Positions 1 through 64,000 of a DNA stretch of 64,000 nt are shown here, one piece after another (positions within the stretch are counted from its first letter, which is position 1; the number at the start of each line of letters is the position of its first letter). The notes under the pieces were generated by a model. That model ran no database searches, was not told where the DNA came from, and saw only the letters and a list, made by a program, of their open reading frames with translations. Origin of the DNA: Candidatus Altimarinota bacterium (GTDB lineage: Bacteria; Patescibacteriota; Gracilibacteria; BD1-5; UBA6164); the NCBI GenBank assembly GCA_022565555.1, contig JAIUMN010000002.1, positions 1-64,000 on the forward strand, given 5' to 3'. The translations under genes were made by a program, and so were the position numbers.

Positions 1-718
1 AAAGCTTAAAGGAGAAAGGTTTAAATATGCGTTCTTGTGATCAAATCTTTACTTTAATATCGTGTCTTTTTATATATTTTTCCGGAGAAAAAAAACTTAT
101 ACCTATAGGGTATTGTCAATCTTTTCAAAAATATAAAATATTAGATTGTATAACTTCTATTTGTTTTTCTTGTTGCTGCTGGGGTTTTAGTGTATGTTTT
201 TCCTTTTCAGTATAAGCGGTATGAGAACATGAAAAAATCCCATCTTCTACTCTAAAATATATTCATAAATGATTAAATTTCTGATTGAGTCAGCCAATCA
301 TTTTTCTGAGAGCTGTAAGTATGTTTTGATTTCATTGCTTTACAGGAACTCTATTGTTATTTTTTATTAAAAATCCAATACTCTTGAGTTCATTTTCTGT
401 ACAAGGTAATAAGTATGTATGTTCTCATATATAGGCGATTACTCATCACGATACGATAAGTAATTCAGTATCGTCCTGTATTTTTAAAAAAGTTCATTCT
501 ATCTCATCTTTTCATTCAGGTATCAGATTGATTACTTTACCTATTACATATCGAGTTCGTCTTGCTATAGGACTTGGATCTGATGTGAGAGTTTGATTTA
601 TAGTAGCCTGTATTGAGTGTATAATTGGTAATATGGCTAACATATGATCGATATCTCAAGACTTTATAACTTTATCGATACAATCAAGTTGCTCTTTAAT
701 CTGTTTTTCCGATTTCAT
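1..718 (-). CDS. Hypothetical protein, truncated by window edge
   Basis: The reading frame is open from an ATG at 718 down to base 1 when TGA is Gly (about 239 codons seen, C-terminus missing). The start follows a GAGGGG Shine-Dalgarno-like stretch 5-10 bases upstream. The visible protein begins MKSEKQIKEQLDCIDKV. It is soluble-looking, has a Gln-rich linker near residues 183-190, and shows no signal peptide or motif I recognise. It lies downstream of and codirectional with metK, separated from it by a strong hairpin terminator, so it is probably its own transcription unit. Its function is unknown. Confidence 0.75.
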
Positions 719-805
719 ATTAAGCCCCTCACTGCCTCAGTCCATAAATAATATTGATATATAAACTTTAATCTGAGTATAGTAATTTATTAAAATATAT
801 CAAAT

Positions 806-836
806 AAAAATGTCTAGCTTTTAACGAGACATTTTT
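806..836 (-). terminator. Intrinsic terminator after metK
   Basis: A 10-bp perfect stem (806-815 with 827-836) closes an 11-base loop. The outer bases are A/T runs on both sides, so the hairpin could work in both directions. It lies 11 bases past the metK stop codon, which ends at 847. Confidence 0.8.
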
Positions 837-846
837 ATGTGTAATA

Positions 847-1968
847 CTACTTCAAATTCTCAAATATTTCTATACTATTTAATTCTTCCCATGGTACATC
901 ATTTCTTCCAAAGTGCCCATAAGTTGCAGTTTTTTGGTATATAGGTTTTTTGAGATCAAGAAAGTCTATGATTCCTCTTTGAGAAAGATCAAAGTTGTTT
1001 CTTATGCAGTTTATCACTGTTTCTTCATTTACTTGTCCTCCAGTCATGTCAACATAGATACTTACCGGTTCAATAACTCATATTGCATAAGCAAGTTGTA
1101 CCTCGCATATATTGCATATTCATGCAGCGACAATATTTTTAGCAAGATACCGAGCCATGTAAGCTCATGATCTATCAACTTTACTCGGGTCTTTTCCAGA
1201 AAAAGCACCACCTCAGTGGCGTCCTATTCCACCATACGTATCGATAATAATCTTTCGCCCTGTGAGTCCTGCATCTCACTTTGGTCCACCGATGACAAAC
1301 TTCCCAGTAGGGTTAATATGAAAAATAGTTTCACTATCTATATACTTTCATAGTTCAGCTTGTATCACTTCACGTACGATACCAGTTCGAAGCACTTCCA
1401 TATTTGTATCAGATTTATGTTGATTTGATACAACTACAGTATGCACGCGCGTAAATACTCCGTCTTCATACTCACAGCTTACTTGCGTTTTTCCATCTGG
1501 ACCGAGGTAGGGAAGTATTCCATTTTTCCTTACTTCCTCGAGTTTACGAGCGAGTTTATGTGCAAGATAAATAGGAGTTGGCATGTAGGCCTTATTTTCA
1601 TTACTTGCATATCAAAACATAATCCCCTGATCTCATGCCCCTCAGCTATCTACTCACTGAGCAATATCAGGTGATTGTGAATTTATGAGTATCTGCACTG
1701 ATACATCATCAGCACTAAAGCCTACTTCTAAGTTCGTATATCCGATGTCTCGTACGACCCTGCGGGCTATGTCTTGAAAATTTACCCAAGCATCAGTGGT
1801 TATCTCACCACTTACAATAATAGTTCAAGTAGTTGTCATACATTCACAGGCAACCCGTGAGTTTGGGTCTTCCTTGAGACAGGCATCAAGTATCGCGTCA
1901 CTTATTTGATCACACATCTTATCTGGATGACCACAGGTCACTGATTCTGCACTTATGTAGTGTTTCAT
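847..1968 (-). CDS. metK: S-adenosylmethionine synthetase
   Basis: Makes S-adenosylmethionine from ATP and methionine in the cytoplasm. This feeds the SAM-dependent enzymes also in this window (MiaB, RlmN, RlmD/TrmA-type, Trm11-like). The 373-aa length is normal for the family. It opens [17 protein letters not shown] (ATP/methionine site) and carries the central GAGDQGIMFGYA signature and the [19 protein letters not shown] stretch, with C-terminal RNDVPWE. Several signature glycines are TGA, including ones inside GAGDQG. The start is the first ATG after the riboswitch terminator. Expression is very probably controlled by the SAM riboswitch at 2059-2180. I am very sure of the identity. Confidence 0.97.
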
Positions 1969-2016
1969 AATCTTTATGATTAAGAAATAAAATAACATAT
2001 GCCAAGAGATATAAAA

Positions 2017-2046
2017 AAAGATTTTCTAAATATATAGAAAATCTTT
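2017..2046 (-). terminator. Riboswitch-controlled terminator in metK leader
   Basis: A 12-bp perfect stem (2017-2028 with 2035-2046) with a six-base loop is followed, reading the minus strand, by a run of eight T. It lies between the SAM riboswitch aptamer and the metK start, which is the place of an attenuator. Its 5' arm (minus-strand TTTTCTATAT, at 2032-2041) is complementary to the 3' arm of the riboswitch P1 helix (2059-2068), so an antiterminator can form when SAM is absent. Confidence 0.85.
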
Positions 2047-2058
2047 ATGAAAAATATT

Positions 2059-2180
2059 TTTTCTATATCTTTTCCCGCTTGTTGGAGTGGGAGGGAAGGA
2101 GCACCTTTTTTCCTTTGACGAAACTAGGTTGCTGGAGTAGTCATAGAGCCTTATCTCTCTTACTCACTCTGGATATGTTC
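2059..2180 (-). promoter_or_regulatory. SAM riboswitch (SAM-I / S-box type)
   Basis: Read on the minus strand, the leader has the S-box order of conserved blocks: CCAGAG...AGAG, then GGCTCTATGA, CCAGCAACC, and AGGTGCTCC followed by TTCC, before a G/C-rich P4 hairpin (TCCC...GGGA). P1 can form between ATATC (2172-2176) and GATAT (2065-2069). It sits directly upstream of metK, a standard S-box target. The terminator at 2017-2046 and the alternative pairing with the P1 3' arm give a full transcription-OFF switch. The exact SAM-I versus SAM-IV subclass was not tested by covariance search. Confidence 0.85.
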
Positions 2181-2183
2181 ACT

Positions 2184-2212
2184 TATACTAAAAATATTTT
2201 ATATATATGCAA
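2184..2212 (-). promoter_or_regulatory. Candidate metK promoter
   Basis: On the minus strand, TTGCAT (2207-2212) and AGTATA (2184-2189) are separated by exactly 17 bases. They lie just upstream of the riboswitch 5' end, where the leader transcript should begin. Both hexamers depart from consensus, so this is a position-supported guess. Confidence 0.5.
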
Positions 2213-2296
2213 CTTTTTCTAAAATAAATTTGCAATACTAGCTTCTCTCCATATAATCCCTGCGTATTTCGCTCTTACCTCTTTAATATTACCTGT

Positions 2297-2509
2297 ATGT
2301 CTATCGTACCTACTAAGAAAACTTCGAAGTCACGAAGTAGAAGAAGAACCAGTAACTGGATTAAGCTTACTGCTCGTAAACTTTTTAACCGAGTACAACT
2401 CAACGCTGAATGAACAGGACTTTCTCACTTCGCGGATGAAAATGGAATGTACAAAGGAAGGCAAGTAACAAAGTTGAAAGCTTCTAAGAAAAAAGTAACT
2501 CGATTATAG
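2297..2509 (+). CDS. rpmF: Ribosomal protein bL32
   Basis: A 70-aa very basic protein of the large ribosomal subunit. The N-terminus MSIVPTKKTSKSRSRRRTSNW and the YKGRQV motif near the C-terminus match bL32. The four cysteines of zinc-binding bL32 are absent: the segment between ARKLFNRVQ and NGMYKGRQV has none, so this is a zinc-free variant. One TGA (Gly) occurs at the AEGTG segment. A strong terminator follows five bases after the stop. It is divergent from metK, with the riboswitch leader between them. Confidence 0.85.
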
Positions 2510-2513
2510 TTTT

Positions 2514-2551
2514 AGCTCTTATATTTTATCATAAAATATGAGAGCTTTTTT
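2514..2551 (+). terminator. Intrinsic terminator after rpmF
   Basis: A hairpin with about 15 bp of stem (AGCTCTTATATTTTA pairing across a TCA loop, with one G-U pair) is followed by a run of T. Confidence 0.85.
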
Positions 2552-2584
2552 GTGCCATAATTTTTACTTAAATAGCTTATATAC

Positions 2585-3061
2585 GTGAAAGCATCAAGAA
2601 CGAAAACGCGCCGCCTCTTACTTCAGAAGCTTTATACTCATATATATACTGAACTTGATGAAGATTTATTTGAGTGAGCATTTTTTGAGGGGAGGTTTGA
2701 TTTTGCACCTGATGAGGTATATCTCAAAGAAATGATAGCGATTATATTAGAAAAACAAGACATACTTCTTGATATTATTTCAGAGTATGCCCCAAGGTTT
2801 GATATCGATACGATGCTCAAAACTAATATACTTGCAATTATGGTTGCATTAGCTGAGATGCTCTACCTTACAGAAGAAATCCCTGCAAAAGTCTCAATAG
2901 ACGAGGCTATCAGTCTTTCAAAATATTATGGAGATGACACAAGTAAAAATATTGTAAACGGTATACTACATAGTTTTTATAAAAATATTGAAAGCCATAC
3001 TAAAAAAAATATCAATACTACAAAAAAACAATACCACTTCTTCCATAAAAAACTCCCTTAG
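2585..3061 (+). CDS. nusB: Transcription antitermination factor NusB
   Basis: The RNA-binding antitermination factor that with NusE (S10) recognises boxA in rRNA operon leaders. The 158-aa length is normal. The C-terminal half has the family pattern IPAKVSIDEAISLSKYYGDD followed by SKNIVNGIL, and the N-terminus (ASRTKTRRLLLQKLYTHIY) matches the Arg-rich first helix. The start is a GTG at 2585, the first usable start in frame; no ATG lies upstream in frame. Two TGAs fall in the EGAFFEGRF region. A terminator follows at 3098-3123. Confidence 0.88.
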
Positions 3062-3097
3062 ACATACTTTTATATTTACAAGTTTTATATTTTTGAT

Positions 3098-3123
3098 AGA
3101 GTATAAATAATACTCTTTTTTTT
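3098..3123 (+). terminator. Intrinsic terminator after nusB
   Basis: A 7-bp AGAGTAT/ATACTCT stem with a five-base loop is followed by eight T. It ends six bases before the next ATG. Confidence 0.7.
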
Positions 3124-3129
3124 GTTGCT

Positions 3130-3762
3130 ATGACTATCCTTGATATCATACTTATTACTTGTTGATTCCTTATAGGTGTCTGAGCATTTTTGAGTGGAAA
3201 GGATAGTCTATATAAGCTTTTTCTTGGACTTATTATAGGTTTTTTAGCATACACTCTTGCTGAGTCTCAAATTGCACTCATGCAAACAAAAACTATCGCG
3301 GAGCGTGATAGTTATGAAATATTTCTTTCTGCTCATGTTACATCCATTCTTACGGCTCTTTTACTTCTTGTGCCAGTATTTGGAATATTTTTTATGCTCC
3401 ATCCCAGGCTTTATATTCTAACCTATAAAAAATCTCCTTCCCAACTCCTTCTTTGAATACTCCTTCCATTTTTCCTTGTTGGTATACTTGCATACCTTTG
3501 AAAAGAAAGTCTTCTTACACAAAATGATGTTTGGAATAGAATATTTGATTTCTTTGCCTCTAGTTTTATATATCAAGTATTTGAAAAGCTTCCATGGGCA
3601 ATATTCGCACTCCTACTTTTTCTCCTTCTTTATAAAACTCTCTTTATACTTGTTGTATCTTTTTGACTTTGGTTATACCGAGATGTAATTCCAGAAATTT
3701 TTGCAAGCTGGTCAAGAAGAAAGTCTCATCAATTATGATGAGACAAAGAAGATGGAGAGTAA
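3130..3762 (+). CDS. Integral membrane protein, possibly CvpA-like
   Basis: A 210-aa protein with about four or five hydrophobic segments. The first lies at residues 4-20; others include LLLLVPVFGIFFML and LPWAIFALLLFLLLY. It ends in a short charged tail (RRKSHQLGGDKEDGE). The N-terminal layout (membrane helix, SGKDSLYKL loop, second helix) recalls colicin-V-production (CvpA) proteins, but I see no decisive motif. Six in-frame TGAs read as Gly. It starts directly behind the nusB terminator and is convergent with the MscS gene, seven bases apart. Confidence 0.7.
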
Positions 3763-3769
3763 AAATAAT

Positions 3770-4921
3770 TTAGCTTTCTTTTCTAAGTATCACTTCTTGA
3801 GTTGGAAAAGCCATAGAAATTTTTTCTATTTCAAATCTTTCTTTGATAGTGAGATTAATGACTTCCCGCTCTTTTAGAAACTCTGTAAAATCCAGCGTTG
3901 AGGTAAAGTAGGTAGAATTAATATTAAGTGAAAAGTCTCAAAAGCTATCAAAGTTGACCCTATAACTTGTTATGATCCCTTTTTGAAGATATCATTCGAG
4001 TATCTCTTCTATAATTTTTACAGCCTTTTCTACTTGTTTTTTACTTGTATCATATACTATTCACACAGAAAAATCACTTCTTCTACTTCCTCTTTTTGAA
4101 TAGTTTTCTATACTACTTGATATAATATTTTCATTAGGAATCATTACATCATGTCCTGTCATATCTGATAAAGTAATATAACTCAGTGATATTTCTTGCA
4201 CTGTTCCAACATGTTCTCATATTTTTACAAAATCTCCTATCATAAAGGGTTTGTTGAGAAATATAGTAACGGCTCAAAAAATATTTGCAATACTCCTTTG
4301 AGCTGCAAGTCAAATACCAAGTCAGAGCACTCAAGCTCAAGCAAGTACCCCTGTGATATTATATCAAAGATTAGAGGCTATTGATACAAGTCCTATAGCC
4401 CATACAAGCACTATAAAAGTTTTTTTAAGAAATGGGAGAAGGCTTGCATTCACCATAGGAAGTCTTTCAGCATCTTGTATCTTTTTTTCAAAAATTATCT
4501 TAATGATGCTTGTTATTAAATAGAGTACGAGAAGTGAGTAAAACAATCATATTACTTGTGAGGCAAGTTCATCAATTTTTTCTGGTAATATTGCTATACT
4601 AAGTGCAACAAAAAGGGCTAGTAGATATTTTGCGATTTGTATAACATTTAATATTTGTCTCACAAAGAGTCTTGCGATACTCCCTTCATAATGAATAAAT
4701 ATCTTTTCAACTCATTTTTTAATCTGTAACTCTATAATTTTAAAAAATCCTATAAGTGTTAGAAAGGCAATTCAGGCACTTAGGTAACTTAAGTATTGAG
4801 GTGTAATAAATATACTTCCTGCAAGTAACTCAAGTGTTTCAAGTCACGGATACATATATATAGCTATAAAGTAAACACCTCATAGTATTAAGTAACTCCA
4901 TCATGTAAGTAATCTGAGCAT
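3770..4921 (-). CDS. Small-conductance mechanosensitive channel (MscS family)
   Basis: A membrane channel that opens under tension and protects the cell from osmotic downshock. The 383-aa protein has several N-terminal hydrophobic helices. The pore-lining helix and linker are Gly/Ala rich (VLAGAGVLGLGIGLAAQRSI, near residues 195-215), and several of these glycines are TGA. The beta-domain follows: NKPFMIGDFVKIGEHVGTVQEISL, then MIPNENIIS, which match the family. The C-terminal alpha/beta domain is intact. It sits alone, convergent with the membrane protein upstream. Confidence 0.92.
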
Positions 4922-5062
4922 AAGTAGGTATTATAAAAATATTGTTAATTATTTTCAAGTGTCTTTATTTTTCCAGTCTTTGCAAGCTATTGCATAAAAA
5001 AGTATTGACAAAATAATATTTGTTTTAAAATATAAATATATTTTATAAAAATAAAATTAGTA

Positions 5063-6040
5063 ATGTTTCTTCAAGACTTACAAAATACTACACTAATAAG
5101 TTCAAGTAATTGAGAATTACGTATTTGAGATTATATTTCACACTGAAGAGCACAAACTGTATATACTCTTGAGTGAAATGATGCTTGAAATGTACTTAAA
5201 ATTCCTAATTTTGATCTACAACTAGATATTCAATCAGAAGTGTCCAAAATGAGCACCAGAGAATTTAATGAAAGACTTTTAAGGATAGTGGAAACATCAG
5301 GTTGTACGCAATTACCTCCCCATTGGAAGGTAATTGATATCCCCACTTCTGTTTATAGTTGAAATATAGAATGAATTGCACAGCCAGTTTGATTTATGCA
5401 AACGCATTTCAAAAATATAACAGCCTATGTATCGTGAAATCTCCCTAATTTACAAAGATATGCTCTTTTAAAGCAATGGGAGCCATTTTTCCCTAATGAG
5501 ACAGAAGATACATTAATAGACTTACCTTTAGCTTTTGAATCACGATCATCATTATTACAAGAGTTTTTTTTACTAGATTGAAAAGAAATATTTTTTGACT
5601 GGGATACTTTCCTAACTTCAATTTCAACGAGAAAATATTTTAAGTATCTCATTGAGAAATGATATACACAAGAAGATATTGAAGCATATTATAGACAAAA
5701 ATGGAACAGACGATCCGAATCAGTAGTTATATCACGTAATGATGTGAAGTCTCCAGAAGTACTATTTAATCGATGAATTGATTGCCTCAATGAACACGAT
5801 TATGATTCAGCAATAAAGTATTTTTTACAAATACCAGTAAATACAGTAGAGGAATATCAAAAAGCACAATATAATATATCAGAAATTTATTTTCAAAGGT
5901 TTAAAAGGACATTTAATCCAAGTGATTTAATTCAAGCATATAGACATATTTGTAATATAGACTGATACTCGAGTCTCATAGAAGAAATAGAAGTACTATC
6001 AAAAGAATATTGAATTGATTTAGATAAAAATTCCATATAA
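5063..6040 (+). CDS. Protein-kinase-like hypothetical protein
   Basis: A 325-aa soluble protein. Residues 22-46 read GDYISHGRAQTVYTLEGND then VLKI, which looks like a kinase glycine-rich loop followed by the ATP-binding lysine (K46). I could not find a clear HRD or DFG motif downstream, so this may be a degenerate kinase fold or chance. The C-terminal third is helical and Tyr-rich (LNEHDYDSAIKYFLQIP), like a TPR repeat. Many in-frame TGAs. It stands alone between the MscS gene and trhO. I do not recognise a named family. Confidence 0.7.
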
Positions 6041-6079
6041 TACTTCTGCCAAAATCTTTCCTACACCGAAAGAAAATAC

Positions 6080-6102
6080 AATAACACGGCACGTTATTTT
6101 TT
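6080..6102 (+). terminator. Weak intrinsic terminator
   Basis: A 6-bp AATAAC/GTTATT stem with a seven-base loop is followed by a T run, between the kinase-like gene and trhO. Confidence 0.5.
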
Positions 6103-6116
6103 AATCATAGCAATCT

Positions 6117-7205
6117 ATGAAGCACAAAGAACAGTTTACGCTGCTGACTTTCTATAAGTTTGTAGATGTGGATAATCCAGAGTTTCACTGTAAAGAACAT
6201 CTCAAGTTTACCAAAGATATCGGAATGAAGGGGCGGATATATATCGGAACAGAAGGTATTTCATCAACAGTAACATGAAACGAAGGACAAATTATAGCAT
6301 ATAAACTCTATCTTCAAAATCATCCGCTTTGGAAAGATATCCCAGATCTTGATATCAAAGCAAGTCCAACCGATGGACATAAGTTTCCTCGTATGCAGGT
6401 AAAAGTACGTGAAGAAATTGTTGCTCTTGGGAAAAAATATAGTAGAGAAGAGATTGAGAAAGCATGAAATCGTATGAGTATAGAGGAGTTTAAAGAGTTG
6501 CTTGATACTGGAAAAGTTGAGGATTATATTGTGCTTGATATGCGAAATAATCATGAGTATAAGCTTGGTCACTTCAAAAACGCTATCCCTGCAAATACCT
6601 TAACTTTTAAAGAACTCGAAGAAAAGATAGAAGAATACAAAGAACAATTTTGAGATAAAAAAGTAATCTCTTACTGTACTTGAGGGATTCGCTGTGAAAA
6701 ATCAACCGTGATGCTTCAAAAAGCGGGTCTCAAAAATACCTATCAGCTTGATGGAGGAGTGGTGAAATACATCAATACCTATAATGATGGAAATTGGCTC
6801 GGAAATCTGTATGTCTTTGATGATAGAGTAAGTCAACAGGTAGGTGATGAACAAACCCATACTACGATAGGGGAGTGCGTGTATACTTGAGAGAAAACCG
6901 ATCATTGTGAAAACTGCCGACTCTCAAGCTGTAACGCACGACTTATCTGTACGCGTAAAGAGTATATAAAACATCGAGGATTTTGTAGCGCAGAGTGTGC
7001 ACGTAAGGCTCAAGAAAGTTTACTTGTGAAAACTGATTTTACACTAGACTCTATGGATTATAAATCAAAACGCTGAGCTATCAAGGCTCACCCAGAACTG
7101 AAAGAAGAAATCGAGTCTGAGATGAGGAATAAGCTTGAAAAACAACTTAAATGAGTAAATTACAATCACGAATTTTCCCAAAAGGAAGAATATGTGATAG
7201 AGTAG
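6117..7205 (+). CDS. trhO: tRNA uridine(34) hydroxylase, rhodanese-type (TrhO/YceA)
   Basis: Oxygen-dependent enzyme that makes 5-hydroxyuridine at tRNA wobble position 34. The 362-aa protein has the N-terminal ferredoxin-like domain (KFVDVDNPEF, GTEGISSTVTGNEGQ) and a rhodanese domain (EDYIVLDMRNNHEYKLGHFKNAIP) with the active loop YCTGGIRCEKST, containing C187 and C193. A C-terminal Cys-rich segment (HCENCRLSSCNARLICTRKE, then FCSAECA) matches the family. One glycine of the catalytic loop is TGA. The ATG at 6117 gives the usual N-terminus. Confidence 0.93.
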
Positions 7206-7232
7206 TAATAATATTAATTAAGATTTACATTT

Positions 7233-7460
7233 ATGTGAGGTTTAAATGATGCTTCCCAGGATTTGAGACCTATTACTGATTTGGAGTTGATTGCTTTCTT
7301 GGAATCATTAGATGCTTGATGAGCTGATTGAGTTGAGTGATCGCAAGAAGTTTGAAAATTACCTGATAATGTAAATGCGCTAGTTGACCAACTCATATCA
7401 GGTTCAACACCTCAGGAAGAGTTAGGAGAATTTCTAGACTATATGAATCCTAAAAACTAG
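7233..7460 (+). CDS. Small acidic hypothetical protein
   Basis: A 75-aa acidic protein, MGGLNDASQDLRPITD onward, rich in Asp, Glu and Gly with a Gly/Asp-rich middle (DAGGADGVEGSQEVG) encoded largely by TGA. No transmembrane segment and no motif that I know. It lies 28 bases after trhO and is followed at once by a strong terminator whose stem includes its stop codon. It may be cotranscribed with trhO. Confidence 0.6.
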
Positions 7461-7486
7461 AGAAAAGCTTGCTTTTCTCTAGTTTT
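7453..7486 (+). terminator. Intrinsic terminator
   Basis: A 16-bp perfect stem (AAAACTAGAGAAAAGC and its complement) with a two-base apical gap is followed by T-rich sequence. It overlaps the stop codon of the 75-aa gene. Confidence 0.85.
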
Positions 7487-7529
7487 CTTTATAATCCTCA
7501 CGACTTTATATATTTACCCCTTGTATATT

Positions 7530-7973
7530 ATGGAAACTACACTGATACTTCTCAAGCCAGATACGGTTGAAAGAGGGCTTATAGGACAAGTTCTTACCCG
7601 CCTTGAACAAAAATGACTCAAGATAAATGGACTCAAGATGATGGAGATGACCCCTGAGTTAGTAAGCGAACACTATGATTTTCTTGCTGATAAACCATTT
7701 TTTCCAAAAATTATGTCATACATGACTCGAACTCCTATCGTAGCTATCGCTGTGAGTGGGGCAAATGCTATTGCAACAGTACGAATGCTTACAGGTGCAA
7801 CGAATCCTCAAGAAGCACTTCCAGGATCTATTAGAGGTGACTTTGGTCTCACTATCGACGGAAATATTATTCACGCTTCTGACTCAGCTGAAACTGCTGA
7901 AGTAGAACTCAAGAGATTTTTTGGAGGAAAAGATATCTATGAGTATGCAAGAGGTTTTGATGATGTACTATAA
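7530..7973 (+). CDS. ndk: Nucleoside diphosphate kinase
   Basis: Transfers the gamma phosphate between nucleoside di- and triphosphates through a phosphohistidine. The 147-aa length is normal. It opens METTLILLKPDTVERGLIGQ, holds the RMLTGATNPQEALPGSIRGDFG block, and has the catalytic histidine H115 in NIIHASDS. Only one of about twelve glycines is TGA, fewer than in most neighbours. It is convergent with the 157-aa minus-strand gene and shares a terminator with it. Confidence 0.97.
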
Positions 7974-7994
7974 TATAGAATGTACAGTAAACAA

Positions 7995-8019
7995 AAATTC
8001 CGCAACTGCGGAATTTTTT
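7995..8019. terminator. Shared bidirectional terminator
   Basis: A 9-bp stem AAATTCCGC/GCGGAATTT with an AACT loop is flanked by T on the plus strand and A on its other side. It serves ndk and overlaps the stop codon of the convergent minus-strand gene (8018-8020). Confidence 0.85.
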
Positions 8020-8491
8020 AGTAAAGATTAGATAGCATTTCAAATTCTTCTTCAGTTAACTGATATTCTCTTTTTGAGCTTCATTTGATTAATAAAGTAT
8101 ATCAGTTATCCGTTCTAGTAATATCAATATTTGCATTAAGTTCTCAATTTTTTCTACAATAGCTTAATGTGCACCAGATATCCCAAAGAATACCTCTTGT
8201 TTCACCTTGACCTACAGGCTCAAAGGCATAATTTATAAGATTATTTTTAGCTTTTGATATCCTGTGTTTCAATATAAGTGATTCAATAATGTTTCATTTG
8301 ATACTAGGAAGTAAGTTTTTTATTTTTTCAGCAATTTTTCAAGGAATATCAAGTAGATTTTCAAATGAGAGAGCCTGTTCTCTGTTAATTTGTTCTGCTT
8401 CTTCTTGAGAGATTTCTACTCAACCGTAATAAAATTTTCCGTCTTTGCAAATTAATCAATCAGAATTATTAAGATTTTCTTCTCTTTCCAT
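8018..8491 (-). CDS. Hypothetical protein
   Basis: A 157-aa soluble protein starting MEREENLNNSDGLICKDGKFY. It has the phrase GETRGILWDIWCTLSYCRKNGE near residue 100 and ends in an acidic helix. Seven or so TGAs read as Gly. I do not recognise the family. It is divergent from polA and convergent with ndk, so it is a single-gene unit. Confidence 0.68.
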
Positions 8492-8612
8492 AAATTATTT
8501 AAAATTAATTATAATATATTGTCAATTTACTATAATCAGAATTTGTGAAAATCAAAACTTTTTTTATAGAAAAAATCGATATACTAAAAGAAATATTTTT
8601 CAATATAAACAT

Positions 8613-10115
8613 ATGCGTTATTATGATACTATGCTTGCAGAGTACTTAAAAAATCCAGGTCAAAGAGGACTCGGTCTTGACGCTCTTGCGAAGCGTAAAT
8701 TTCAGTACGATATGAAGAGCTATGACGAAGTAAGTCAAAAGAAAAAACTCCGATTTGATGAGGTAGATTTAGAGGTAGCAGCGAACTACTCGTGAGAAGA
8801 TGTGTATATGACATGGAAGCTATATAGTGAGCAAGGTAGTATGAAGGATTGAAACCCGTCCCCGGTGAAACCTATCTCGGGTGGGGTAAGTATCCAAAAA
8901 CTCGATATTCTTCAAGATATGGAACTTCCGCTTCTAAAGATTCTTTCAGATATGGAAATGAGAGGAATCAGGATAGATAGAGATTTTTTGAAGTGACTTG
9001 AGGGGAGGCTTGAACAAGCGATCTGAGAACTTGAATCCGAGATATATGAACTTGCATGAGAAGATTTTAATATTAAATCTCCAAAGCAAGTAGGAGAACT
9101 TCTTTTTGGAAAGCTTGGACTTCCAAGGGCAAAAAAAACAAAAACTTGATATTCAGTTGACTCAGAGGTTCTTGAAGAGCTTGCAAAAAAATACCCTATT
9201 GCCGCACTTATATCTAAACATAGACACTATTCAAAACTTCTTTCAACCTATGTCATCGGGCTTTTAGAGGTTGCTGATGAAGATGATAGAATACATACAA
9301 GCTTCAACCAAACTGTTACCGCAACAGGAAGACTTTCTAGTACTAATCCTAACCTCCAAAATATCCCTCATGGCGATGATGTTGCGTGAGAGATACGTAA
9401 GGCATTTATCCCATATAGAGAGGAGGATATGCTCGTAGCTTTTGATTACTCACAGATAGAGGTACGACTTTTAGCCCTTATGAGTGGAGATGAAAATCTC
9501 CTTTGAGCTTTCCGGGATATGAGAGATATTCACCAAGTAACTGCTGAGTTTATTTTTAAAAAAAATACTATTTCCTCAACTGAGAGAAAGTTTGCAAAAG
9601 CAGTAAACTTTGGAGTAATATATGGAATAAGCCCGTTTTGACTCTCAAAAATGCTTGATATTCCCCAAAAAGATTCACGCCATTATATTGATACCTTTTA
9701 TGCAAGTTATCCAAAAGTGCGAGAGTTTTATGATACTCTTTTGGAAAAAGCTCGAAAAACCGGTTATGTTGAGACGCTTTTTTGACGAAGAAGATATACC
9801 CCCTCTATCAATGATCGCAATAAAATGATCGCTTCTTGAGCAGAGAGAGAAGCTATTAATATGCCGATACAGGGAAGTAACGCGGATATTATCAAACTCG
9901 CTATGTTGCAAATTCAAGAATATCTTGATAAAAATAATTGTAAAAGTGTGATGCTTTTACAAGTTCACGATGAGTTGATATTTAATATTGTACCAGAGGA
10001 AAAAGAGACTTTACTTGTAGAGATTCCACGTATAATGGAAAATATTATCCCAAACTCATCCATACATCTCAAAGCCGATGCAGTAATGGGGAAGAGTTGG
10101 AAAGAGTGTAAGTAA
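8613..10115 (+). CDS. polA: DNA polymerase I, N-terminally reduced
   Basis: DNA-dependent DNA polymerase for gap filling and repair. The polymerase domain is complete: the TATGRLSSTNPNLQNIP block, motif A (FDYSQIEVRLLALMSG), motif B (RKFAKAVNFGVIYGIS) and motif C (LLQVHDELIF). At 500 aa it is about half the size of bacterial Pol I. It begins at MRYYDTMLAEYLKNPGQRG, inside what is normally the 3'-5' exonuclease domain. It keeps only an ExoIII-like YSGEDVYMT, and lacks the 5' nuclease and the ExoI/II motifs. Upstream sequence overlaps a gene on the other strand and does not extend the homology, so the short form looks real. Confidence 0.93.
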
Positions 10116-10145
10116 TTGAGGTAAAGTAATTTATTTATTAATCTT

Positions 10146-10484
10146 ATGAACGTGAATATCAATAGAAAAATTCATGATATCGTATGAAATAATCCGTGAA
10201 CTCCATCTAAGTATACAATATCATCTGACGAGAAGATTGATTTTATATATACATATCTTAAAAAAGAACAACGTAACTCACGCGTACGAAGAATTATAAA
10301 AATTATTTTTTGGATTATTCTTATAGGGTATTTTTATATTACAATATTTGTCTTACTTCCAAGGATATTATGAGACATGATCCCTTGAGTAGATATAAAT
10401 AGTATACGTAATAATATATTTTGACCCCAAGGTGATACTCAATCAGATAGTCCTTCTAGAGTAGATATGCAAGATGAATTTTAA
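10146..10484 (+). CDS. Small membrane protein, hypothetical
   Basis: A 112-aa protein with one clear hydrophobic segment near residues 53-75 (IIKIIFWIILIGYFYITIFVL) between a basic N-terminal half and a Ser/Asp-rich tail (GDTQSDSPSRVDMQDEF). It starts 30 bases after polA and is followed in the same frame by another small membrane protein after nine codons. No family recognised. Confidence 0.62.
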
Positions 10485-10511
10485 GAGATTTATTATATAG
10501 CATCACTTTTT

Positions 10512-10763
10512 ATGATTTTTGTTATACAAATTATATATGGAATACTCCTTATAACTTGAGGATATTATCTTATAAAATATAGAAGAACTGTGAAATCTTG
10601 GACAGGAAATTGGTATTGGGCAGAAAAGTATATCGGAAATTGAGGAACGTATTTTGTATTAATACTTATATGACTCGGTATGATGTTTTTTTGAGTTCTT
10701 TATCCTTTCTGATGATTAGAGATTATTTTCTGACCTTGAATCAACCCCCCATCTACACCATAA
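10512..10763 (+). CDS. Small membrane protein, hypothetical
   Basis: An 83-aa protein with two hydrophobic helices (MIFVIQIIYGILLITGGYYL and TYFVLILIGLGMMFFGVLYP) separated by a basic-aromatic loop (KYRRTVKSWTGNWYWAEKY). The short tail is Pro-rich. Several TGAs read as Gly lie inside the helices. It probably forms an operon with the 112-aa membrane gene just upstream. Function unknown. Confidence 0.6.
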
Positions 10764-10860
10764 CTTTCTTCTTTTTTTATCCTCCTAGTCTTCTATAAAG
10801 TCATCTTTTTGTTTGCTATTTTCTCTATGTTTTATACAATATTGACGTTATTTTTAACCT

Positions 10861-12363
10861 ATGATTCTTATGCGATATATTCTAAAAATTACAGCACTCT
10901 TTCTTATTTTTTTATCAAGTATATCATTTGCTACTGCAGACGATTCTACCGTTACGAGAAATGAACTTTTTCAGTACTTTGCAAACATATATCGGGATGA
11001 TGTACCACAAAGTTACTTATATATTGATGTAAAGTATAGTGGTTTAGAGAGATACCCACAGCTACACCGTTCGCTTCAAGTTTTGATTTATAAAAATCTT
11101 ATCAAAAATAATCCTATAGTTTTTCGTCCTGAATCGAAAGTAACACTTCGTGAATTCTCTATTTTGAGTGAACGACTTACATGAGTGACTGTTCCTTTTG
11201 ATACTATCAATACGTCACAGCTACAGAGCCAAGATTTTGAAGCATTAAAGCTTTACATAGAAGGCGTAAGAGATCAATCAATTATCCCAGTTACTTCCAC
11301 GCCTTCATCTCTTGGTCAAAAGTGAGATATATTGTTTGATATCTATGATACACTTAAAAGTGAGCATTACGATGCTCAATGATTTGATAGAGATCAACTT
11401 ATTTTGTGAGCTATCAGATGAATGACTGAAAGTACATGAGATACATATACAACATACTTTCCACCAACGCAAAGTCAGGATTTTTTTGATTGACTTGATG
11501 GAGAATATGAGGGAATATGATCATATGTTGACATGCCTGAACCCTGAGTATTTCTTATAGTCACTCCAATGGTCTGATCTCCTGAAGAGAAATCATGACT
11601 TAAATGAGGAGATAGAGTAACTCATGTTGATAGCCGTGAAATCACAACTGAGAACTCCCAAGCTGAGATAATATCATGGATTAAATGACCTGCTGGATCA
11701 ACAGTGGACTTAACTATTTTCCGACCAAGTACAAGAGAGACGCTCGTACTGACTGTTACAAGAGCAAAAATAATCATCAGTGAGGTTGATCATCAACTTA
11801 TTAATACCAATACATATTATATACAAGTTAAAAATTTTTGAGAAAAAGTCGATAGTGAATTTTATGATGCTATGAAGGCATTTAAAGATTCAGGGGCCAC
11901 AAAACTTATTCTAGATTTCCGTAATAACCCTGGTGGATACCTCTGAAAGGTTATACATATACTTTCACACTTTATAGAAACATGAGAGCCTGTAGCGCTT
12001 ATTAAGCAACAGAACTATAATATGTATCATGAGGCAAAAGATATTGAGAAATTTGACCTTTCTCATACTAAAGTAATCATACTTCAAAATTCATGAACAG
12101 CATCTGCTTCTGAGATTTTTATCTGAACGCTTCAAGATTATTATCCTAATATTAAAACTATTTGAGAAAATACATTTTGAAAATGATCAGTTCAAAGTCT
12201 GAGACAATATTATGATGGCTCTACTTTACGCTTTACAACTGCGAGATGGTATACATGAAAATTAGAAAGAGCAATTGATTGAATCTGAATCTCTCCAGAT
12301 ATAAAATTAGAAGATACTCCTTCAGATTCTGAAGACTCTATACTTAATGAAGCCTTGAGGTAA
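10861..12363 (+). CDS. C-terminal processing peptidase, S41 family
   Basis: Exported serine protease of the Ctp/Tsp type, acting in the envelope. The 500-aa protein has a signal peptide (residues 1-25, ending SFATA) and an N-terminal domain of about 100 residues with SLH-like repeats (TRNELFQYFANIYRD, VTLREFSILSERL). The S41 N-terminal region (DQLILGAIRGMTESTGDTYT), a PDZ domain (GSPEEKSGLKGGDRVTHVD) and the catalytic core follow. Ser415 in GTASASE and Lys441 in FGKGSVQ form the expected Ser/Lys pair. The start may be ATG 10861 or ATG 10870. It is followed five bases later by the miaB-HAD gene. Confidence 0.93.
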
Positions 12364-12367
12364 TTAT

Positions 12368-14374
12368 ATGAAAAAGTACTTTATACAGACATTTTGATGT
12401 CAGATGAATCAGGCAGATAGTGAAAAGGTCCAAATGGTACTTCTTCAATGTTGATTTATGAGAGCATCTTCTATTGAAGATGCTCATATTGTCGTATTTA
12501 ATACCTGTAGTGTGAGGCAAAAATGAGAAGATAGAGTTTTTGGAATGATTCAAGAGATAAAAAAACATGATAAAGATAAAAAAGAAAAAACACTTGTTTG
12601 AATAACTGGGTGTATGGTGCGTAAAACAGGTATAGCAAAAAGATATCTAGAGAGTGATGTAAGAAAAAAAATCCAAAAAATAGAATTTTTAGAAACTCAA
12701 AATGAAGTATACAATAGTGATGATAAGCTTTTCCCTCGTAGTATATACCTTGATTTTACTTTTCGTATAGAGGAGACAAAATATATCCCACATATTCTTT
12801 CACATATACTTTGAAAAAAAATAGGACAAGAAGATAAGTTTGATGACTATTTGAAACAAATACAGCAACGAGAAAATCCTTTCTCCGCTTCTGTAATTAT
12901 TCAAACCTGATGTGATAATTACTGTACTTTCTGTATCGTTCCTTATACACGCGGATCTGAGGTTTCACGAGAAAATAGTGAAATAGTAAGTGAGTGTAGG
13001 GAGAGTGTGAAGTCTTGAGCTAAAGAAGTAACACTTCTTGGTCAAAATGTTAATTCTTACGGAAAGCAAAAAAATATCAAACTTTGGAATGCTGAGAAAT
13101 CTAAATGGAACAATACTGAGAGAAAAATGAAAATTGGGATTGATCTTGATGATACTCTTTTTGTAGTCCTTTGAGAAGAATTACTTATGCGTTACAATCA
13201 AAAATTCCGTGATTTAGTACGGATGGAGGATATCACAACTTTTGATTGTTGAGGTATAGAAAATCTTATGAATGAGTATCATATATTTGAAACAGAAAAT
13301 GCCCAAAATTTAGAATTACATACTTGAGGGCAAGAAGTTATTCAGAGTTTAAAAGATGACTGATATAAACTATATGTTATTACCTCTCGAGAAGTTCAAG
13401 CAAAAAACGATACTCTTATACTTTTAGAAAAATATTTTTGAAATGATTTTTTTGAGGAAGTTATTTTTATTAAAGAACGTGGGCATGATAATAAATATGA
13501 AGCTGCAAATGAGTACGAGCTTGATATAGTTATAGATGATGGGCCACATCATATCGATGCATATAGAGAAAATTTTAAGTGAAAGATATGCGTATTTCAC
13601 TCACCATGGAATAGAGAATGTAAAGAGGATAATAAAAAAATATATAGAATTCATGATTGGTATGAGTTTCAAAACCTTCTTCCAAAGTTAAGTTTCACCT
13701 CCCCATTTCGTGTACTTCTTGAAGATGTCTGAAATATAGGTTGACTCGATAGGATACGCTTCACTTCTAGTAATCCTCATGATATGACTCGTGATATACT
13801 TGACGCTCACTTTGAAGTACCATCTATGTGTAATTATCTTCATTTTGCCCTTCAGTCTGGATCAAATGAAATGCTCAAAAAAATGAATCGACGACATAGT
13901 TATGAAGATTTCAGAAATATGGTCTATTATCTTCGATCTCGTGATCCTTTGTTTTCTATTTCAACTGATATTATAGTAGGATTTTCTTGAGAAACTGATG
14001 AAATGTTTGAAGCTACTATAAAAGCTTTTGAGGAATGCCAATTTGATTTTTCTTATACAGCTCGCTATTCTGTTCGTCCACAAACACTTGCAGCTCAGAT
14101 GTTTCCAGATGATGTTCCTGATAATATAAAAGCAGAGAGATGGCATATACTTAACTCTCTTCTTCTCAAAAATGTTCAGACTCGCAATGAATTAATGCTT
14201 GGAAGAATTGAGGATATCCTTATATCATGAGAGCGTGATGAACAATTTTTTGGTAGAACACGAAACTTTAAAGAAGTTTTTTTTGAGAAATCTGAATGAG
14301 TAAAAATATGAGATATCATACCTGTAAAAATTACTGATATGGAAAGATACGTTTTGCGTGGATATATAGCCTAA
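12368..14374 (+). CDS. miaB: tRNA methylthiotransferase MiaB with a nested HAD phosphatase domain
   Basis: MiaB adds a methylthio group to isopentenyl-adenosine 37 of tRNA using two Fe-S clusters and SAM. All six cluster cysteines are present: C11, C47, C82 in the N-terminal UPF0004 domain, and C182, C186, C189 in GCDNYCTFC. The core continues with [11 protein letters not shown], then is interrupted at about residue 245 by some 185 residues that form a complete HAD domain: IGIDLDDTL (D259, D261), YVITSRE, a Lys/DNKY region, and VIDDGPHH. MiaB sequence resumes at LLPKL...[13 protein letters not shown] and ends in a TRAM domain. Total 668 aa against about 440-480 for the family. The insert is in frame, with no stop, and resembles 5'(3')-deoxyribonucleotidase (NT5C)-type HAD proteins. 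Confidence 0.92.
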
Positions 14375-14400
14375 GAAGGAAACTTACTTTACAAAATATA

Positions 14401-14433
14401 AAAAAATATTACTCTATTCAGTAATATTTTTTT
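14401..14433 (+). terminator. Intrinsic terminator after miaB
   Basis: A 13-bp stem (14401-14413 with 14420-14432) carrying TATTACT/AGTAATA and ending in a T run. Confidence 0.8.
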
Positions 14434-14445
14434 ATATTCCGTCAT

Positions 14446-14700
14446 ATGATAATGGTATATATTCGCATGTTACTTGCATTTACCGCTCTGTTTATTGCAT
14501 ATACTGCACTTATTGTATATATTCCAAGTGTAGGGCAATCAATCGATGAGTTTACATGAAAAACATGGAATGCGGATCTCAGTGAAAGAGTAGAGATATT
14601 TTTTTGAAAGGCACGAGAGGCTCAAGATACTCTAGAGCAAAAACTTGATAATCCTGCACCAAACACCTCTCGAAATATTGAAGGGAGAACAGGAAGATAG
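14446..14700 (+). CDS. Small membrane-anchored protein, hypothetical
   Basis: An 84-aa protein with one N-terminal membrane anchor (residues 2-28, MVYIRMLLAFTALFIAYTAL) followed by a charged, coiled-coil-prone tail (ERVEIFFGKAREAQDTLEQK). It stands alone between the miaB terminator and convergent minus-strand genes. No family recognised. Confidence 0.6.
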
Positions 14701-14724
14701 TCTCACCTCTGAGATGCTTAATAC

Positions 14725-16242
14725 TTAATTATCTCATAAGACTGATAAATTATCAAATCATACCTTGTTGGTATATTTACTTTTTTTTGAGGTATTTCAT
14801 TTTGAGTCCTTAAAGGGAATTAATTTTGAGATATAATATTTTGGCAATACTCGTTTCAACTCATACTCTAGCTCTTGTTTTTTCATGCTTTCGATTGATG
14901 TATAATCTTTAAGTGAAAACGTTCATATTTTATCTGGAATCTCATCATAGATATCTTTTAATATTTGTTTCATAAGTTCAGTAGGACTTACTCATCAGAG
15001 AGAATTTCTACTACTTTTTGATATATCTTCTACGAGTAAACATGAAAGCTTTATGACACCCTCTTTTTTAATATACCCTTCCAAGCGAATCCTTTCCCCT
15101 ATTTTCCTTCTATACATAAAGGGCATGTGATGTGCGAGTCAGATATTATTTGTATGCCCTTCATCTAAAAATAATATCTCAAAACTAAGTTTGTTTCATT
15201 CTCCTACAGGAACAAGCTTGATATCTGAGTATTTTAAAGCTGTACTTGCTCTTTTTTCTACTTTAGAGAAACTTTCTTCTAGCCTTTTGATAAACAATGA
15301 TATAGATGAATTATTTTTAAAGTATTCAGATTCTTGTAATAATATCTCAAGATCATTTTCAGTGATTCAGAATTTATTTTTTATTCGATACTCTCAGTAT
15401 TTAAAAGCAAGTTGTGAAATAAGATTCATAAGAATGAGTTTATCTTCTTTGTTTTTTGTTGTGATTCTAATTCAAAGCAAATCCATAATATCGCCTTGAT
15501 TGATGTAATCTTTTTCTCGAAGTGCTTTGGAAATGGTAGATTCTAAAGATTTTTCTCTTACTTCAACTTGAAACATTATTTTTTTTCACTCTCACGGCAC
15601 TCATTCAGCAAAGATACTTCAAGTAAATGTTGTCTTTCATGTTTGAGAAAAATCTTCCATGATTCAATCAATTTCTAATCATAAGGATGAACTTTTCGCA
15701 ATATCTTCTAGATTTCTAATAACTTTCTTTTCAAGTACATCAACTGTTTTTTTTCTCTTTTCTTCTACATGGTGTCAAATTCATTCTTGAAATAGCATTC
15801 ATACTTTTGCGAGCATGCATTTCTTGAGTCATTGAGCTTTTCTCGTTCATTTAAAAAAATCTATTATATCCTTAGAGGTATTGAAGTGAATATTTCATAG
15901 TCACCTTAGTTCCTGATCAGTATAAAATAACTCCTCTTTAAGGTATTTTAAAGATCTTTTTGCTAATTCATTTACTAATTCTATTCATTTAGAGCTTTGA
16001 ATAGTGATTCATAGAATTTCTCTCAGCATTTCTGAAATCTCATCATCACTGAGATTTCATATATTTTCTAGATCTAAAAGAGAAATCTTTATCTTCTCTC
16101 ATTGCTTATTTTTAAATGAAATATAGCGATCCTCAGGTCATATTCTCCTGATAATATCTCAATGATTTCTCCATTGAAAGTTTTCAGTTATTTCATCCTC
16201 ATCTTGAGTATTTCATAGATCCAATATACTATGTGTAATCAT
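14725..16242 (-). CDS. Hypothetical protein with RelA/SpoT-like motif
   Basis: A 505-aa soluble protein, mostly helical in the first half (KRKKTVDVLEKKVIRNLEDI). Around residues 236-262 the sequence SKALREKDYINQGDIMDLLGIRI resembles the RelA/SpoT nucleotidyltransferase region (DIxDLxGIRI). The rest of that domain is hard to align by eye, so a (p)ppGpp-type activity is only a suggestion. It lies 29 bases downstream of the Trm11-like methyltransferase and is probably cotranscribed with it. About two dozen TGAs read as Gly. Confidence 0.72.
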
Positions 16243-16271
16243 ATATCTCTATTATTTATAAGAGAAGTCTC

Positions 16272-17432
16272 TTACTTCATCTTAAGTTTAAAAATTTCTC
16301 TTCCAACTATCTGTTCATCACGTTTATAGAGAAGACTTCAAGAGCGAGTGTGATGGATATTTTGGAGTTTTGGAAGAAGCGGTACTATTTTAGTATACTT
16401 CTCTAGTATAGCATATATATCTGAAAAGTAAAAATATTTCCCCTTTATATCCCAAAAAGGAAAGCATATAACGATATTTCACTGAAACTTGGTTTTCTTG
16501 AGTCACTCAAAGAAATTAGTATAGATATCAAGAAGTTCTTTTTTTTCGATAGCTAGCTTTTTTTCTGTTACAGAGTATTTTTGAAATATTTGCCCAAGAT
16601 ATCACTCTGTTATAATCGAATCACATTTTTTAATATATGGAGATGTTAAAATTTCCTTTGCATCAAGCACTGAGACTCCCGAGACTTTAAGGGTGTTAAA
16701 GAAGTTTTCTTGTGTAAAAGCAATATTTTTCTTTGTTTTTTCAATATTTTCCTGAGAGATATCACTTCAATATACTTCTGAATTTCCCATAAGAATTGAT
16801 TCTATAAGAACTGTTCCAAGTCCACAAAAAGGATCGTAGATTTTACTTCATCATGAGATATGTATCATCATTTGAGCAAGTTTTGGAGGAAGCATCCCAA
16901 CTTCCATATCGCGCGTTTTCCCGTAATCACGCTTAGAGTATGATTCTATGTCTTGAACCCATATAGTTTTTCAAAAGTAATGCGTATTATTAGAGCTTAT
17001 AATAAGTGTAAAATCAGTACCTCTTAGGGTGAGATTTTCTCATATAATTTGTGCTGAACTAAGGTTTTTAAAATCCTTATTAATAAAACGAGATGAAATT
17101 CAGTTATCTTTAAGTGTTTTTTTAGTTTCTATTAATATTCATTTTAAATTTTTATTATCTCATAAGATAGAAAATCCATATCGAAACTTTCCTTGAAAGT
17201 CCTCTGCATGTTTTGAGATAGATGCAGAAACATTTCATGTATAATTTGAGAAAAGTTCAATACATTTTATCGTTCCTCATATATTCTGTAATTTCTTAGT
17301 AACTTCATCTCTATTTTGAGTATCAAGTATACATATACAAGAATCTACATATTCAATACGTGTAGTAGGGAAGAGCGCAACAATTTCAGCAATTGAGAGT
17401 TTATATTCACGTCATAGTTGAAAAGCGTACAT
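16272..17432 (-). CDS. Trm11-like SAM-dependent RNA methyltransferase
   Basis: A 386-aa protein with the class I methyltransferase motif DPFCGLGTVLIES near residue 198, preceded by KRDYGKTRDMEVGMLPPKLAQMMI. That arrangement is typical of the Trm11/THUMP-type tRNA guanine-N2 methyltransferases. The usual DPPY-type catalytic motif appears to be replaced by IITEGYLG, as in a divergent subgroup. The N-terminal 190 residues are probably RNA-binding. The likely substrate is tRNA; the position is not predictable. First gene of a two-gene minus-strand operon. Confidence 0.82.
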
Positions 17433-17578
17433 TTTTATAGCATTAAAAATAATAGCACAATAGTATGTATTATCTTATAATTGTACAGAAAAAAATATTT
17501 TCCTATTAGCACTTTTTTCCTTTACAAAAGAGTATAAAAAAGTAGTATCCATACATATTATTTTTATTATTTTAGAGC

Positions 17579-18304
17579 GTGGTAATAGAGAGAACAGCTT
17601 GCGAAAGCACGTATAATAAAGAAAAGATACAGAGGCTACTTGAACAAATACAAATTACCACAGAAAATTATAGTCTCTATATATTGGCATGTATCCACCG
17701 TTCCATTGTAAATGAACGTGCAAGTTATGCTCCAGAGCATAATGAGAGACTTGAGTTTCTTTGAGATGCTGTCTTGGAGCTTTCTATTACAGAACTTCTC
17801 TATACTACATTTCCTGATAAGACTGAGTGAGAGCTTACTGATATACGTTCCGCTCTCGTACGAGGAAGAAACCTCGCGCTCATAGCTCGAAAACTTGAAC
17901 TATGATCATATTTACTTCTTTGAAATGGAGAAGAAAAATCCTGAGGGCGAGAGAGTGATTATATACTTGCAAATACCCTTGAAGCTATTATAGGGGCAAT
18001 ATATCTTGATAAGTGATATGGTGAATCTCATAGCTTTATAACCAGTTTTATATTTCCATCTCTCCAGGATATACTTGATAAAAGACTTTATAAAGATTAT
18101 AAAACTCTTTTTCAAGAGGAATCACAAGCAAAGTTTGATATCACTCCACGGTATGAGGTACTTGATGAATCTTGACCTGATCATGATAAGGTGTTTATCG
18201 TATGAGCATACCTTTGAGAAAAGCTTTATGGAAAATGATCTTGAAGTAGTAAAAAGAAGGCTCAAGAAAAAGCTGCAGAAAATGCATTTAACTCACTAAA
18301 CTAA
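17579..18304 (+). CDS. rnc: Ribonuclease III
   Basis: Double-stranded-RNA endonuclease for rRNA and mRNA processing. The 241-aa protein has the catalytic signature HNERLEFLGDAVLELSITELL, the second acidic site (LANTLEAIIGAIYLDKG), and a C-terminal dsRNA-binding domain (PRYEVLDESGPDHDKVF, then GKGSGSSKKKAQEKAA). The glycines in FLGDAV and GPDH are TGA. The start is a GTG at 17579, two codons after an in-frame TAG. The yggT gene follows four bases later, so this heads an rnc-yggT-ftsW-holA operon. Confidence 0.95.
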
Positions 18305-18308
18305 GATT

Positions 18309-18602
18309 ATGAATACTATTATTCTCGCACTTGTACTCTTCTTATATCTTGTCCATTATATTATTATAATTGATGTAATTCTATCTTGGCTTTCATTATT
18401 TTGACTTAGATTTCGCCCCCGTTTTATCGCACAATTCATAGATCCGATTTATACTATTATACGAAAATATATTCCTACAACTATTTGAATGTTTGATTTA
18501 ACTCCGATTATAGCACTCCTTGTTACTCTTGTTTTCCATTCACTACTCTTATCAATTTTCCCAGAGGTCTCAGATATTATTAGCTCTATTGCTTCTCGAT
18601 AA
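18309..18602 (+). CDS. YggT family membrane protein
   Basis: A 97-aa protein with two hydrophobic halves. The first (LFLYLVHYIIIIDVILSWL) is followed by the RFIAQFIDPIYTIIRKYIP segment typical of YggT, then DLTPIIALLVTLVF. YggT proteins are linked to division-site or osmotic functions in bacteria and plastids. Its TAA stop overlaps the ftsW ATG by one base (TAATG), which suggests translational coupling with ftsW. Confidence 0.85.
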
Positions 18603-19852
18603 TGCAAACTAAAAACATTGATTACAAACTTTTCTTCGCGGTTGTCGCACTTTTGATATTTGGTCTTATCATGATAAGCTCTGTATCAGTATATGGATCT
18701 TTCCGTGTAACGAGTCAACTTGTTCAAGCTTGACTGATAGATGAAGCATATAACCACTTTTATGTACTCAGAAGTATTTCGCATTTTGTTATCGCATTAC
18801 TCATAATAGGGGTTATATCAAAAGTACCATATAGATTTTTTGAAAAATATGCCTATCATATATTTTCTATCGCACTCATACTTCTTGTTGCAGTTCTTTT
18901 TGTCTGATGGTGACATCAGTGAGCACAGCGTTGGATAGATATCCCAGGACTTCCTTTCAATGTTCAGCCAAGTGAGACAATTAAGTTTGCAATCATAGTA
19001 TTTCTTGCGGCATTTTTTAAAAAATATTCTTATGTTATCCATCGTTTCAAAGAGTGATTTGTCCCATTTATACTAATTATTTGAGTAGTTTTTCTCCTGC
19101 TTGCTATGCAGCCAGATTTTTGATCTATACTTATTGTTGTCCCTGTCGCCTTTATGATGTATTTCATTGCAGGAGCTAATATAAAATATATGTTTTTAAT
19201 GTTTATTTTATGATTTTTCCTTGCATTTTGAGTATATACAGCTTGAGATTATGATAGGGAAACTGGGCGTAATCTGAATAATCTTTGATATATAACGCAG
19301 CGTATTGATAACTTTTTGGAAAATAAACAAGATGCTATAGAGAATAATAGACTTCATTATCAAACAGAGCAAGCGCTTATTGCTATATGAAGCTGATGAT
19401 TTACTGGTTTAGGTTTTTGAAACTCTATCCAGAAGTTTTGATATCTTCCAGAAGTACAGTGAGATTTTATATTTTCCGTAATAGTTGAAGAACTCGGATT
19501 TATTGGAGCATTGATACTTCTTAATCTGTATATGTATATATTTTATCGCGGAATGATGATATCTCGTTATAGTCCTGATGCATTTGCAAGTTATGCTGCA
19601 GCCTGAATATCTTGCTGGATATTTCTTCAAGCATGTATAAACATAGGGGTAAATCTCAATATTGTACCTCTTACGTGAATCACACTTCCATTTGTAAGTT
19701 ATGGGTGATCAAGTATGATTAGTATTAGTATCTGACTCGCTGTCTTACTCTCTATATCTCGACATATAGATGAAGATGAATATCATAAAAAATGGAAGCG
19801 TAAACACCGCTTTTCTCTCAGAAAAACATTTCAAAGATTTAAGCGTACATAA
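18602..19852 (+). CDS. ftsW: Peptidoglycan polymerase of the SEDS family, FtsW type
   Basis: Multi-pass membrane glycosyltransferase that polymerises septal peptidoglycan from lipid II. 416 aa with about ten hydrophobic segments and the SEDS signatures GAQRWIDIPGLPFNVQPSE, LLLAMQPDFGS, GSGGFTGLGFGNS and INIGVNLNIVPLTGITLPFVSYGGSS. Several invariant glycines in these motifs are TGA. RodA cannot be fully excluded by motif alone. Translation is probably coupled to yggT through TAATG; holA follows after 15 bases. Confidence 0.93.
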
Positions 19853-19867
19853 AAATAATACTTCTCA

Positions 19868-20800
19868 ATGATACAACTCATAACATGAAATATATCATAT
19901 CTTCTTAAGCAAGAGCTTTTGAGGTGGAAGCAAGGATTTATCACAAAACATGGTGATATATGAGTATCTCATGTTCAAGAGCTTAATGAATCTAATATAC
20001 AAAGTATACGTGATACTATCTTATCAAGAAGCTTCTTTTCTGAGAAGAAACTTCTTATACTTGAAGATATATCATTTCAAGATAGTCTTATCTTGGAAAT
20101 AATAGATATTCTTCAACAAAAAGATGATGACACTATTGTACTTATCTCTTTAAGTCATGTAGATAAAAGACTTTCAAGTTATAAAAAACTACTTAAAATA
20201 GTTTCAAAGCATCAAGATTTTTCTTTCCAAACACCAGAAGAAAATTTTGGATATTTAAGGGAAAAATATAGCTCTCACTTCTCCCCATGAGCACTTCGAT
20301 ATCTCTTTGAAATAAAGTGAGGTGACCTCTCTAAAACACTTACTGAGATACATAAGCTTACTGAAGTGTATGATTATATTGATAAAGATATTATTGAATC
20401 TATCATAACTCCGGAACTTAATTCATCTATTTTTACTTTGATAGATGCTTTTTTGAACCGTAATTCAAAGATATTTTTTAACGAATTAAGATCTTTATTT
20501 GCAAATGAAAACTTCTACCTTATATCTCAATCATTTCTTTCTAATATACGATTACATCTTTATATTGAGTATCTTAAGAGTAACTCAGTTCCCAATACAG
20601 ATATTATAGATATTTTAAAGCTTTGAAATCGATCATTTCTAGTATCAAAGACTTATAGGCAAAAGTATAAAGAAATTTTTAGTTTATATATAGATCTTAT
20701 AGATTTTGATTCCTCTATGAAGCGTTGAAAAATTGCCACTCAAGGTGATGAGGATTTAGCTCTTTTCTATACACAAATATTTTTACGATATTTCTCCTAG
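19868..20800 (+). CDS. holA: DNA polymerase III delta subunit-like protein
   Basis: A clamp-loader subunit that opens the sliding clamp. The 310-aa protein begins with the delta-type opening MIQLITGNISYLLKQELLRW, then SFFSEKKLLILEDI. It lacks a Walker A motif, as expected for delta. A mid domain (HFSPGALRYLFEIKGGDLSKTLTEIHKL) and a helical C-terminal domain follow the family layout. Sequence identity is low, so the call rests on order of elements. Its 3' end overlaps the convergent dus gene by 18 bases. Confidence 0.78.
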
Positions 20801-21823
20801 TCATGGTCTTTTTTGAAGACTTACTTGAAAAGAAGTACGTATATCGTTAATAGTCTCTTTTGTTTCATCTATAGACTCAGTAGTAACAAGTCTCTTTCTA
20901 TACTCTTTTACTCCAGGGAAGCTCTTAAGGTACTGTACAAGATGCTTTCGTATCTCAAGTGATCCTTTTCGTTCTCATTTTGTTGCAACAAGCTGAGAGG
21001 CATGAAACTCCATTGCTAAAAGCATTTCTTCAAGTGTCGGTTGATATACGTTATTGAGAGTATATTTTTTCTCTTCATCACTGAGATGATTTTCTCATAA
21101 AAAACACCAAGGATTTCAAAAGCTACATCTTCATATCATAAAGCCATCAAGATTTTGAACTTTTTTCATTCCATCAGTATAGCTTAGTACATCACCATTA
21201 CATATTACTGGTATATCGAGATTTCTTTTGAGTTCATATATATTTGTAAAGTCAGCTTTTCATGTATAAGCTTGTTTTGCTGTTCGTCAATGTATCGTTA
21301 TCAGCTTTGCTCACGCCTTTTGAAGTCACTGTGCAAATGCAATAAGGTCTTGATTTCCATCAAAGCTTAAGCGTGTTTTTACTGAAACTGGGAGGCTCGT
21401 AGATTCATCAAGAGCTTTGACGATATCAAATGCAGTTTGTTCGTTTATAAGTAGGCTTGATCCGTGACCAGAACGAACAACTTTTTTTGCGGGGCAGCCC
21501 ATGTTAATATCTATCCCAGAAACTCCGTAGGACTCTATGATCTTTGCAGCTTCTGCAAACTTCTTAGGATCTTTTCAAAATATCTGAACTATAAGCGGCT
21601 TTTCTATCTCTTTATGTGGCAGTACGCTTCCTGCAAGAAACTTTGAATGAACGAGTCCGTCTGCGCTATAGAATTCTGATATACAATATATATGTGGGGC
21701 TATACGCTTCATAGATTGCCTATAGGCACTATCACCATATCCATCCATAGGGGCAAGAAATGCGAGTTTTCAATGTTTTTCTATTTGTTCGTTCCAGAAG
21801 TTTTTATTCATAAATGCTGTCAT
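20783..21823 (-). CDS. dus: tRNA-dihydrouridine synthase
   Basis: FMN enzyme that reduces uridine to dihydrouridine in tRNA. The 346-aa protein shows LAPMDGYGDSAYRQ at the N-terminus, the IDINMGCPAKKVVRSGHGSS catalytic loop with its general-acid Cys, AGAKLITIHGRTAKQAYTG, and PVICNGDV with DGFMIGRCSFGNP. It looks like the DusB branch. The start ATG at 21823 sits behind a GGAG Shine-Dalgarno. It is a single minus-strand gene overlapping the end of holA. Confidence 0.93.
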
Positions 21824-22023
21824 TACTCCGAAGCCCCTTTTACTTCTATGAAAGTCAAAAAAGAAGGGAGATATGAGACAGAGTTTTTTTAAGGATATAA
21901 TTTTCTTCCGCATTATATACAAAAATATATTTTTTCTAGTTTTTATAAAACTTGTCAACGAAAAATATTTGCTCATATAAAATTATAATGCTACTATTGA
22001 AGAGTAATTTTTATAAATACTGT

Positions 22024-22530
22024 ATGAACATATCAGAACTCTTTACATCAAAAACAGAAGCACGTGATATACTAAAAGATCGATATAATCTTCCTAAAAG
22101 AAGTAAAGTTCTTATCGCATTATCATTTACTGATAGTGATATAACAAATTTTCTACTTCCATGACTTGAAGTTTTACCAGTCAACTTTATAATATTTGGG
22201 AAATGAATTTCTACTATCCAGGCAAAAAATATTACCTATATTGACTCAAAAGAAAACTTTGATATGATGTGAGTAGATGCGATATTTTGAAATTGTGAAG
22301 ATATCATCCTTGAAAAAAAGATGCGTCTCTGAGTGGTACCAATTATGAATCAGAAAAATTATCTTTGAAAAATACTTTCTGAGTTTCAGCCAGCAAGATG
22401 AGAGGGGAATGCGTATCTTTATGAAGATAATTCTCCTTGGTCTGCTTATTACGCTCTTATACGCTATATAGAAAATCATAATTTCCCATACGACAATAGA
22501 AATCTTGTAAAAAATGTTGTATGAATGTAA
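22024..22530 (+). CDS. Hypothetical protein, possible glycosyltransferase remnant
   Basis: A 168-aa soluble protein, MNISELFTSKTEARDILKDR onward. The run KRSKVLIALSF and the C-terminal VVPIMNQKNYLGKILSEF followed by GEGNAYLYEDNSPWSAYYALI recall the second Rossmann lobe of glycogen-synthase-type (GT-B) glycosyltransferases. There is no nucleotide-sugar signature, so this is only a resemblance. Its stop overlaps the next gene by ten bases, so the two are probably coupled. Confidence 0.62.
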
Positions 22531-23063
22531 ATATTCCTATCTGAACTTACAATGAATCACCTTTGATAGGTGATTTTATATGACCACCAAATATCAAATG
22601 AATAATTCAAGATATTTTAGATATAAATTATTGAGATTTTGATGAGCAAATTATTGAACTTGCAAGGATGCAATTTCCCAACATATGAAATAACTTTACA
22701 GTAAGAGATGACTGAAGTATTTATAAAGTATTTATAGATGGGGGATATATCCGTTTATTAAAACGTGGCAATAATACTTTATATATTGATATGATTCAAA
22801 TGCCATGAAAATGAATTCAGGGTGTATTAGAATGTATTACTTTTGCAGTTGATAATTGACTATCGTTACTTGAATGAAAGATTCAGCCACAGAAAAAAAA
22901 TTCAACACAAAGAACAAAGATTTTATCTGAATTTTATAGTAATTTTTGATTTACTATATTAGCGTGAGAGAAGATAGAGCTTAAGCTGAATCATGAAAAT
23001 AAACACGTTTTAGTAAATAAATTAAAGTATTATCTGGAAAATTGAAAATGGTTTCGTTCTTAG
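22521..23063 (+). CDS. Hypothetical protein, possible GNAT-like C-terminus
   Basis: A 180-aa protein starting MNVNIPIGTYNESPLIGDFIG. The C-terminal part (TQRTKILSEFYSNFGFTIL) looks like the last helix-strand unit of GNAT acetyltransferases (FYxxxGF), and the middle has SIYKVFIDGGYIRLLKRG with NTLYIDMIQM beta strands. No acetyl-CoA-binding Q/RxxGxG/A motif is obvious. It overlaps the upstream gene by ten bases and is closed by a strong terminator. Confidence 0.62.
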
Positions 23064-23099
23064 AAATTAAGCATAAAAACAAAAAATTTTTGACAACTC

Positions 23100-23133
23100 A
23101 TACTTTGCCTATAAAGTAGGCAAAGTATTTTTT
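23100..23133 (+). terminator. Intrinsic terminator
   Basis: An 11-bp perfect stem ATACTTTGCCT/AGGCAAAGTAT with a seven-base loop is followed by a T run. It ends 12 bases before the topA start. Confidence 0.85.
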
Positions 23134-23144
23134 ATAGAAAAGCT

Positions 23145-25421
23145 ATGGCAAAAAACTTAGTAATTGTGGAGTCTCCATCAAAAGGGAAGACAATAGAGAA
23201 GTTCTTATGACCTGATTATAAAGTAGTTGCCTCTATGTGACATATACGTGATCTTCCTCAAAAAACACTTGGTATCGATATAGAGAATGGCTTCATGCCT
23301 GTTTATGAAATATCTGAATGAAAAGTTAAAACTGTAAATGAGCTTAAAAAACTCGCTAAAAAACATGATAGTGTCCTGATAGCAACAGATGAGGATAGGG
23401 AAGGGGAGGCGATAGGATGGCATCTATGCCATGCCCTGTCACTCAATCCAGCGGAAACAAAGCGTATCGTCTTTCATGAGATAACTAAGACAGCAATTAC
23501 AAAAGCTATTGAAGCACCTCGTACACTTGATATTGCGCTTGTTGATGCTCAACAGGCTCGCAGACTTCTTGATAGACTTGTATGATACAAGGTTTCTCCG
23601 ATACTTTGGCAAAAAATACGAAAATGACTCTCAGCTTGAAGAGTTCAGTCAGTAGCTGTAAAGCTTATAGTTGAGCGTGAACGTGAGATACAAGCATTTA
23701 TTCCGAAAGAAAGTTGGGCGCTTAAAGCTGAGCTTAACCATCAAGGAAAAACTTTTAAAGCTGAGTTTCATAAGCTTGATGGAAAAGTAAAGAAACTTCT
23801 TTCTCAGGCTGATACTGAAAAACTTCTTTCGGTGCTATGAAGTGATATTAATAAATTAAGTGCGAAAAAAAATAGTAAAAATACTCTTGAGCTACATTCA
23901 TCTCTCAAGCTTGATTTTATACTCAAGGAAAGCATAGTCAAAGACTCAAAAAGAAGTCCGTGAGCACCTTTTACCACTTCCACTCTTCAGCAAGAAGCTT
24001 CTCGAAAGTATGGATTTTCCGTAAAGCAAACTATGAGTGTAGCGCAGAAATTGTATGAAGGTATGGACTTATGAAATGGTGAGCGAGAAGGACTTATAAC
24101 TTATATGAGAACTGATAGTCTTTTTCTCTCAGATCTTGCTAAAAAACAAGCCGCTTCAGTAATAGAAGAGCATTTTTGAAAAGAGTACCAAAAAACTCGT
24201 AATTACAAAACAAAGTCTTCATGAGCTCAAGAAGCTCATGAAGCTATCAGGCCAACAAACCTTGCTCGAACTCCTGAGAGTCTCAAATGAGCACTTGATC
24301 CACAACAATATAAGCTCTATACATTGATATGGAAGCGTACTCTTGCGAGCCAAATGGAAGATGCGATTGTTGAAGTAACAAGTTATCATTTAAGTCCAAG
24401 TATTGCAGAGTCTCAAAGTTGGCTTGCAAAATGAGAAGTAATACGTTTTGATGGATTTATGAAGCTTTATATCGAATGAAATGATGATGAAGAGGAAGAA
24501 GTTGATGACTGACTCCTTCCACTTATGTCCGAATGAGATATAGCAGTTTCACAAAATATATCTTGATTACAGAATTTTTCTCGACCCCCAGCTCGTTATA
24601 CTGAAGCTAGCCTTGTAAAAAAACTTGAATCTGAAGGCATAGGAAGACCATCGACTTATGCCCCAACTATCTCAACTATTATCGATAGAGGTTATGTTGA
24701 AAAAAATGATAAAAAACAGCTTGAACCAACAGAAATTGCTCCTATAGTAAATGATTTTCTTGAAGAACATTTCAAAGATATGATGCAGTATAGCTTTACA
24801 AAAAATATTGAAGAAGAGTTTGACAAAGTTGCTGAATGAAAGCTAGAATATCAAGTTATGCTTGAGAAATTTTACACCTGAAGTCTTCAAAAAAATATTA
24901 CTTCTGCAACAGAGAATGCTGAAAAAATAGTTCAAAAAGTTTGAAGAAAGTGCCCAAGTTGTAAAGAGTGAGACCTTATATATAAATTCTCAAAAGGTGG
25001 GAAGTTCATAGGCTGTTCTAATTATCCGGAATGTAAGCATATAGAACAACCTGAAGAGGAAAAAACAGCCCTTGATGCTCTTAAGGCAAAATATGAAGGA
25101 AGACCATGTCCTGACTGAGTTGAAGGAACTATTGTAGTTAAGACGGGGAGATTTTGACCATTCCTTGCTAGTAGTGAGTACCCGAGAGTTAAATGGATAG
25201 GAAAGATAAAATCAGAGAAAGATGAACTTCTTGAAGAGATACTTCAAAAGAGATGACTTCTTGTAGATGAAGAAACAGGAGAGGAAATGGTAGTAAAGTG
25301 ATCAAAACGTTGACCATTCCTTGCCGCAAAACGTTATCCTGAAGTTAAGATAGCAAAAAATATTCCAAAAGATGTTTGGGAAGAACTGAATAATCGACTT
25401 ACTGAAAACACTGAAGCTTAA
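23145..25421 (+). CDS. topA: DNA topoisomerase I (type IA)
   Basis: Relaxes negative supercoils through a 5'-phosphotyrosine intermediate. 758 aa. The Toprim domain opens [20 protein letters not shown] and has [16 protein letters not shown] with the metal-binding acidic cluster. The catalytic tyrosine is Y320 in LITYMRTDS. The gate domains include [15 protein letters not shown] and [12 protein letters not shown]. The C-terminus has one intact four-Cys zinc ribbon (CPSCKEGDLIYKF then GCSNYPECK) and two degenerate repeats ([26 protein letters not shown]-like). Many conserved glycines are TGA. Its terminator overlaps the end of the convergent LysM gene. Confidence 0.96.
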
Positions 25422-25436
25422 GCTTCAGTGTTTTTT
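25408..25436 (+). terminator. Intrinsic terminator after topA
   Basis: A 12-bp perfect inverted repeat (25408-25419 with 25420-25431) around GAAGCTT/AAGCTTC, followed by T. It contains the topA stop codon and touches the stop of the convergent LysM gene. Confidence 0.85.
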
Positions 25437-28400
25437 ACTCTGCTGCAATTTGTTGATCTGGACTTATTATTTTTTTAACTCTTTGACTTTGTTCTAATAC
25501 TAATAGTTTAGTATTTCTAAGTCGTATAAATGCTTCTCATTTTTCATTAACTCAGATTTTATATTCTCAATCACTATAATTATCTGTTCCATCACCTCTA
25601 GTATTTCAAAAAATTATTTTATCATCCGGAATTCATATACTATCATTTCTGCGTCGTACCTTTATTTGATGAATATAAGTATCTATATCGGAATCTCGGA
25701 CTTTCTCTATATTGTTTAAGAAAAATCTCGAATTCTTTGGTGTCATTGAAAATTTATTTTGTATATTTTCTATAGTATAGGGGATTCATTTTACTATTTT
25801 ACTAGCAAATATAAAAGGTACTTTTAGTATCTTAGCTGTTTTTGGAGTAAATTCTTCAAGAGCAGCAATTCTATTAAAGGCTTTGAGAGTAGAATTATAT
25901 TGCTTTTGAAGTTCTTTTATATTTTTTACCTTTATTCATAATTTTTCTCTTTCTTCTGCATTTTTCAATGCTTTATTATACTTCTCTTTCTTCTTTTTTA
26001 ATCTTCTGTAATCATCTTTCCATTGTCATCTTACAAGTCCAGATCAAAGCATCTTAGCCCATCTATTGAGTAAAAGAATTATTGGAAGTAAAGCTCAGGT
26101 AAGTATGATTACTTTATTTTTATCTACAAGTTCAGGCTTTTGAATCCTATCAGTTACTCGCTCTTGATTTCCGTTATATCTAAAAAAGGCCCTTCGTAAT
26201 TCATCACTTCAAGATAATTCCGTCGTTGTTGGGAAGTATGAAGTACTTATATTATGATTTCTTAAAAATTCCTTCAACTCAGAGTCTCTGTGTAGCCTAT
26301 ATATTTCCTCACTAAATTCAGTATTTCATTGAGTGTTTGAAATACGTTCCAATGTTGACTCTAATGATTGAAGTATTGTTATATCCTCAATCGTAATATC
26401 CGGATGAGATATGTATACCTGAAGTATCTCTAAATATCTCTCTAGATGTCGACGAAATGTCCATTCATTATATATAGTTTGCCCGAGCCTATTATTTTGT
26501 ATAACAGGATATCATATACCTACATCTCCATATCTTTGTCTTATTATATCTAGAAAACGTAATATATGATTTTCAGCAAATATTATTTTTTGAACACGTT
26601 CTCACTTATGATTTGCTAGTATAACAGCGTTATCAAAATCTAATAGCTCTACTTCTGATATATCACCTCAAGCTCTTATAAATTGTTCGATAATATTATT
26701 AAGTAAACTACTGCTTACTCTTTCTTCCATCACAAGTAATTCAAGTATTTTTCATACTATATTACTATTACTCCCATCATTGAGGCGTAATAATTGCATC
26801 AAAAGTCATTCTATTGACCTATGGTTTTGTGGATCTGTATTGAGTTCATTAAATAATTGACGTACTATTTCTATATCTTCATTAACTCTTTCAGGATATG
26901 TTTGAGCTATATTATCAATATATATTTTTAGTTCCAGTAGTCTATTATCTCAACTTGATTCACCAAGGACAAATGATAAATATTGATATACTACTCCTCA
27001 CGGTTGCAGATTAGCTCCTCATACTCATCGCAATACAGGATATCTTACCTGAAAATCACCCATAGAATTTATACGTGGAAAACTATGCGGTATAGTAATT
27101 CAAATACCTTCTAACTCCTCAATTATTCAGGTATTTTCTCTTATGTAAGCAGTTATTTCATCATAAATATTACTCCATCAACTTTGTTCTAAATTATATA
27201 CTAAGTCTTTTGCACCTCTTCTTGATGCAAAGTGAGTCTGAAGTCACCATATAAATTCTCTATAAAATTGATTACAAGATTCGCAAGGATTTACATATGA
27301 TTCATTTGCCAAAATGAAAGCAAGCATTCCACGTACCATATCATTTGTGGTAACTGATTCTATTAACTCCATATCTAAACTTCTATTTCAGTTTGCTTCA
27401 TAGAGGACAAGATTGTTACTTGGAAGTTGTCGTATAAGATCAATATAATTTTTGATATCTCTCGTTGCTATAATGATACTATCACCAGGAATAAGGCGAG
27501 ATTTTCCAAGTGTACTCGGTGATAAAAAATACTCAGCAAATTGATTTCTCTGAACACTTGTGAAGTCTCTGAGATATTCTGCATATTCTCTATCAAGCTG
27601 TATTTCAAGTTGTGTGAGTAACTGTGTCGGTACACCTCTTCAAAATACTACCACCTCTACAAATGGTCTATCATCTTGAAGTCTTAGTAATTCTATATAT
27701 TCTCTTTCACGCTGCCAGAGATATCTATTAAACCATCTTTCTATTATTGTAAGACTTTCTTCATCTACTCAATAAAACGGTATAGCGGCGTTGATATTTG
27801 TCGCTCCATCATTCCAGCTTGCTCATCCTGCAGCTTGATATCAGAACATTTGATGAGCTCTTGAGTGGATACTATATATATCATCAATAACACCTCTTTC
27901 TTCATCAGTAAGTTCTGATATATGTTTTCCAAATACTTGGAGAGATATTTCGCTTAAATATCTCGCTTGCACGTCATCTCAAATTCCTGCATAGATAAAG
28001 CTTTGTGGAAGTATATTTTGAAGTATTTCTCATCTCACACCTATTGCGTGCATTGATTCAACTCGTACTCTAGGCTCTATAAGTGAGGTGAAATAAAATC
28101 ATCTTCCGCTTAAATGTGCTTCTTGGTAATTTTTTCCAACTAGAAATGGATAGAGGAAACGTACCCTCATCTCCATTTGTCTTCTTCCGAGAGCACTGCA
28201 CATATCTGATTCTCAAACTTGAAGTCAATCAATTACTACACTCCCACTTATCGAAATCGTACTATCTTGATAGATGCGAATCGTATCGTCGCCGATACCT
28301 TGACTAATACTTAAAGGTACTCAGTTTATCTCTATATCAATAATGTCTCAAAAATGTCTAATATTTTCTCTTAGCACTCTATCAGGAATAGTCCTCATGG

Positions 28401-29508
28401 TAAATATATCTCACTGATCTTTAATGTAATATATCAGAAAATCCTCTAAACTTATTCATTCTGTTCCTATTTCTTCCCAAGGTAGCTCTATTTCAGATGC
28501 TATAAATGTACTTGTTGTGTTTCAGGTAAATAAAAAACTATGGGAGTTTGGTTCTCTTGTTTCCCATCCTCCATTCTGACTTGCGATTTGCCCCGCACTC
28601 CTAGTGCCACTAAATAATGCAGGAATAAATGTTCCGGGAACTCCCTGCTCCCTAAGATATTCTCATAATTCTATTTGAGAATTTAAATAATCCTCGGTAA
28701 ATCATTGTTGAATAATTCTAGATTGGTTTCATAAAAAGGCTCGATCAAACATATGACGAGTATCAAAATGCCTTTCAAATTGACCAGTTTCTAATGCCTT
28801 TGGTCATATATGCCAAGCATTCACTCATTCTTCGACTATAAAATGATATGCTCATCAGGGTGCAAGCTCTGGGTGCTCAGGTCATAAAAGATAATATATT
28901 GCTCTTTTAATAAGGTGCATACATGTCGCATTACATTGATGTGCAATATCTGGCATGACACTACGAGGTCCAAGTGCTTTCGATTGATTATTCAGTAATT
29001 GTGTAAGTACTTGATATCATTGTTCCAATCAGAGTGATGGACTTGTTGGAAATACCCTATATCAATATTCATTTCTTATTGTATCAATGTCTCACGATTC
29101 TAAAAGATTAATAATCTCTTGCATGCGTTCTTGTTCAATAAATCTTTCTCTGAGTTCATTCATACGCTCATTTCATCTTTCAGTAAGGATGATAATTTCT
29201 GCTCAGGCACGTATTCTATTTGGATCCCAGTCTTCATAACCAGGACAATTACTTAAAAATCTCTGTAAATTTTCAATACTAAATCAATACTCTTGTGCGA
29301 TTCTTCAAAGGTTATCACCCCTTCTAACTGCATAGTATTGTGTAAGTCAACTGCTTGATAAAAAGCTTGACGAAGGATCACAAGCTGTAAGTACATCTTG
29401 TATTTCTCAGCTTACATTATTAGCTGTTGCTTGAATAGGTCAAAAAACTGCTCAAATTCAAATCCAAGCAGCTGTTGTGTATCAACGTAATCCTCAGGAG
29501 GTTTTCAG
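25435..29508 (-). CDS. Very large exported LysM-domain protein
   Basis: A 1,357-aa protein if started at the CTG at 29508. No ATG, GTG or TTG lies in frame upstream before a TAA, and the signal-peptide-like stretch (residues 7-30, ending QATA) begins right after. A LysM domain follows at about 58-108 (VRRGDNLGRIAQEYGFS), fitting peptidoglycan binding. The next thousand residues are unrecognised. A segment near residue 800 (HSFPRINSMGDFQVRYP) faintly recalls lysozyme-like folds. A membrane helix sits near 1128-1146 (VIILTGALLPIILLLNRW), followed by a Lys-rich coiled coil and a C-terminal cytoplasmic-looking tail. The true start is uncertain. It lies downstream of lgt and the rhomboid gene. Confidence 0.8.
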
Positions 29509-29571
29509 ATGTATAACTTTACAAGTTAAATGGTTGTATTACTATAATTATGTAAATATATATGTCAATAT

Positions 29572-30114
29572 TTAAATATATTTTTTATAATAGTTGTATC
29601 AAAACCAAAATATGACTCAAAAAATTGCTCCTCATAGATGTCACAAGAGACTGATTCCTGGGATAAATCATATCATAATATTAACTATAAGAGCTGTGAT
29701 TCCACCTTGATAATCAGGGTGCCTTACACTATAAAGTTCTAGCGTGTAGTATGCAAGTATAGCCATTGCAAATCAACTCATTCATACAGTATTTACTCCA
29801 GAGACGAAAGTAATCAGGACTCAGAGGAATATAGAAGTCAAAATAAAAAAAAGAAACATTTTTTGATATCATAAAGTCCGTTCTATGGCATTTCAAAAAT
29901 ATCAGACAAATACTACATTAAACGCAAGATGAAGAATGCTTCCATGCAAAAGTTGAGAACTAAAGAATTGTGTTACCCATATATGATATTCTCATGTAGT
30001 ATAAAAAAACCTATTTATACCAAATAGATATAACTCTGGAAATAGCGATAGTGCTAGAAATGTTATAATCGAAGCTCAGATTATGAGCGTGTTTGTAAAG
30101 GTGAAGTTATTCAT
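29572..30114 (-). CDS. Rhomboid family intramembrane serine protease
   Basis: A 180-aa multi-pass membrane protein with the rhomboid landmarks in order: the SSQLLHGSILHLAFNVVFVGYFG helix pair, GMSGFAMAILAYY carrying the GxSG catalytic serine, and GHLGGAIFGVIFW carrying the catalytic histidine and GG-FG packing motif. Several of these glycines are TGA, including ones next to the serine and histidine. It starts one base after the lgt stop codon (TAACATG), so the two are cotranscribed, with the LysM giant probably third in the operon. Confidence 0.9.
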
Positions 30115-30115
30115 G

Positions 30116-30871
30116 TTATTTTTTTGATATTTTTATATATAGATAGGTTCAGATAAAAATCATTGGAATACTTAATAAGCTTCCATGAGTCAAAAATCAA
30201 AAGTGGTATCAAATATACGTATCTGGCATACGTATAAATAACTCGGTAAAGGTTCTGAAAATACCGTATCAGATTAAAAATATAGTTTCTATTTGTCATG
30301 AAAACTTTCTTCGAGTCCAGAAATAACACAATATAAGAAAAAGAAGGAATCATTCTGTAAATGCTTGAAATAGGGGAGAGGGGAAAAAGCTTCACTCAGA
30401 TGTCTGTACTGCAAGAAATCACTCATATGGAAATCAGAGAAGTTCTTTGTTTATATAGTTTCCTATTCGCCCAAAAAATATTCCGAGTGCTGCAAGTGGT
30501 GCTATAGTGTCAAATGTATCAAGATAAGACTTTTTATATCTTTTAGAAAAGTATAAAAGCATAATAATGACTCCTATAAGCCCTCCATGAAAACTCATTC
30601 CTCATTCATGAACTGCAAGAAGTCACCAGAATGGAATTTCAGAACGGAAATCAATAAAAAGACTTGGGTTATAGAAAATTGCAAAACCAAGTCTTCCTCA
30701 AAGAAATACTCAAAGAAATACTAAGAAAAATAGACTTTCAAGCTCCTTCTGTGAATATTTTTTGAGATACCATAATATAAAGTAACCGCTAGTAAATGCC
30801 AAGACATACATAAGCCCATAGTAGCTCGGAGTAAGGGAGAGTCAGAATATTTCCGTTTCAAAAATATACAT
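30116..30871 (-). CDS. lgt: Prolipoprotein diacylglyceryl transferase
   Basis: Membrane enzyme that attaches diacylglycerol to the lipobox cysteine of prelipoproteins. The 251-aa protein matches the family: SYYGLMYVLAFTSGYFIL at the N-terminus, GGRLGFAIFYNPSLF, then AVHEGGMSFHGGLIG, and the signature GIFFGRIGNYINKELLG with the essential arginine and asparagine. The C-terminal part has the FWTRRKF and GIFRTFTELFIRMPD stretches. The start ATG at 30871 fits the usual N-terminal length. Confidence 0.94.
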
Positions 30872-30961
30872 AAAGAAGAATAAGATATTATATAAAAATG
30901 GCTCTTATAAGCCATCATATCAAAAAATAGAAAAAAGTATATTAAAACAGATACTTATTAT

Positions 30962-30990
30962 TTGACAATACTTATTTATTATGGTGTAAT
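30962..30990 (+). promoter_or_regulatory. Candidate sigma-70-type promoter for the M23 peptidase gene
   Basis: A perfect TTGACA (30962-30967), a 17-base spacer and TGTAAT (30985-30990), with TG-G just before the -10 as in an extended -10. It lies in the 244-base gap between divergent lgt and the M23 gene, about 125 bases before that ATG. The long leader shows no clear structured element. Confidence 0.7.
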
Positions 30991-31115
30991 ACAATTACAG
31001 AAATAAATTATGTACATTAATTATAAATAGTCAAATAGTGATATATATCTTTATACTAACCACATATAGAAGAATATCAAGAAGAAAATCACAATTTTAT
31101 ATCTCATAATTGCTT

Positions 31116-33488
31116 ATGAAAACAAATATACAAAAAGTCTGAGCAAGCCTTGCACTTATAGGACTTATGTTCCATATGCTTCCGGTATCTCTGGTATCTG
31201 CGAATACTTCTTCAGAAATTATTTTTCCACTAAAAGAAGTATCAAAACTAGAGTGTCGTTTTGAAAAGTTTCACCTTCTCTGATCTGAGTGTCGTAAACA
31301 AATGCCGCTTATAAAAAGTTCTGATTATGAACGTTACGCTACACTTAATGGTTGATATAATAGATATACCCGTCTTTATACTGTACTTCATGGTGCGAGT
31401 TACCGTTATGGTTGGGATGTTGGTATGTGAGGACATCACGGAATAGATATTGCAACAGCTGAAGGTACTCCTGTTTACTCTATTGCTGATGGAACAGTTA
31501 TAGCAGCATGAACAGCACTTTGATGGGGGAAGTATGTATCTATTGAACATACTATTAGATGACAAAAAATAGTTTCAAACTATGCCCATCTTCATACTCT
31601 TGAAGTTAATGAGGGTGATAGAGTGCGAGTAGGTGTACAAATAGGTACAGTAGGAAATACTTGAAACTCAACAGGAAATCATCTTCACTTTCAGATTGAT
31701 AGACCACATACATTTCACCCTTGGCACTATAATTCTTGAACTTGTCCGCTCTCATATAATAATCAAATAAATACTAACGAATGTCTCGGAGAACTTCATA
31801 GACAAACAATTGATCCTATAGTATTTTTTGAAACACACTGAGCAGTAGTTAATACTCCGATACAAGTAGTTCCGAGTAACCCAAATACTCAGCAACCAGC
31901 TCCTACGCAAAATACACAAACTTCAAGCTCTTGAGTTGATATGAGCGTCTTTAATAGAACTGTATATATTGGGTATTCACTTACTGATACTCGAAGTGTA
32001 CAACAAATAATGAAAGATCTTTGATACTATAACGAAGTAATTACTTCAAATTATGAAGATGTAGTAGAGGCAGTAACAAACTATCAACTTGATAGTGGAG
32101 TGATTAGTTCACGAGATGATGAATGAGCTGGATGGTTTGGTCCACGTACTAGATCTCAGGCTAAAGTAGACTATGATAGATTTCTCGCAAACAATAGTCT
32201 CTGAGTTACTATACAAGATACACCACAAACTTCAGATCCAGTAGCGCAAAATCAAACCCCAGTTATCAGTCGAGAAAATCTGATGACTCGTGAAGAAATA
32301 GAAGCAATGGAAATCGCAGAGTTTCTTAAAAATCACACACTAAACTTTAATAATACATTTTCTCAACTTGATACTTGAAGTTCAAGAACTATGCAAATCG
32401 TTTTTAATACGGAAAGAGGAAGAGGATTTAGAGGGAATACACCAGGAGAAATACACTTTGAGTTCAATAGTGATGTTATAGATGTATTCCCAAGAAGTTT
32501 TTACAACTTTACCGATGGTATAAGAGATATACGTATAACAGGAAAAAATACAGGGCATACAACGCTTCACGTAAAACTTTGAGATGTCATACTTCGAACC
32601 TTCTCTCTCTCAGTATGACAAGCCTGAGTACAATCAGGAGTATCTTGAGGAAAGATATATACGCAAAATCAGGTAGTTCTTTGAGAAGATAACAGAGCTA
32701 TTGTACTACTAAGAGATGAACATGGGAATAGAATAGTAAGAAAAGAGTTTGATGGAACATTTCACATAAACGGAGGAGATAATATTAAATACTGTCTGAA
32801 AAGATGAACTCTTCAAAATATTAGAGCAACATTTGCAAGGACTTGTCATGATGAGGAATATACAGACACTCTAAGCTTTAGTTATAAAGATACTATATGA
32901 GGACTACTTCTCTTTGATTATAAGATACTTACAGAAAATAAAGTTGAACTTCGAGTAATGGCTAATGCCTGAAATACACTTACAAGACAGAGTCTTACAG
33001 TAAATGCTCCAAAAAATCTTCGCCCAAGTCATCCGTATTTTAATGAAATAGTACAAGGTATTAAGGCTTGAGAACTCTCTGGTTTTAGAAATGGCTACTT
33101 CCTTGAAGATGAAAGCCTAACTCAAAGACAAGCAAATACTTGGATAGGAAATATTATGCGAGAACGAAATATAAATACATGAAAACTTGAGGCATTACGT
33201 AATGAGCCTAATGGTGTATTTATCCCAGTAACTCGAAAAGAGTTTCTCACACTTGCATCAAAGTATCTTTGAGGACAAAGCGTACAAACTTCATGACAAC
33301 GTTACTTAGATCTTGATGCAAATGGGCAAACTCTTGTGGCAAGCACACTATGACCACAGTATAGCTGGAGAGATAATTTCTGAAATAATTACTTTCAACC
33401 AGATGCTACTATTAAAAGATGAGAGGCAGTATATCTTCTTTCAGAACTCTTGAAAACACAGTGAAGGTGAAGTGTTGCTGCAAGATAA
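31116..33488 (+). CDS. Exported M23 metallopeptidase with peptidoglycan-binding and SLH-like regions
   Basis: A 790-aa envelope protein with a signal peptide (residues 1-28, ending SLVSA). The M23/LytM endopeptidase domain spans about 90-240: GGHHGIDIATAEGTPVYSIADG with first zinc ligands, YAHLHTLEVNEGD, and NHLHFQIDRP with the HxH motif. A putative peptidoglycan-binding domain (SVQQIMKDLGYYNEVI then GWFGPRTRSQAKVDYDRF) follows near 285-345. A long beta-rich region comes next, and the C-terminus has SLH-like repeats (LTRQSLTV, VTRKEFLTLASKYLGG, IKRGEAVYLLSELL). It probably cleaves peptide bridges in cell-wall remodelling. A 66-aa gene follows 36 bases later. Confidence 0.93.
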
Positions 33489-33524
33489 TAGATGTTAAAC
33501 TTTTAGTAATATAATTTACATACC

Positions 33525-33725
33525 ATGAAAACACAAAAACAATTACCTTATGCTCCTGTAGTAGAGCAAGCACTTATAAGCTATAACAACTCTATAAATC
33601 AAGCACTTGAAGCAGTTCAAAAACTTGAAGCAATAGCAATAACTGCTCGACTCTCTCAGATGTTCTGAGTAAAAGAACAGCAGGCTGCCGAAATGATACA
33701 ACAAGACTATCTTATAGCAGCATAG
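33525..33725 (+). CDS. Small helical hypothetical protein
   Basis: A 66-aa protein, MKTQKQLPYAPVVEQALISY onward, that is almost wholly helix-forming (INQALEAVQKLEAIAITARL) with a single TGA near the end. No membrane segment or motif. It follows the M23 gene by 36 bases and is closed by a terminator, so it is likely the last gene of that unit. Confidence 0.58.
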
Positions 33726-33741
33726 AGGTATATTAAAAAAT

Positions 33742-33773
33742 AAAAAAATAGATTTGCAAAAGTCTATTTTTTT
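33742..33773 (+). terminator. Intrinsic terminator
   Basis: A 13-bp A/T-rich stem with one G-U pair around ATAGATT/AGTCTAT, with T run, ending the M23 unit. Confidence 0.75.
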
Positions 33774-33808
33774 ATTACATTGAGAAAAATATTATTGAAT
33801 ATGAATAT

Positions 33809-35053
33809 ATGATATTACTCGGCATTCTTCTTGATTGAAATACTATAGAGTCTGATGATTTTTGAAATAAAAATTTTGAGACTTTGATGAACAAGCACCT
33901 ATGAAAATGAAAAACCTCCTCAGAAGTTTGAAAATGATTACAGGTTATACTTAATTATAAGTCGTGACAAACACTTTGAGTACATGAGCAAATTCAGATT
34001 ACTACAGCTGTTGTAGCAATGAATGCAAAACTTATTATAGATGGAGAATCTGATACATCTGATATACCTGAAAGAGATACTGCTATACTAAATACACTTA
34101 AGACTTTTTCTATAAGGATTGAGGACTATCTCACTCAAATACATGAAGTGCTTCATGAGTCTTGAGCCCCTGAACTCTTATGTATGTTGGGGTGAAATAA
34201 ATTTTGAATATACGTAACAAAAGAGAATAATCGAACTATATATTATGTTGCTGATAGTAGGAATCCTGAGGGGAATAATTATTGATATGTCGTAACTGAG
34301 GACTGAGAATCATTTGATTCCTTAGGTGATACTGATTTTATTTACTGTCTCATAAATAACGAGTGATCAACTGATGTATGGAGCTGAACTCTTGATGCTT
34401 GATTTACACTTACGACAACTCTTAAGTGATTTGATGCAGACAATCTCTCGATTCTCCAAAAATGATTTCTATGTTATACTGAAGATGATATTTTTTATAT
34501 CTTTGATATTGCTAATGATGCTGAAGTTTTTACAATTGAAACCTCACAAATTTCTGATGCAACTGATTCCTGAAATCCAGTTGATATGTATACTTTTGCT
34601 TGAAAATCACTTTTTATATATCTATGATATGATAGTAATGGAAATGAAGTTTATTATGTGCAAGATAAAGATGATGAAATAGTGTTTAAATCATATCCAT
34701 ACCCACATCCTATTCTGACATCTCATTGATATTATGTAGCACTCTATTCTCAAGAAGAAAATAGATATTACCTCGCAAATGATAAGGATGGAATACTTAC
34801 AAAAAGTATAATTGCATTTATTGATGATGAAGATAATTACTTTTTTTGAGGAAGCTTTCCTGAAAGTATCATAAAACCAAACTGAACCTGCGAACTACGC
34901 TTTATACATGAGTTATTAGATGAAGAGTGAAACCCTACCATAAAACATTGATATATAATTTCGTGAATTGAAAGCGATGTAATACCTAAGAAAGAAAGAA
35001 AACCTATCCCAGACATACTTTCTATTGATTCACCGAGTCAATATAATCATTAA
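33809..35053 (+). CDS. Acidic beta-rich hypothetical protein
   Basis: A 414-aa acidic protein that needs the ATG at 33809; the ATG at 33801 is in another frame. It has recurring short blocks of the form YYVADSxxPEG, YYVQDKDDE, YYLANDKDG with YxYVVTEDGE, which look like repeated beta hairpins, perhaps a propeller or WG-type repeat. No signal peptide. It is very TGA-rich. The next gene begins 12 bases later and has a similar composition, so the pair is likely an operon and perhaps paralogous. Function unknown. Confidence 0.68.
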
Positions 35054-35065
35054 TATACAAAGTAA

Positions 35066-36172
35066 GTGAAACTACAGCAAATACATATTTGAAAAAATGT
35101 TTTTTCCCCGTGAGATGTAAACTCTGATCAATTTCAAGACGTATTTTCTCAAAAATTTATATCTGCAATTAATAACGATACTCTAGGATCGATTATAGCA
35201 AAGTGATATGAAATCCTCAAAAAATGAAATACTGACCCACTATGAATCACTGAGCAAGTTACTCTTGCTTGTTTTCAGATAAAGACAGATATAGATTTCA
35301 TACTTGATGATAGTACTAACTTCTCCTCACTTGTAGAAAAGCTATCACCATTACAGATAGAAGATATATATGATATCCTTACTTCCTGCACCTCTCAAAA
35401 CGATCTTGAGGAAACTCTTAGAGTTTTAAAAGTTGAGTATTTGAGAAAAAGCGATTTTGCAGACGCAGTAACTATATTTGCTGAATTAAATCTCAAGGAA
35501 ATCAAGGAAAGTGATTTAGAAATAATATGCTCTCTCTTGAGGGAATTTGAATTTGATTGAGTATTGCTTGCCACTCTTGAAAATAGAGCCGATAGGAATA
35601 TACGTATATTACGTAGGTTATGAACATCTCCATCAAAAGATGTTATTATAGAGCTTGATTGAGAAACACAATCGCCTTGGTTTTACCTTGAGTGACAGAT
35701 TTTATTACAAATGAAGGAGATAGCAGTCAATTGAGATGATAATAGTAATAAAAAGTACTATAAATGAATTACTTTTTGATGAAAAAAATGAATATTAGTT
35801 ACTTCCGGAGATTATATTTTTGCCCATGTTCTTGATATAACACATTCAGTTAACGGTAATAATGTTATCATAATAGATGATTTTCATAAAGCATGATACC
35901 ACCTTTATTTACCCGAAGAAAATATGATATTTCATCTTAATGCTACTAATATTGACTTTTATTACTGTGATATAAATAATCATAGAATAGATGAAAATAG
36001 TGATGATTTTACAGAACAAATATCAGATCCTTGAGTAAAGAAAATTATGAGAGTAATTATAGATGCTGAAAAATGATACTTTTATGATTTTAATGGGGAG
36101 GAATTTTGAAAGTTAAAAATACAAACTACAAATCTGCTTTTAGGGTATAACGCACAATCAACTCTTCACTAA
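35066..36172 (+). CDS. Hypothetical protein, partner of preceding gene
   Basis: A 368-aa acidic protein started at GTG 35066. The N-terminal half is helical (DIYDILTSCTSQNDLEETLRV). The C-terminal half has beta-type blocks like those upstream (YHLYLPEENMIFHLNATNID, YYCDINNHRIDE). No signal peptide or catalytic motif. About 30 TGAs read as Gly. A strong terminator starts on its stop codon. Function unknown. Confidence 0.65.
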
Positions 36173-36199
36173 AACCCCACTTGCAAGTGGGGTTTTTTT
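36172..36199 (+). terminator. Intrinsic terminator
   Basis: A GC-containing stem AAACCCCAC/GTGGGGTTT with TTGCAA loop and seven T, right after the 368-aa gene. Confidence 0.9.
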
Positions 36200-36237
36200 G
36201 TATATACTGCGGGTAATTATTATATTAGTATTTGACT

Positions 36238-38472
36238 GTGGCACGAAGAAAAAAATCACCTCTTACAAAACTCTCTCAAGAACATATTAATATGCTCGTC
36301 GCACTTACGGGTATTTTTTTAGCACTTATTACACTTATCTGAGATACTCAATCATTGATATGATTTTATACTTTTGATATTCTTTCAAAAACATTTTGAG
36401 AGTATTATAAACTAGTATTCTCTCCCGTACTGATACTGCTTGGGATTAAGCTTTTTACTGAGAAGACACTTCATTTTAATAGTTATCGTGCTTTTGGATT
36501 ACTCTTCTACTTCCTTTCACTTACTACTATCTTGTGAGTATTTTTTCACCCATATGAAGCGTATTTTAATCTCTATGATACTCTTATACCTCTTCTTTGA
36601 AAAGCAACTCTCCTTGCTTGTAGTATAGGACTTTGGTTTGCTTCACTCTATATCCTTTTTCGATTCTCAGTTGTTCATGCTACTATGCGGTCCACTCAAG
36701 TACTCCCAAGATTTTCCGATATCAAAGAAAGTTTTAAAGTAGAAAAAGAGCTTGCAAAAGTAAGAAAAGAGCAGAGAAGTGTACAAAAAACATGAAAAAC
36801 TCAAACTCGGGTCGAGAAAAAACTTGAAAAAGAAGCGAGTGACCTAGAAAAAAAACTCGAAGAGCTCCGTCGAGAAAAAGAGCAACTCGCTAAGATGAAA
36901 CAACCAAAACAACTTGAACTCCAAAAGCAAACACAGAGAAAGGTATCAGTGAGTGAAGGTTCATCTTCTAGTTCATCAGGTATAGCTTCACTCTTTACTA
37001 AAAAATCTCCAGAAACAGATTGAAAAACCCAAGTTCCTATAACAAACTTTAATAATTGGCAGTTACCAACAACTATGTTACTTCAGAAGCGTGACACAGA
37101 GATACGAGTTGATGATAATGAGGTTCGCACAAAGGAAATAGAGATACAAGAAAAACTCTTGCAGTTTGGTATAAGTGTTACTATGGAGTGATATAAAGTT
37201 GGACCTACAGTTATACAGTATAGACTCAAGCCTTCAAAGTGAGTAAAGCTTCAAAGTATAGTAAATCTTAAAAAAGATCTCACACTTGCACTTCATGCAA
37301 AATCTATCCGTATTCAAGCGCCTATCCCAGGACTTGGAGTTGTTGGAGTAGAAGTTCCTAACGAAGAGAGACAAGCAGTTGGACTTCGCGAGCTCTTAGA
37401 GTCTCCTCAGTTTAAAAATAAAAAACTTGAAATCCCAATCGCAATAGGAAAAGATGTCTCTTGAGACCTTGTATTTGGTGACCTCACTAAGATGCCTCAT
37501 CTCCTTGTAGCAGGACAAACTGCATCAGGAAAGTCTGTTGGGATGAACTGATTCCTCCTCTCTATGCTCTATAAGTTTTCCCCAAGTGAGCTTAAGATGA
37601 TCATGGTAGACCCAAAGCGAGTCGAGCTCTCCGTCTATAACGGAATTCCTCATCTTCTCACTCCTGTTATCACCAACCCAGAAAAGGCACTCAATGCACT
37701 CAAATGGGCAGTTGCTGAGATGCTGCGTCGCTATGATATGGCAACAAAAGTAAATGCTCGTAATCTCCTTGAGTACAACGCTAAAGTAAATAAGTCTGAA
37801 AAACTTCCATACATCGTTATAGTTATAGATGAACTCGCTGACCTCATGATGAGTGGACAAAAAAAAGAAGTCGAGGGAAGTATTGCCCGTATTGCTCAAA
37901 TGGCACGTGCTGTAGGGATGCATCTCATCGTTGCAACTCAAAGACCATCGGTTGACGTCATCACCGGTCTTATCAAAGCAAATATCCCATCACGTATTGC
38001 CTTCACCGTTGCCTCTCAGATAGACTCTCGTACTGTCATCGACAAGATGTGAGCAGAAGACCTTTTAGGACGCTGAGATATGCTCTACTATCCTACCTGA
38101 AATCTTGCTCCAGAACGTGTACAAGGAGTTCTTGTTGAAACCTGAGAAGTAGAAGCAGTAGTGAACCCGCTCAAACTTACTATTGACCCAGATATGCTTA
38201 ATAATCTCCAAGACACTTCCATCGCAGATGGTCGTAGTAACAAAGAGGGAAGTATTCTCGAAGGATACGAAGGGGATCAAGATGAGGACCCAGCTATCAT
38301 CGAAAAAGCCATACAAGTAGTCAAAGAAACTCGCAAAGGCTCCACTTCACTTATTCAACGCAAGCTCTGACTCTGATATGCTCGCGCTGCCAAGGTTCTC
38401 GATATACTCGAAGAACTCTGAGTAGTTGGGCCAGCCAATGGGAGTAAGCCAAGGGAGGTGTATGTGGATTAA
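36238..38472 (+). CDS. ftsK: DNA translocase FtsK/SpoIIIE
   Basis: Hexameric ATP-driven DNA pump for chromosome clearance at the septum. The 744-aa protein starts at GTG 36238 and has four N-terminal membrane helices (to about residue 150), a Lys/Glu-rich coiled-coil linker (170-240), and the motor. The motor has Walker A GQTASGKS (K432) and Walker [14 protein letters not shown], with the intervening [21 protein letters not shown] and later [13 protein letters not shown]-type block. The C-terminal gamma (winged-helix) domain [20 protein letters not shown] is present, so KOPS-type DNA reading is likely. TGA and GGA are mixed. Confidence 0.96.
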
Positions 38473-38510
38473 AAAAATAGATTTGCTTTTATATAGAACA
38501 TATTAATAAA

Positions 38511-40436
38511 ATGGTTAAACAAACAAAAATTGAAATAAAAGCAAAATTTCTTCAGGAGTATATCTGATTTTTTGATAGGAGTCGTCTTATAAATGTGGAA
38601 AATCAATTAATATCAGCATTAACAAATATAAAAACAAATGCAGATTCCAGCTATAATAAATCAGCTTCTATTAATTCTTTTAAAGCATTAAGTTGATTTT
38701 TTAATAATCACTTTTCGTCCGATTTTTATAATAGGTTTGATGAAGGTTTCTTTAATAATACAAACATTGAAAATATTTACGCTAAAATCATTGAGATTGA
38801 AAATTTTATAAAAAAATTAAAGACAGTTGTGGATTTTGCTTGAGAAATATTAATATACTCAACAATTGAATCAAATTCTATAAGTAGAGGATTCTTAGAA
38901 ACATTACTAAAAAATAAAAATTATACTAAAATTACTTTTAAAAAAGATTTTTCCTTAAATCCAGATTATATTAATGAAATAAGAAATGTAGAAGTACGGT
39001 GAACTTTTCAAATACTCAATTCAAAAAAAGAGATTTTAATTTGTGATTCAACATTTTATAGTGGGGAAATAGACAAGATTCAGGAATGAACTAAAATTGT
39101 ATTCAAAAATTGTAGCTTCTTAAAAAATCAATTAAATCCAATATTTAATTTCTGAAATTGCAAATGTGATGAAATTTCGATTGAATGAGGAACTATTGAA
39201 TCTATTATTAAATTTGAGAAAAATAAATGAAATAAGATAAAAATAATTAGTGTAAATACCTCTTGAATTAAAAGATGAAATATACTACTCGAAAGATTAA
39301 AAAATGTGAGTGAAATTACAATTTGATGAACTAATAAAAAATTAAAAGTTAATTCATTAGAGTTGTCCAAGGTGTATAAAACAGATTCAAGCTGACTTAT
39401 ATTACTATATAATATTGAATGTAATAATTTTATATATCATTGAAGTACAAATATACCAAAATTGTCTATATCTGGAGCAAAAATTGATAATTTAGAGTTT
39501 TCTGAAATTGATTTATGAAAATCAATGTTTAATAATTTAGAATTGTTAAACATCTATTTAAACTGAGCAAATTTAAATGAATGTATCTTAAATGATATAG
39601 ATTTTAAATGAAATTATAAACTATCTAAAAAAAGAATAATACGTATATTAGAAGATAAAAAAACTATAATTCCTGAGATTTCAAACTCAAAACTTAAAGA
39701 TAATTATAGGCAGTTGAAATTCATAATGGATAAAAATTGAAACCATACTGAAGCAAATATTTTTTATGCTAAAGAAATGGAATATTATGAGAAAACGAAG
39801 AAAATTGATAACACAACTTTTTATCAGCTTATATTAGAATTATACCAAGAAGATTTTTCTTCAGAAAAATCAAAAGAAATATGAGAAATTATGAGTCTTA
39901 AATTTAGTAAATATGTAAATGAGTTTTGAAATAATTGGTTAAAGCCAACTTTTTTATTGCTGAATTTATCTATTTTAGCAACTTTGATTCACTGAGCGCA
40001 TAGTATGCTGAGAGCGTATGGAAATGATATCAATAACGATAATATTTTTTTAATAAAATTATTGCAGCAATATGATTTAATTAGCCTTTTCTCAATATTT
40101 TTATTTATTTCGATGACATTTTTTATCTATAAATATTTTGATTTTTTTTATAAATTGTTCGAAAAAATAGTCTGACCAATTTTTGGAATAATAATTATAC
40201 TTTTTTTATTATTTATCTGAATAAAGAGTGTAATACCAAGTTTTAATTTCTTCGAAGTTTTTGCAATCTACATCAATCCTATCTGATTACTTCCAGAATA
40301 CTCTATAATCAACTGAGAAAAAGTATATATAGTTTATAACTGAATTGAACGTTTATCATTTGTAGTATATAAAATCCTATACTGAATCATTCTTTGGCAT
40401 CTTATAGTCGCAGCAAAACGAACAACCCGAAGATAA
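38511..40436 (+). CDS. Pentapeptide-like membrane protein, AT-rich
   Basis: A 641-aa protein. The middle is a run of beta-helix-like repeats with many N, I, K and S residues (NIPKLSISGAKIDNLEFSEIDL, LLNIYLNGANLNECILNDIDF), resembling pentapeptide repeats. A helical stretch (LKFIMDKNGNHTEANIFYAKEMEYYEK) leads into three or four C-terminal membrane helices. That order is seen in a widespread class of pentapeptide proteins with ion-channel-like C-termini. The gene is clearly more A/T-rich than ftsK beside it (long poly-A and poly-T, AAA/AAT codons), which hints at separate origin. Function unknown. Confidence 0.72.
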
Positions 40437-40478
40437 TTTCTATTGCCGGAGATTCTGATAATAGTTTCACGAAAGGAA

Positions 40479-40512
40479 AAAAGCATTATGCAAAATCTAC
40501 ATAATGCTTTTA
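40479..40512 (+). terminator. Intrinsic terminator
   Basis: A 12-bp stem AAAAGCATTATG/CATAATGCTTTT closing a nine-base loop, after the pentapeptide-like gene. Confidence 0.8.
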
Positions 40513-40610
40513 CTCAATGAGCTTGTGTATTTTTTGCACATACTGAATTTTCCCTTTCATCCTATAAAAAATCCTTATAATGGGTATATATAGTATATAA
40601 TAAAAGAAAT

Positions 40611-41603
40611 ATGAATAAGGGAGAAATAAAAATATTTCAGCGAGGAGAAGGGAAAACAGAGATTCAAGTACGACTTGAAAACGAAACTGTTTGGTTAAGT
40701 TTAGAACAAATAGCAAAGATTTTTTGAAAAAATAAATCTACGATATCAAGGCATATCAACAATATTTATAATACATTGGAACTACTCCCAGAGCGAACTG
40801 TTGCAAAATATGCAACAGTTCAAATAGAATGAAATAGGGAAGTATTGAGAGATATAGAGTATTATAACCTTGATATGATTATATCAGTAGGTTATCGTGT
40901 AAACTCTAAACAAGCAACGCAATTTCGTATATGGGCAACAAGCGTGTTGCGTGATTATATTACAAAAGGTTATGCTCTCAATCAAAAACGTCTCAAAGAA
41001 AAATGATACTCTGAGTTGGAGTGAGCGATTCAGCTTGTAAAAAAAGCACTTGAGAGTGGGGATATATCAAAAGACGAAGCACTAGGACTTCTTGATATCG
41101 TGACGAGTTATACTAACACTTGGCTCTTACTTCAAAAGTATGATGAAGATGATTTGCTGAGAGAAGGGAAGACAAAAGAATTGAGATATAAGCTTGATGC
41201 AAGTGAAGCACAAGATGCGCTTTTTGAACTGAAAGAAAACTTGCTTACCAAAGGTGAAGCAACAGATTTATTTGCAAAACTCAGAGAAGAGAGAGGACTT
41301 GAAGGGATATTTTGAAATATTTATCAAACATTTTGAGGACAAGACCTCTATCCAAGTCTTGAGGAAAAAGCAGCGCATTTACTCTATTTTATTATCAAAG
41401 ACCATCCATTCACCGATGGAAATAAGCGTTCTGGAGCATTTCTTTTTATCCTCTTTCTTGCAAAAAATAACATCCTCTTTGATAGTGAGTGAAATAGAAA
41501 AATCAATGATAGAGCGCTTGTAGCGATAACCCTTCTCATAGCCGAGAGTAATCCAAAAGACAAGGAGCTCATGACAACTCTTGTGCTCAATCTTATAAAT
41601 TAA
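40611..41603 (+). CDS. RhuM-Fic fusion protein
   Basis: A 330-aa two-domain protein. The N-terminal RhuM/virulence-protein domain has the DNA-binding-like TVWLSLEQIAKIFGKNKSTISRHI and the YNLDMIISVGYRVNSKQATQFRIWA block typical of the family. The C-terminal domain is Fic/Doc-like, with HPFTDGNKRSGAF (H265 in the HxFxDGNKR active site), which normally transfers AMP or phosphate to a target protein. Such proteins are often found alone or as toxin-like modules on mobile DNA. No separate antitoxin is obvious. A perfect 48-nt palindrome follows. Confidence 0.9.
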
Positions 41604-41667
41604 GGTGTGAATATATAGTGTGTAGGAAGTATATCTAATCATTGAAAATACTTTTATCTATTGCATA

Positions 41668-41715
41668 ATACTACTAAATTAATTATAATATATATTATAA
41701 TTAATTTAGTAGTAT
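41668..41715. repeat. 48-nt perfect palindrome
   Basis: Bases 41668-41691 are the exact reverse complement of 41692-41715 with no spacer. It is wholly A/T except near the ends, which carry ACTAC/GTAGT. It lies 65 bases after the RhuM-Fic stop and 38 before the next ATG. It could be a terminator, a protein-binding operator, or the trace of a mobile element. I found no second copy in the window. Confidence 0.9.
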
Positions 41716-41752
41716 ATTATCTATTTTAGATAAGTATGTAATCAATAAAAAT

Positions 41753-42295
41753 ATGGAGACTAATAATATACTTCCCGACACTCCCCAGGAACTCATGGAA
41801 TGAGTTGATTTTTTTGTTGAGGTGATAGAGTGAGAGGAGCTACCTTGAAGATTTTACGGTGATCAAAAAAGAAAATATGAAATTATTTTTAGGGGTTGTG
41901 ATGAGGCTGTACTATGATATTTATGTTGCTATATTCAAACTAGTAATATACATGCAGGTAAATATCAAAATATCGTCATAGAGCATTCTGTATCGGCTTA
42001 CAGTCAAACACATCTAAGTGATAAAATGAAGACATACTTAGAAAAAAATTGATATATTTTGTGAAAATGACTCAGTGGGTTTTGAGTTGATATGTATGGT
42101 TGGATTATTAAAAATATGGCTTTTGAAATTGAAAGTGAGAAACCCATCATACTCGTAGCAAGCGAGAGAGACAACAATCATATAATTTGGAACTTACTCA
42201 AGAGAGTTCAGGAAAGATATTCTACAATATTAGAATGAGTAAATTGATGAGATTCAGAATGATTTTACGTAGCGACAATTACTGTAAAAAAATAA
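41753..42295 (+). CDS. Hypothetical protein
   Basis: A 180-aa soluble protein, METNNILPDTPQELMEG onward, with a beta-alpha pattern: YEIIFRGCDEAVLGYLCCYI, then GKYQNIVIEHSVSAY, and LVASERDNNHIIWNLLKRV. It could be a small GNAT-like or similar fold but no cofactor motif is visible. It is convergent with the 108-aa minus-strand gene, in the accessory-looking stretch after ftsK. Confidence 0.65.
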
Positions 42296-42338
42296 TTTCT
42301 ATTTAGTTTAAAAAGAAATTATTTTTTAAAGCATGAGC

Positions 42339-42665
42339 TTATTGGGCACGATTTAGTAATTCTAATAGTCTTGTTTTGTAATTACTTACCTCACTAATAA
42401 GCTCTTCACTTAGCTGTGATTTGAAAAATATTGCCTGTTTGTCTTTTCAATCTATTAAAGCAAGAAGTACTTCTACCTCATTATGATATCCCATTTTCCA
42501 TTTTTGGAAGCTTGGGACGATTGTGTTAGATTCTTGATAATCCACAATATTTCATATATCTGTATTTCTGAGTTCATGTTGTATTCTAGACATATATCTA
42601 GAAGTTCATTTTTTTCACGAACTAAGTCATTCAAAAATATCTCAATTTACAGCATCTAAAGGCAT
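42339..42665 (-). CDS. Small hypothetical protein downstream of adk
   Basis: A 108-aa protein, MPLDAVNGDIFEG onward, basic in the first half with an Arg/Lys/Ser-rich stretch (SSGKKGTSRYMSRIQHEL), and a helical C-terminal half that could oligomerise. It starts 14 bases after adk ends and is probably cotranscribed with it. No family recognised; it might be a small regulator or ribosome-associated protein. Confidence 0.62.
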
Positions 42666-42679
42666 ATTTTTAAAATTAA

Positions 42680-43300
42680 TTATAAACTCAATTTACCTAC
42701 TAGTTCCTGAAATACCTCATCAGGACTTTGGTCAGCGTTGATCTCTATTACTCGTCACTCAGCTTTTTGCTGCTCTACTATAGGAAGCGTTATATCTCTA
42801 TAGAGCTCTATACGCTTAATAATCCCAGACTCATTATCATCAGCTCGCTGTATAAGAGTTTCTCAAGTTTTAGGATCAGTAAGTGTTCCACCTGGAAAGG
42901 TTTCTCAAGAAGTAGGGTTAAACATACGCCCAAGAAGACGGTCGCGAGCTTTTTCTTCTGAGAGCTCAAAGAGTATTACGCTATAATCAGGAAGAAGTCG
43001 GTCAAATATTTCTTTATTCCAGTCATTTCGTATAAATGCATCAAAAATGACGTTTTCATTACTATGATTATTTATAATATTTTGTACTGCATCTTCCATA
43101 ACAGCAACTCAGAGATCAGGAGATACTTGATCTCCTCGATCATATTGCTCTTGTATTTTTTTTCAGAGTTCACTTCATGAGGCTATAACTCTTCGAAACT
43201 CTCCTCACATCTCTAAAAGTTTAAAGTTGTATAGTTCAACAAGTTTTCGTGCCTGTGTTCATTTTCCAGAACCTTGTATGCCAGTAAATACGAGTTTCAT
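42680..43300 (-). CDS. adk: Adenylate kinase
   Basis: Balances AMP, ADP and ATP. The 206-aa protein has the P-loop GIQGSGKGTQ (residues 7-16, one Gly TGA), the AMP-binding region (EFRRVIASGSELG, then VIFDAFIRND replacing the usual GFPR), and a lid domain (GRMFNPTSGETFPGGTLTDP) with no zinc-binding cysteines. The DGYPR/GFPRT-type loop is altered to AFIRND, so substrate specificity could differ from standard Adk. It sits downstream of rnpB on the same strand with a terminator between. Confidence 0.9.
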
Positions 43301-43312
43301 ATATTGTAAAAT

Positions 43313-43352
43313 AAAATAAAAATATCCCCCAAAGTATAGGGAAATATTTTTA
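43313..43352 (-). terminator. Intrinsic terminator after rnpB
   Basis: Minus-strand hairpin with ATATTTCCC/GGGGGATAT stem (one small internal mismatch) and flanking A/T runs, between rnpB and adk. Confidence 0.65.
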
Positions 43353-43365
43353 GAATCAAGAAAAA

Positions 43366-43778
43366 ATTGCAAGAGTAATAAGCCGGATTCTGTACTTCGA
43401 CATCAATCTATCTAGGACTTATATCACTATAAGTCTCAAGCTGGGTATTTGTTTTTGAGGCAATAGAGAACAATGAACCTCATAGCAAACCATTCCCATT
43501 GCATCCTCAGGGGTTTACCAAGTTCAGGACAAGTCCTGCTTCATCTGTAGCATATAATCCTTACACGAAAACGAGTTTCGCAATCAAGAGTAAACACACC
43601 AAATGACTTTTCACCTTTCTCTCGCTTACACGAAATAGTATAGTCTCTGTGGCACTTTCCGTATCCCGCACTTATGTATTATTTGCGGAACCAAAGCCGT
43701 TAGCTTTCTGAGCGTTCTCGTGATGTCCGGACTTTCCTCATCCAGCTTTAGCTGAACGTAGATGTCTGCTCTTGCAGG
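43366..43778 (-). ncRNA. rnpB: RNase P RNA, bacterial type A
   Basis: Catalytic RNA that removes tRNA 5' leaders. The minus strand has the universal P4 5' block GAGGAAAGTCCGGAC (at 43718-43740) and the 3' block ACAGAATCCGGCTTAT (near 43378-43393). P1 is closed by TGCAAGAG (43769-43776) and its complement (43368-43375), which sets the ends. An internal GGTGAAAAG and a GGTAAACCCC P-loop region match bacterial type A RNase P. About 410 nt, a normal length. Followed by a terminator. Encoded alone, upstream of adk. Confidence 0.95.
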
Positions 43779-43888
43779 AGAGAGTATATAAGTTTTATGG
43801 ATTTTGTGAAGAGTTTTTTGTTATCCCATAAACACCTTGCTATATATTAATATTTTATTATATTTTATTATATATCTAAATTTTAAAT

Positions 43889-44866
43889 ATGTCTTCAATA
43901 AATTTTTTGTCAACATCATCTAAACTTCTTATATCAGAAGCAAAAGATTTATGACTCAGTGTTGAAATAATAGACGCAGATAATAATGTATTTTTTATCT
44001 GAAATTCAGAAAAAAAGATCCTCTTTAAAAATACAGATTTTTGAGTAAATAGCGCTCTATGATTTAAGCTTGTAAATGATAAATCCCTCTGTTACACCTT
44101 ACTAGAAAGAAATTGATTTCCTATAGCTAAGAGCCTCTATCTTAAAAAAGAAAATTTTAATAATTTCAAAGAATCTGATATTTCCTGATTTCTCTTCCCG
44201 CTTGTTATAAAACCTCTTTCAGAAGCTCATTGAAATGGAGTCCGAATGAATATAAGAGATTATTGAGAACTGCAAATAAAACTTGAAACATCATTTTTAG
44301 ATTACGATACCATGATTATTCAAGAACAAATCAAATGAGATGAGATACGTATGCTTGTCTTTGATAATGAAATTATTGCTGCTTACATAAGAAAACCTCC
44401 AGTTGTTACAGGAGATGGAAAACGAACTATACAAGAATTAGTAGAATATGAAAATACAACAAACCCTTTAAGATGAGAGCAATATGAAAATGTCTTAACT
44501 AGTATAGAGATAGATGATGAGGTGTTAGATACTTTAAAAAAGCAATCTCTAAATATTCTCTCAATACCGCGAGAATGACAGAATATTATTTTAAGGCGTA
44601 ATTCCAATGTTGGGACATGAGGAACATTGGTTAATGTATCAAGTATACTTCATCCGCAAGTAAAGCAATGAGTTATCGAGTCTCTTGCAGTTTTTTGATT
44701 ACATTTTGCGTGAGTTGATATCATACTTCAAGATCCTAGGAGTCCTCTTTTAAAGGAAAATTGAGTAATTTTAGAGATAAATGCAACTCCATGATTATGA
44801 GGTCATAAAGAAATGCTTTGAGTTAATTCCTGAAATCTTGTTTTAAGAAAACTATTTGGCATCTAA
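43889..44866 (+). CDS. ATP-grasp ligase-like protein
   Basis: A 325-aa protein of the ATP-grasp fold (RimK / cyanophycin-synthetase-like). It shows the substrate-side KPLSEAHGNGVRMNIRDYGEL glycine loop, IIQEQIKGDEIRMLVF, the VVTGDGKRTIQELVEY block and the metal-binding C-terminal VILEINATPGLGGHKEM. It probably forms an amide or peptide bond using ATP; the acceptor is unknown. It is convergent with a DUF1704 peptidase, overlapping it by 15 bases. ATP-grasp and DUF1704 proteins are known to be paired in many bacteria. Confidence 0.85.
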
Positions 44867-46417
44867 TCTTCTTTCTATAAACCTCAAAAGACTAAGTATG
44901 CTTTTCTCTTTACGTTCTATCCGTTTAATAATCTTAAATCTCTCTATATCTAAAAACCAATACTTCTTTTTTAAGTAGAGATAGAATACCTTTGTATCAA
45001 AGATAAAGCTATCATCCTGCTTTTTTTGTTCTAGATAATAAAAAACGATATCAGAGAAAAAAAGTGGAAAAATTATATCATTTTTTTGTCTCGATCAGGA
45101 GTATATGAGATGAATATGATCAATATCATGAAATCAAACTTTTCATAAAAATAACTTATAAAACTCTCATCAATCTTTAAGATATCTCAGTACCTCCTCA
45201 AGTCATCGAGAGTATGCGAGATCTTTATGTTGAACTCAAGGATAATCTAAACTATAATTTCTCTTTGCTCTCAGTATACTAGATTCATAATCACGTCTCT
45301 GCTTACACTCTTTTCATAATATCCTCATATATGTTATAAAATCATTTCAATTCAAACACTCTCCTCAGAGTATAGGAAAGAATATATGTATAATACTTTC
45401 TATATTATCAAGATTATATCACTCAAAAATCCTTTCCATAAACATCGCTATTCATTCTTCTTTTGGGAGATTATTTGCTCATCGAAATTTTCATAATAGT
45501 GTATTATTATTATATATATTGATATAGTGTGACTCTATTTCATGAGTAATAAGTTTTAATATTCTCTCTAACGGAAGGGTTGAAAATTGTTGACTTCTTG
45601 GTATCTCTAGAAACTTATCCCCATCGTATATTGATCATGCACTCGTTATTTTTGTTCGTTGGGGGAGTCAATATATTTCACATATAGTATCAAAAATTTC
45701 TCTATAATCTTTACGTGATATATTTTTTTGAAGAAATCCTTGGATTACCTGATTCTGCCTTGAGTCTTGCTCTATTCTTATAGGATTTTTTTGAGGGGCA
45801 AAGTTCCTAATCGTCTCAAGATATCACTTAATGAGTTTTTTATCAGTTTGAGATAACTTAATATTTTCTATTGTATCTATATTGGATATAAAATTATAAC
45901 ACCCCCAAAATTCCTCAGAATTACTTATAATTTTATTTCAAAAAATTTTTCTTTCTTTCTTCTCTATCTCATGTATGAGTTGTAAACTCTTCGTCTTACT
46001 AAGATGGGATACTCAAGTTCATTTTTCGATTTCAAAATCAACTCATAAGACAGATATCTCAAGTATTTCTTTTATATATTCAAGTGCTTCTATAAATAAA
46101 GTCTTTCTCAGTGATTGATGTCTTGAAAAAACAAGTGTCTTTTTTGTTTTATTAATAAGTGATTCGAGTTGCAATATCTGTATTCATATCTTGAATCTAT
46201 ACTTTAGTCACAGTTTTTCTATAGTATAGTTAGGATAGTTGAGTCATAAATATTCTTCAAATAATGTTTCATTCACATAGAGTCAATCTTCAATTTCTCT
46301 ATAACTATATGTTACTTCAATTATCTTTTCGAGTTTACCGTGAAAAATATACTTATCAGCGAGATCAATAAGCTTATCTAGATTATGAGCTCGTAGAAGC
46401 TTAAAAGAAAATAGCAT
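44852..46417 (-). CDS. DUF1704/QEGLA-type zinc peptidase-like protein
   Basis: A 521-aa protein with the HEIESH zinc-binding motif (H292, E293, H297) and, about 28 residues later, NLPKEEGIAMFMER, the counterpart of the QEGLA motif that names this family. Human relatives (MATCAP/KIAA0895) are tyrosine carboxypeptidases. The N-terminal half is helical and Lys-rich. In bacteria the family is often beside RimK-like ATP-grasp enzymes, as here (convergent, 15-base overlap). It follows the lytic transglycosylase by three bases and is probably cotranscribed. Confidence 0.85.
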
Positions 46418-46420
46418 ATT

Positions 46421-47311
46421 TTAATGATTAATTTCTATCATCCATTCTCACTCAGGTAACTCAAAACTCTTAATCCATGGATTTAAAAGCCTAATTTCCC
46501 TATAGTTGTATCCCTCGTTTTGTGACCAAACTCTTAAATCTTCCACAGGTCAGACGATGTTGATTACTTGATTTTCTGAAGGAGTATACACTCAACCTAT
46601 AAAAGTATCTATAAAGCTTTTATTTTCATAATAAGATGCAAACATATACTTGATAGCTAATATACGAAAAACGTAACGTGACGTCTCATTATTAAGAAAT
46701 AAATCATAATAATTATTTACTCATTGGGAAGCCATATCTCTTCTAAGTCAATTTTCTCAGCGATTATATGCAGCAGCAACAAGTGCCCAATCTCAGAATT
46801 GATTATATAAATCCTTAAGATATATTAATGCTGCTTCAGTAGATTTTTCAAAATGATACCTCTCATCAATATAATCATCTACTTGTAATCAGTACCTTCT
46901 TGCGGTATCAGGCATAAATTGCCAAATACCCGCAGCTCAAGCATGAGAAACTACATCATTTCGTAGTGCACTCTCAGCTATAGGTAAATATATAAAGTCC
47001 GGATGTATATCATGTTCTTGCAATCTTTCTTTAATATAAGGAATATAGAGAGGGTAGCGTTTAATATATAAAAAGGCTTGATATAAATTATTTGATACAA
47101 TGAGAAACTCTCTATCAAATCGCTCTTTCATGTCTTGTCACCGCACACCATCAAAAGAAAGTTTTTCTCATCAAAATTCTATAAGCTCTTGAGGATATGA
47201 AAACACTACCCGAGCTTCTGGGTTTTTAACCTTATTGAAAAAAAATCATCATACAACTCAAGCTATCAGCACAAAGTATACAATTCACAAAATAGAATTA
47301 TTTTTTAACAT
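46421..47311 (-). CDS. Membrane-anchored lytic transglycosylase (SLT domain)
   Basis: A 296-aa peptidoglycan-cleaving enzyme with an N-terminal signal anchor (LGIVYFVLIAGVVGGFFF, residues 8-25). The MltD-type domain has FIYLPIAESALRND with catalytic Glu113, then SHAGAAGIWQFMPDTARRYG and AALIYLKDLYNQFGDWALVAAAYNRGENG. Most of the glycines in these motifs are TGA. It is first in a unit with the DUF1704 gene (three bases apart) and divergent from dnaA. Confidence 0.92.
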
Positions 47312-47518
47312 TTTCTAAAAAATAAATATAATTAAGTTATCGAAAATAGTATAAGCATTAAGCAAAGCAAAGCAAAAATAAATATGTATAAAATATTTAT
47401 ACATAAAAAACTGTCAAATATAAATTTTCTTTTGACCTTGTTGAAAACTTTGATATTGTATCCGTACAAAATAAATAATTTATACAAAATCTTACAACAT
47501 TAAAATAATTATTAAGAA
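47312..47518. other. AT-rich dnaA upstream region, possible origin
   Basis: A 207-base intergenic gap between divergent SLT and dnaA genes. It is strongly A/T-rich and contains a short tandem AGCAA repeat near 47365-47380. Three loose DnaA-box-like 9-mers (TTATCGAAA, TTATACATA, TTATACAAA; two mismatches each to TTATCCACA) are visible, but in such AT-rich DNA this can be chance. A possible promoter (TTGACC near 47432, about 17 bases before ATTGTA) points at dnaA. Confidence 0.3.
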
Positions 47519-48943
47519 ATGGAAAATCACTACAGAGTTAAAAACATCCTTACAGAGATTATTGAAAATGTCAAAAAACAAGATTATCTGGTATATTTCC
47601 GAAAGATTACGATTTGTAAAATAGAGTCGGGATTAATCACATTTTGAACTGTATCAAGCTTTATGCGAGATAACCTGCAAGCAAAATTTTATTCTCTCGT
47701 ATTAGAGGCTACAAAAAAAGAGTTTTGAGATTCTATTACAAGTATTGATTTTATTGTTGATAATAACATTGATAACCCCTCTAATATTGATGCTGTTGAT
47801 TGCCAAAAGTTCTACAAAGAGTACTCGCGTCAACAAAAAACACCAAGTAAAAAAACTTCTCACTCACAAGTTGAAATTAAAGCTCAGTCTGCAAAAAGAT
47901 ATCTCCTTTCTAACTTTATCGTTTGAGCAGATAATCAGCTTGCATACTCAGCATGTGAAGCAGTATCGAAAAACCCTTGAAAATCATATAACCCTCTTTA
48001 CATTTATGGTGACGTATGACTTTGAAAAACTCATCTTTTACAAGCAACATGAAACGAGATACTTAAGAGGTTTAAAGATAAGAAAGTTACATATACTACA
48101 GCTGATAAATTTATTACGGAATACGTTACCGCAGTAAAAAAGAGAAATGTTGAACGTATGCGAGAAAAATTTCGTGATGCTGATGTACTCGTTGTAGATG
48201 ATGTTCAATTTCTCTCAAAGAAAGAACAAACTCAAAATGAGCTTTATAATATATTTAATATTCTCTATGATGGGAATAAGCAGATAATTATTTCCGGTGA
48301 TAGAGCTCCTAAAGAACTTACTGAGCTAGAGCCACGTCTTAGAAGTCGTTTTGAATGGGGGATAACAGTCGATATAGGAAAGCCTGATTATGAAACACGC
48401 CTTGCTATCATACAAGAAAAGGCTCGTGAAAAAGAGTTTATGATCCCACAAGATGTTGCTGAATTTATAGCGGCAAATGTAACTGAGAACGTACGTGAAC
48501 TTGAATGAGTTCTCAATCAAATGATAGCTGAATATGAGCTTACCGGAAGTACGCCAAATCTTTCAAAAATTGCTCAAAAACTTCAAAAACTCAGCTTTAC
48601 GAATGATTTACTTGGTGAATCACGTTACCTCCAGAAAAATAAAACCCTCAAAACTATACGAAGTTATGAGGATATCATAGAGGCTGTAAGTCAACATTTT
48701 GGTATAGAAAGAGAGGGGATACTCTGAGAAAATAGAAAAAAAGAGTTTATGATACCTCGTCAAGTAAGTATGTTTCTTCTTAAAACTAAGATGAGTTACA
48801 CCTATGAACGTATAGGAAATATTTTTTCTGGAAGAAATCATGCCTCAGTTCTCTATAGCTGCAACAAGCTCGAGAAACTGATGAAAAAAGATAAAAAACT
48901 TCTCTATGAAGTAAATGCTATTAAAGAAAGTATAGGAATATAA
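47519..48943 (+). CDS. dnaA: Chromosomal replication initiator protein DnaA
   Basis: Binds origin DnaA boxes and opens the duplex. 474 aa, normal. Domain III starts AKRYLLSNFIVGADNQLAYSA and has Walker A GDVGLGKT (164-171; G167 and G169 are both TGA), Walker B VLVVDDVQFL, and EPRLRSRFEWG with the arginine finger. Domain IV carries RQVSMFLLKTKMSYTYERIG and the DNA-binding signature GRNHASVLYSCNK. A terminator begins on its stop codon. Confidence 0.97.
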
Positions 48944-48975
48944 AAAAATAGAAGCTATTTAGCTTCTATTTTTTT
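48942..48975. terminator. Shared bidirectional terminator
   Basis: A 15-bp perfect stem (48942-48956 with 48961-48975) around GAAGCT/AGCTTC, with A and T runs on both sides. It contains the stop codons of dnaA and of the convergent RlmD-type gene. Confidence 0.85.
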
Positions 48976-50384
48976 ACCAGACTTACTATAGTTTCTATAT
49001 GATGCGTGTGTGGGAACATATCAACTGCTTGCACTTTTTCTATATGGTACTCTGAATTTGCAAGTATGTATTCAAGATCTCTTCATAAAGTTGCAGGATT
49101 ACAGCTTACATAGATGATTTGTTTTGTTCAAAATTTTAGTATATTGGGAAGTGCTTTGGGATGCATGCCCGCTCGAGGAGGATCTATAATAAGCAGATCA
49201 GCTTTTTGTCATCTTTCTAAATAATCCTCAAGGAAATCTTCTACTTTAGCATTTATAAACTCCATGTTGTGTATTCCATTTTTTTCAGCATTATCTTTTC
49301 CGTTTCCAGAAGCTTCTTCTACGAGTTCGACAGATATCACTTTATCCGCAATACTTGAGAATATCATTCCGATTGTGCCAGTTCCAGCATAAAGATCTAG
49401 TACAGTTCAGAGTTTCTTTTTTCAAGAATCACGTATACTAAATTTTTTTACAAGTGTATAAAGAGCTTCAGCTCACACACTATTGGTTTGAAAAAAACTC
49501 TTTGGACCAATATTAAAACGATATCAAAGAAGTATCTCTTCGATAGTTTCAGTTCCATATATCAACTCCATATCTCATATGAGTATGTCAGCTTTATGTG
49601 TATTATGAGATATATATACGGATCTAATAGTAGGGAATTGAGTTATAAGATGATTAATAAATTCTTTCAGTTCTTTAAGTGCGTCATGCTTTATTTTCTC
49701 GTTTTCAAAAAATATTGGATTAATAGAAAAAACCAGGAGAGTTTCTCCAGAAAAATACATTCTTCTCACCATAAAATGTCTCCAAAAACCTGTTCATATT
49801 TTTTGATCATAAACTGGAAGTCAGCTCTGCTTGGTGTATTCTCGAACCCTTTGATAAATAGCATTTTGTTCGTTATCTATTAAAAAACACTCGGAAAAAT
49901 CTAGTACGCGTGAAAAATCTCCACGCTTATGAAATCATATATTAAAGTCTTGGAATATCTCTTCACGATGAGATATATATTTTCCAAAGGAAAATTCTAT
50001 TTTATTTCGATATCAAAAAGTATTTTCCATACCAACAATAGGTAAAAGCAGTATTTCATTCTGATACTTTTTCAAATGAAAAAGTGCTTCTTCAATTTGC
50101 TTTTGCTTTATATCTAATTGCTCATTATAGTCTATATTTACCCAAGGAGCTCAAGGAATCATTTCATGATTTCAAGTTTCTATAGATGATTTTTCTAACA
50201 CTTGTGTTATCTGAGCTTCTAGAAAATCTTTTTTCTTCTTAATAATTCTAAGGTTAACTCTTGATCAAGGTATAGCTCATCCTGTAATAAAACAGATCTT
50301 ACCATTCTCAAGTCGTACAAAACCCTTGCCTCAAAAAACTAACTTTTCTATCTGTATATTTTCAATGATATCATTTTTTTTCAT
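48966..50384 (-). CDS. 23S rRNA/tRNA uracil-C5 methyltransferase (RlmD/TrmA type)
   Basis: A 472-aa SAM-dependent m5U methyltransferase. It has an N-terminal TRAM-like region (IEKLVFGGKGFVRLENGKICFI), the FGYRNKIEFSFG block, SFFQTNSVGAEALYTLV, the SAM-binding VLDLYAGTGTIGMIFS, DPPRAGMHPKALPNIL, and the catalytic IYVSCNPATLGRDLEYIL with C-terminal DMFPHTHHIETIVSL. No N-terminal four-Cys Fe-S cluster motif is evident, so it is nearer TrmFO-independent TrmA/RlmCD than classical RlmD. Target uridine not predictable. Confidence 0.9.
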
Positions 50385-50450
50385 AAAAAACTCTGAGAAA
50401 TAATGGCTCAGAGTGTAGGGAAGAAGTGAGAAAAAGCAAGAAATATGCTT

Positions 50451-51632
50451 TTAATTATTATTAAAATACTTCGGTACACGTTCATTAATTATCTGCAGAG
50501 TATCTGATTGAGATATATCTGAATGATGTAATTGATAAATTATGAGAAAATTCTCTTTTGTTGGATATTCTAAAAAATTAAGTATTTGTTGCACTCTGCC
50601 GTTACGTGTCATGTCTGCCAAGAATAAAATAATTTGCTCGTTAGCTGACAAATTAGAAACAACTTGCGCCTCAGTATCTATTTCTATCTTTCATATCTCA
50701 TCTCTAAATACAGGAAATGTTGCCAGAATATCTTCATACCTTCAAATAGAGCGCAATGCGGTCTCATAGGAGTTTGTATGCCACCTCGACCTTCTAATAC
50801 ATTCAGATCATTCAGGGCAATCATGTGTTATAGCATTATTCCATGGTTCATTATCGCCCCTCCCAAGAATTCTGATTTCATCTACTAATCTACCATTTCA
50901 AGTAAGGTATTGAAAATATCAATCTGCAGTACTTGCTCAAGTATTATGACGAATATTCCATCATCATGAAGTCTCTAGCTGAAGGGTAACTCCTATCATT
51001 AAAGCAAGATTATTCCATTCATCATCTGTGAGTTCACGTCAAAATAATATATATACAGAATCAATAACATCGCTATGAAATCATAACTCTTCTATTGCCA
51101 TCCCAAGAGTATAGCCATTATTTAAGTTTGGCAGAAATCAATCTTCTCACTCCAAAAAATCCCATACTACTTGTCTTTCAATAATTCATAATTTATATGC
51201 TCTTATATAGTCTTCATGGCTTATCTTAAAATTTTCAGATATTATATTTCAAAAATTAAGAGAAATTCATCATATAACTATATATTGCTGATTATTATTA
51301 AAAAATATTTCGTAAAATGTTTTATTTTCAGAAATATCTTCACTTTCATATAGACTAAATAATGTCTCATATATTCTATCTCTCAAAAATTCTGAATCTA
51401 AAGAATTATAGTATCTTCCTTCATTTTGCAATAAGGCTTTGAGTTGATTTTTTATATAATGAATGAAATCTGAATTATCATGCTGTATATGTAGATTATC
51501 AATAAAGCAATCTAATAATTCATTTTGAGTTTCAGATACAATACTTTCACGCAGACTTCTAGGAATATTTATTCAATCAGGTGAAATATTATATGGGTCA
51601 ATAGTACATAAATTTCATCATTCAACTCACAT
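50451..51632 (-). CDS. Hypothetical protein with lysozyme-like motif
   Basis: A 393-aa protein without an evident signal peptide. The segment at about residues 218-243 (LETSGGWNIRHNTGASTADG followed by YFQYL) looks like the ESG...(S/A)xGxxQ core of lytic transglycosylases and lysozymes, making E219 a candidate catalytic residue. The rest is unfamiliar, with a helical C-terminus. Good Shine-Dalgarno (GGAG). Its ATG overlaps the stop of the HD gene by one base (TAATG), so it is probably coupled to it. Family not recognised. Confidence 0.7.
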
Positions 51633-52231
51633 TATTCCTCTCCATTATTTTGTAAATCAGACCTTAGGAGTTCTGTATTCTTTTTTAAAAGTTCGTTTCG
51701 TTCTCGTATCTGAGTAGAGGTATAGAAAGTATGTCACTCGATAAGATCAAGAGCAGCATGTCTCCAATCTGGGTCTTTGATACGTATATTTTTTATAAGC
51801 TCTAACTCATGTTTTAGTCGTTTTCACCTCTCGAGAAAATCATCTCTTCAAAGATTATCAAGATCAGCATCTTTAAGGATTTTTTCAAGTAAAGTTTGAG
51901 GCGTTTCTTTTGGATTTGTAATAAGTATAAGAGATTCTATAAGAGCGATTCTATCCTCGGGGTACAGGATAGCTCTAAGGTAATTTTTCGCTATCTTTGC
52001 TCATATATATTCATTATTGTCATACTGTATCACAAAACCCGTGTCATGAAAAAGTCATGCTATAGCAAGTATCTCTAGTTCTTTTTCACTGACTCACTCT
52101 TTTTCTCAGAGATATATAGCTCGTTGCATCACTTCAAGCGCATGATCATACTGGTGATAGTAGAGTCTATCAAGTGGAAGAACGATATAGTTAACATAGT
52201 TTTTAATATCTTTGATGAGTTTTTGATTCAT
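51632..52231 (-). CDS. HD-domain phosphohydrolase
   Basis: A 199-aa protein with the HD pattern: YHQYDHALEVMQRA (H30), AIAGLFHDTGFVIQYDNNE (H62, D63), and KDADLDNLG for the last metal ligand. Likely a metal-dependent phosphohydrolase acting on a nucleotide or cyclic nucleotide; the substrate is not predictable. It sits six bases downstream of rseP and its stop codon overlaps the start of the lysozyme-like gene. Confidence 0.88.
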
Positions 52232-52237
52232 AATTCC

Positions 52238-53557
52238 TTAATCTCATATAATACGTATAATATCATTATATGCTATTAAGAGAGAAAGTGCAATTAATAG
52301 AATAAAAAATATCACGTGCACCATATTTTCTATACCGATAAGTTTTGTATTTTTTCAGACGATTCGCTCAAGTCCAGTACGTATCCAGAGAAGAAGAAGA
52401 CGTCCTCCATCAAGAGCAGGTATAGGAAGAAGATTAAAAAGAGCAAGGTTTATCGATATCACTGCCGCGAGTACTGAAAGAAGCATAAGTCCTGATGAGA
52501 GTGAAAGTGTAACAACTTGCACTATCCCTATTGGTCCTGCAACATATTCAATTGCCTCACTTCGCTCTTCTGGTACTTCTGGAAATATAAGTTTTCTCAG
52601 TATCATGTATATCCCTCTTGTTCAAAGCTCTAGTTGTGCAATAGTCTCCTCTCAAGCAACTTTTAATGATTCTAAAAATCAGAAATTATATTTAAAATCC
52701 TCATTTCTAACAATATTAGGCGCAAGATAGCTTCCTATCTTTCCTTCACTTGAAGGTGTCACAACTAGATCAATATATTCTCCATCTCTCTCAACTCAAA
52801 AAGCTATAGGTGTAAGTGGAAAACTTGATATATATTCTTGAAGTGACTCTATGTTTTCAAATTCAAGTCCATCGATTGATATAACCCTATCTCCATCTCG
52901 TATACCACTTTGAAATGCAATACTTTCCTCTATAGGGTATAGAAGTATTCATGGTTCTTCTTTTAATATTCAGTTCTCAATTGCTTGTTCAAAACTTGGG
53001 AGTACATACGAAGTTTGCTGAGTAGGGATTATAGTATTTACTCCGATAGGCTGAGCTCAAACAAGAAATATTCATACAAATATTATGTAAGCTGCAAATA
53101 TATTCATGATTACACCCGCGAGAAGCACAAGTGATTTTTGCCATATATTTTTTTCAAAAAAGTTTTCTCCAGGTCTTTGGTTTTTTAAAAATTCAAGAAG
53201 ATATTTTTTTTCTGATTTTTTTAATTCTTGTCATTTTTTATCAAAAATATCTCTACCAGTCTCAAGGGCACTTTTTATTTCATTTTGTCATATTCGAGCT
53301 CATTTTTTATCAAAAATGTTAAAATATAATTCCGATTCTCAAGTAATTTTTACAAAACCTCAAAGTGGTATCCAGTTAAGTGAAAAGAGGGTTCAACTTT
53401 TGTTTTTCCATAGTTTTTTAGCCCGAGGAGGTATGCCAAGACCAAATTCTTCGACATGTATCCCAAATATACGCGCTGTTTTATAGTGTCAGTACTCATG
53501 AACTAAAACAAGAATAGAAAAAATAATAAGACTGACGAGTATTCAGAGGAAAATCAT
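52238..53557 (-). CDS. rseP: Site-2 protease RseP family, membrane zinc metalloprotease
   Basis: Cleaves membrane-embedded substrates such as anti-sigma factors or signal peptides. The 439-aa protein has the zinc site HEYGH (H20, E21, H24; the glycine between is TGA), one PDZ domain (ESIAFQSGIRDGDRVISIDG), and the C-terminal LFNLLPIPALDGGRLLLLWI. A charged insert of about 80 residues lies between the first two helices. It heads an rseP-HD-(lysozyme-like) unit. Confidence 0.95.
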
Positions 53558-53626
53558 AGATTAATAGTAATATGTAAAGTATCCCAATTATAGGAAAAAT
53601 ACAAAGATTACAAGCTGAGATTTTTG

Positions 53627-53656
53627 TTTGCAAAGTAGGGTAGTTTAGTGTATAAT
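53627..53656 (+). promoter_or_regulatory. Candidate promoter for the 1,289-aa gene
   Basis: TTTGCA (53627-53632) and a consensus TATAAT (53651-53656), 18 bases apart, 29 bases before the ATG. Confidence 0.55.
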
Positions 53657-53684
53657 ATAAAAAATATTTTTATAAAAATATAAT

Positions 53685-56600
53685 ATGTCAATCAATACAC
53701 AAAGAGATGAAATGAATGCATCACTTGAGTCAGGGGATAAAAAACAAGGAAACATAGAAAACCTAGAAACAAAAGTATATAATCTATATGTAGAAAGAGG
53801 TATTCATGAGCAATGAGTGAGTTTTGTAAATCATATCATGAGTCTTCCTGATAGTGATACAAGCTATCAAGATGATGTTATGGCTTTCATTAATTGAAAA
53901 ACTGAGTTTGATACCCTGTGAGAGGATTTTCGTGGAAAGATGAGTCTATGAAAAATAAAAGCGCGAGTTGCTCCAGAATATGCACGCTATAAGTCTCGGA
54001 GAGTCGAAATGAAAAAACTAGTTCAAAAACACTTTGATATAAGTGAAGAACAATATGTACGTCATATTGAACCTAAAGTAAAACTCCTTTCTCAAGAAAA
54101 GCTTCAAGACTATACAAGGAGTAGCGAAATGCTTAAAAAATTTTTTCAAGATGAATGAATTCAAGAACCTCAAAGAAAAAATATCAAATGATTTTTAGAG
54201 TCACTTAATATAGATTCGAAGCTTTGATCATTTTCATCAGATAAAAAACAAGAGCTTGAGTACTTACTGAACGAAGCAATACATAGTACGCCGGTGAACT
54301 CTCCACTCTTTGGTCAACGAGTAAATAACCTTATACATAGATTACTCGCTGAGTGAGTTTTTGATAGTATGCAGAAAAAAGAGTTGATACTCGCATTTCT
54401 CCCAACCATCAGCCTCTCAAAAATCCAAAGCCTCTGACTTATGTCTGAAGCAGAGATTGACTGATATATACAAAGAGAATTTATATCTGACATATCATCA
54501 TCCCATAAACAAGAGGCTCTGAGACAGATAAAAAATAAAGCTCAGGATATTGAGATACCTACAACATCTCTTACACTAAATTCTACAAGTATACTTGATA
54601 CACTTACTGAAAATTCCAATTTTGACCGCTTCATACATGAGATACAGGACTTCCATAGAATTACTAATAGTAAAGAGATTACTGATTTTGATACCCTTAT
54701 AGATATGATTTCATCTGAACTTTCAGAGAAAATAATATGAATAGAAAATTTTACTCGATGAAATATACTAGCACTCTATGCGAAAAATTGATCTCAAGAC
54801 GAAATCCAATATCATGAGATAGTTTCAACACAATCTGAAAATCCGCCTCATGACAGAATAGTATTCCGAAATAGATGATGAAATGGGGTATATAATACGA
54901 GTTCTGAAAAACTTGAATATCAAAGCTATTCTGACTTTCACAAGCTTATATCTGATCCTAAACTCATAGGAAAAGCTGAATTTATTTCTAAAAATATTTT
55001 TGAAGAGAAGCTCGACACTTGAGAACTAAGCCAAGTTGAAGGAGAATATAACTTTGAAGTGACAAATATATGAGAAAACTTTAATACAGATAGACTCAAG
55101 CAAGCTATAGATATTCTTGATGCCAATTGAAAAAAATACTCCTTAGGGGTTTGAACAACCTTTAAAACAGATTGAACACTTGCAAATGGTTGAGATGATC
55201 TTTATACTATTACTCATATAGATGAGTCAAAACTCCCATGATGAGAAATACAGCTTATAAATATCGGCGGAAAAGGAGAGAAAATTGATTTTGAAACATT
55301 TTTTGAAACATGGAAAGGGAAGAAGACTAAACGTGTTGCAAAAGTTACTTCGTGAGAAGAGCTTATAGCAGATATCAATACAGAAAAATCAGTTTGGTCA
55401 CAAACAAAATATGAAAGTGGGAAATTAATGGATGAATCATATCCAAAAGGAAGTCAAGAAGTTGAGTTTCTTGTGTCAGATACAAAGTTATCACTATGAG
55501 ATGATACTAATCTCATTAAAATACATTCTATAAGTTGAACGAGTGCAAAAATATCATTTTGAAAGTATGAGTGAAAAGTTATACCAAATAGCCTAAAAGG
55601 AAAAAAAGGAAAATGAGCAAACTATAGTGTTTCAAAAGATGTTGTGGAGGTAAGCCTTGGTATGCTTGCAAATTGGACCAAAGAAGCTGACCTTAAGCCA
55701 AAAAATATCAAATGAGAAAATATACCAGAAAAACTTCCAGAGTCTGCAAAAATTGGTGGGAGCTTATGATCTTACTACCTAAATAACTTTGCAAATATTG
55801 CATCTCTTGTTGCAGCTTGAAAAACTTGGTGAGATAATATGAAAAATTATTTTGAAGAAGGGACTAATGAACAAGCTATGAGACTTGCTTCAAAACTTCC
55901 TGTATTTTCTGATGAACAAAAGTCAGCTATGAAGATGCGCTTGGAACAATCAGAGAAAAAACATACTGATGAAGCTCTTGAAAAACTTAAGGTCCTTGAT
56001 TCTGCTCCAGCAACTGAACTCGTAGCGAAATGGCTCACAAATAAGTATTCTACAGAATCAAGAAAGGTAGCATCACTTCTTTATATGCTTGAAAAGTATG
56101 GTGTTCTCTATGAGAAAGATGCTATGATGGCTTATAAATGAACATTTTTATTTTATAAGGCATTTGGAGGTGAGGTATGAGATGAATTATATATGCAATA
56201 TAAAGATGAATGCGAAAGAGCTACACCTCCAAAACAATTTCTTGAAGAAGATTTGATGTATAAACTTATATCACTGAGGTGTAAGTGAAAGATAAAGCCG
56301 CCACTAAGAGGGCGCTTATATAAGGAGGTTGAGGCAATTATGTGAAAGTGACTCACAGATGAGTTAGAAAAAGGAAAAAAAGATGCAGAAAAGAAGGGGA
56401 CTTTTGCTGAAAAAGAACAGTTTGCATTTTGAGAACTTGAAAGTGGTGGATATCCAAATGCGATGTGAGCATTTGAAGCTATGGTTGGAAAATGAAATAC
56501 ACCTCAAAGACTCAATAAACTTCCTTTTGTTATGCTTACAAGTTGAGCAGCAAAATCATTTTCAGCGCAACTCACTAATAAGTTTAAACTTGGTAATCTT

Positions 56601-57554
56601 GTTTTAACAACTTTTTTTACTCATAGTAGCGCGCATACAGATCTCTTTAATAGAGTAGTTGTTTCTCTCTCTCATGATATAGCTCAAAAGCTTTGAGGAA
56701 GGTATAGTGATATGTGAAAAAAAGCAGATAAGCTTATTAATGGGATGAAGTGAAAAACTGAAACAGAACGCATACATGCTGCGAAAGAGTTCTATGAAAG
56801 TGAGGATGGCTTGTATGAGGATATATTAGGACGTAGTCTCCTTATGATGAATACTCAAAAGGCTGATAAGATAACTGAATTTGAAACATGGCTTAGAGAT
56901 CATAGTGATACAAATCCTGATTATAAAGAGTATTGTTCTCTATTAGATGTAGCTTTTGAAATGGGTGCAGATAAATTTTTCTGAGAGCAGGAAGAGCTCT
57001 TAACAGATGCTTTTCATATAGCAGATAAAGACCATTGAGGTATGACTTGAATGGATACAAAAGCTTTTGTAAAAAAGTTTATAGTACCGCAGTCTTGAGG
57101 AGTTTGATTTAGAAATGTAAAGATGGGTAATAAAGTTTGGAAAGAGATAATTAATAAGATTGATTACCTGACCCAAAGTGATGTAGATATATCCTATAAA
57201 CGTCACAGGATATGAAAGCTCCTTGCTGACTTAATGGATGGTATCTCTCCAACTTATGCTCAAAATCCACGAGAATTAAATTGAGTACTCACAAATCCTG
57301 CATCTGTTTTTTATACTCGATTTAATAGTTGGTGAGTTCAAAGCTCAGACTTCGCGCTCTGAGGCGAAACATTTGAAGAGTCTAAAAAATGACAACAAGT
57401 AATAAATAGATATATAGATAATATATTAGCTGGAAGTTCTGTATGAACTGAGGCAAACACATACTCTATGAAAAATATCACCAATAGAGTTCAGTCCTGA
57501 GTTGCTGATAATCTGAATCAAAATCCCTATAACTCTTATGATAATATAGTATAA
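53685..57554 (+). CDS. Very large hypothetical protein
   Basis: A 1,289-aa protein with one open frame once TGA is Gly (about 75 TGAs). Charged, mostly helical, no signal peptide and no long hydrophobic stretch, so probably cytoplasmic. A beta-richer middle part (KGEKIDFETFFETWKGKKTK, then VAKVTSGEELIAD) lies near 520-560. The C-terminal half has helical runs such as DEALEKLKVLDSAPATELVA and SLSHDIAQKLGGRYSD. I find no known motif. It stands as a single-gene unit with a good promoter and its own terminator. Confidence 0.8.
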
Positions 57555-57558
57555 TAGT

Positions 57559-57590
57559 AAAAAATATTCTCACTCATGAGAATATTTTTT
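57559..57590. terminator. Shared bidirectional terminator
   Basis: A 14-bp stem AAAAAATATTCTCA/TGAGAATATTTTTT with a four-base loop, between the 1,289-aa gene and the convergent prepilin gene. Confidence 0.85.
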
Positions 57591-58239
57591 AGTTCCTATC
57601 CTTCCAATTCGTAAGCCTCGTACTCATCTCAAGGCGACGTGGAGTTGAAGCAGCTGGATCTTGCCATTGTACTATTGTAGTAAGCTCCATTATCGGATTA
57701 TTTGGAGCATTACTTCACTGCGATACTCCTGCGCCATCAAGATAATTTATCCGTATTTCACGTGTGTATTCTCTCGGTAAATTTATACTTCAGGTTTGAG
57801 TATAAAATCACCTATCATCATACCTTACTCTAAAACGATTTCGATAAGTATTATTACTGAAAGGTAAATTATTATGAACTTGAACATTAAGAAAAAACTT
57901 TCACGTTAATTCATCTCTATATACAATCAAGGCTCGATTTCAATTATAGCGTATCTTATTTCACGCTGAGGTACTTCAAACACAAGCAGGGTTATAGTTA
58001 AAGGTATTCCAACAATTACGCACATCACCTCAAAACTCTATCCAATTAGTATCGCGTATATTCATCATAGCTTCAAGCCCATCTCGAGCGATCTGAATCG
58101 CCTCTATGCGGTAAGCGGTAGAGTCTGAAAGTCTTTGTGAACTTACAAGTATACTATATACTCCTGTGATTCATACAGTCAATAAAAGAAGAACTACCAT
58201 TGCTTCAATGATTCCTGATCCTTTAAGAGAATATTTCAT
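57589..58239 (-). CDS. Type IV prepilin-like protein
   Basis: A 216-aa protein with a prepilin N-terminus: a short basic leader (MKYSLKGSG) then IIEAMVVLLLLTVGITGVYS, i.e. a G/xxxE cleavage site followed by the hydrophobic assembly helix with a Glu near +5. The rest is a beta-rich globular domain with two cysteines (RNCWNTF, PACVGS) that could form a disulfide. It is probably a pseudopilin or minor pilin; no other pilus genes lie in the window. Confidence 0.87.
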
Positions 58240-58376
58240 TATTTATAGATTGTTTCTAAGCTGATTTCAAGTATATTTTTTTTAGAAAATTACGCAAGAA
58301 AAGTATATAAAACATTCTTTGACTTTCGAGTTATTTTTTATACAATCTTTGAGTTATTTTTCAAGTCAACAATCAT

Positions 58377-59426
58377 ATGAAATTTTCAATTCACAACGAA
58401 GTACTCCTCAAAGAACTTCTTAAAAATCATAACTATCCTGCCTTTCGTTATGGTCAGATAGAAAATGCTATCTACAAGAACTATATTACAAATTTTTCTG
58501 ATATTCAAACTATACCAAAAGAGCTCAGAGAGCTTTTAAATGAAAACTGTTTTTATCAATCGCTTTCTATTGACCACGAAGCTACTTCTTCTAATGGTCA
58601 AACTACAAAATTTCTCTTTAAAACTGAAGACTGACTCCTAATTGAAGCAGTAATTATGCGTCATCTTACTGGAAGAAATACACTTTGTATTAGCTGCCAA
58701 GCTGGCTGCCCTATGGCGTGTACCTTTTGTGCTACAGGGAAACTATGACTCCAAAAAAATCTTGAAATGTACGAAATAGTAGAACAAGTTATGTATGCTG
58801 CGAAACTTTTAGATTCTGAGTGAAAAAAACTTCGAAATATTGTATTTATGGGTATGGGTGAACCAATGCTCAATTATGATGTCATGAAAGAGTCGATACA
58901 TATATTTACAAATCAAAAAAAGTTCGATTTCTCTAATCGTCGTATCACAGTTTCAACCTGTGGAATAGTGCCAGGTATAAACAAATTTACAGAAGATTTT
59001 CCTCAAACAAGTCTTGCTGTCTCTCTTCACGCCCCTAATGATGAAATACGAAAATCTATTATGCCAGTAGATCATACTTATAATCTTGAGAAACTCATGA
59101 CCTCTCTTGATAGATATTCAGCAAAAACAAATAAACGAATATTTTATGAGTATATCATGATAAATGGCGTAAATGACCATCTTAAACTGGCTACTGAGCT
59201 ATGAGAACTTCTCAAGGGAAGGCTCGCGCACGTTAATTTTATACCCTATAATCCTTGAGAAGGAACTGCATCAGATTGATATACTACTACTCCGCGATTT
59301 ATAATAGAAAAATTTCAACGTATACTTGAAAAATATGATGTACCATCAACGATACGTGCAACTATGTGAGACGATATCGCTGCTGCATGCGGGCAACTCG
59401 CAAGAAAGAAGCAAGAGGAAGAATAA
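58377..59426 (+). CDS. rlmN: Dual-specificity RNA methyltransferase RlmN
   Basis: Radical-SAM enzyme that makes 2-methyladenosine at A2503 of 23S rRNA and at A37 of some tRNAs. 349 aa, normal. The cluster motif is CPMACTFC (C111, C115, C118) in [19 protein letters not shown], then [32 protein letters not shown], and [15 protein letters not shown] with the C-terminal methyl-carrying cysteine. Start ATG 58377. Confidence 0.96.
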
Positions 59427-59563
59427 AAATATCTTATTTAATTTTTCTATTTTTATATTAGTAAAAAACTAATATTTATGAAGTCAAGTACATTTTTTAT
59501 AAATTTTTCTATATATTCTGCTTTTGTATACAATAGGGGAGTTATATTTTTTGATAGAAAGCC

Positions 59564-61186
59564 ATGAAAGAACTTATTATGAAGTTACTGTTTACAAGTA
59601 TTGCTGGTATGATGATGCTTGCTTTTACTATTCCTTGGTGATATTTTGGTATAAATATGCCATTTTCAGGACCAGATTTCAGACTCTGACTAGATTTACA
59701 ATGATGAATAGAGCTTGATTATACAGTTGACTTAAGTGAAGCAATGAGAGAAGAGAATTTTAATAATCAAAGAAAAAATGAAATAATAGAAGGTCTTAAA
59801 TCAATTATAGATAGGAGGGTAGAAACACTTAATATTAATGATTCTATTATTACTTCTGCAAATTATGCGTGAGAAGAACATATTATAGTTCAGATACCAC
59901 TCAAATGAAATGATGAACTTGAAAATAGCGATAACATTGAGCGTGCAAAAGAAGCTATCTGAAGAGTAGTTCGTATAGAATTTAAAGAATCGAGACAGGA
60001 AATAACAGATGCGGACAGAGTAGAGAGATTAGAACTTGTAAATATTATAACTGAAGATCTCAAAGCTCATCCTGAGTTTTTTACCCGTGATATCAGGAGG
60101 TTTCAAGATAGATATGAATGAATAGTTACTTGAGAAACATCGGATGTAAATTCAATTTTTACTTCTGATAGCACTACTCTCTTCGATGAAGAGTGAGCTG
60201 AGATAATAAGTAACACTTGAATATATAACTCAAACTGAGAAGAGGGGACACTTGTAATAACTTCCAATGAAGATAGAAATGAATATATATTCATTTCTCA
60301 TAGACCATCTGCCTGGAAACCAGCAATGGACTCAACATGAAGAGTGCTTGACGATAGATATTTCGTAAATGCTTCTGTGCAATTTAGTGAAACATTCCAA
60401 CCAATGGTAGAGCTTACTTTTAATTCTCAGTGAGCACAGATATTTGGAGAACTAACAAGGAGACTTGTTTGAAAACCAATCGCAATATTTGTGGGTTGAG
60501 AACTCCTTACTTCTCCAAACGTAAATGAGCCTATACTTAGCTGAAGAGCTGTAGTTACTGGAAACTTTACTCCTGATGAAGCCTCTGAACTCGCTCGAGA
60601 AATAAATACCTGAGTAGTACCAGCACCTATTTTTCTTACAAGTGAAAGAACAATTGATGCCCGTCTTTGAGAAAATTCCTTAGAGCGAATAATCTTTGCT
60701 TGAGGTGTATCATTTTTAGTTATACTTGTTTTTCTTGTATATATATATAGATTTTCTGGACTTATCTCAGCCTTATCACTTTTTATATATGTTGTTCTTG
60801 TGCTTTTTATCTTAAAGCAATTCTCTATCGTACTTACCCTTGCATCTATTGCTGGGCTCGTACTTTCTCTTGGTATCGCAATTGATGCAAATATACTTAT
60901 ATTTGAACGCATAAAAGATGAGCTTCGAAAGAAGAAGAAGCTTCGTGATGCTGTAGAGGAATGATTTACACAATCATTCTCAGCCATTTGGGATGCAAAT
61001 CTTACATGACTTATTGTAGCACTAATACTCTTCATTTTCTGAATCAATATGATTAAGTGATTTGGACTTATACTTTGACTTGGTATAGTTGTATCTCTCT
61101 TTAGTGTATACTTTATATCTCGGCTATATATAAGACTTCTTTCACGCACTCATATTTCTCAAACTAATTTTATCTGAAAAATATAA
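59564..61186 (+). CDS. secD: Protein translocase subunit SecD
   Basis: Membrane component that helps Sec-dependent export, using the proton gradient. The 540-aa protein has an N-terminal membrane helix (7-30), the FRLGLDLQGGIELDY motif with both LQGG glycines as TGA, a large P1 domain, and a C-terminal RND-type helical bundle (IAIDANILIFERIKDELRKKKKLRDAVEEGF, then WDANLTGLIVALILFIFG). A 240-codon minus-strand frame inside it is only its shadow. No secF follows; the next gene is bcp. ATG at 59579 is an alternative start. Confidence 0.94.
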
Positions 61187-61204
61187 TTTTTAAAAATATC
61201 CTGT

Positions 61205-61657
61205 ATGGTGCATAAAACTATTTTTTCATATATCGATACTGTAGGAAAAGTTCAAAGCGGGGCCCTTGAAGATATACTATCACTTTCAGAAAAGTCTCTC
61301 TTATATTTTTATCCAAAAAACGATACTCCGGGGTGCACAATAGAAAATAAGGATTTTACCTGTCTTAAAGAAAATTTTAATCAAAAAGGAATTCAGATTA
61401 TAGGTATTTCAAAAGATAGTATCGAAAGCCATGAAATGTTTCGAGAAAAACATAAACTCTCAGTTATTCAATTATCAGATCCAGAACTTATTCTTCATAA
61501 ATATTTTTGAGCATACTGAGAGAAAAATAATTATTGAAAGATAATTACATGAGTTATACGCTCAACTTTCTTGCTAGATAAAAGTTGAAATATATTAAAG
61601 TTCTGGAAAAACGTAAAAGCTAAAGGTCATGCAGAGAAAATATTAAATGAGGTGTAA
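61205..61657 (+). CDS. bcp: Thiol peroxidase, BCP-type peroxiredoxin
   Basis: Reduces hydrogen and alkyl peroxides using thioredoxin. The 150-aa protein has FYPKNDTPGCTIENKDF with peroxidatic Cys44, a second Cys53 that may resolve it, and DPELILHKYFGAYGEKN with the later GVIRSTFLLDKSG block. It lies 18 bases after secD and ends in a very strong terminator. Confidence 0.95.
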
Positions 61658-61700
61658 CAAGAAAAAACTCTTTTCCAAAAGGAAAAGAGTTTTTTCTTGT
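61657..61700 (+). terminator. Intrinsic terminator after bcp
   Basis: A 20-bp perfect stem (61657-61676 with 61681-61700) with a four-A loop; the strongest hairpin of this part of the window. Confidence 0.9.
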
Positions 61701-61750
61701 GATTTTATAAATCTTTTATACAATGCTTTTATTACTTCTAAGAACTTATA

Positions 61751-62407
61751 ATGCTTCACCATATAATCGATATTATACTTGCTTTCTCTCTTCAATTCGG
61801 GTATATTGGCATATTTATTATGATGACTGTGGAATCAAGTTTCATACCTTTTCCAAGCGAAATTGCCATGATACCTGCAGGATATAATGCAGCGCTCTGA
61901 AATATGAATTTATATATTGCATTTTTTGCTTGAACATTCTGAGCGATGCTCTGAGCTACTATTAATTATTTTCTAGGAAAGAAGCTTTGAGGGCCAGTAG
62001 TAAGGAAACTTATTCATAAATATTGAAAATACATTTATCTAAAGGAATCTCATTATATAAAATCAGAAACTTACTTTAAAAGACATGGAGCAATAACAAC
62101 TCTTGTTGGTAGATTTATTCCTGCTATCAGGCAACTTATCAGTATTCCAGCTGGTATTTTTCACATGAATTACTTAAAGTTTTTGTTTTATACTACTCTT
62201 GGTGCTGGTATATGGAATGCAGTACTACTCTATATAGGTTATGTCGCTTGACAGAACGATCAATTAGTACGAAACCTTACATCTCAGATCACTCTTTGGC
62301 TCATCATTATACTTTGACTGATTATTATACTCTATATTAGCTATGTAAAAAAACATACACCTGAACTTAAAGAGCTAGAAGAAGAAATAATTCATCCTAA
62401 AAAGTAG
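61751..62407 (+). CDS. DedA family membrane protein
   Basis: A 218-aa inner-membrane protein of the DedA (undecaprenyl-phosphate/lipid flippase-like) family. It shows [20 protein letters not shown], the [20 protein letters not shown] re-entrant region, and the [20 protein letters not shown] signature with the conserved arginines. The nudix gene starts two bases after the stop, so dedA-nudix-murD form an operon. Confidence 0.93.
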
Positions 62408-62408
62408 T

Positions 62409-62837
62409 ATGAAAAATTCTGAGGTAGGAATATCAGCTCAAGCTATAGTTATAGACGAACGAGCAAGGCTAATACTTGAAAAAAATACAAAAATATGAAG
62501 CTATTCTTTTATTTGAGGAGCATTTAACAGAGATCAAGATAAGCACTTAATTGATACAACTATAAGAGAAGTTCACGAAGAAACTGGACTCATAATTGAT
62601 GGGAGCAGATTTCATAATCCTGAAGTACAACCTATAACAAGTTTTTGAACTTGAGATTGGAAGTCAACCTATTTTTTACTTCAAGTAACAAATATAGAAG
62701 CGGAACAGATATTATCAAAAAACAATTTTATAGCTTTTAAAAATAGGCCATATACAAAGCTTCCTATAGATAAGGAAAGATTTATTTACCAAGTGAGTCG
62801 TGCAAGAAAATACTTTTTAAATCAAATATGATACTAA
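62409..62837 (+). CDS. Nudix hydrolase
   Basis: A 142-aa protein with a Nudix box, although spaced unusually: GGAFNRDQDKHLIDTTIREVHEETGL. The REVHEETGL core is intact, but the glycine-to-first-Glu part differs from the GX5E consensus. It probably hydrolyses a nucleoside diphosphate linked to another group; substrate unknown. Its stop overlaps the murD start by ten bases. Confidence 0.85.
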
Positions 62838-64000
62838 AACAACTCTTAGATCCTCAGCTAAAAATCGCGATACTCTGATTTTGAAAGGAAGGTCAGAGTA
62901 GTTTAAAATTCCTTTTAGAGCAGGGAAGAGAGGATATTACAATACTTGATCTCAACAAAAACTCGCAGGCAGTACTTCAGTGATATCAAGATAAATATCC
63001 TAAAATACAATATATACTATGAGATGGCTATCTTGATACACTAGAATATTTTGATATTATCATAAAAACTCCAGGTATATCTCCATTTCAGGAAAAACTC
63101 CTACCTCATAAGGAGAAGTGTATCTCACAAACACATATCTTTTTCTCAAAATACCATGGTAGAGTGATTGGTATAACTGGTACAAAGGGAAAGTCGACCC
63201 TTTCAACCCTACTGACGGATATACTTCAAGAATTATGATATAAAGTAAAGCTTGTAGGAAATATCTGAAACCCTGTACTTGAGGAAGTAAATATTTTTTG
63301 AGACTTAAGTTATGACTTTATCATATATGAGCTTTCAAGCTATATGTTGCAAGATTTCTCTCCACCCCTCCATATTGGTTTACTTAATAACATTTATCCT
63401 TGTCATCTAGATTGGCACTATAACTCATTTTATATTTATAAGGAAGCGAAACTCAATATCCTCAAAAATGCTCAAATACAAATACTAAACACAGAGTTAA
63501 AAAATGATAGGGAAGTGGTAGATATAAAGTGAGAGAAGAAATATTTTTGAAATAAGGGGAGATGTTATGTTGAACATGAGTGAGTCTATATGGATGGAGT
63601 ACTTGTTTTACATTTAAGAGACATCCTTCTACTTTGAAATCATAATCTACTGAATATATCAGCAATACTGGAAACACTTCTACACATAGAAAGTGATACA
63701 AAAAAACTTATAACTTCGCTTAAAAAAGTACTCAAAAACTTTAACTGACTCCCACATCGGCTTCAAAACATCTGAAACTTTGAAGGTATACAGTTTATTG
63801 ATGATGCTATAGCAACTACACCTGAAAGCACTATTGCAGCTATCAGAGCTCTTAATCCTCATTTGCAAAGTATACTTTTAGGATGACAAGATAGTGGTTT
63901 TGACTTCACATCACTTAGAAGAGAGATATTGACTTCAAATATAGATATCATTATTGCCTTTCCAGATACAAGCGAAAAGATATTCCCGGAAATAACGTAT
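62828..64000 (+). CDS. murD: UDP-N-acetylmuramoylalanine--D-glutamate ligase, truncated by window edge
   Basis: Adds D-glutamate to UDP-MurNAc-L-Ala in peptidoglycan synthesis. The visible 391 codons give the N-terminal Rossmann domain (IAILGFGKEGQSSLKFL), the ATP P-loop GITGTKGKST (near residues 115-124), YELSSYMLQDF, NNIYPCHLDWH and GLPHRLQNIGNFEGIQFIDD with AATTPESTIAAI-type sequence. The last part of the C-terminal domain lies beyond the window. It overlaps the Nudix gene by ten bases. Confidence 0.95.

Follow-up and report, generated by a model that had tools for sequence, protein, structure and literature searches.

The stretch of DNA in front of metK raises the question of whether this gene, in a Candidatus Altimarinota bacterium, is preceded by a SAM riboswitch, as an earlier note on the sequence had claimed, and of how such a switch would govern it. 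A search of the window (the whole stretch of 64,000 nucleotides that was analysed) with Rfam returned a match to RF00162 (SAM-I) at 2179-2062 on the minus strand with 44.6 bits (cut-off 44.4, E 6.3e-7), and the product of the gene downstream scores 539 bits against TIGR01034 (cut-off 309), which places the riboswitch before a methionine/SAM gene and bears out the claim. The covariance-score check that the note had suggested came out above threshold, with a margin of just 0.2 bits. This aptamer is the sole SAM match in the window, where the other Rfam match is to RNase P only, and the single SAM-I match in the genome (1.02 Mb). Its parts and the gene behind it are located as follows.

847-1968, minus strand: metK, methionine adenosyltransferase, read in genetic code 25 with UGA as Gly (TIGR01034; Pfam PF00438, PF02772 and PF02773).
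2062-2179, minus strand: SAM-I aptamer with helices P1 to P4 (RF00162, 44.6 bits; helices covary in 30 aptamers of the order).
2172-2176, minus strand: 5' strand of P1, AUAUC (alignment columns 4-8).
2065-2069, minus strand: 3' strand of P1, GAUAU (alignment columns 117-121).

A bit score barely over the cut-off and a P1 proper of 5 bp (2176-2172 with 2069-2065), mostly A-U, both count against the best reading, and the narrow margin of 0.2 bits is what a chance match or a decayed riboswitch might be expected to leave. Such an origin is nevertheless very improbable given the position before metK and the covariation across the order, which together refute a chance match. Aptamer scores among members of the order range from 25 to 72 bits, so the low score of the window would reflect a diverged lineage, and judged by the order-wide matches, the covariation and the metK position the near-threshold value reads as no warning sign.

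The covariation was assessed in an alignment of 30 of the 40 order aptamers, from which seven long-P3 aptamers of another family, L024, L028 (long insert) and L035 (match cut short) were left out. Within it, 95.7% of helix cells are paired, compared with 32-43% when the partner is slid by 1-3 columns, and two-sided changes occur at 10 of the 24 helix pairs. Covariation support is present for P1, P2, P3 and P4, being strongest in P2, while the P3 pairs are nearly invariant and outer P4 is poorly aligned. The pseudoknot between L2 and J3/4 has all four pairs in 29 of the 30 aptamers, and its pairs alternate between UAGG/CCUA (in 22) and GAGG/CCUC (in 7); the window, with AAGG/CCCU, is the one aptamer of the 30 with three of four pairs at the aligned place (four of four if the CCUU slightly upstream is used), and this too counts against the best reading. 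The seven aptamers set aside (L026, L033, L034, L037, L038, L039 and L040, all from another family of the order) have in common a long P3 whose internal loop, CCAACUAUAA / UUGGAAAAUCGG, is conserved; they fall below the Rfam cut-off, yet all lie before metK. The P2 kink-turn, a three-base bulge followed by GA, is present in the window as UAU-GA. By a simple pattern, and with one aptamer not scored, the GA after the three-base P2 bulge is absent in 31 of the 40 order aptamers.

SAM-I/IV and SAM-IV riboswitches belong to the same clan as SAM-I and share its binding core. The window fits RF00162 best within that clan and, unlike those two classes, has a P4; SAM-IV was rejected. The window aptamer keeps the bases that we take to contact the ligand, by a mapping of SAM-I positions onto these aptamers that is partly our assumption; simple patterns find them in 38 of the 40 order aptamers, and the two exceptions are a variant and a truncated match. 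In the window, J1/2 is CAGAG and the P3 loop is GCAAC/GGUGC, and both match SAM-I, whose ligand pocket lies in J1/2 and P3 according to the excerpted text of PMC3656099. This bears on the suggestion that an aptamer with the SAM-I fold might bind another ligand, for instance spermidine: variants of that sort exist, one of them before a metK gene, and the spermidine riboswitch shares with the window a four-stem architecture and an OFF switch by termination, but it is defined by base changes at J1/2 and in the internal loop of P3 (excerpts of PMC10853860). Since the window keeps the SAM-I bases in both places, the spermidine variant was rejected, and a different ligand in general seems very unlikely. 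The leader resembles a SAM-I (S-box, RF00162) riboswitch in P1-P4 with a probable pseudoknot, the UAU-GA kink-turn in P2, the ligand-pocket bases, the location before metK and the combination of terminator and antiterminator, and it departs from that family in having a P1 of 5 bp, J3/4 and J4/1 each longer by one base, an A+U-rich terminator stem with two G-C pairs, and a pseudoknot with three of four pairs.

The spread of the switch among relatives was counted with the stricter filters of Infernal, so weak matches are lost from all of the following numbers. In the order of the window, a match with E of at most 0.001 occurs in 39 of 77 genomes, and 25 of the 77 exceed the cut-off; the class has a SAM-I match in 136 of 353 genomes, and an even sample of the phylum in 84 of 379, with 60 over the cut-off. 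That just 39 of 77 order genomes carry the aptamer at E 0.001 under these strict filters counts against the best reading. The surroundings of 160 places were read: the 40 order places without exception, a further 106 from the class, and another 14 from the phylum sample (from which the best 15 places were read, plus those also within the class). In 137 of them metK follows the aptamer on the same strand, and these include 36 of the 40 in the order. The 23 places where it does not are all in the class; the contig continues for just 15 bases in one and for 481 in another. In the order these places are L011, L021, L027 and L030; L021 may be a rearranged contig, and the open reading frames of L027 and L011 gave no Pfam match. 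The SAM-I switch is spread through the phylum and widespread, and hence no rarity.

Other genes were found behind SAM-I aptamers of the class, among them adenosylhomocysteinase (L139) and homocysteine S-methyltransferase (L152). A small cysteine-rich family occurs in 6 of 353 class genomes (L197, L199, L213, L221, L153 and L244), and in five genomes of five families its gene lies directly behind a SAM-I aptamer (E 0.001 or better), whereas the upstream match in the sixth reaches 22.4 bits, short of the 44.4-bit cut-off. Five of the six members, themselves found via their riboswitches, supplied the search model, so that only the sixth genome is an independent observation. The family has no Pfam match over cut-off and none in NCBIfam or PHROGs, and in L197, L199 and L221 the aptamers before it are without most of P4. 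Two nearly identical SAM-I aptamers, L200 and L216 (G304:C2:293406 and 294337), lie 0.9 kb apart, with near-identical sequence after each, and a 141-aa open reading frame without a Pfam match is open behind the second.

With the aptamer in place, control of metK would depend on the elements that follow it.

2013-2046, minus strand: intrinsic terminator, a 12-bp A+U-rich stem followed by a T run (-11.7 kcal/mol).
2059-2068, minus strand: 5' half of the antiterminator, overlapping the 3' strand of P1 and exactly complementary to 2041-2032.
2032-2041, minus strand: 3' half of the antiterminator, made of terminator 5' arm and three loop bases.

The 12-bp terminator with T run that had been described is present, with arms AAAGATTTTCTA (2046-2035) and TAGAAAATCTTT (2028-2017) and then Ts to 2013 on the minus strand, and none of 200 shuffles is as stable as its -11.7 kcal/mol. 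The same arrangement is common in the order, where 33 of 36 leaders have a terminator-like hairpin (at most -8 kcal/mol, then Ts) in the interval from aptamer to metK, compared with 29 of 360 dinucleotide shuffles, a cleaner test than the antiterminator statistics given below. Elsewhere in the window, a 15-bp terminator-like hairpin with a T run lies at 2514-2546 on the plus strand, behind the gene for ribosomal protein L32.

The ten-base complement to which the earlier note had pointed is exact, minus-strand 2068-2059 (ATATAGAAAA) pairing with 2041-2032 (TTTTCTATAT). Four of the five bases in the 3' strand of P1 are covered by it, and of its ten terminator-side bases seven fall in the terminator arm and three in the terminator loop; because of this overlap the pairing excludes both P1 and the terminator, as had been argued. 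The description of the element as an explicit antiterminator stands in part: the competing complement is there, but as a hairpin it reaches just -6.0 kcal/mol (7 of 200 shuffles are as stable), and most relatives use another segment. In these the competing stretch is the P4/P1 segment GGGAAAGAUAU and not AUAUAGAAAA, and in most of the order the terminator 5' arm has a CUUUCC-like sequence complementary to GGAAAGAUAU of P4/P1. The window's antiterminator pairing beats 192 of 200 shuffles; in the order, the pairing of each place exceeds shuffled arms at the 5% level in just 21 of 40, a moderate result in which some of the chosen hairpins are not true terminators (L029 and L039 far downstream, L022 inside a gene). 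That the terminator is far more stable than the antiterminator counts against the best reading; the ten-base element is a candidate of low stability, plausible but weak, and with only -6.0 kcal/mol available control would need to be decided during transcription.

Taken together, the leader is very probably an ordinary SAM-I riboswitch, an OFF switch that attenuates transcription of metK and gives feedback on SAM synthesis. This reading is supported directly by the aptamer family, the covarying helices, the terminator, the overlap of the competing pairings and the position before metK, and from the family and the gene we infer SAM as the likely ligand and the direction of control. Transcription would start at the aptamer or close by, a predicted start site. 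When SAM is abundant, it would bind at the four-way junction and hold P1, whose 3' strand would then be kept from the 5' arm of the terminator, so that the hairpin could form and transcription would end at the run of Ts. At low SAM, the 3' strand of P1 would pair with the terminator arm and the polymerase would read on into metK, restoring SAM. The same arrangement is described as the standard OFF design of transcriptional riboswitches in the excerpted texts of PMC2258182 and PMC3656099.

2185-2212, minus strand: candidate promoter from sequence reading, TTGCAT (2212-2207), a 16-base spacer and TAGTAT (2190-2185).

A candidate promoter just upstream of the aptamer had also been suggested, and TAGTAT ends six bases before the second aptamer base. 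This proposal has support within the genus set, which comprises eight leaders (the genus of the window plus one genome of another genus of its family), since a -10-like hexamer lies 6-8 bases upstream of the aptamer in all eight; it fares less well in the order, with 22 of 39 leaders against 639 of 1950 shuffles. As such hexamers are common in shuffles, the promoter evidence alone is only suggestive.

Behind the terminator, two further segments complement the strands of P1.

2008-2018, minus strand: candidate element D1, T run plus AUAUC, complementary to the 3' strand of P1 and its A run.
1994-2008, minus strand: candidate element D2, CUCUuGGcAUAUGUU, complementary to the 5' strand of P1 and J1/2.

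In the genus set, D1 pairs 9-11 of its 11 bases in all eight leaders, and at its pair 7 four leaders have A-U, three G-C and the window G-U; at pair 1 of D2, the window has A-U, three other leaders U-A and one U-G. The duplex of the P1 5' strand with D2 has -11.7 kcal/mol in the window (1 of 100 shuffles as good), and a complement to the P1 5' strand beats leader shuffles at the 5% level in six of eight leaders of the genus set, compared with 1 of 32 elsewhere in the order, 17 of 105 elsewhere in the class (one of 106 was dropped, its leader being too short) and none of 14 at the other places of the phylum. When the whole leader is folded, the predicted minimum free energy (MFE) structure contains the D2 pairing in all eight genus-set leaders and the D1 pairing in seven; it is more stable, by 4.7 to 13.2 kcal/mol, than the structure in which P1 is imposed. 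Because D1 includes the T run, its pairing could come only after read-through, and it would have no action before the termination decision. These findings could point to a two-stage switch, in which, after read-through, D1 and D2 would refold the leader and the aptamer would be lost, leaving the message locked ON or its 5' end paired off; in the genus of the window they would dismantle P1, block the pocket bases of J1/2 and pair the 5' end, acting as an ON latch that no longer responds to SAM. We regard this model, in either wording, as doubtful. A+U-rich leaders fold easily, with at least seven P1 5'-strand bases paired downstream in 185 of 480 tail-shuffled leaders and in 7 of 28 other order leaders; D2 is insignificant in L036 (41 of 100 shuffles as good), L016 is without D1 in its MFE fold, and the eight leaders share descent. 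Since shuffled tails often fold alike, the whole-leader fold was dropped as proof, and D1 and D2 are to be read as a lead and not as a result.

D2 may, moreover, be promoter sequence, as it overlaps a possible internal -10. The block behind the terminator is TGTATATTTTA-like (ATGTTATTTTA in the window), is conserved in the eight genus-set leaders and resembles an extended -10 (TGTATAAT in L010), and it could be a second promoter giving SAM-independent basal transcription of metK, the match to P1 being incidental. This is possible, if on the unlikely side: it accounts for neither the conserved CUG/CUGG part nor the covariation in D1, no clear -35 is seen by eye, and the version in the window is a poor -10.

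In other families of the class, L139, L197, L218, L221 and L225 have a downstream complement of 10-12 bases to the P1 5' strand (UCUCGAUAAAAG in L139). As this complement overlaps an arm of the following hairpin in L139, L197 and L218, the antiterminator there may use the 5' strand of P1 and not the usual 3' strand.

The switch in the metK leader belongs to the already known SAM-I class. Riboswitches of this kind had been thought little described in the code-25 phyla, which fits the open-access literature, where no paper on natural riboswitches of the Candidate Phyla Radiation, Gracilibacteria or Patescibacteria was found by title; PMC11665869, in its excerpted text, merely proposes riboswitches as a tool. 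The latch, if true, would mean that transcriptional riboswitches can take one step more than the standard picture allows for. The very probable SAM-I reading means that riboswitch feedback on an essential cofactor gene is kept in bacteria whose genomes are very small and whose genetic code is changed, and it provides a natural control element of defined sequence, which could be adapted to make expression inducible in these organisms.

Follow-up and report, generated by a model that had tools for sequence, protein, structure and literature searches.

How does the gene for a near-universal tRNA-modifying enzyme come to hold, inside the catalytic barrel, a second enzyme that has become fixed in a whole genus of organisms with very small genomes, and what might the guest do there? 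The question is raised by a miaB gene of a Candidatus Altimarinota bacterium (contig JAIUMN010000002.1; the whole 64,000-nucleotide stretch analysed is referred to as the window). The gene occupies positions 12368..14374 on the + strand and, translated with code 25, encodes 668 aa plus stop with no internal stops. Nineteen of its codons are TGA read as glycine, several of them at invariant MiaB glycines (G10, G53, G181 and G217). Best-hit annotation labels such genes as MiaB only, so that the phosphatase domain nested inside the protein goes unrecorded.

The outer part of the protein was identified from its domains, its cluster cysteines and its profile scores. A Pfam scan of the 668-aa protein returned UPF0004 at residues 3-88, Radical_SAM in two pieces and TRAM at residues 610-665. 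The N-terminal UPF0004 (methylthiotransferase) domain (12374..12631, +) carries C11, C47 and C82, the radical-SAM CxxxCxxC motif (12911..12934, +) carries C182, C186 and C189, and the second part of the radical-SAM barrel with the TRAM domain follows at 13700..14371 (+; TRAM at approximately 14195-14362). All six cysteines are invariant among 33 aligned relatives, and the claim of the initial annotation that the gene encodes a full MiaB is borne out by translation, Pfam and this alignment. The top equivalog for the backbone is MiaB (TIGR01574), far above MtaB (272) and RimO (210); against an equivalog cut-off of 355.3, the score was 340.5 bits with the insert and 353.7 bits, narrowly below that threshold, with the insert cut out, and the TIGR00089 subfamily model gave 386.5 (cut-off 251). 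Keeping in mind that MiaA is encoded in the window's genome (IPPT, E 1.2e-74) and that no second MiaB-grade match was found among the matches listed for the genomes that carry the insert, MiaB activity must persist if ms2i6A is needed. We infer that the outer part is the organism's only MiaB, which would make ms2i6A37 in tRNA.

Between SYG232 and R462 lie 229 residues, and within them residues 254-444 (13127..13699, +) constitute a nested HAD domain of the NT5C family. Scanned alone, as had been proposed at the outset, the insert matched PF06941 (NT5C) at E 8.8e-11, with 42.4 bits against a gathering cut-off of 24.8. All HAD motifs (DxDx[TV], T/S, K and DD) were found, each on the + strand: motif I, D259-L-D261, the invariant nucleophile and acid/base (13142..13150); motif II, T339-S340-R341 (13382..13390); motif III, K376, unchanged across embedded and free-standing relatives alike (13493..13495); and motif IV, D390-D391, of which D391 is invariant and the D-D pair is replaced by E-D in two carriers (13535..13540). 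In domain numbering, D6, D8, S87, R88, K123 and D138 are invariant in 14/14 embedded copies, and D6, D8, K123 and D138 stay so once free-standing relatives join the alignment. An AF2 model of the HAD alone (pLDDT 95.9) had 3bwv, a deoxyribonucleotidase-like protein, as its top structural match in the PDB (TM 0.83 by target, E 1.8e-10), and a profile search against the PDB likewise returned 3bwv together with mammalian 5'(3')-deoxyribonucleotidases such as 1mh9. Tissue-factor matches obtained when the single insert was searched against the PDB with phmmer were spurious and were discarded. The insert is, as far as its sequence and model indicate, a complete and independently folding NT5C-family HAD, in agreement with the earlier description of an intact NT5C-type domain that keeps both aspartates and the motifs. 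A PF06941 search of the window's genome missed even the known insert, probably through the recoded TGA; an alignment-based search, which did recover the insert, found no second NT5C copy in that genome, and no second NT5C match was found among the carriers of family f1.

The domain sits at the tip of an order-specific extension of a MiaB loop, KQxxxKLWNxEKSKWN (13064..13123, +), which is there with or without the insert. In insert-less relatives 41-42 residues separate GQNVN from RIRF, and the normal loop of this order is longer than the approximately 20 residues first supposed. The solved Bacteroides MiaB has approximately 10 residues in an unaligned gap at the insert site. The alignment to 7mjz is interrupted after GQNVNSY (chain residue 221) and resumes with the helix that begins at 232; we take this interruption to be the beta2-alpha2 loop of the radical-SAM barrel. 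In a model of the full-length protein, which the initial annotation had proposed in order to see whether the HAD is a separate lobe, the HAD appeared as a confident lobe preceded by a low-confidence linker (residues 234-251), whereas the arrangement of the domains, and with it the position of the HAD with respect to the site of tRNA, is unreliable in this model (pLDDT 76, pTM 0.54, built on 12 sequences).

Of 77 genomes of the order, 14 carry the same insert with the same junctions, which bears on the earlier proposal to look for this fusion in code-25 genomes. The carriers comprise 8/8 genomes of the window's genus (g1), two of g2 and one each of g8 and g6, all of one family, together with two of a second family; 11 of the 14 are also found under separate public records from several projects, mostly as Candidatus Gracilibacteria. 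The MiaBs read from non-carrier genomes are uninterrupted or bear another insertion at the site. The fusion frame is open in 14/14 carriers and the insert/backbone distance ratio is 1.18 within the genus. The dN/dS of the insert is approximately 0.06-0.24, a range that comes from pairs with unsaturated dS only, most pairs being saturated. Judged from these sequences, the insert is apparently maintained by purifying selection in genus g1 and its relatives. That the gene is an assembly chimera or a decaying fusion has a negligible probability, since identical junctions recur in 14 genomes from different projects, the frame is open and the catalytic residues are retained; a chimera is ruled out by the relatives' genomes, and the earlier opinion that the gene is neither decayed nor misassembled is upheld by these independent assemblies. 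A literature search confined to open-licence papers found none that joins MiaB with a HAD insertion, which is weak evidence of absence and matches the original impression that no such MiaB had been described.

It is very improbable that the HAD is made separately from an internal start, the ATG at 13127, which is preceded by GAGAGAAAA. In the window this codon coincides with the natural start of the HAD; the other 13 carriers, however, have Leu there (CTC or TTA in the codons read), and no stop separates the HAD from the downstream part of MiaB. An independent start was rejected as not conserved among carriers.

Insertions concentrate in this MiaB loop, a hot spot to which unrelated units have gained entry time and again. 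In the alignment, insertions of at least 10 aa occur at the HAD site in 25 of the 63 MiaBs of the order, and at any other position in at most 4. At this very site DUF559 (PF04480, E 1e-29 to 6e-34) is found in L033, L034, L035 and L037, as exemplified by the in-frame unit of L037 (895-1320, - strand). Inverted repeats flank three of the four units (18 bp in L034, 10 bp in L035 and an exact 10 bp in L037), and in L037 longer imperfect arms, CCTCACCCCAACCCTCTCC and GGAGAGGGGTTGGGGGTGAGG, surround the exact 10 bp. Among open-licence papers, none was found that ties DUF559 to palindromic or homing elements in this way.

The DUF559 units look as if a palindromic, nuclease-bearing element had landed within miaB. 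Palindromic elements that invade coding genes in frame are known from Rickettsia. In the 3' part of the L034 insert, after DUF559, a 14-codon unit (NQSPNPLSQGGTSV) occurs four times in tandem, each copy containing one inverted-repeat arm, and similar sequences are present elsewhere in the same genome. Short in-frame peptides occupy the HAD site in L017, L018, L046, L047, L048, L053 and L056, and most of the short peptides at the site resemble translated palindromic repeats (LTPPLNKGG, ISSEVERS, NPPLTPPLNKGG). One HAD-bearing relative (L078:2176-4254) has a second, smaller repeat-like insertion (TDAASFSPAEQRGETTG) in a different MiaB loop.

The embedded HADs are monophyletic (support 100/99), which establishes a single origin of the fusion, yet monophyly of the MiaB backbones that hold them is rejected (AU p 2e-53). 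The backbones of G057 and G042 group as sisters with insert-less congeners (100/94 and 100/95, respectively), and the pattern of presence and absence requires at least 5 changes or, after a single basal gain under midpoint rooting, 19 losses. With the HADs forming one clade and the backbones not, a single gain of the insert was followed by repeated losses or moves. The same discordance rejects a HAD-bearing MiaB paralogue inherited whole. Free-standing relatives of the HAD occur in Gracilibacteria, other Patescibacteria, Woesearchaeota and Bacillota. A phage origin was also rejected: tblastn against 50,697 phage records matched nothing, and IMG/VR yielded a single match that was weak and partial (28%).

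These histories lend some credit to the view of the insert as a present or former mobile unit which entered the exact miaB site in frame and unspliced, in a homing-like manner, its phosphatase activity being kept but incidental. Beyond the discordance of the trees, this view can draw on the composition of the G057 insert, the GC3 of which is lower than that of the MiaB around it (z -4.5, where 49 control MiaBs gave a |z| of 2.5 at most), also when synonymous GC3 is compared with each MiaB half (z -4.0 and -4.0), and in which 5/9 glycines are TGA as opposed to 2/28 in its own MiaB. This suggests that the insert alone entered laterally in G057. It is not proof of lateral entry, because neighbouring genes vary widely in GC3 and TGA use and one of them is also TGA-rich. 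Recoded-codon use is strongly uneven inside this one genome: in L016 (G057), a - strand ORF at offset 262 has 19/22 glycines as TGA and a GC3 of 0.16, and the adjoining ORF has 0/33.

The inverted repeats that bound the DUF559 units at the same site also speak for mobility. The HAD inserts themselves, however, lack the hallmarks of a homing or mobile element: they encode neither nuclease nor transposase, and no terminal inverted or direct repeats around them were consistently above shuffles; the DUF559 units show such hallmarks in part. Moreover, the HADs of different lineages are only 34-45% identical, so that any moves would be old or from unsampled donors. Either lateral spread or an ancient gain followed by many losses could account for the pattern, and we consider an incidental mobile unit unlikely. 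An intein was rejected, as no Hint splicing domain was detected in Pfam and NCBIfam scans and the insert is HAD from end to end. A slightly broader proposal, which we regard as tentative and would not put far above the preceding one, is that in Gracilibacteria-type bacteria the MiaB loop serves as a docking site for splice-less, in-frame mobile units, in which case the DUF559 domains with their inverted repeats would still show the mechanism and the NT5C HAD would be an old passenger that came into different genomes by way of this site and was domesticated, giving a bifunctional enzyme.

The reading that we favour, with reasonable though not strong confidence, is that the protein is bifunctional and carries, in a permissive loop of MiaB, a mononucleotide phosphatase that works autonomously and was inserted once in frame. 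A single insertion would have placed a whole free-standing NT5C HAD gene, minus its stop, at the tip of the lineage-specific, exposed loop that joins strand 2 to helix 2 in the radical-SAM barrel; the loop would tolerate insertions and have admitted unrelated units repeatedly; and the insert would have been kept by selection in g1 and its relatives and lost or laterally moved elsewhere in the order. Nucleoside monophosphate hydrolysis would be the most likely work of the HAD, which would share the promoter and the chain of MiaB and take no part in its catalysis. Mononucleotides are the probable substrate class based on the NT5C family and fold and on fusions of related domains to nucleotide-degrading partners: in Eubacteriales an NT5C HAD is fused to an inosine-uridine nucleoside hydrolase (L119:2986-4437 and L127), and in a genome of the window's family an HD_3/YfbR-like nucleotidase is fused to an NT5C HAD (L190:888-2085, - strand offset). 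Action on nucleotides from tRNA turnover is possible. The initial annotation had also considered the SAM by-product pool; radical-SAM products (5'-deoxyadenosine, methionine and SAH) offer no phosphomonoester to a HAD phosphatase, and for this reason such a role is unlikely.

The two enzymes could instead be coupled. Positioned at the barrel mouth, the HAD would remove a phosphate that derives from tRNA or from a nucleotide and is tied to ms2i6A37, for instance modified NMPs from tRNA decay in the formation or turnover of the modification, or would gate tRNA binding. The location in the beta2-alpha2 loop, the conservation in all eight species of the genus and the lack of a second NT5C match among the family f1 carriers are consistent with this idea, but the by-products of MiaB are phosphate-free, only 14/77 genomes of the order carry the HAD, and the site has also accepted DUF559 domains and repeat peptides, which share no chemistry. 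Since the greater part of the order lacks the domain and its site also takes unrelated units, we favour an autonomous over a coupled phosphatase and hold coupling to be improbable.

A single codon position has thus admitted a HAD phosphatase, a nuclease-like DUF559 domain and peptides derived from repeats. This makes the locus a natural experiment in the origin of nested multi-enzyme proteins, and it bears on whether in-frame elements can propagate in housekeeping genes in the absence of introns and inteins. Among known systems, splice-less homing elements such as the yeast WHO elements (PMC7282813) are similar in the idea of a unit tied to one host-gene site with neither intron nor intein; the HAD insert differs in having no nuclease, and its mobility we only infer. 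The DUF559 units (PF04480) of L033, L034, L035 and L037 share with it the codon position, the host gene, the reading frame and the lack of splicing signals, whereas DUF559 is an unrelated, endonuclease-like domain and the inverted repeats that flank three of the four units have no counterpart around the HAD inserts. In comparison with the NT5C or 5'(3')-deoxyribonucleotidase family (PF06941; PDB 3bwv, 1mh9, 2jao), the embedded domains are alike in HAD motifs I-IV, fold and size, but the window's HAD lies embedded in another enzyme and does not stand free; the embedded HADs form a distinct clade with a stem of 1.05 changes per site, and 13 of the 14 are missing a start codon of their own. Finally, the window protein has in common with MiaB (PDB 7mjv-7mjz) the domain order UPF0004, radical SAM and TRAM, the six cluster cysteines and the best equivalog match, TIGR01574; unlike MiaB, it adds a 191-residue HAD in the beta2-alpha2 loop atop the order-specific extension, in a gene that uses TGA recoded as glycine.

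Follow-up and report, generated by a model that had tools for sequence, protein, structure and literature searches.

A convergent ATP-grasp ligase and MATCAP-family peptidase gene pair in Candidatus Altimarinota and its possible link to Rlo-like reversible polyglutamate tagging

What do an amino-acid ligase and a peptidase do together when their genes end inside each other in a candidate-phylum bacterium? To our knowledge, very few protein modifications are known from candidate-phyla bacteria. In eukaryotes, MATCAP-family zinc carboxypeptidases carry out tubulin detyrosination and deglutamylation. The initial annotation of the window, by which we mean the whole stretch of 64,000 nucleotides that was analysed, had read the two genes as a maker and breaker that might add and remove an amino acid on a cellular target, after the model of the tyrosine on tubulin tails. 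As outlined below, the maker/breaker pairing, the intact motifs and the conserved association of the two families stood, while the tyrosine cycle, a strict unit of two orthologues and a conserved overlap did not.

The overlapping genes and their products

With TGA read as glycine (code 25) the convergent pair was found again: an ATP-grasp gene, P0001 (43,889 to 44,866, plus strand), encoding a stand-alone ATP-grasp amino-acid ligase of 325 amino acids with 20 TGA-encoded glycines, and P0002 (44,852 to 46,417, minus strand), encoding a DUF1704/MATCAP-family gluzincin metallopeptidase of 521 amino acids with 25 TGA-encoded glycines. The convergent 3′ ends overlap by 15 bases (44,852 to 44,866), the stop codon of P0001 being TAA at 44,864 to 44,866 (plus) and that of P0002 TAG at 44,854 to 44,852 (minus); coordinates and stop codons thus agree with the overlap claimed earlier, and the catalytic motifs are present despite the many TGA codons, as had also been proposed. 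Since catalytic residues are kept in orthologues of ~27–54% identity, both are genuine genes and not chance open reading frames. Between an adenylate kinase gene and P0001 lies a bacterial RNase P class A RNA (RF00010, 170 bits, 43,363 to 43,777, minus strand).

The 15-base overlap was considered as a conserved regulatory feature and rejected, as the congeners lack it: a short MATCAP-family gene of ~375 amino acids stands between the P0001- and P0002-type genes of G041 and G045, and a RimK-like gene separates them in G043. The overlapping layout of the window therefore looks derived, given the intervening short gene in G041 and G045. Tail-to-tail overlaps were also found in G003, between a fusion gene (see below) and the P0001 orthologue (15 bases), and in G177 (4 bases).

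The best profile match of P0001 was cyanophycin synthetase (TIGR02068, 4e-64), restricted to positions 158–452 of 862, the ATP-grasp region, and the protein was further matched to the solved cyanophycin synthetase (CphA) 7wac (5e-39), to GshAB and to N-acetylglutaminylglutamine (NAGGN) synthetase. Its score against RimK PF08443 (2e-13, 50.9 bits, cut-off 21) places it in the ATP-grasp superfamily. The cut-offs of the full families were not reached, neither for TIGR02068 (217 bits vs 850, the Mur-ligase module being absent) nor for the RimK subfamily TIGR00768 (69 bits vs 143), and consequently P0001 is a relative of cyanophycin synthetase and not this enzyme itself. The TTL profile gave no match in P0001. 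Among the orthologues K108, R154, R168, D277 and E296 are invariant and N298 is nearly so; Glu296 and Asn298 belong to the Mg/ATP-binding motif EINATPGLGGH (residues 296–306; 44,774 to 44,806, plus strand). The sequence thus places P0001 among the amino-acid ligases of the CphA/RimK superfamily of ATP-grasp enzymes, its core residues being conserved. An AlphaFold model built from two sequences reached a pLDDT of 52 and was left out of the analysis.

P0002 scored 29.5 bits against PF08014 (MATCAP/DUF1704, cut-off 27), which makes it a divergent member of this family, and 31.5 bits against the QEGLA equivalog TIGR02421, under the cut-off of 338.65. The zinc site comprises the HExxxH motif HEIESH (residues 292–297; 45,527 to 45,544, minus strand) and the third zinc ligand region EEGIA (residues 320–324; 45,446 to 45,460, minus strand), in which G322 is invariant. 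H292, E293, H297 and E321 are invariant across 14 orthologues and were aligned to 7z5g, the profile alignment pairing HEIesH with HEIgtH, eEGlA with EEGLA, and aKRNy...KDvsY with AKRGq...KDqvY. The predicted structure (pLDDT 80.8, pTM 0.83) retrieved human MATCAP chains as its top three Foldseek hits (probability 1.00, E 1.4e-3 to 2.1e-3), with a loose global superposition (TM 0.33–0.53, rmsd 7–9.5, ~16% identity). Profile and model together identify P0002 as a MATCAP-family zinc peptidase with predicted carboxypeptidase activity. In a small tree of MATCAP proteins the P0002-type proteins, which are monophyletic, and the fused MATCAP domains formed separate supported clades, and the short forms split into two groups. 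Inspection by eye revealed no signal peptide in P0002 or in the fusion. A phage or defence origin of P0002 was also considered and discarded: no relative occurred among phage records or viral contigs; a scan of genome contigs for relatives found only four.

Conservation of the pairing and the Rlo-like components around it

The initial annotation had called for a survey of DUF1704 neighbourhoods in relatives, and this survey revealed a conserved pairing. Within the order, a MATCAP-family gene adjoins the P0001-type gene at 18 of the 22 fetched loci, and three of the four remaining loci are cut by a contig end. Three kinds of partner were observed: a facing P0002-type gene (the window, G041, G043, G045, G047 and G065), a short MATCAP gene of ~375 amino acids in the operon of P0001 (G007, G033, G039, G071 and G076, plus G041 and G045), and a fusion of an RloC-like ligase with a MATCAP domain (G003, G004, G019, G020, G023, G024 and G032). 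For the phylum, a draw of 380 genomes was surveyed, 35 of which contain both families; the ATP-grasp and MATCAP genes lie at most 8 kb apart in 24 of these 35, 16 of them convergent, against a chance rate of ~4% per genome for this distance, although the nominal significance of 24/35 is overstated because family f31 contributes ~13 cases and members of the same family do not count as independent. Orthologues of P0001 and P0002 as such do not co-occur across genomes of the order beyond chance (P = 0.48), so that the partner of P0001 is the MATCAP family and not one particular orthologue: P0001 teams with whichever MATCAP-family gene the genome has. The idea of the two genes as a unit therefore survives in part. 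The pairing of maker and breaker stands and the exact orthologue pair does not, and the pairing is set in a larger Rlo-like system that also comprises RloB and a fusion of RloC with MATCAP.

The fusion of the window genome, P0004 (793 amino acids, on another contig), combines an RloC-like ATP-grasp part (PF14397, 180 bits vs 31; RloC equivalog TIGR02291, 226 bits vs a cut-off of 314) with a MATCAP domain (PF08014, 109 bits), and an RloB-like 7TM protein (PF14402, 66 bits vs 25) is encoded on a third contig. Pair, fusion and RloB are thereby spread over three contigs in the window genome, whereas other genomes of the order hold them in one operon. As a Rosetta stone, the natural fusion of ligase and peptidase supports their association. 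Matches to P0004 (E up to 1e-40) were found in 45 of the 77 genomes of the order, including G035 with the ATP-grasp half only, and the 7TM protein in 44; the two occur together in 43 (P = 5e-18, uncorrected for kinship).

The retropepsin RloA (PF05618) is absent from the window genome and from 76 of the 77 genomes of the order. The sole exception is G035, whose operon RloB-RloC-RloA carries an unfused RloC and shows the canonical proteobacterial layout; the RloB of this code-25 genome has PKD domains (L132, 2,872 to 6,486). The other RloC genomes of the order carry the MATCAP domain wherever this could be checked, assembly breaks blocking the rest. We infer, from the contrast with one genome, G035, that the MATCAP peptidase may have taken the place of the RloA retropepsin beside RloC. 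Such a replacement is not universal, since in family f22 both peptidase types share one cluster.

Across the phylum the same components recur in several arrangements. The orders fusion-7TM-RimK-P0001 (L069, L070), RloB-RloC-MATCAP-P0001 (L135) and RloB-RloC-P0001 convergent with MATCAP and overlapping it by 4 bases (L133) were observed, as were RloB-RloC-P0001-P0001-RimK facing MATCAP-MreB (L136 and L137, in part L128) and RimK-PF05618-P0001-MATCAP (L134, more loosely L140 and L141), the RimK and PF05618 genes being grouped in family f22 with those for P0001 and MATCAP. The 7TM gene, a P0002-type gene, RimK and the fusion stand together on a named SR1 contig (L094). In family f31 the MreB gene lies directly upstream of the MATCAP gene (L128, L136, L137). 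Directly upstream of the RloC-MATCAP fusion an FtsX-like permease gene was found in L088–L091, and close downstream an OMP-decarboxylase/phosphoribosyltransferase fusion, which follows immediately in L088–L090. Beside the P0001/MATCAP cluster of G047 stands a GNAT-like gene (L055, 9,306 to 10,067; PF13480, weak and below cut-off), which recalls the GNAT-ATP-grasp NAGGN synthetase.

Outside the phylum, the suggestion that the two families lie side by side in other bacteria was confirmed on a Shinella plasmid, where genes for N-formylglutamate amidohydrolase, QEGLA and 'glutathione synthetase' follow in this order. The rhizobial QEGLA genes of L096 and L097 both come after N-formylglutamate amidohydrolase, the 'glutathione synthetase' gene then following in Shinella.

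What the pair may make and remove

In Pseudomonas the RloA retropepsin cleaves polyglutamate, namely chains of 8 or more glutamates; loss of rloA is rescued by loss of rloB or rloC, and rlo mutants display altered shape and antibiotic sensitivity or resistance (PMC12239564). Human MATCAP/TMCP enzymes likewise shorten polyglutamate chains (PMC10499314). What speaks most strongly for a polyglutamate-like substrate is accordingly that two unrelated polyglutamate-cutting peptidases appear to share one slot beside one ligase; against it, the nearest characterised relatives of P0001 use Asp, Gly or Gln besides Glu. An envelope-linked acceptor is likely in view of the MltD-like lytic transglycosylase gene P0003 (SLT, PF01464; 46,421 to 47,311, minus strand), which shares the strand of P0002 and precedes it by 3 bases, the MreB gene before MATCAP in f31, the membrane location of RloB and the rlo mutant phenotypes. 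The SLT-P0002 adjacency recurs in six relatives (G037, G041, G042, G043, G045 and G056). Next to P0003, and divergent from it, is a dnaA-like gene (47,519 to 48,943).

With these observations in mind, we hold it somewhat probable that the pair belongs to a dispersed Rlo/RimK-like system for reversible amino-acid chains, most likely of polyglutamate, with MATCAP as the eraser and a substrate that is probably linked to the envelope. The ATP-grasp enzymes would add acidic amino acids singly to the C-terminus or to a side-chain branch of an acceptor, which may be cytoplasmic or membrane-linked and probably has a connection with the envelope or the machinery of the wall. The MATCAP peptidases, acting as carboxypeptidases, would remove the added residues, which is the role of RloA in Pseudomonas, so that the MATCAP zinc carboxypeptidase would replace the retropepsin or act beside it. 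The compartment would differ from that of Rlo, given that RloA is secreted and neither P0002 nor the fusion has a visible signal peptide.

Three other readings were weighed. That the pair builds and degrades a free peptide metabolite or storage polymer (cyanophycin-, glutathione- or NAGGN-like) rather than a protein tag is suggested by the closest models of P0001, namely cyanophycin synthetase, GshAB and N-acetylglutaminylglutamine synthetase, and by the rhizobial QEGLA genes adjoining N-formylglutamate amidohydrolase and 'glutathione synthetase'. Cyanophycin synthesis itself is ruled out by the missing Mur-ligase module (217 bits vs 850), and a storage role leaves the 7TM RloB, RloC and the RimK-RimB coupling unexplained; we consider this explanation rather unlikely. 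Less probable still is peptidoglycan peptide editing, in which an amino acid would be ligated to a muropeptide and taken off again by the peptidase during wall recycling. The SLT gene next to P0002 in the window and in six relatives would fit such a process, as would the changed shape and antibiotic sensitivity of the Pseudomonas rlo mutants (PMC12239564), but Mpl, MurF or amidase neighbours were not found, and the links to RimK-RimB and RloB indicate polyglutamate.

For FtsZ, MreB or another cytoskeletal protein, a tubulin-style cycle of C-terminal tyrosine, the analogy originally drawn, could appeal to the family that P0002 shares with tubulin tyrosine carboxypeptidase and to the MATCAP gene right after MreB in f31. 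The FtsZ of the window genome, however, ends in IPTFLRKKK and its ribosomal protein S6 in MFVNLEA, neither tail being acidic or aromatic, and the same holds for the C-terminal tail of MreB in G147. The tails of FtsZ and S6 were consequently discarded as targets, which speaks against tubulin-like and S6 readings alike. As P0001 moreover resembles CphA and RimK and not TTL, and the neighbours indicate glutamate chains and the cell envelope, the tyrosine cycle is very improbable and this part of the earlier proposal was abandoned.

Building on the polyglutamate-like tagging system, a broader proposal is plausible, if more doubtful than the system itself: MATCAP carboxypeptidases may first have been erasers of bacterial Rlo/RimK-type polyglutamate tags and may, in candidate phyla, have replaced or joined the retropepsin and even become fused to the writer, yielding a single-chain writer-eraser.

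Comparison with known systems

In a literature search over 5.39 million papers DUF1704 and ATP-grasp were never named together, although an earlier ATP-grasp neighbourhood survey may already record the link, and no tested function was found for bacterial DUF1704/QEGLA proteins. If linked to Rlo and RimK, systems that cleave polyglutamate, these proteins would gain a concrete, testable activity; furthermore, the link suggests a bacterial origin for the enzymes by which the tubulin code is edited, and it indicates envelope modification in candidate-phyla bacteria.

Human MATCAP/TMCP1 (KIAA0895L) and TMCP2 share with P0002 the fold and the HExxxH, EEG and KR...KD motifs, whereas the N-terminal half of P0002 differs, tubulin is absent and the gene adjoins ATP-grasp ligases. 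The Rhizobiaceae QEGLA family (TIGR02421) likewise has a MATCAP domain adjoining an ATP-grasp gene ('glutathione synthetase'), but with N-formylglutamate amidohydrolase included and RloB not nearby. P0001 aligns with CphA over the ATP-grasp (G) domain and differs in being a stand-alone protein of 325 amino acids that lacks the Mur-ligase module. The RimK-RimB polyglutamylation of S6 similarly sets an ATP-grasp glutamate ligase against an opposing peptidase; here, however, P0001 is not RimK, S6 has no acidic tail and the window genome lacks PF05618.

In rloABC of Pseudomonas aeruginosa (PMC12239564) the peptidase is RloA, a secreted retropepsin; here a MATCAP zinc gluzincin, either free-standing or joined to RloC, is found in its stead, a further ATP-grasp enzyme of the CphA type, P0001, is added, and the window genome has its genes scattered. 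Both systems nevertheless possess an RloC-like ATP-grasp protein (PF14397/TIGR02291, in the window genome below the TIGR02291 cut-off), a 7TM inactive-transglutaminase RloB (PF14402) and a peptidase partner that opposes the ligase.
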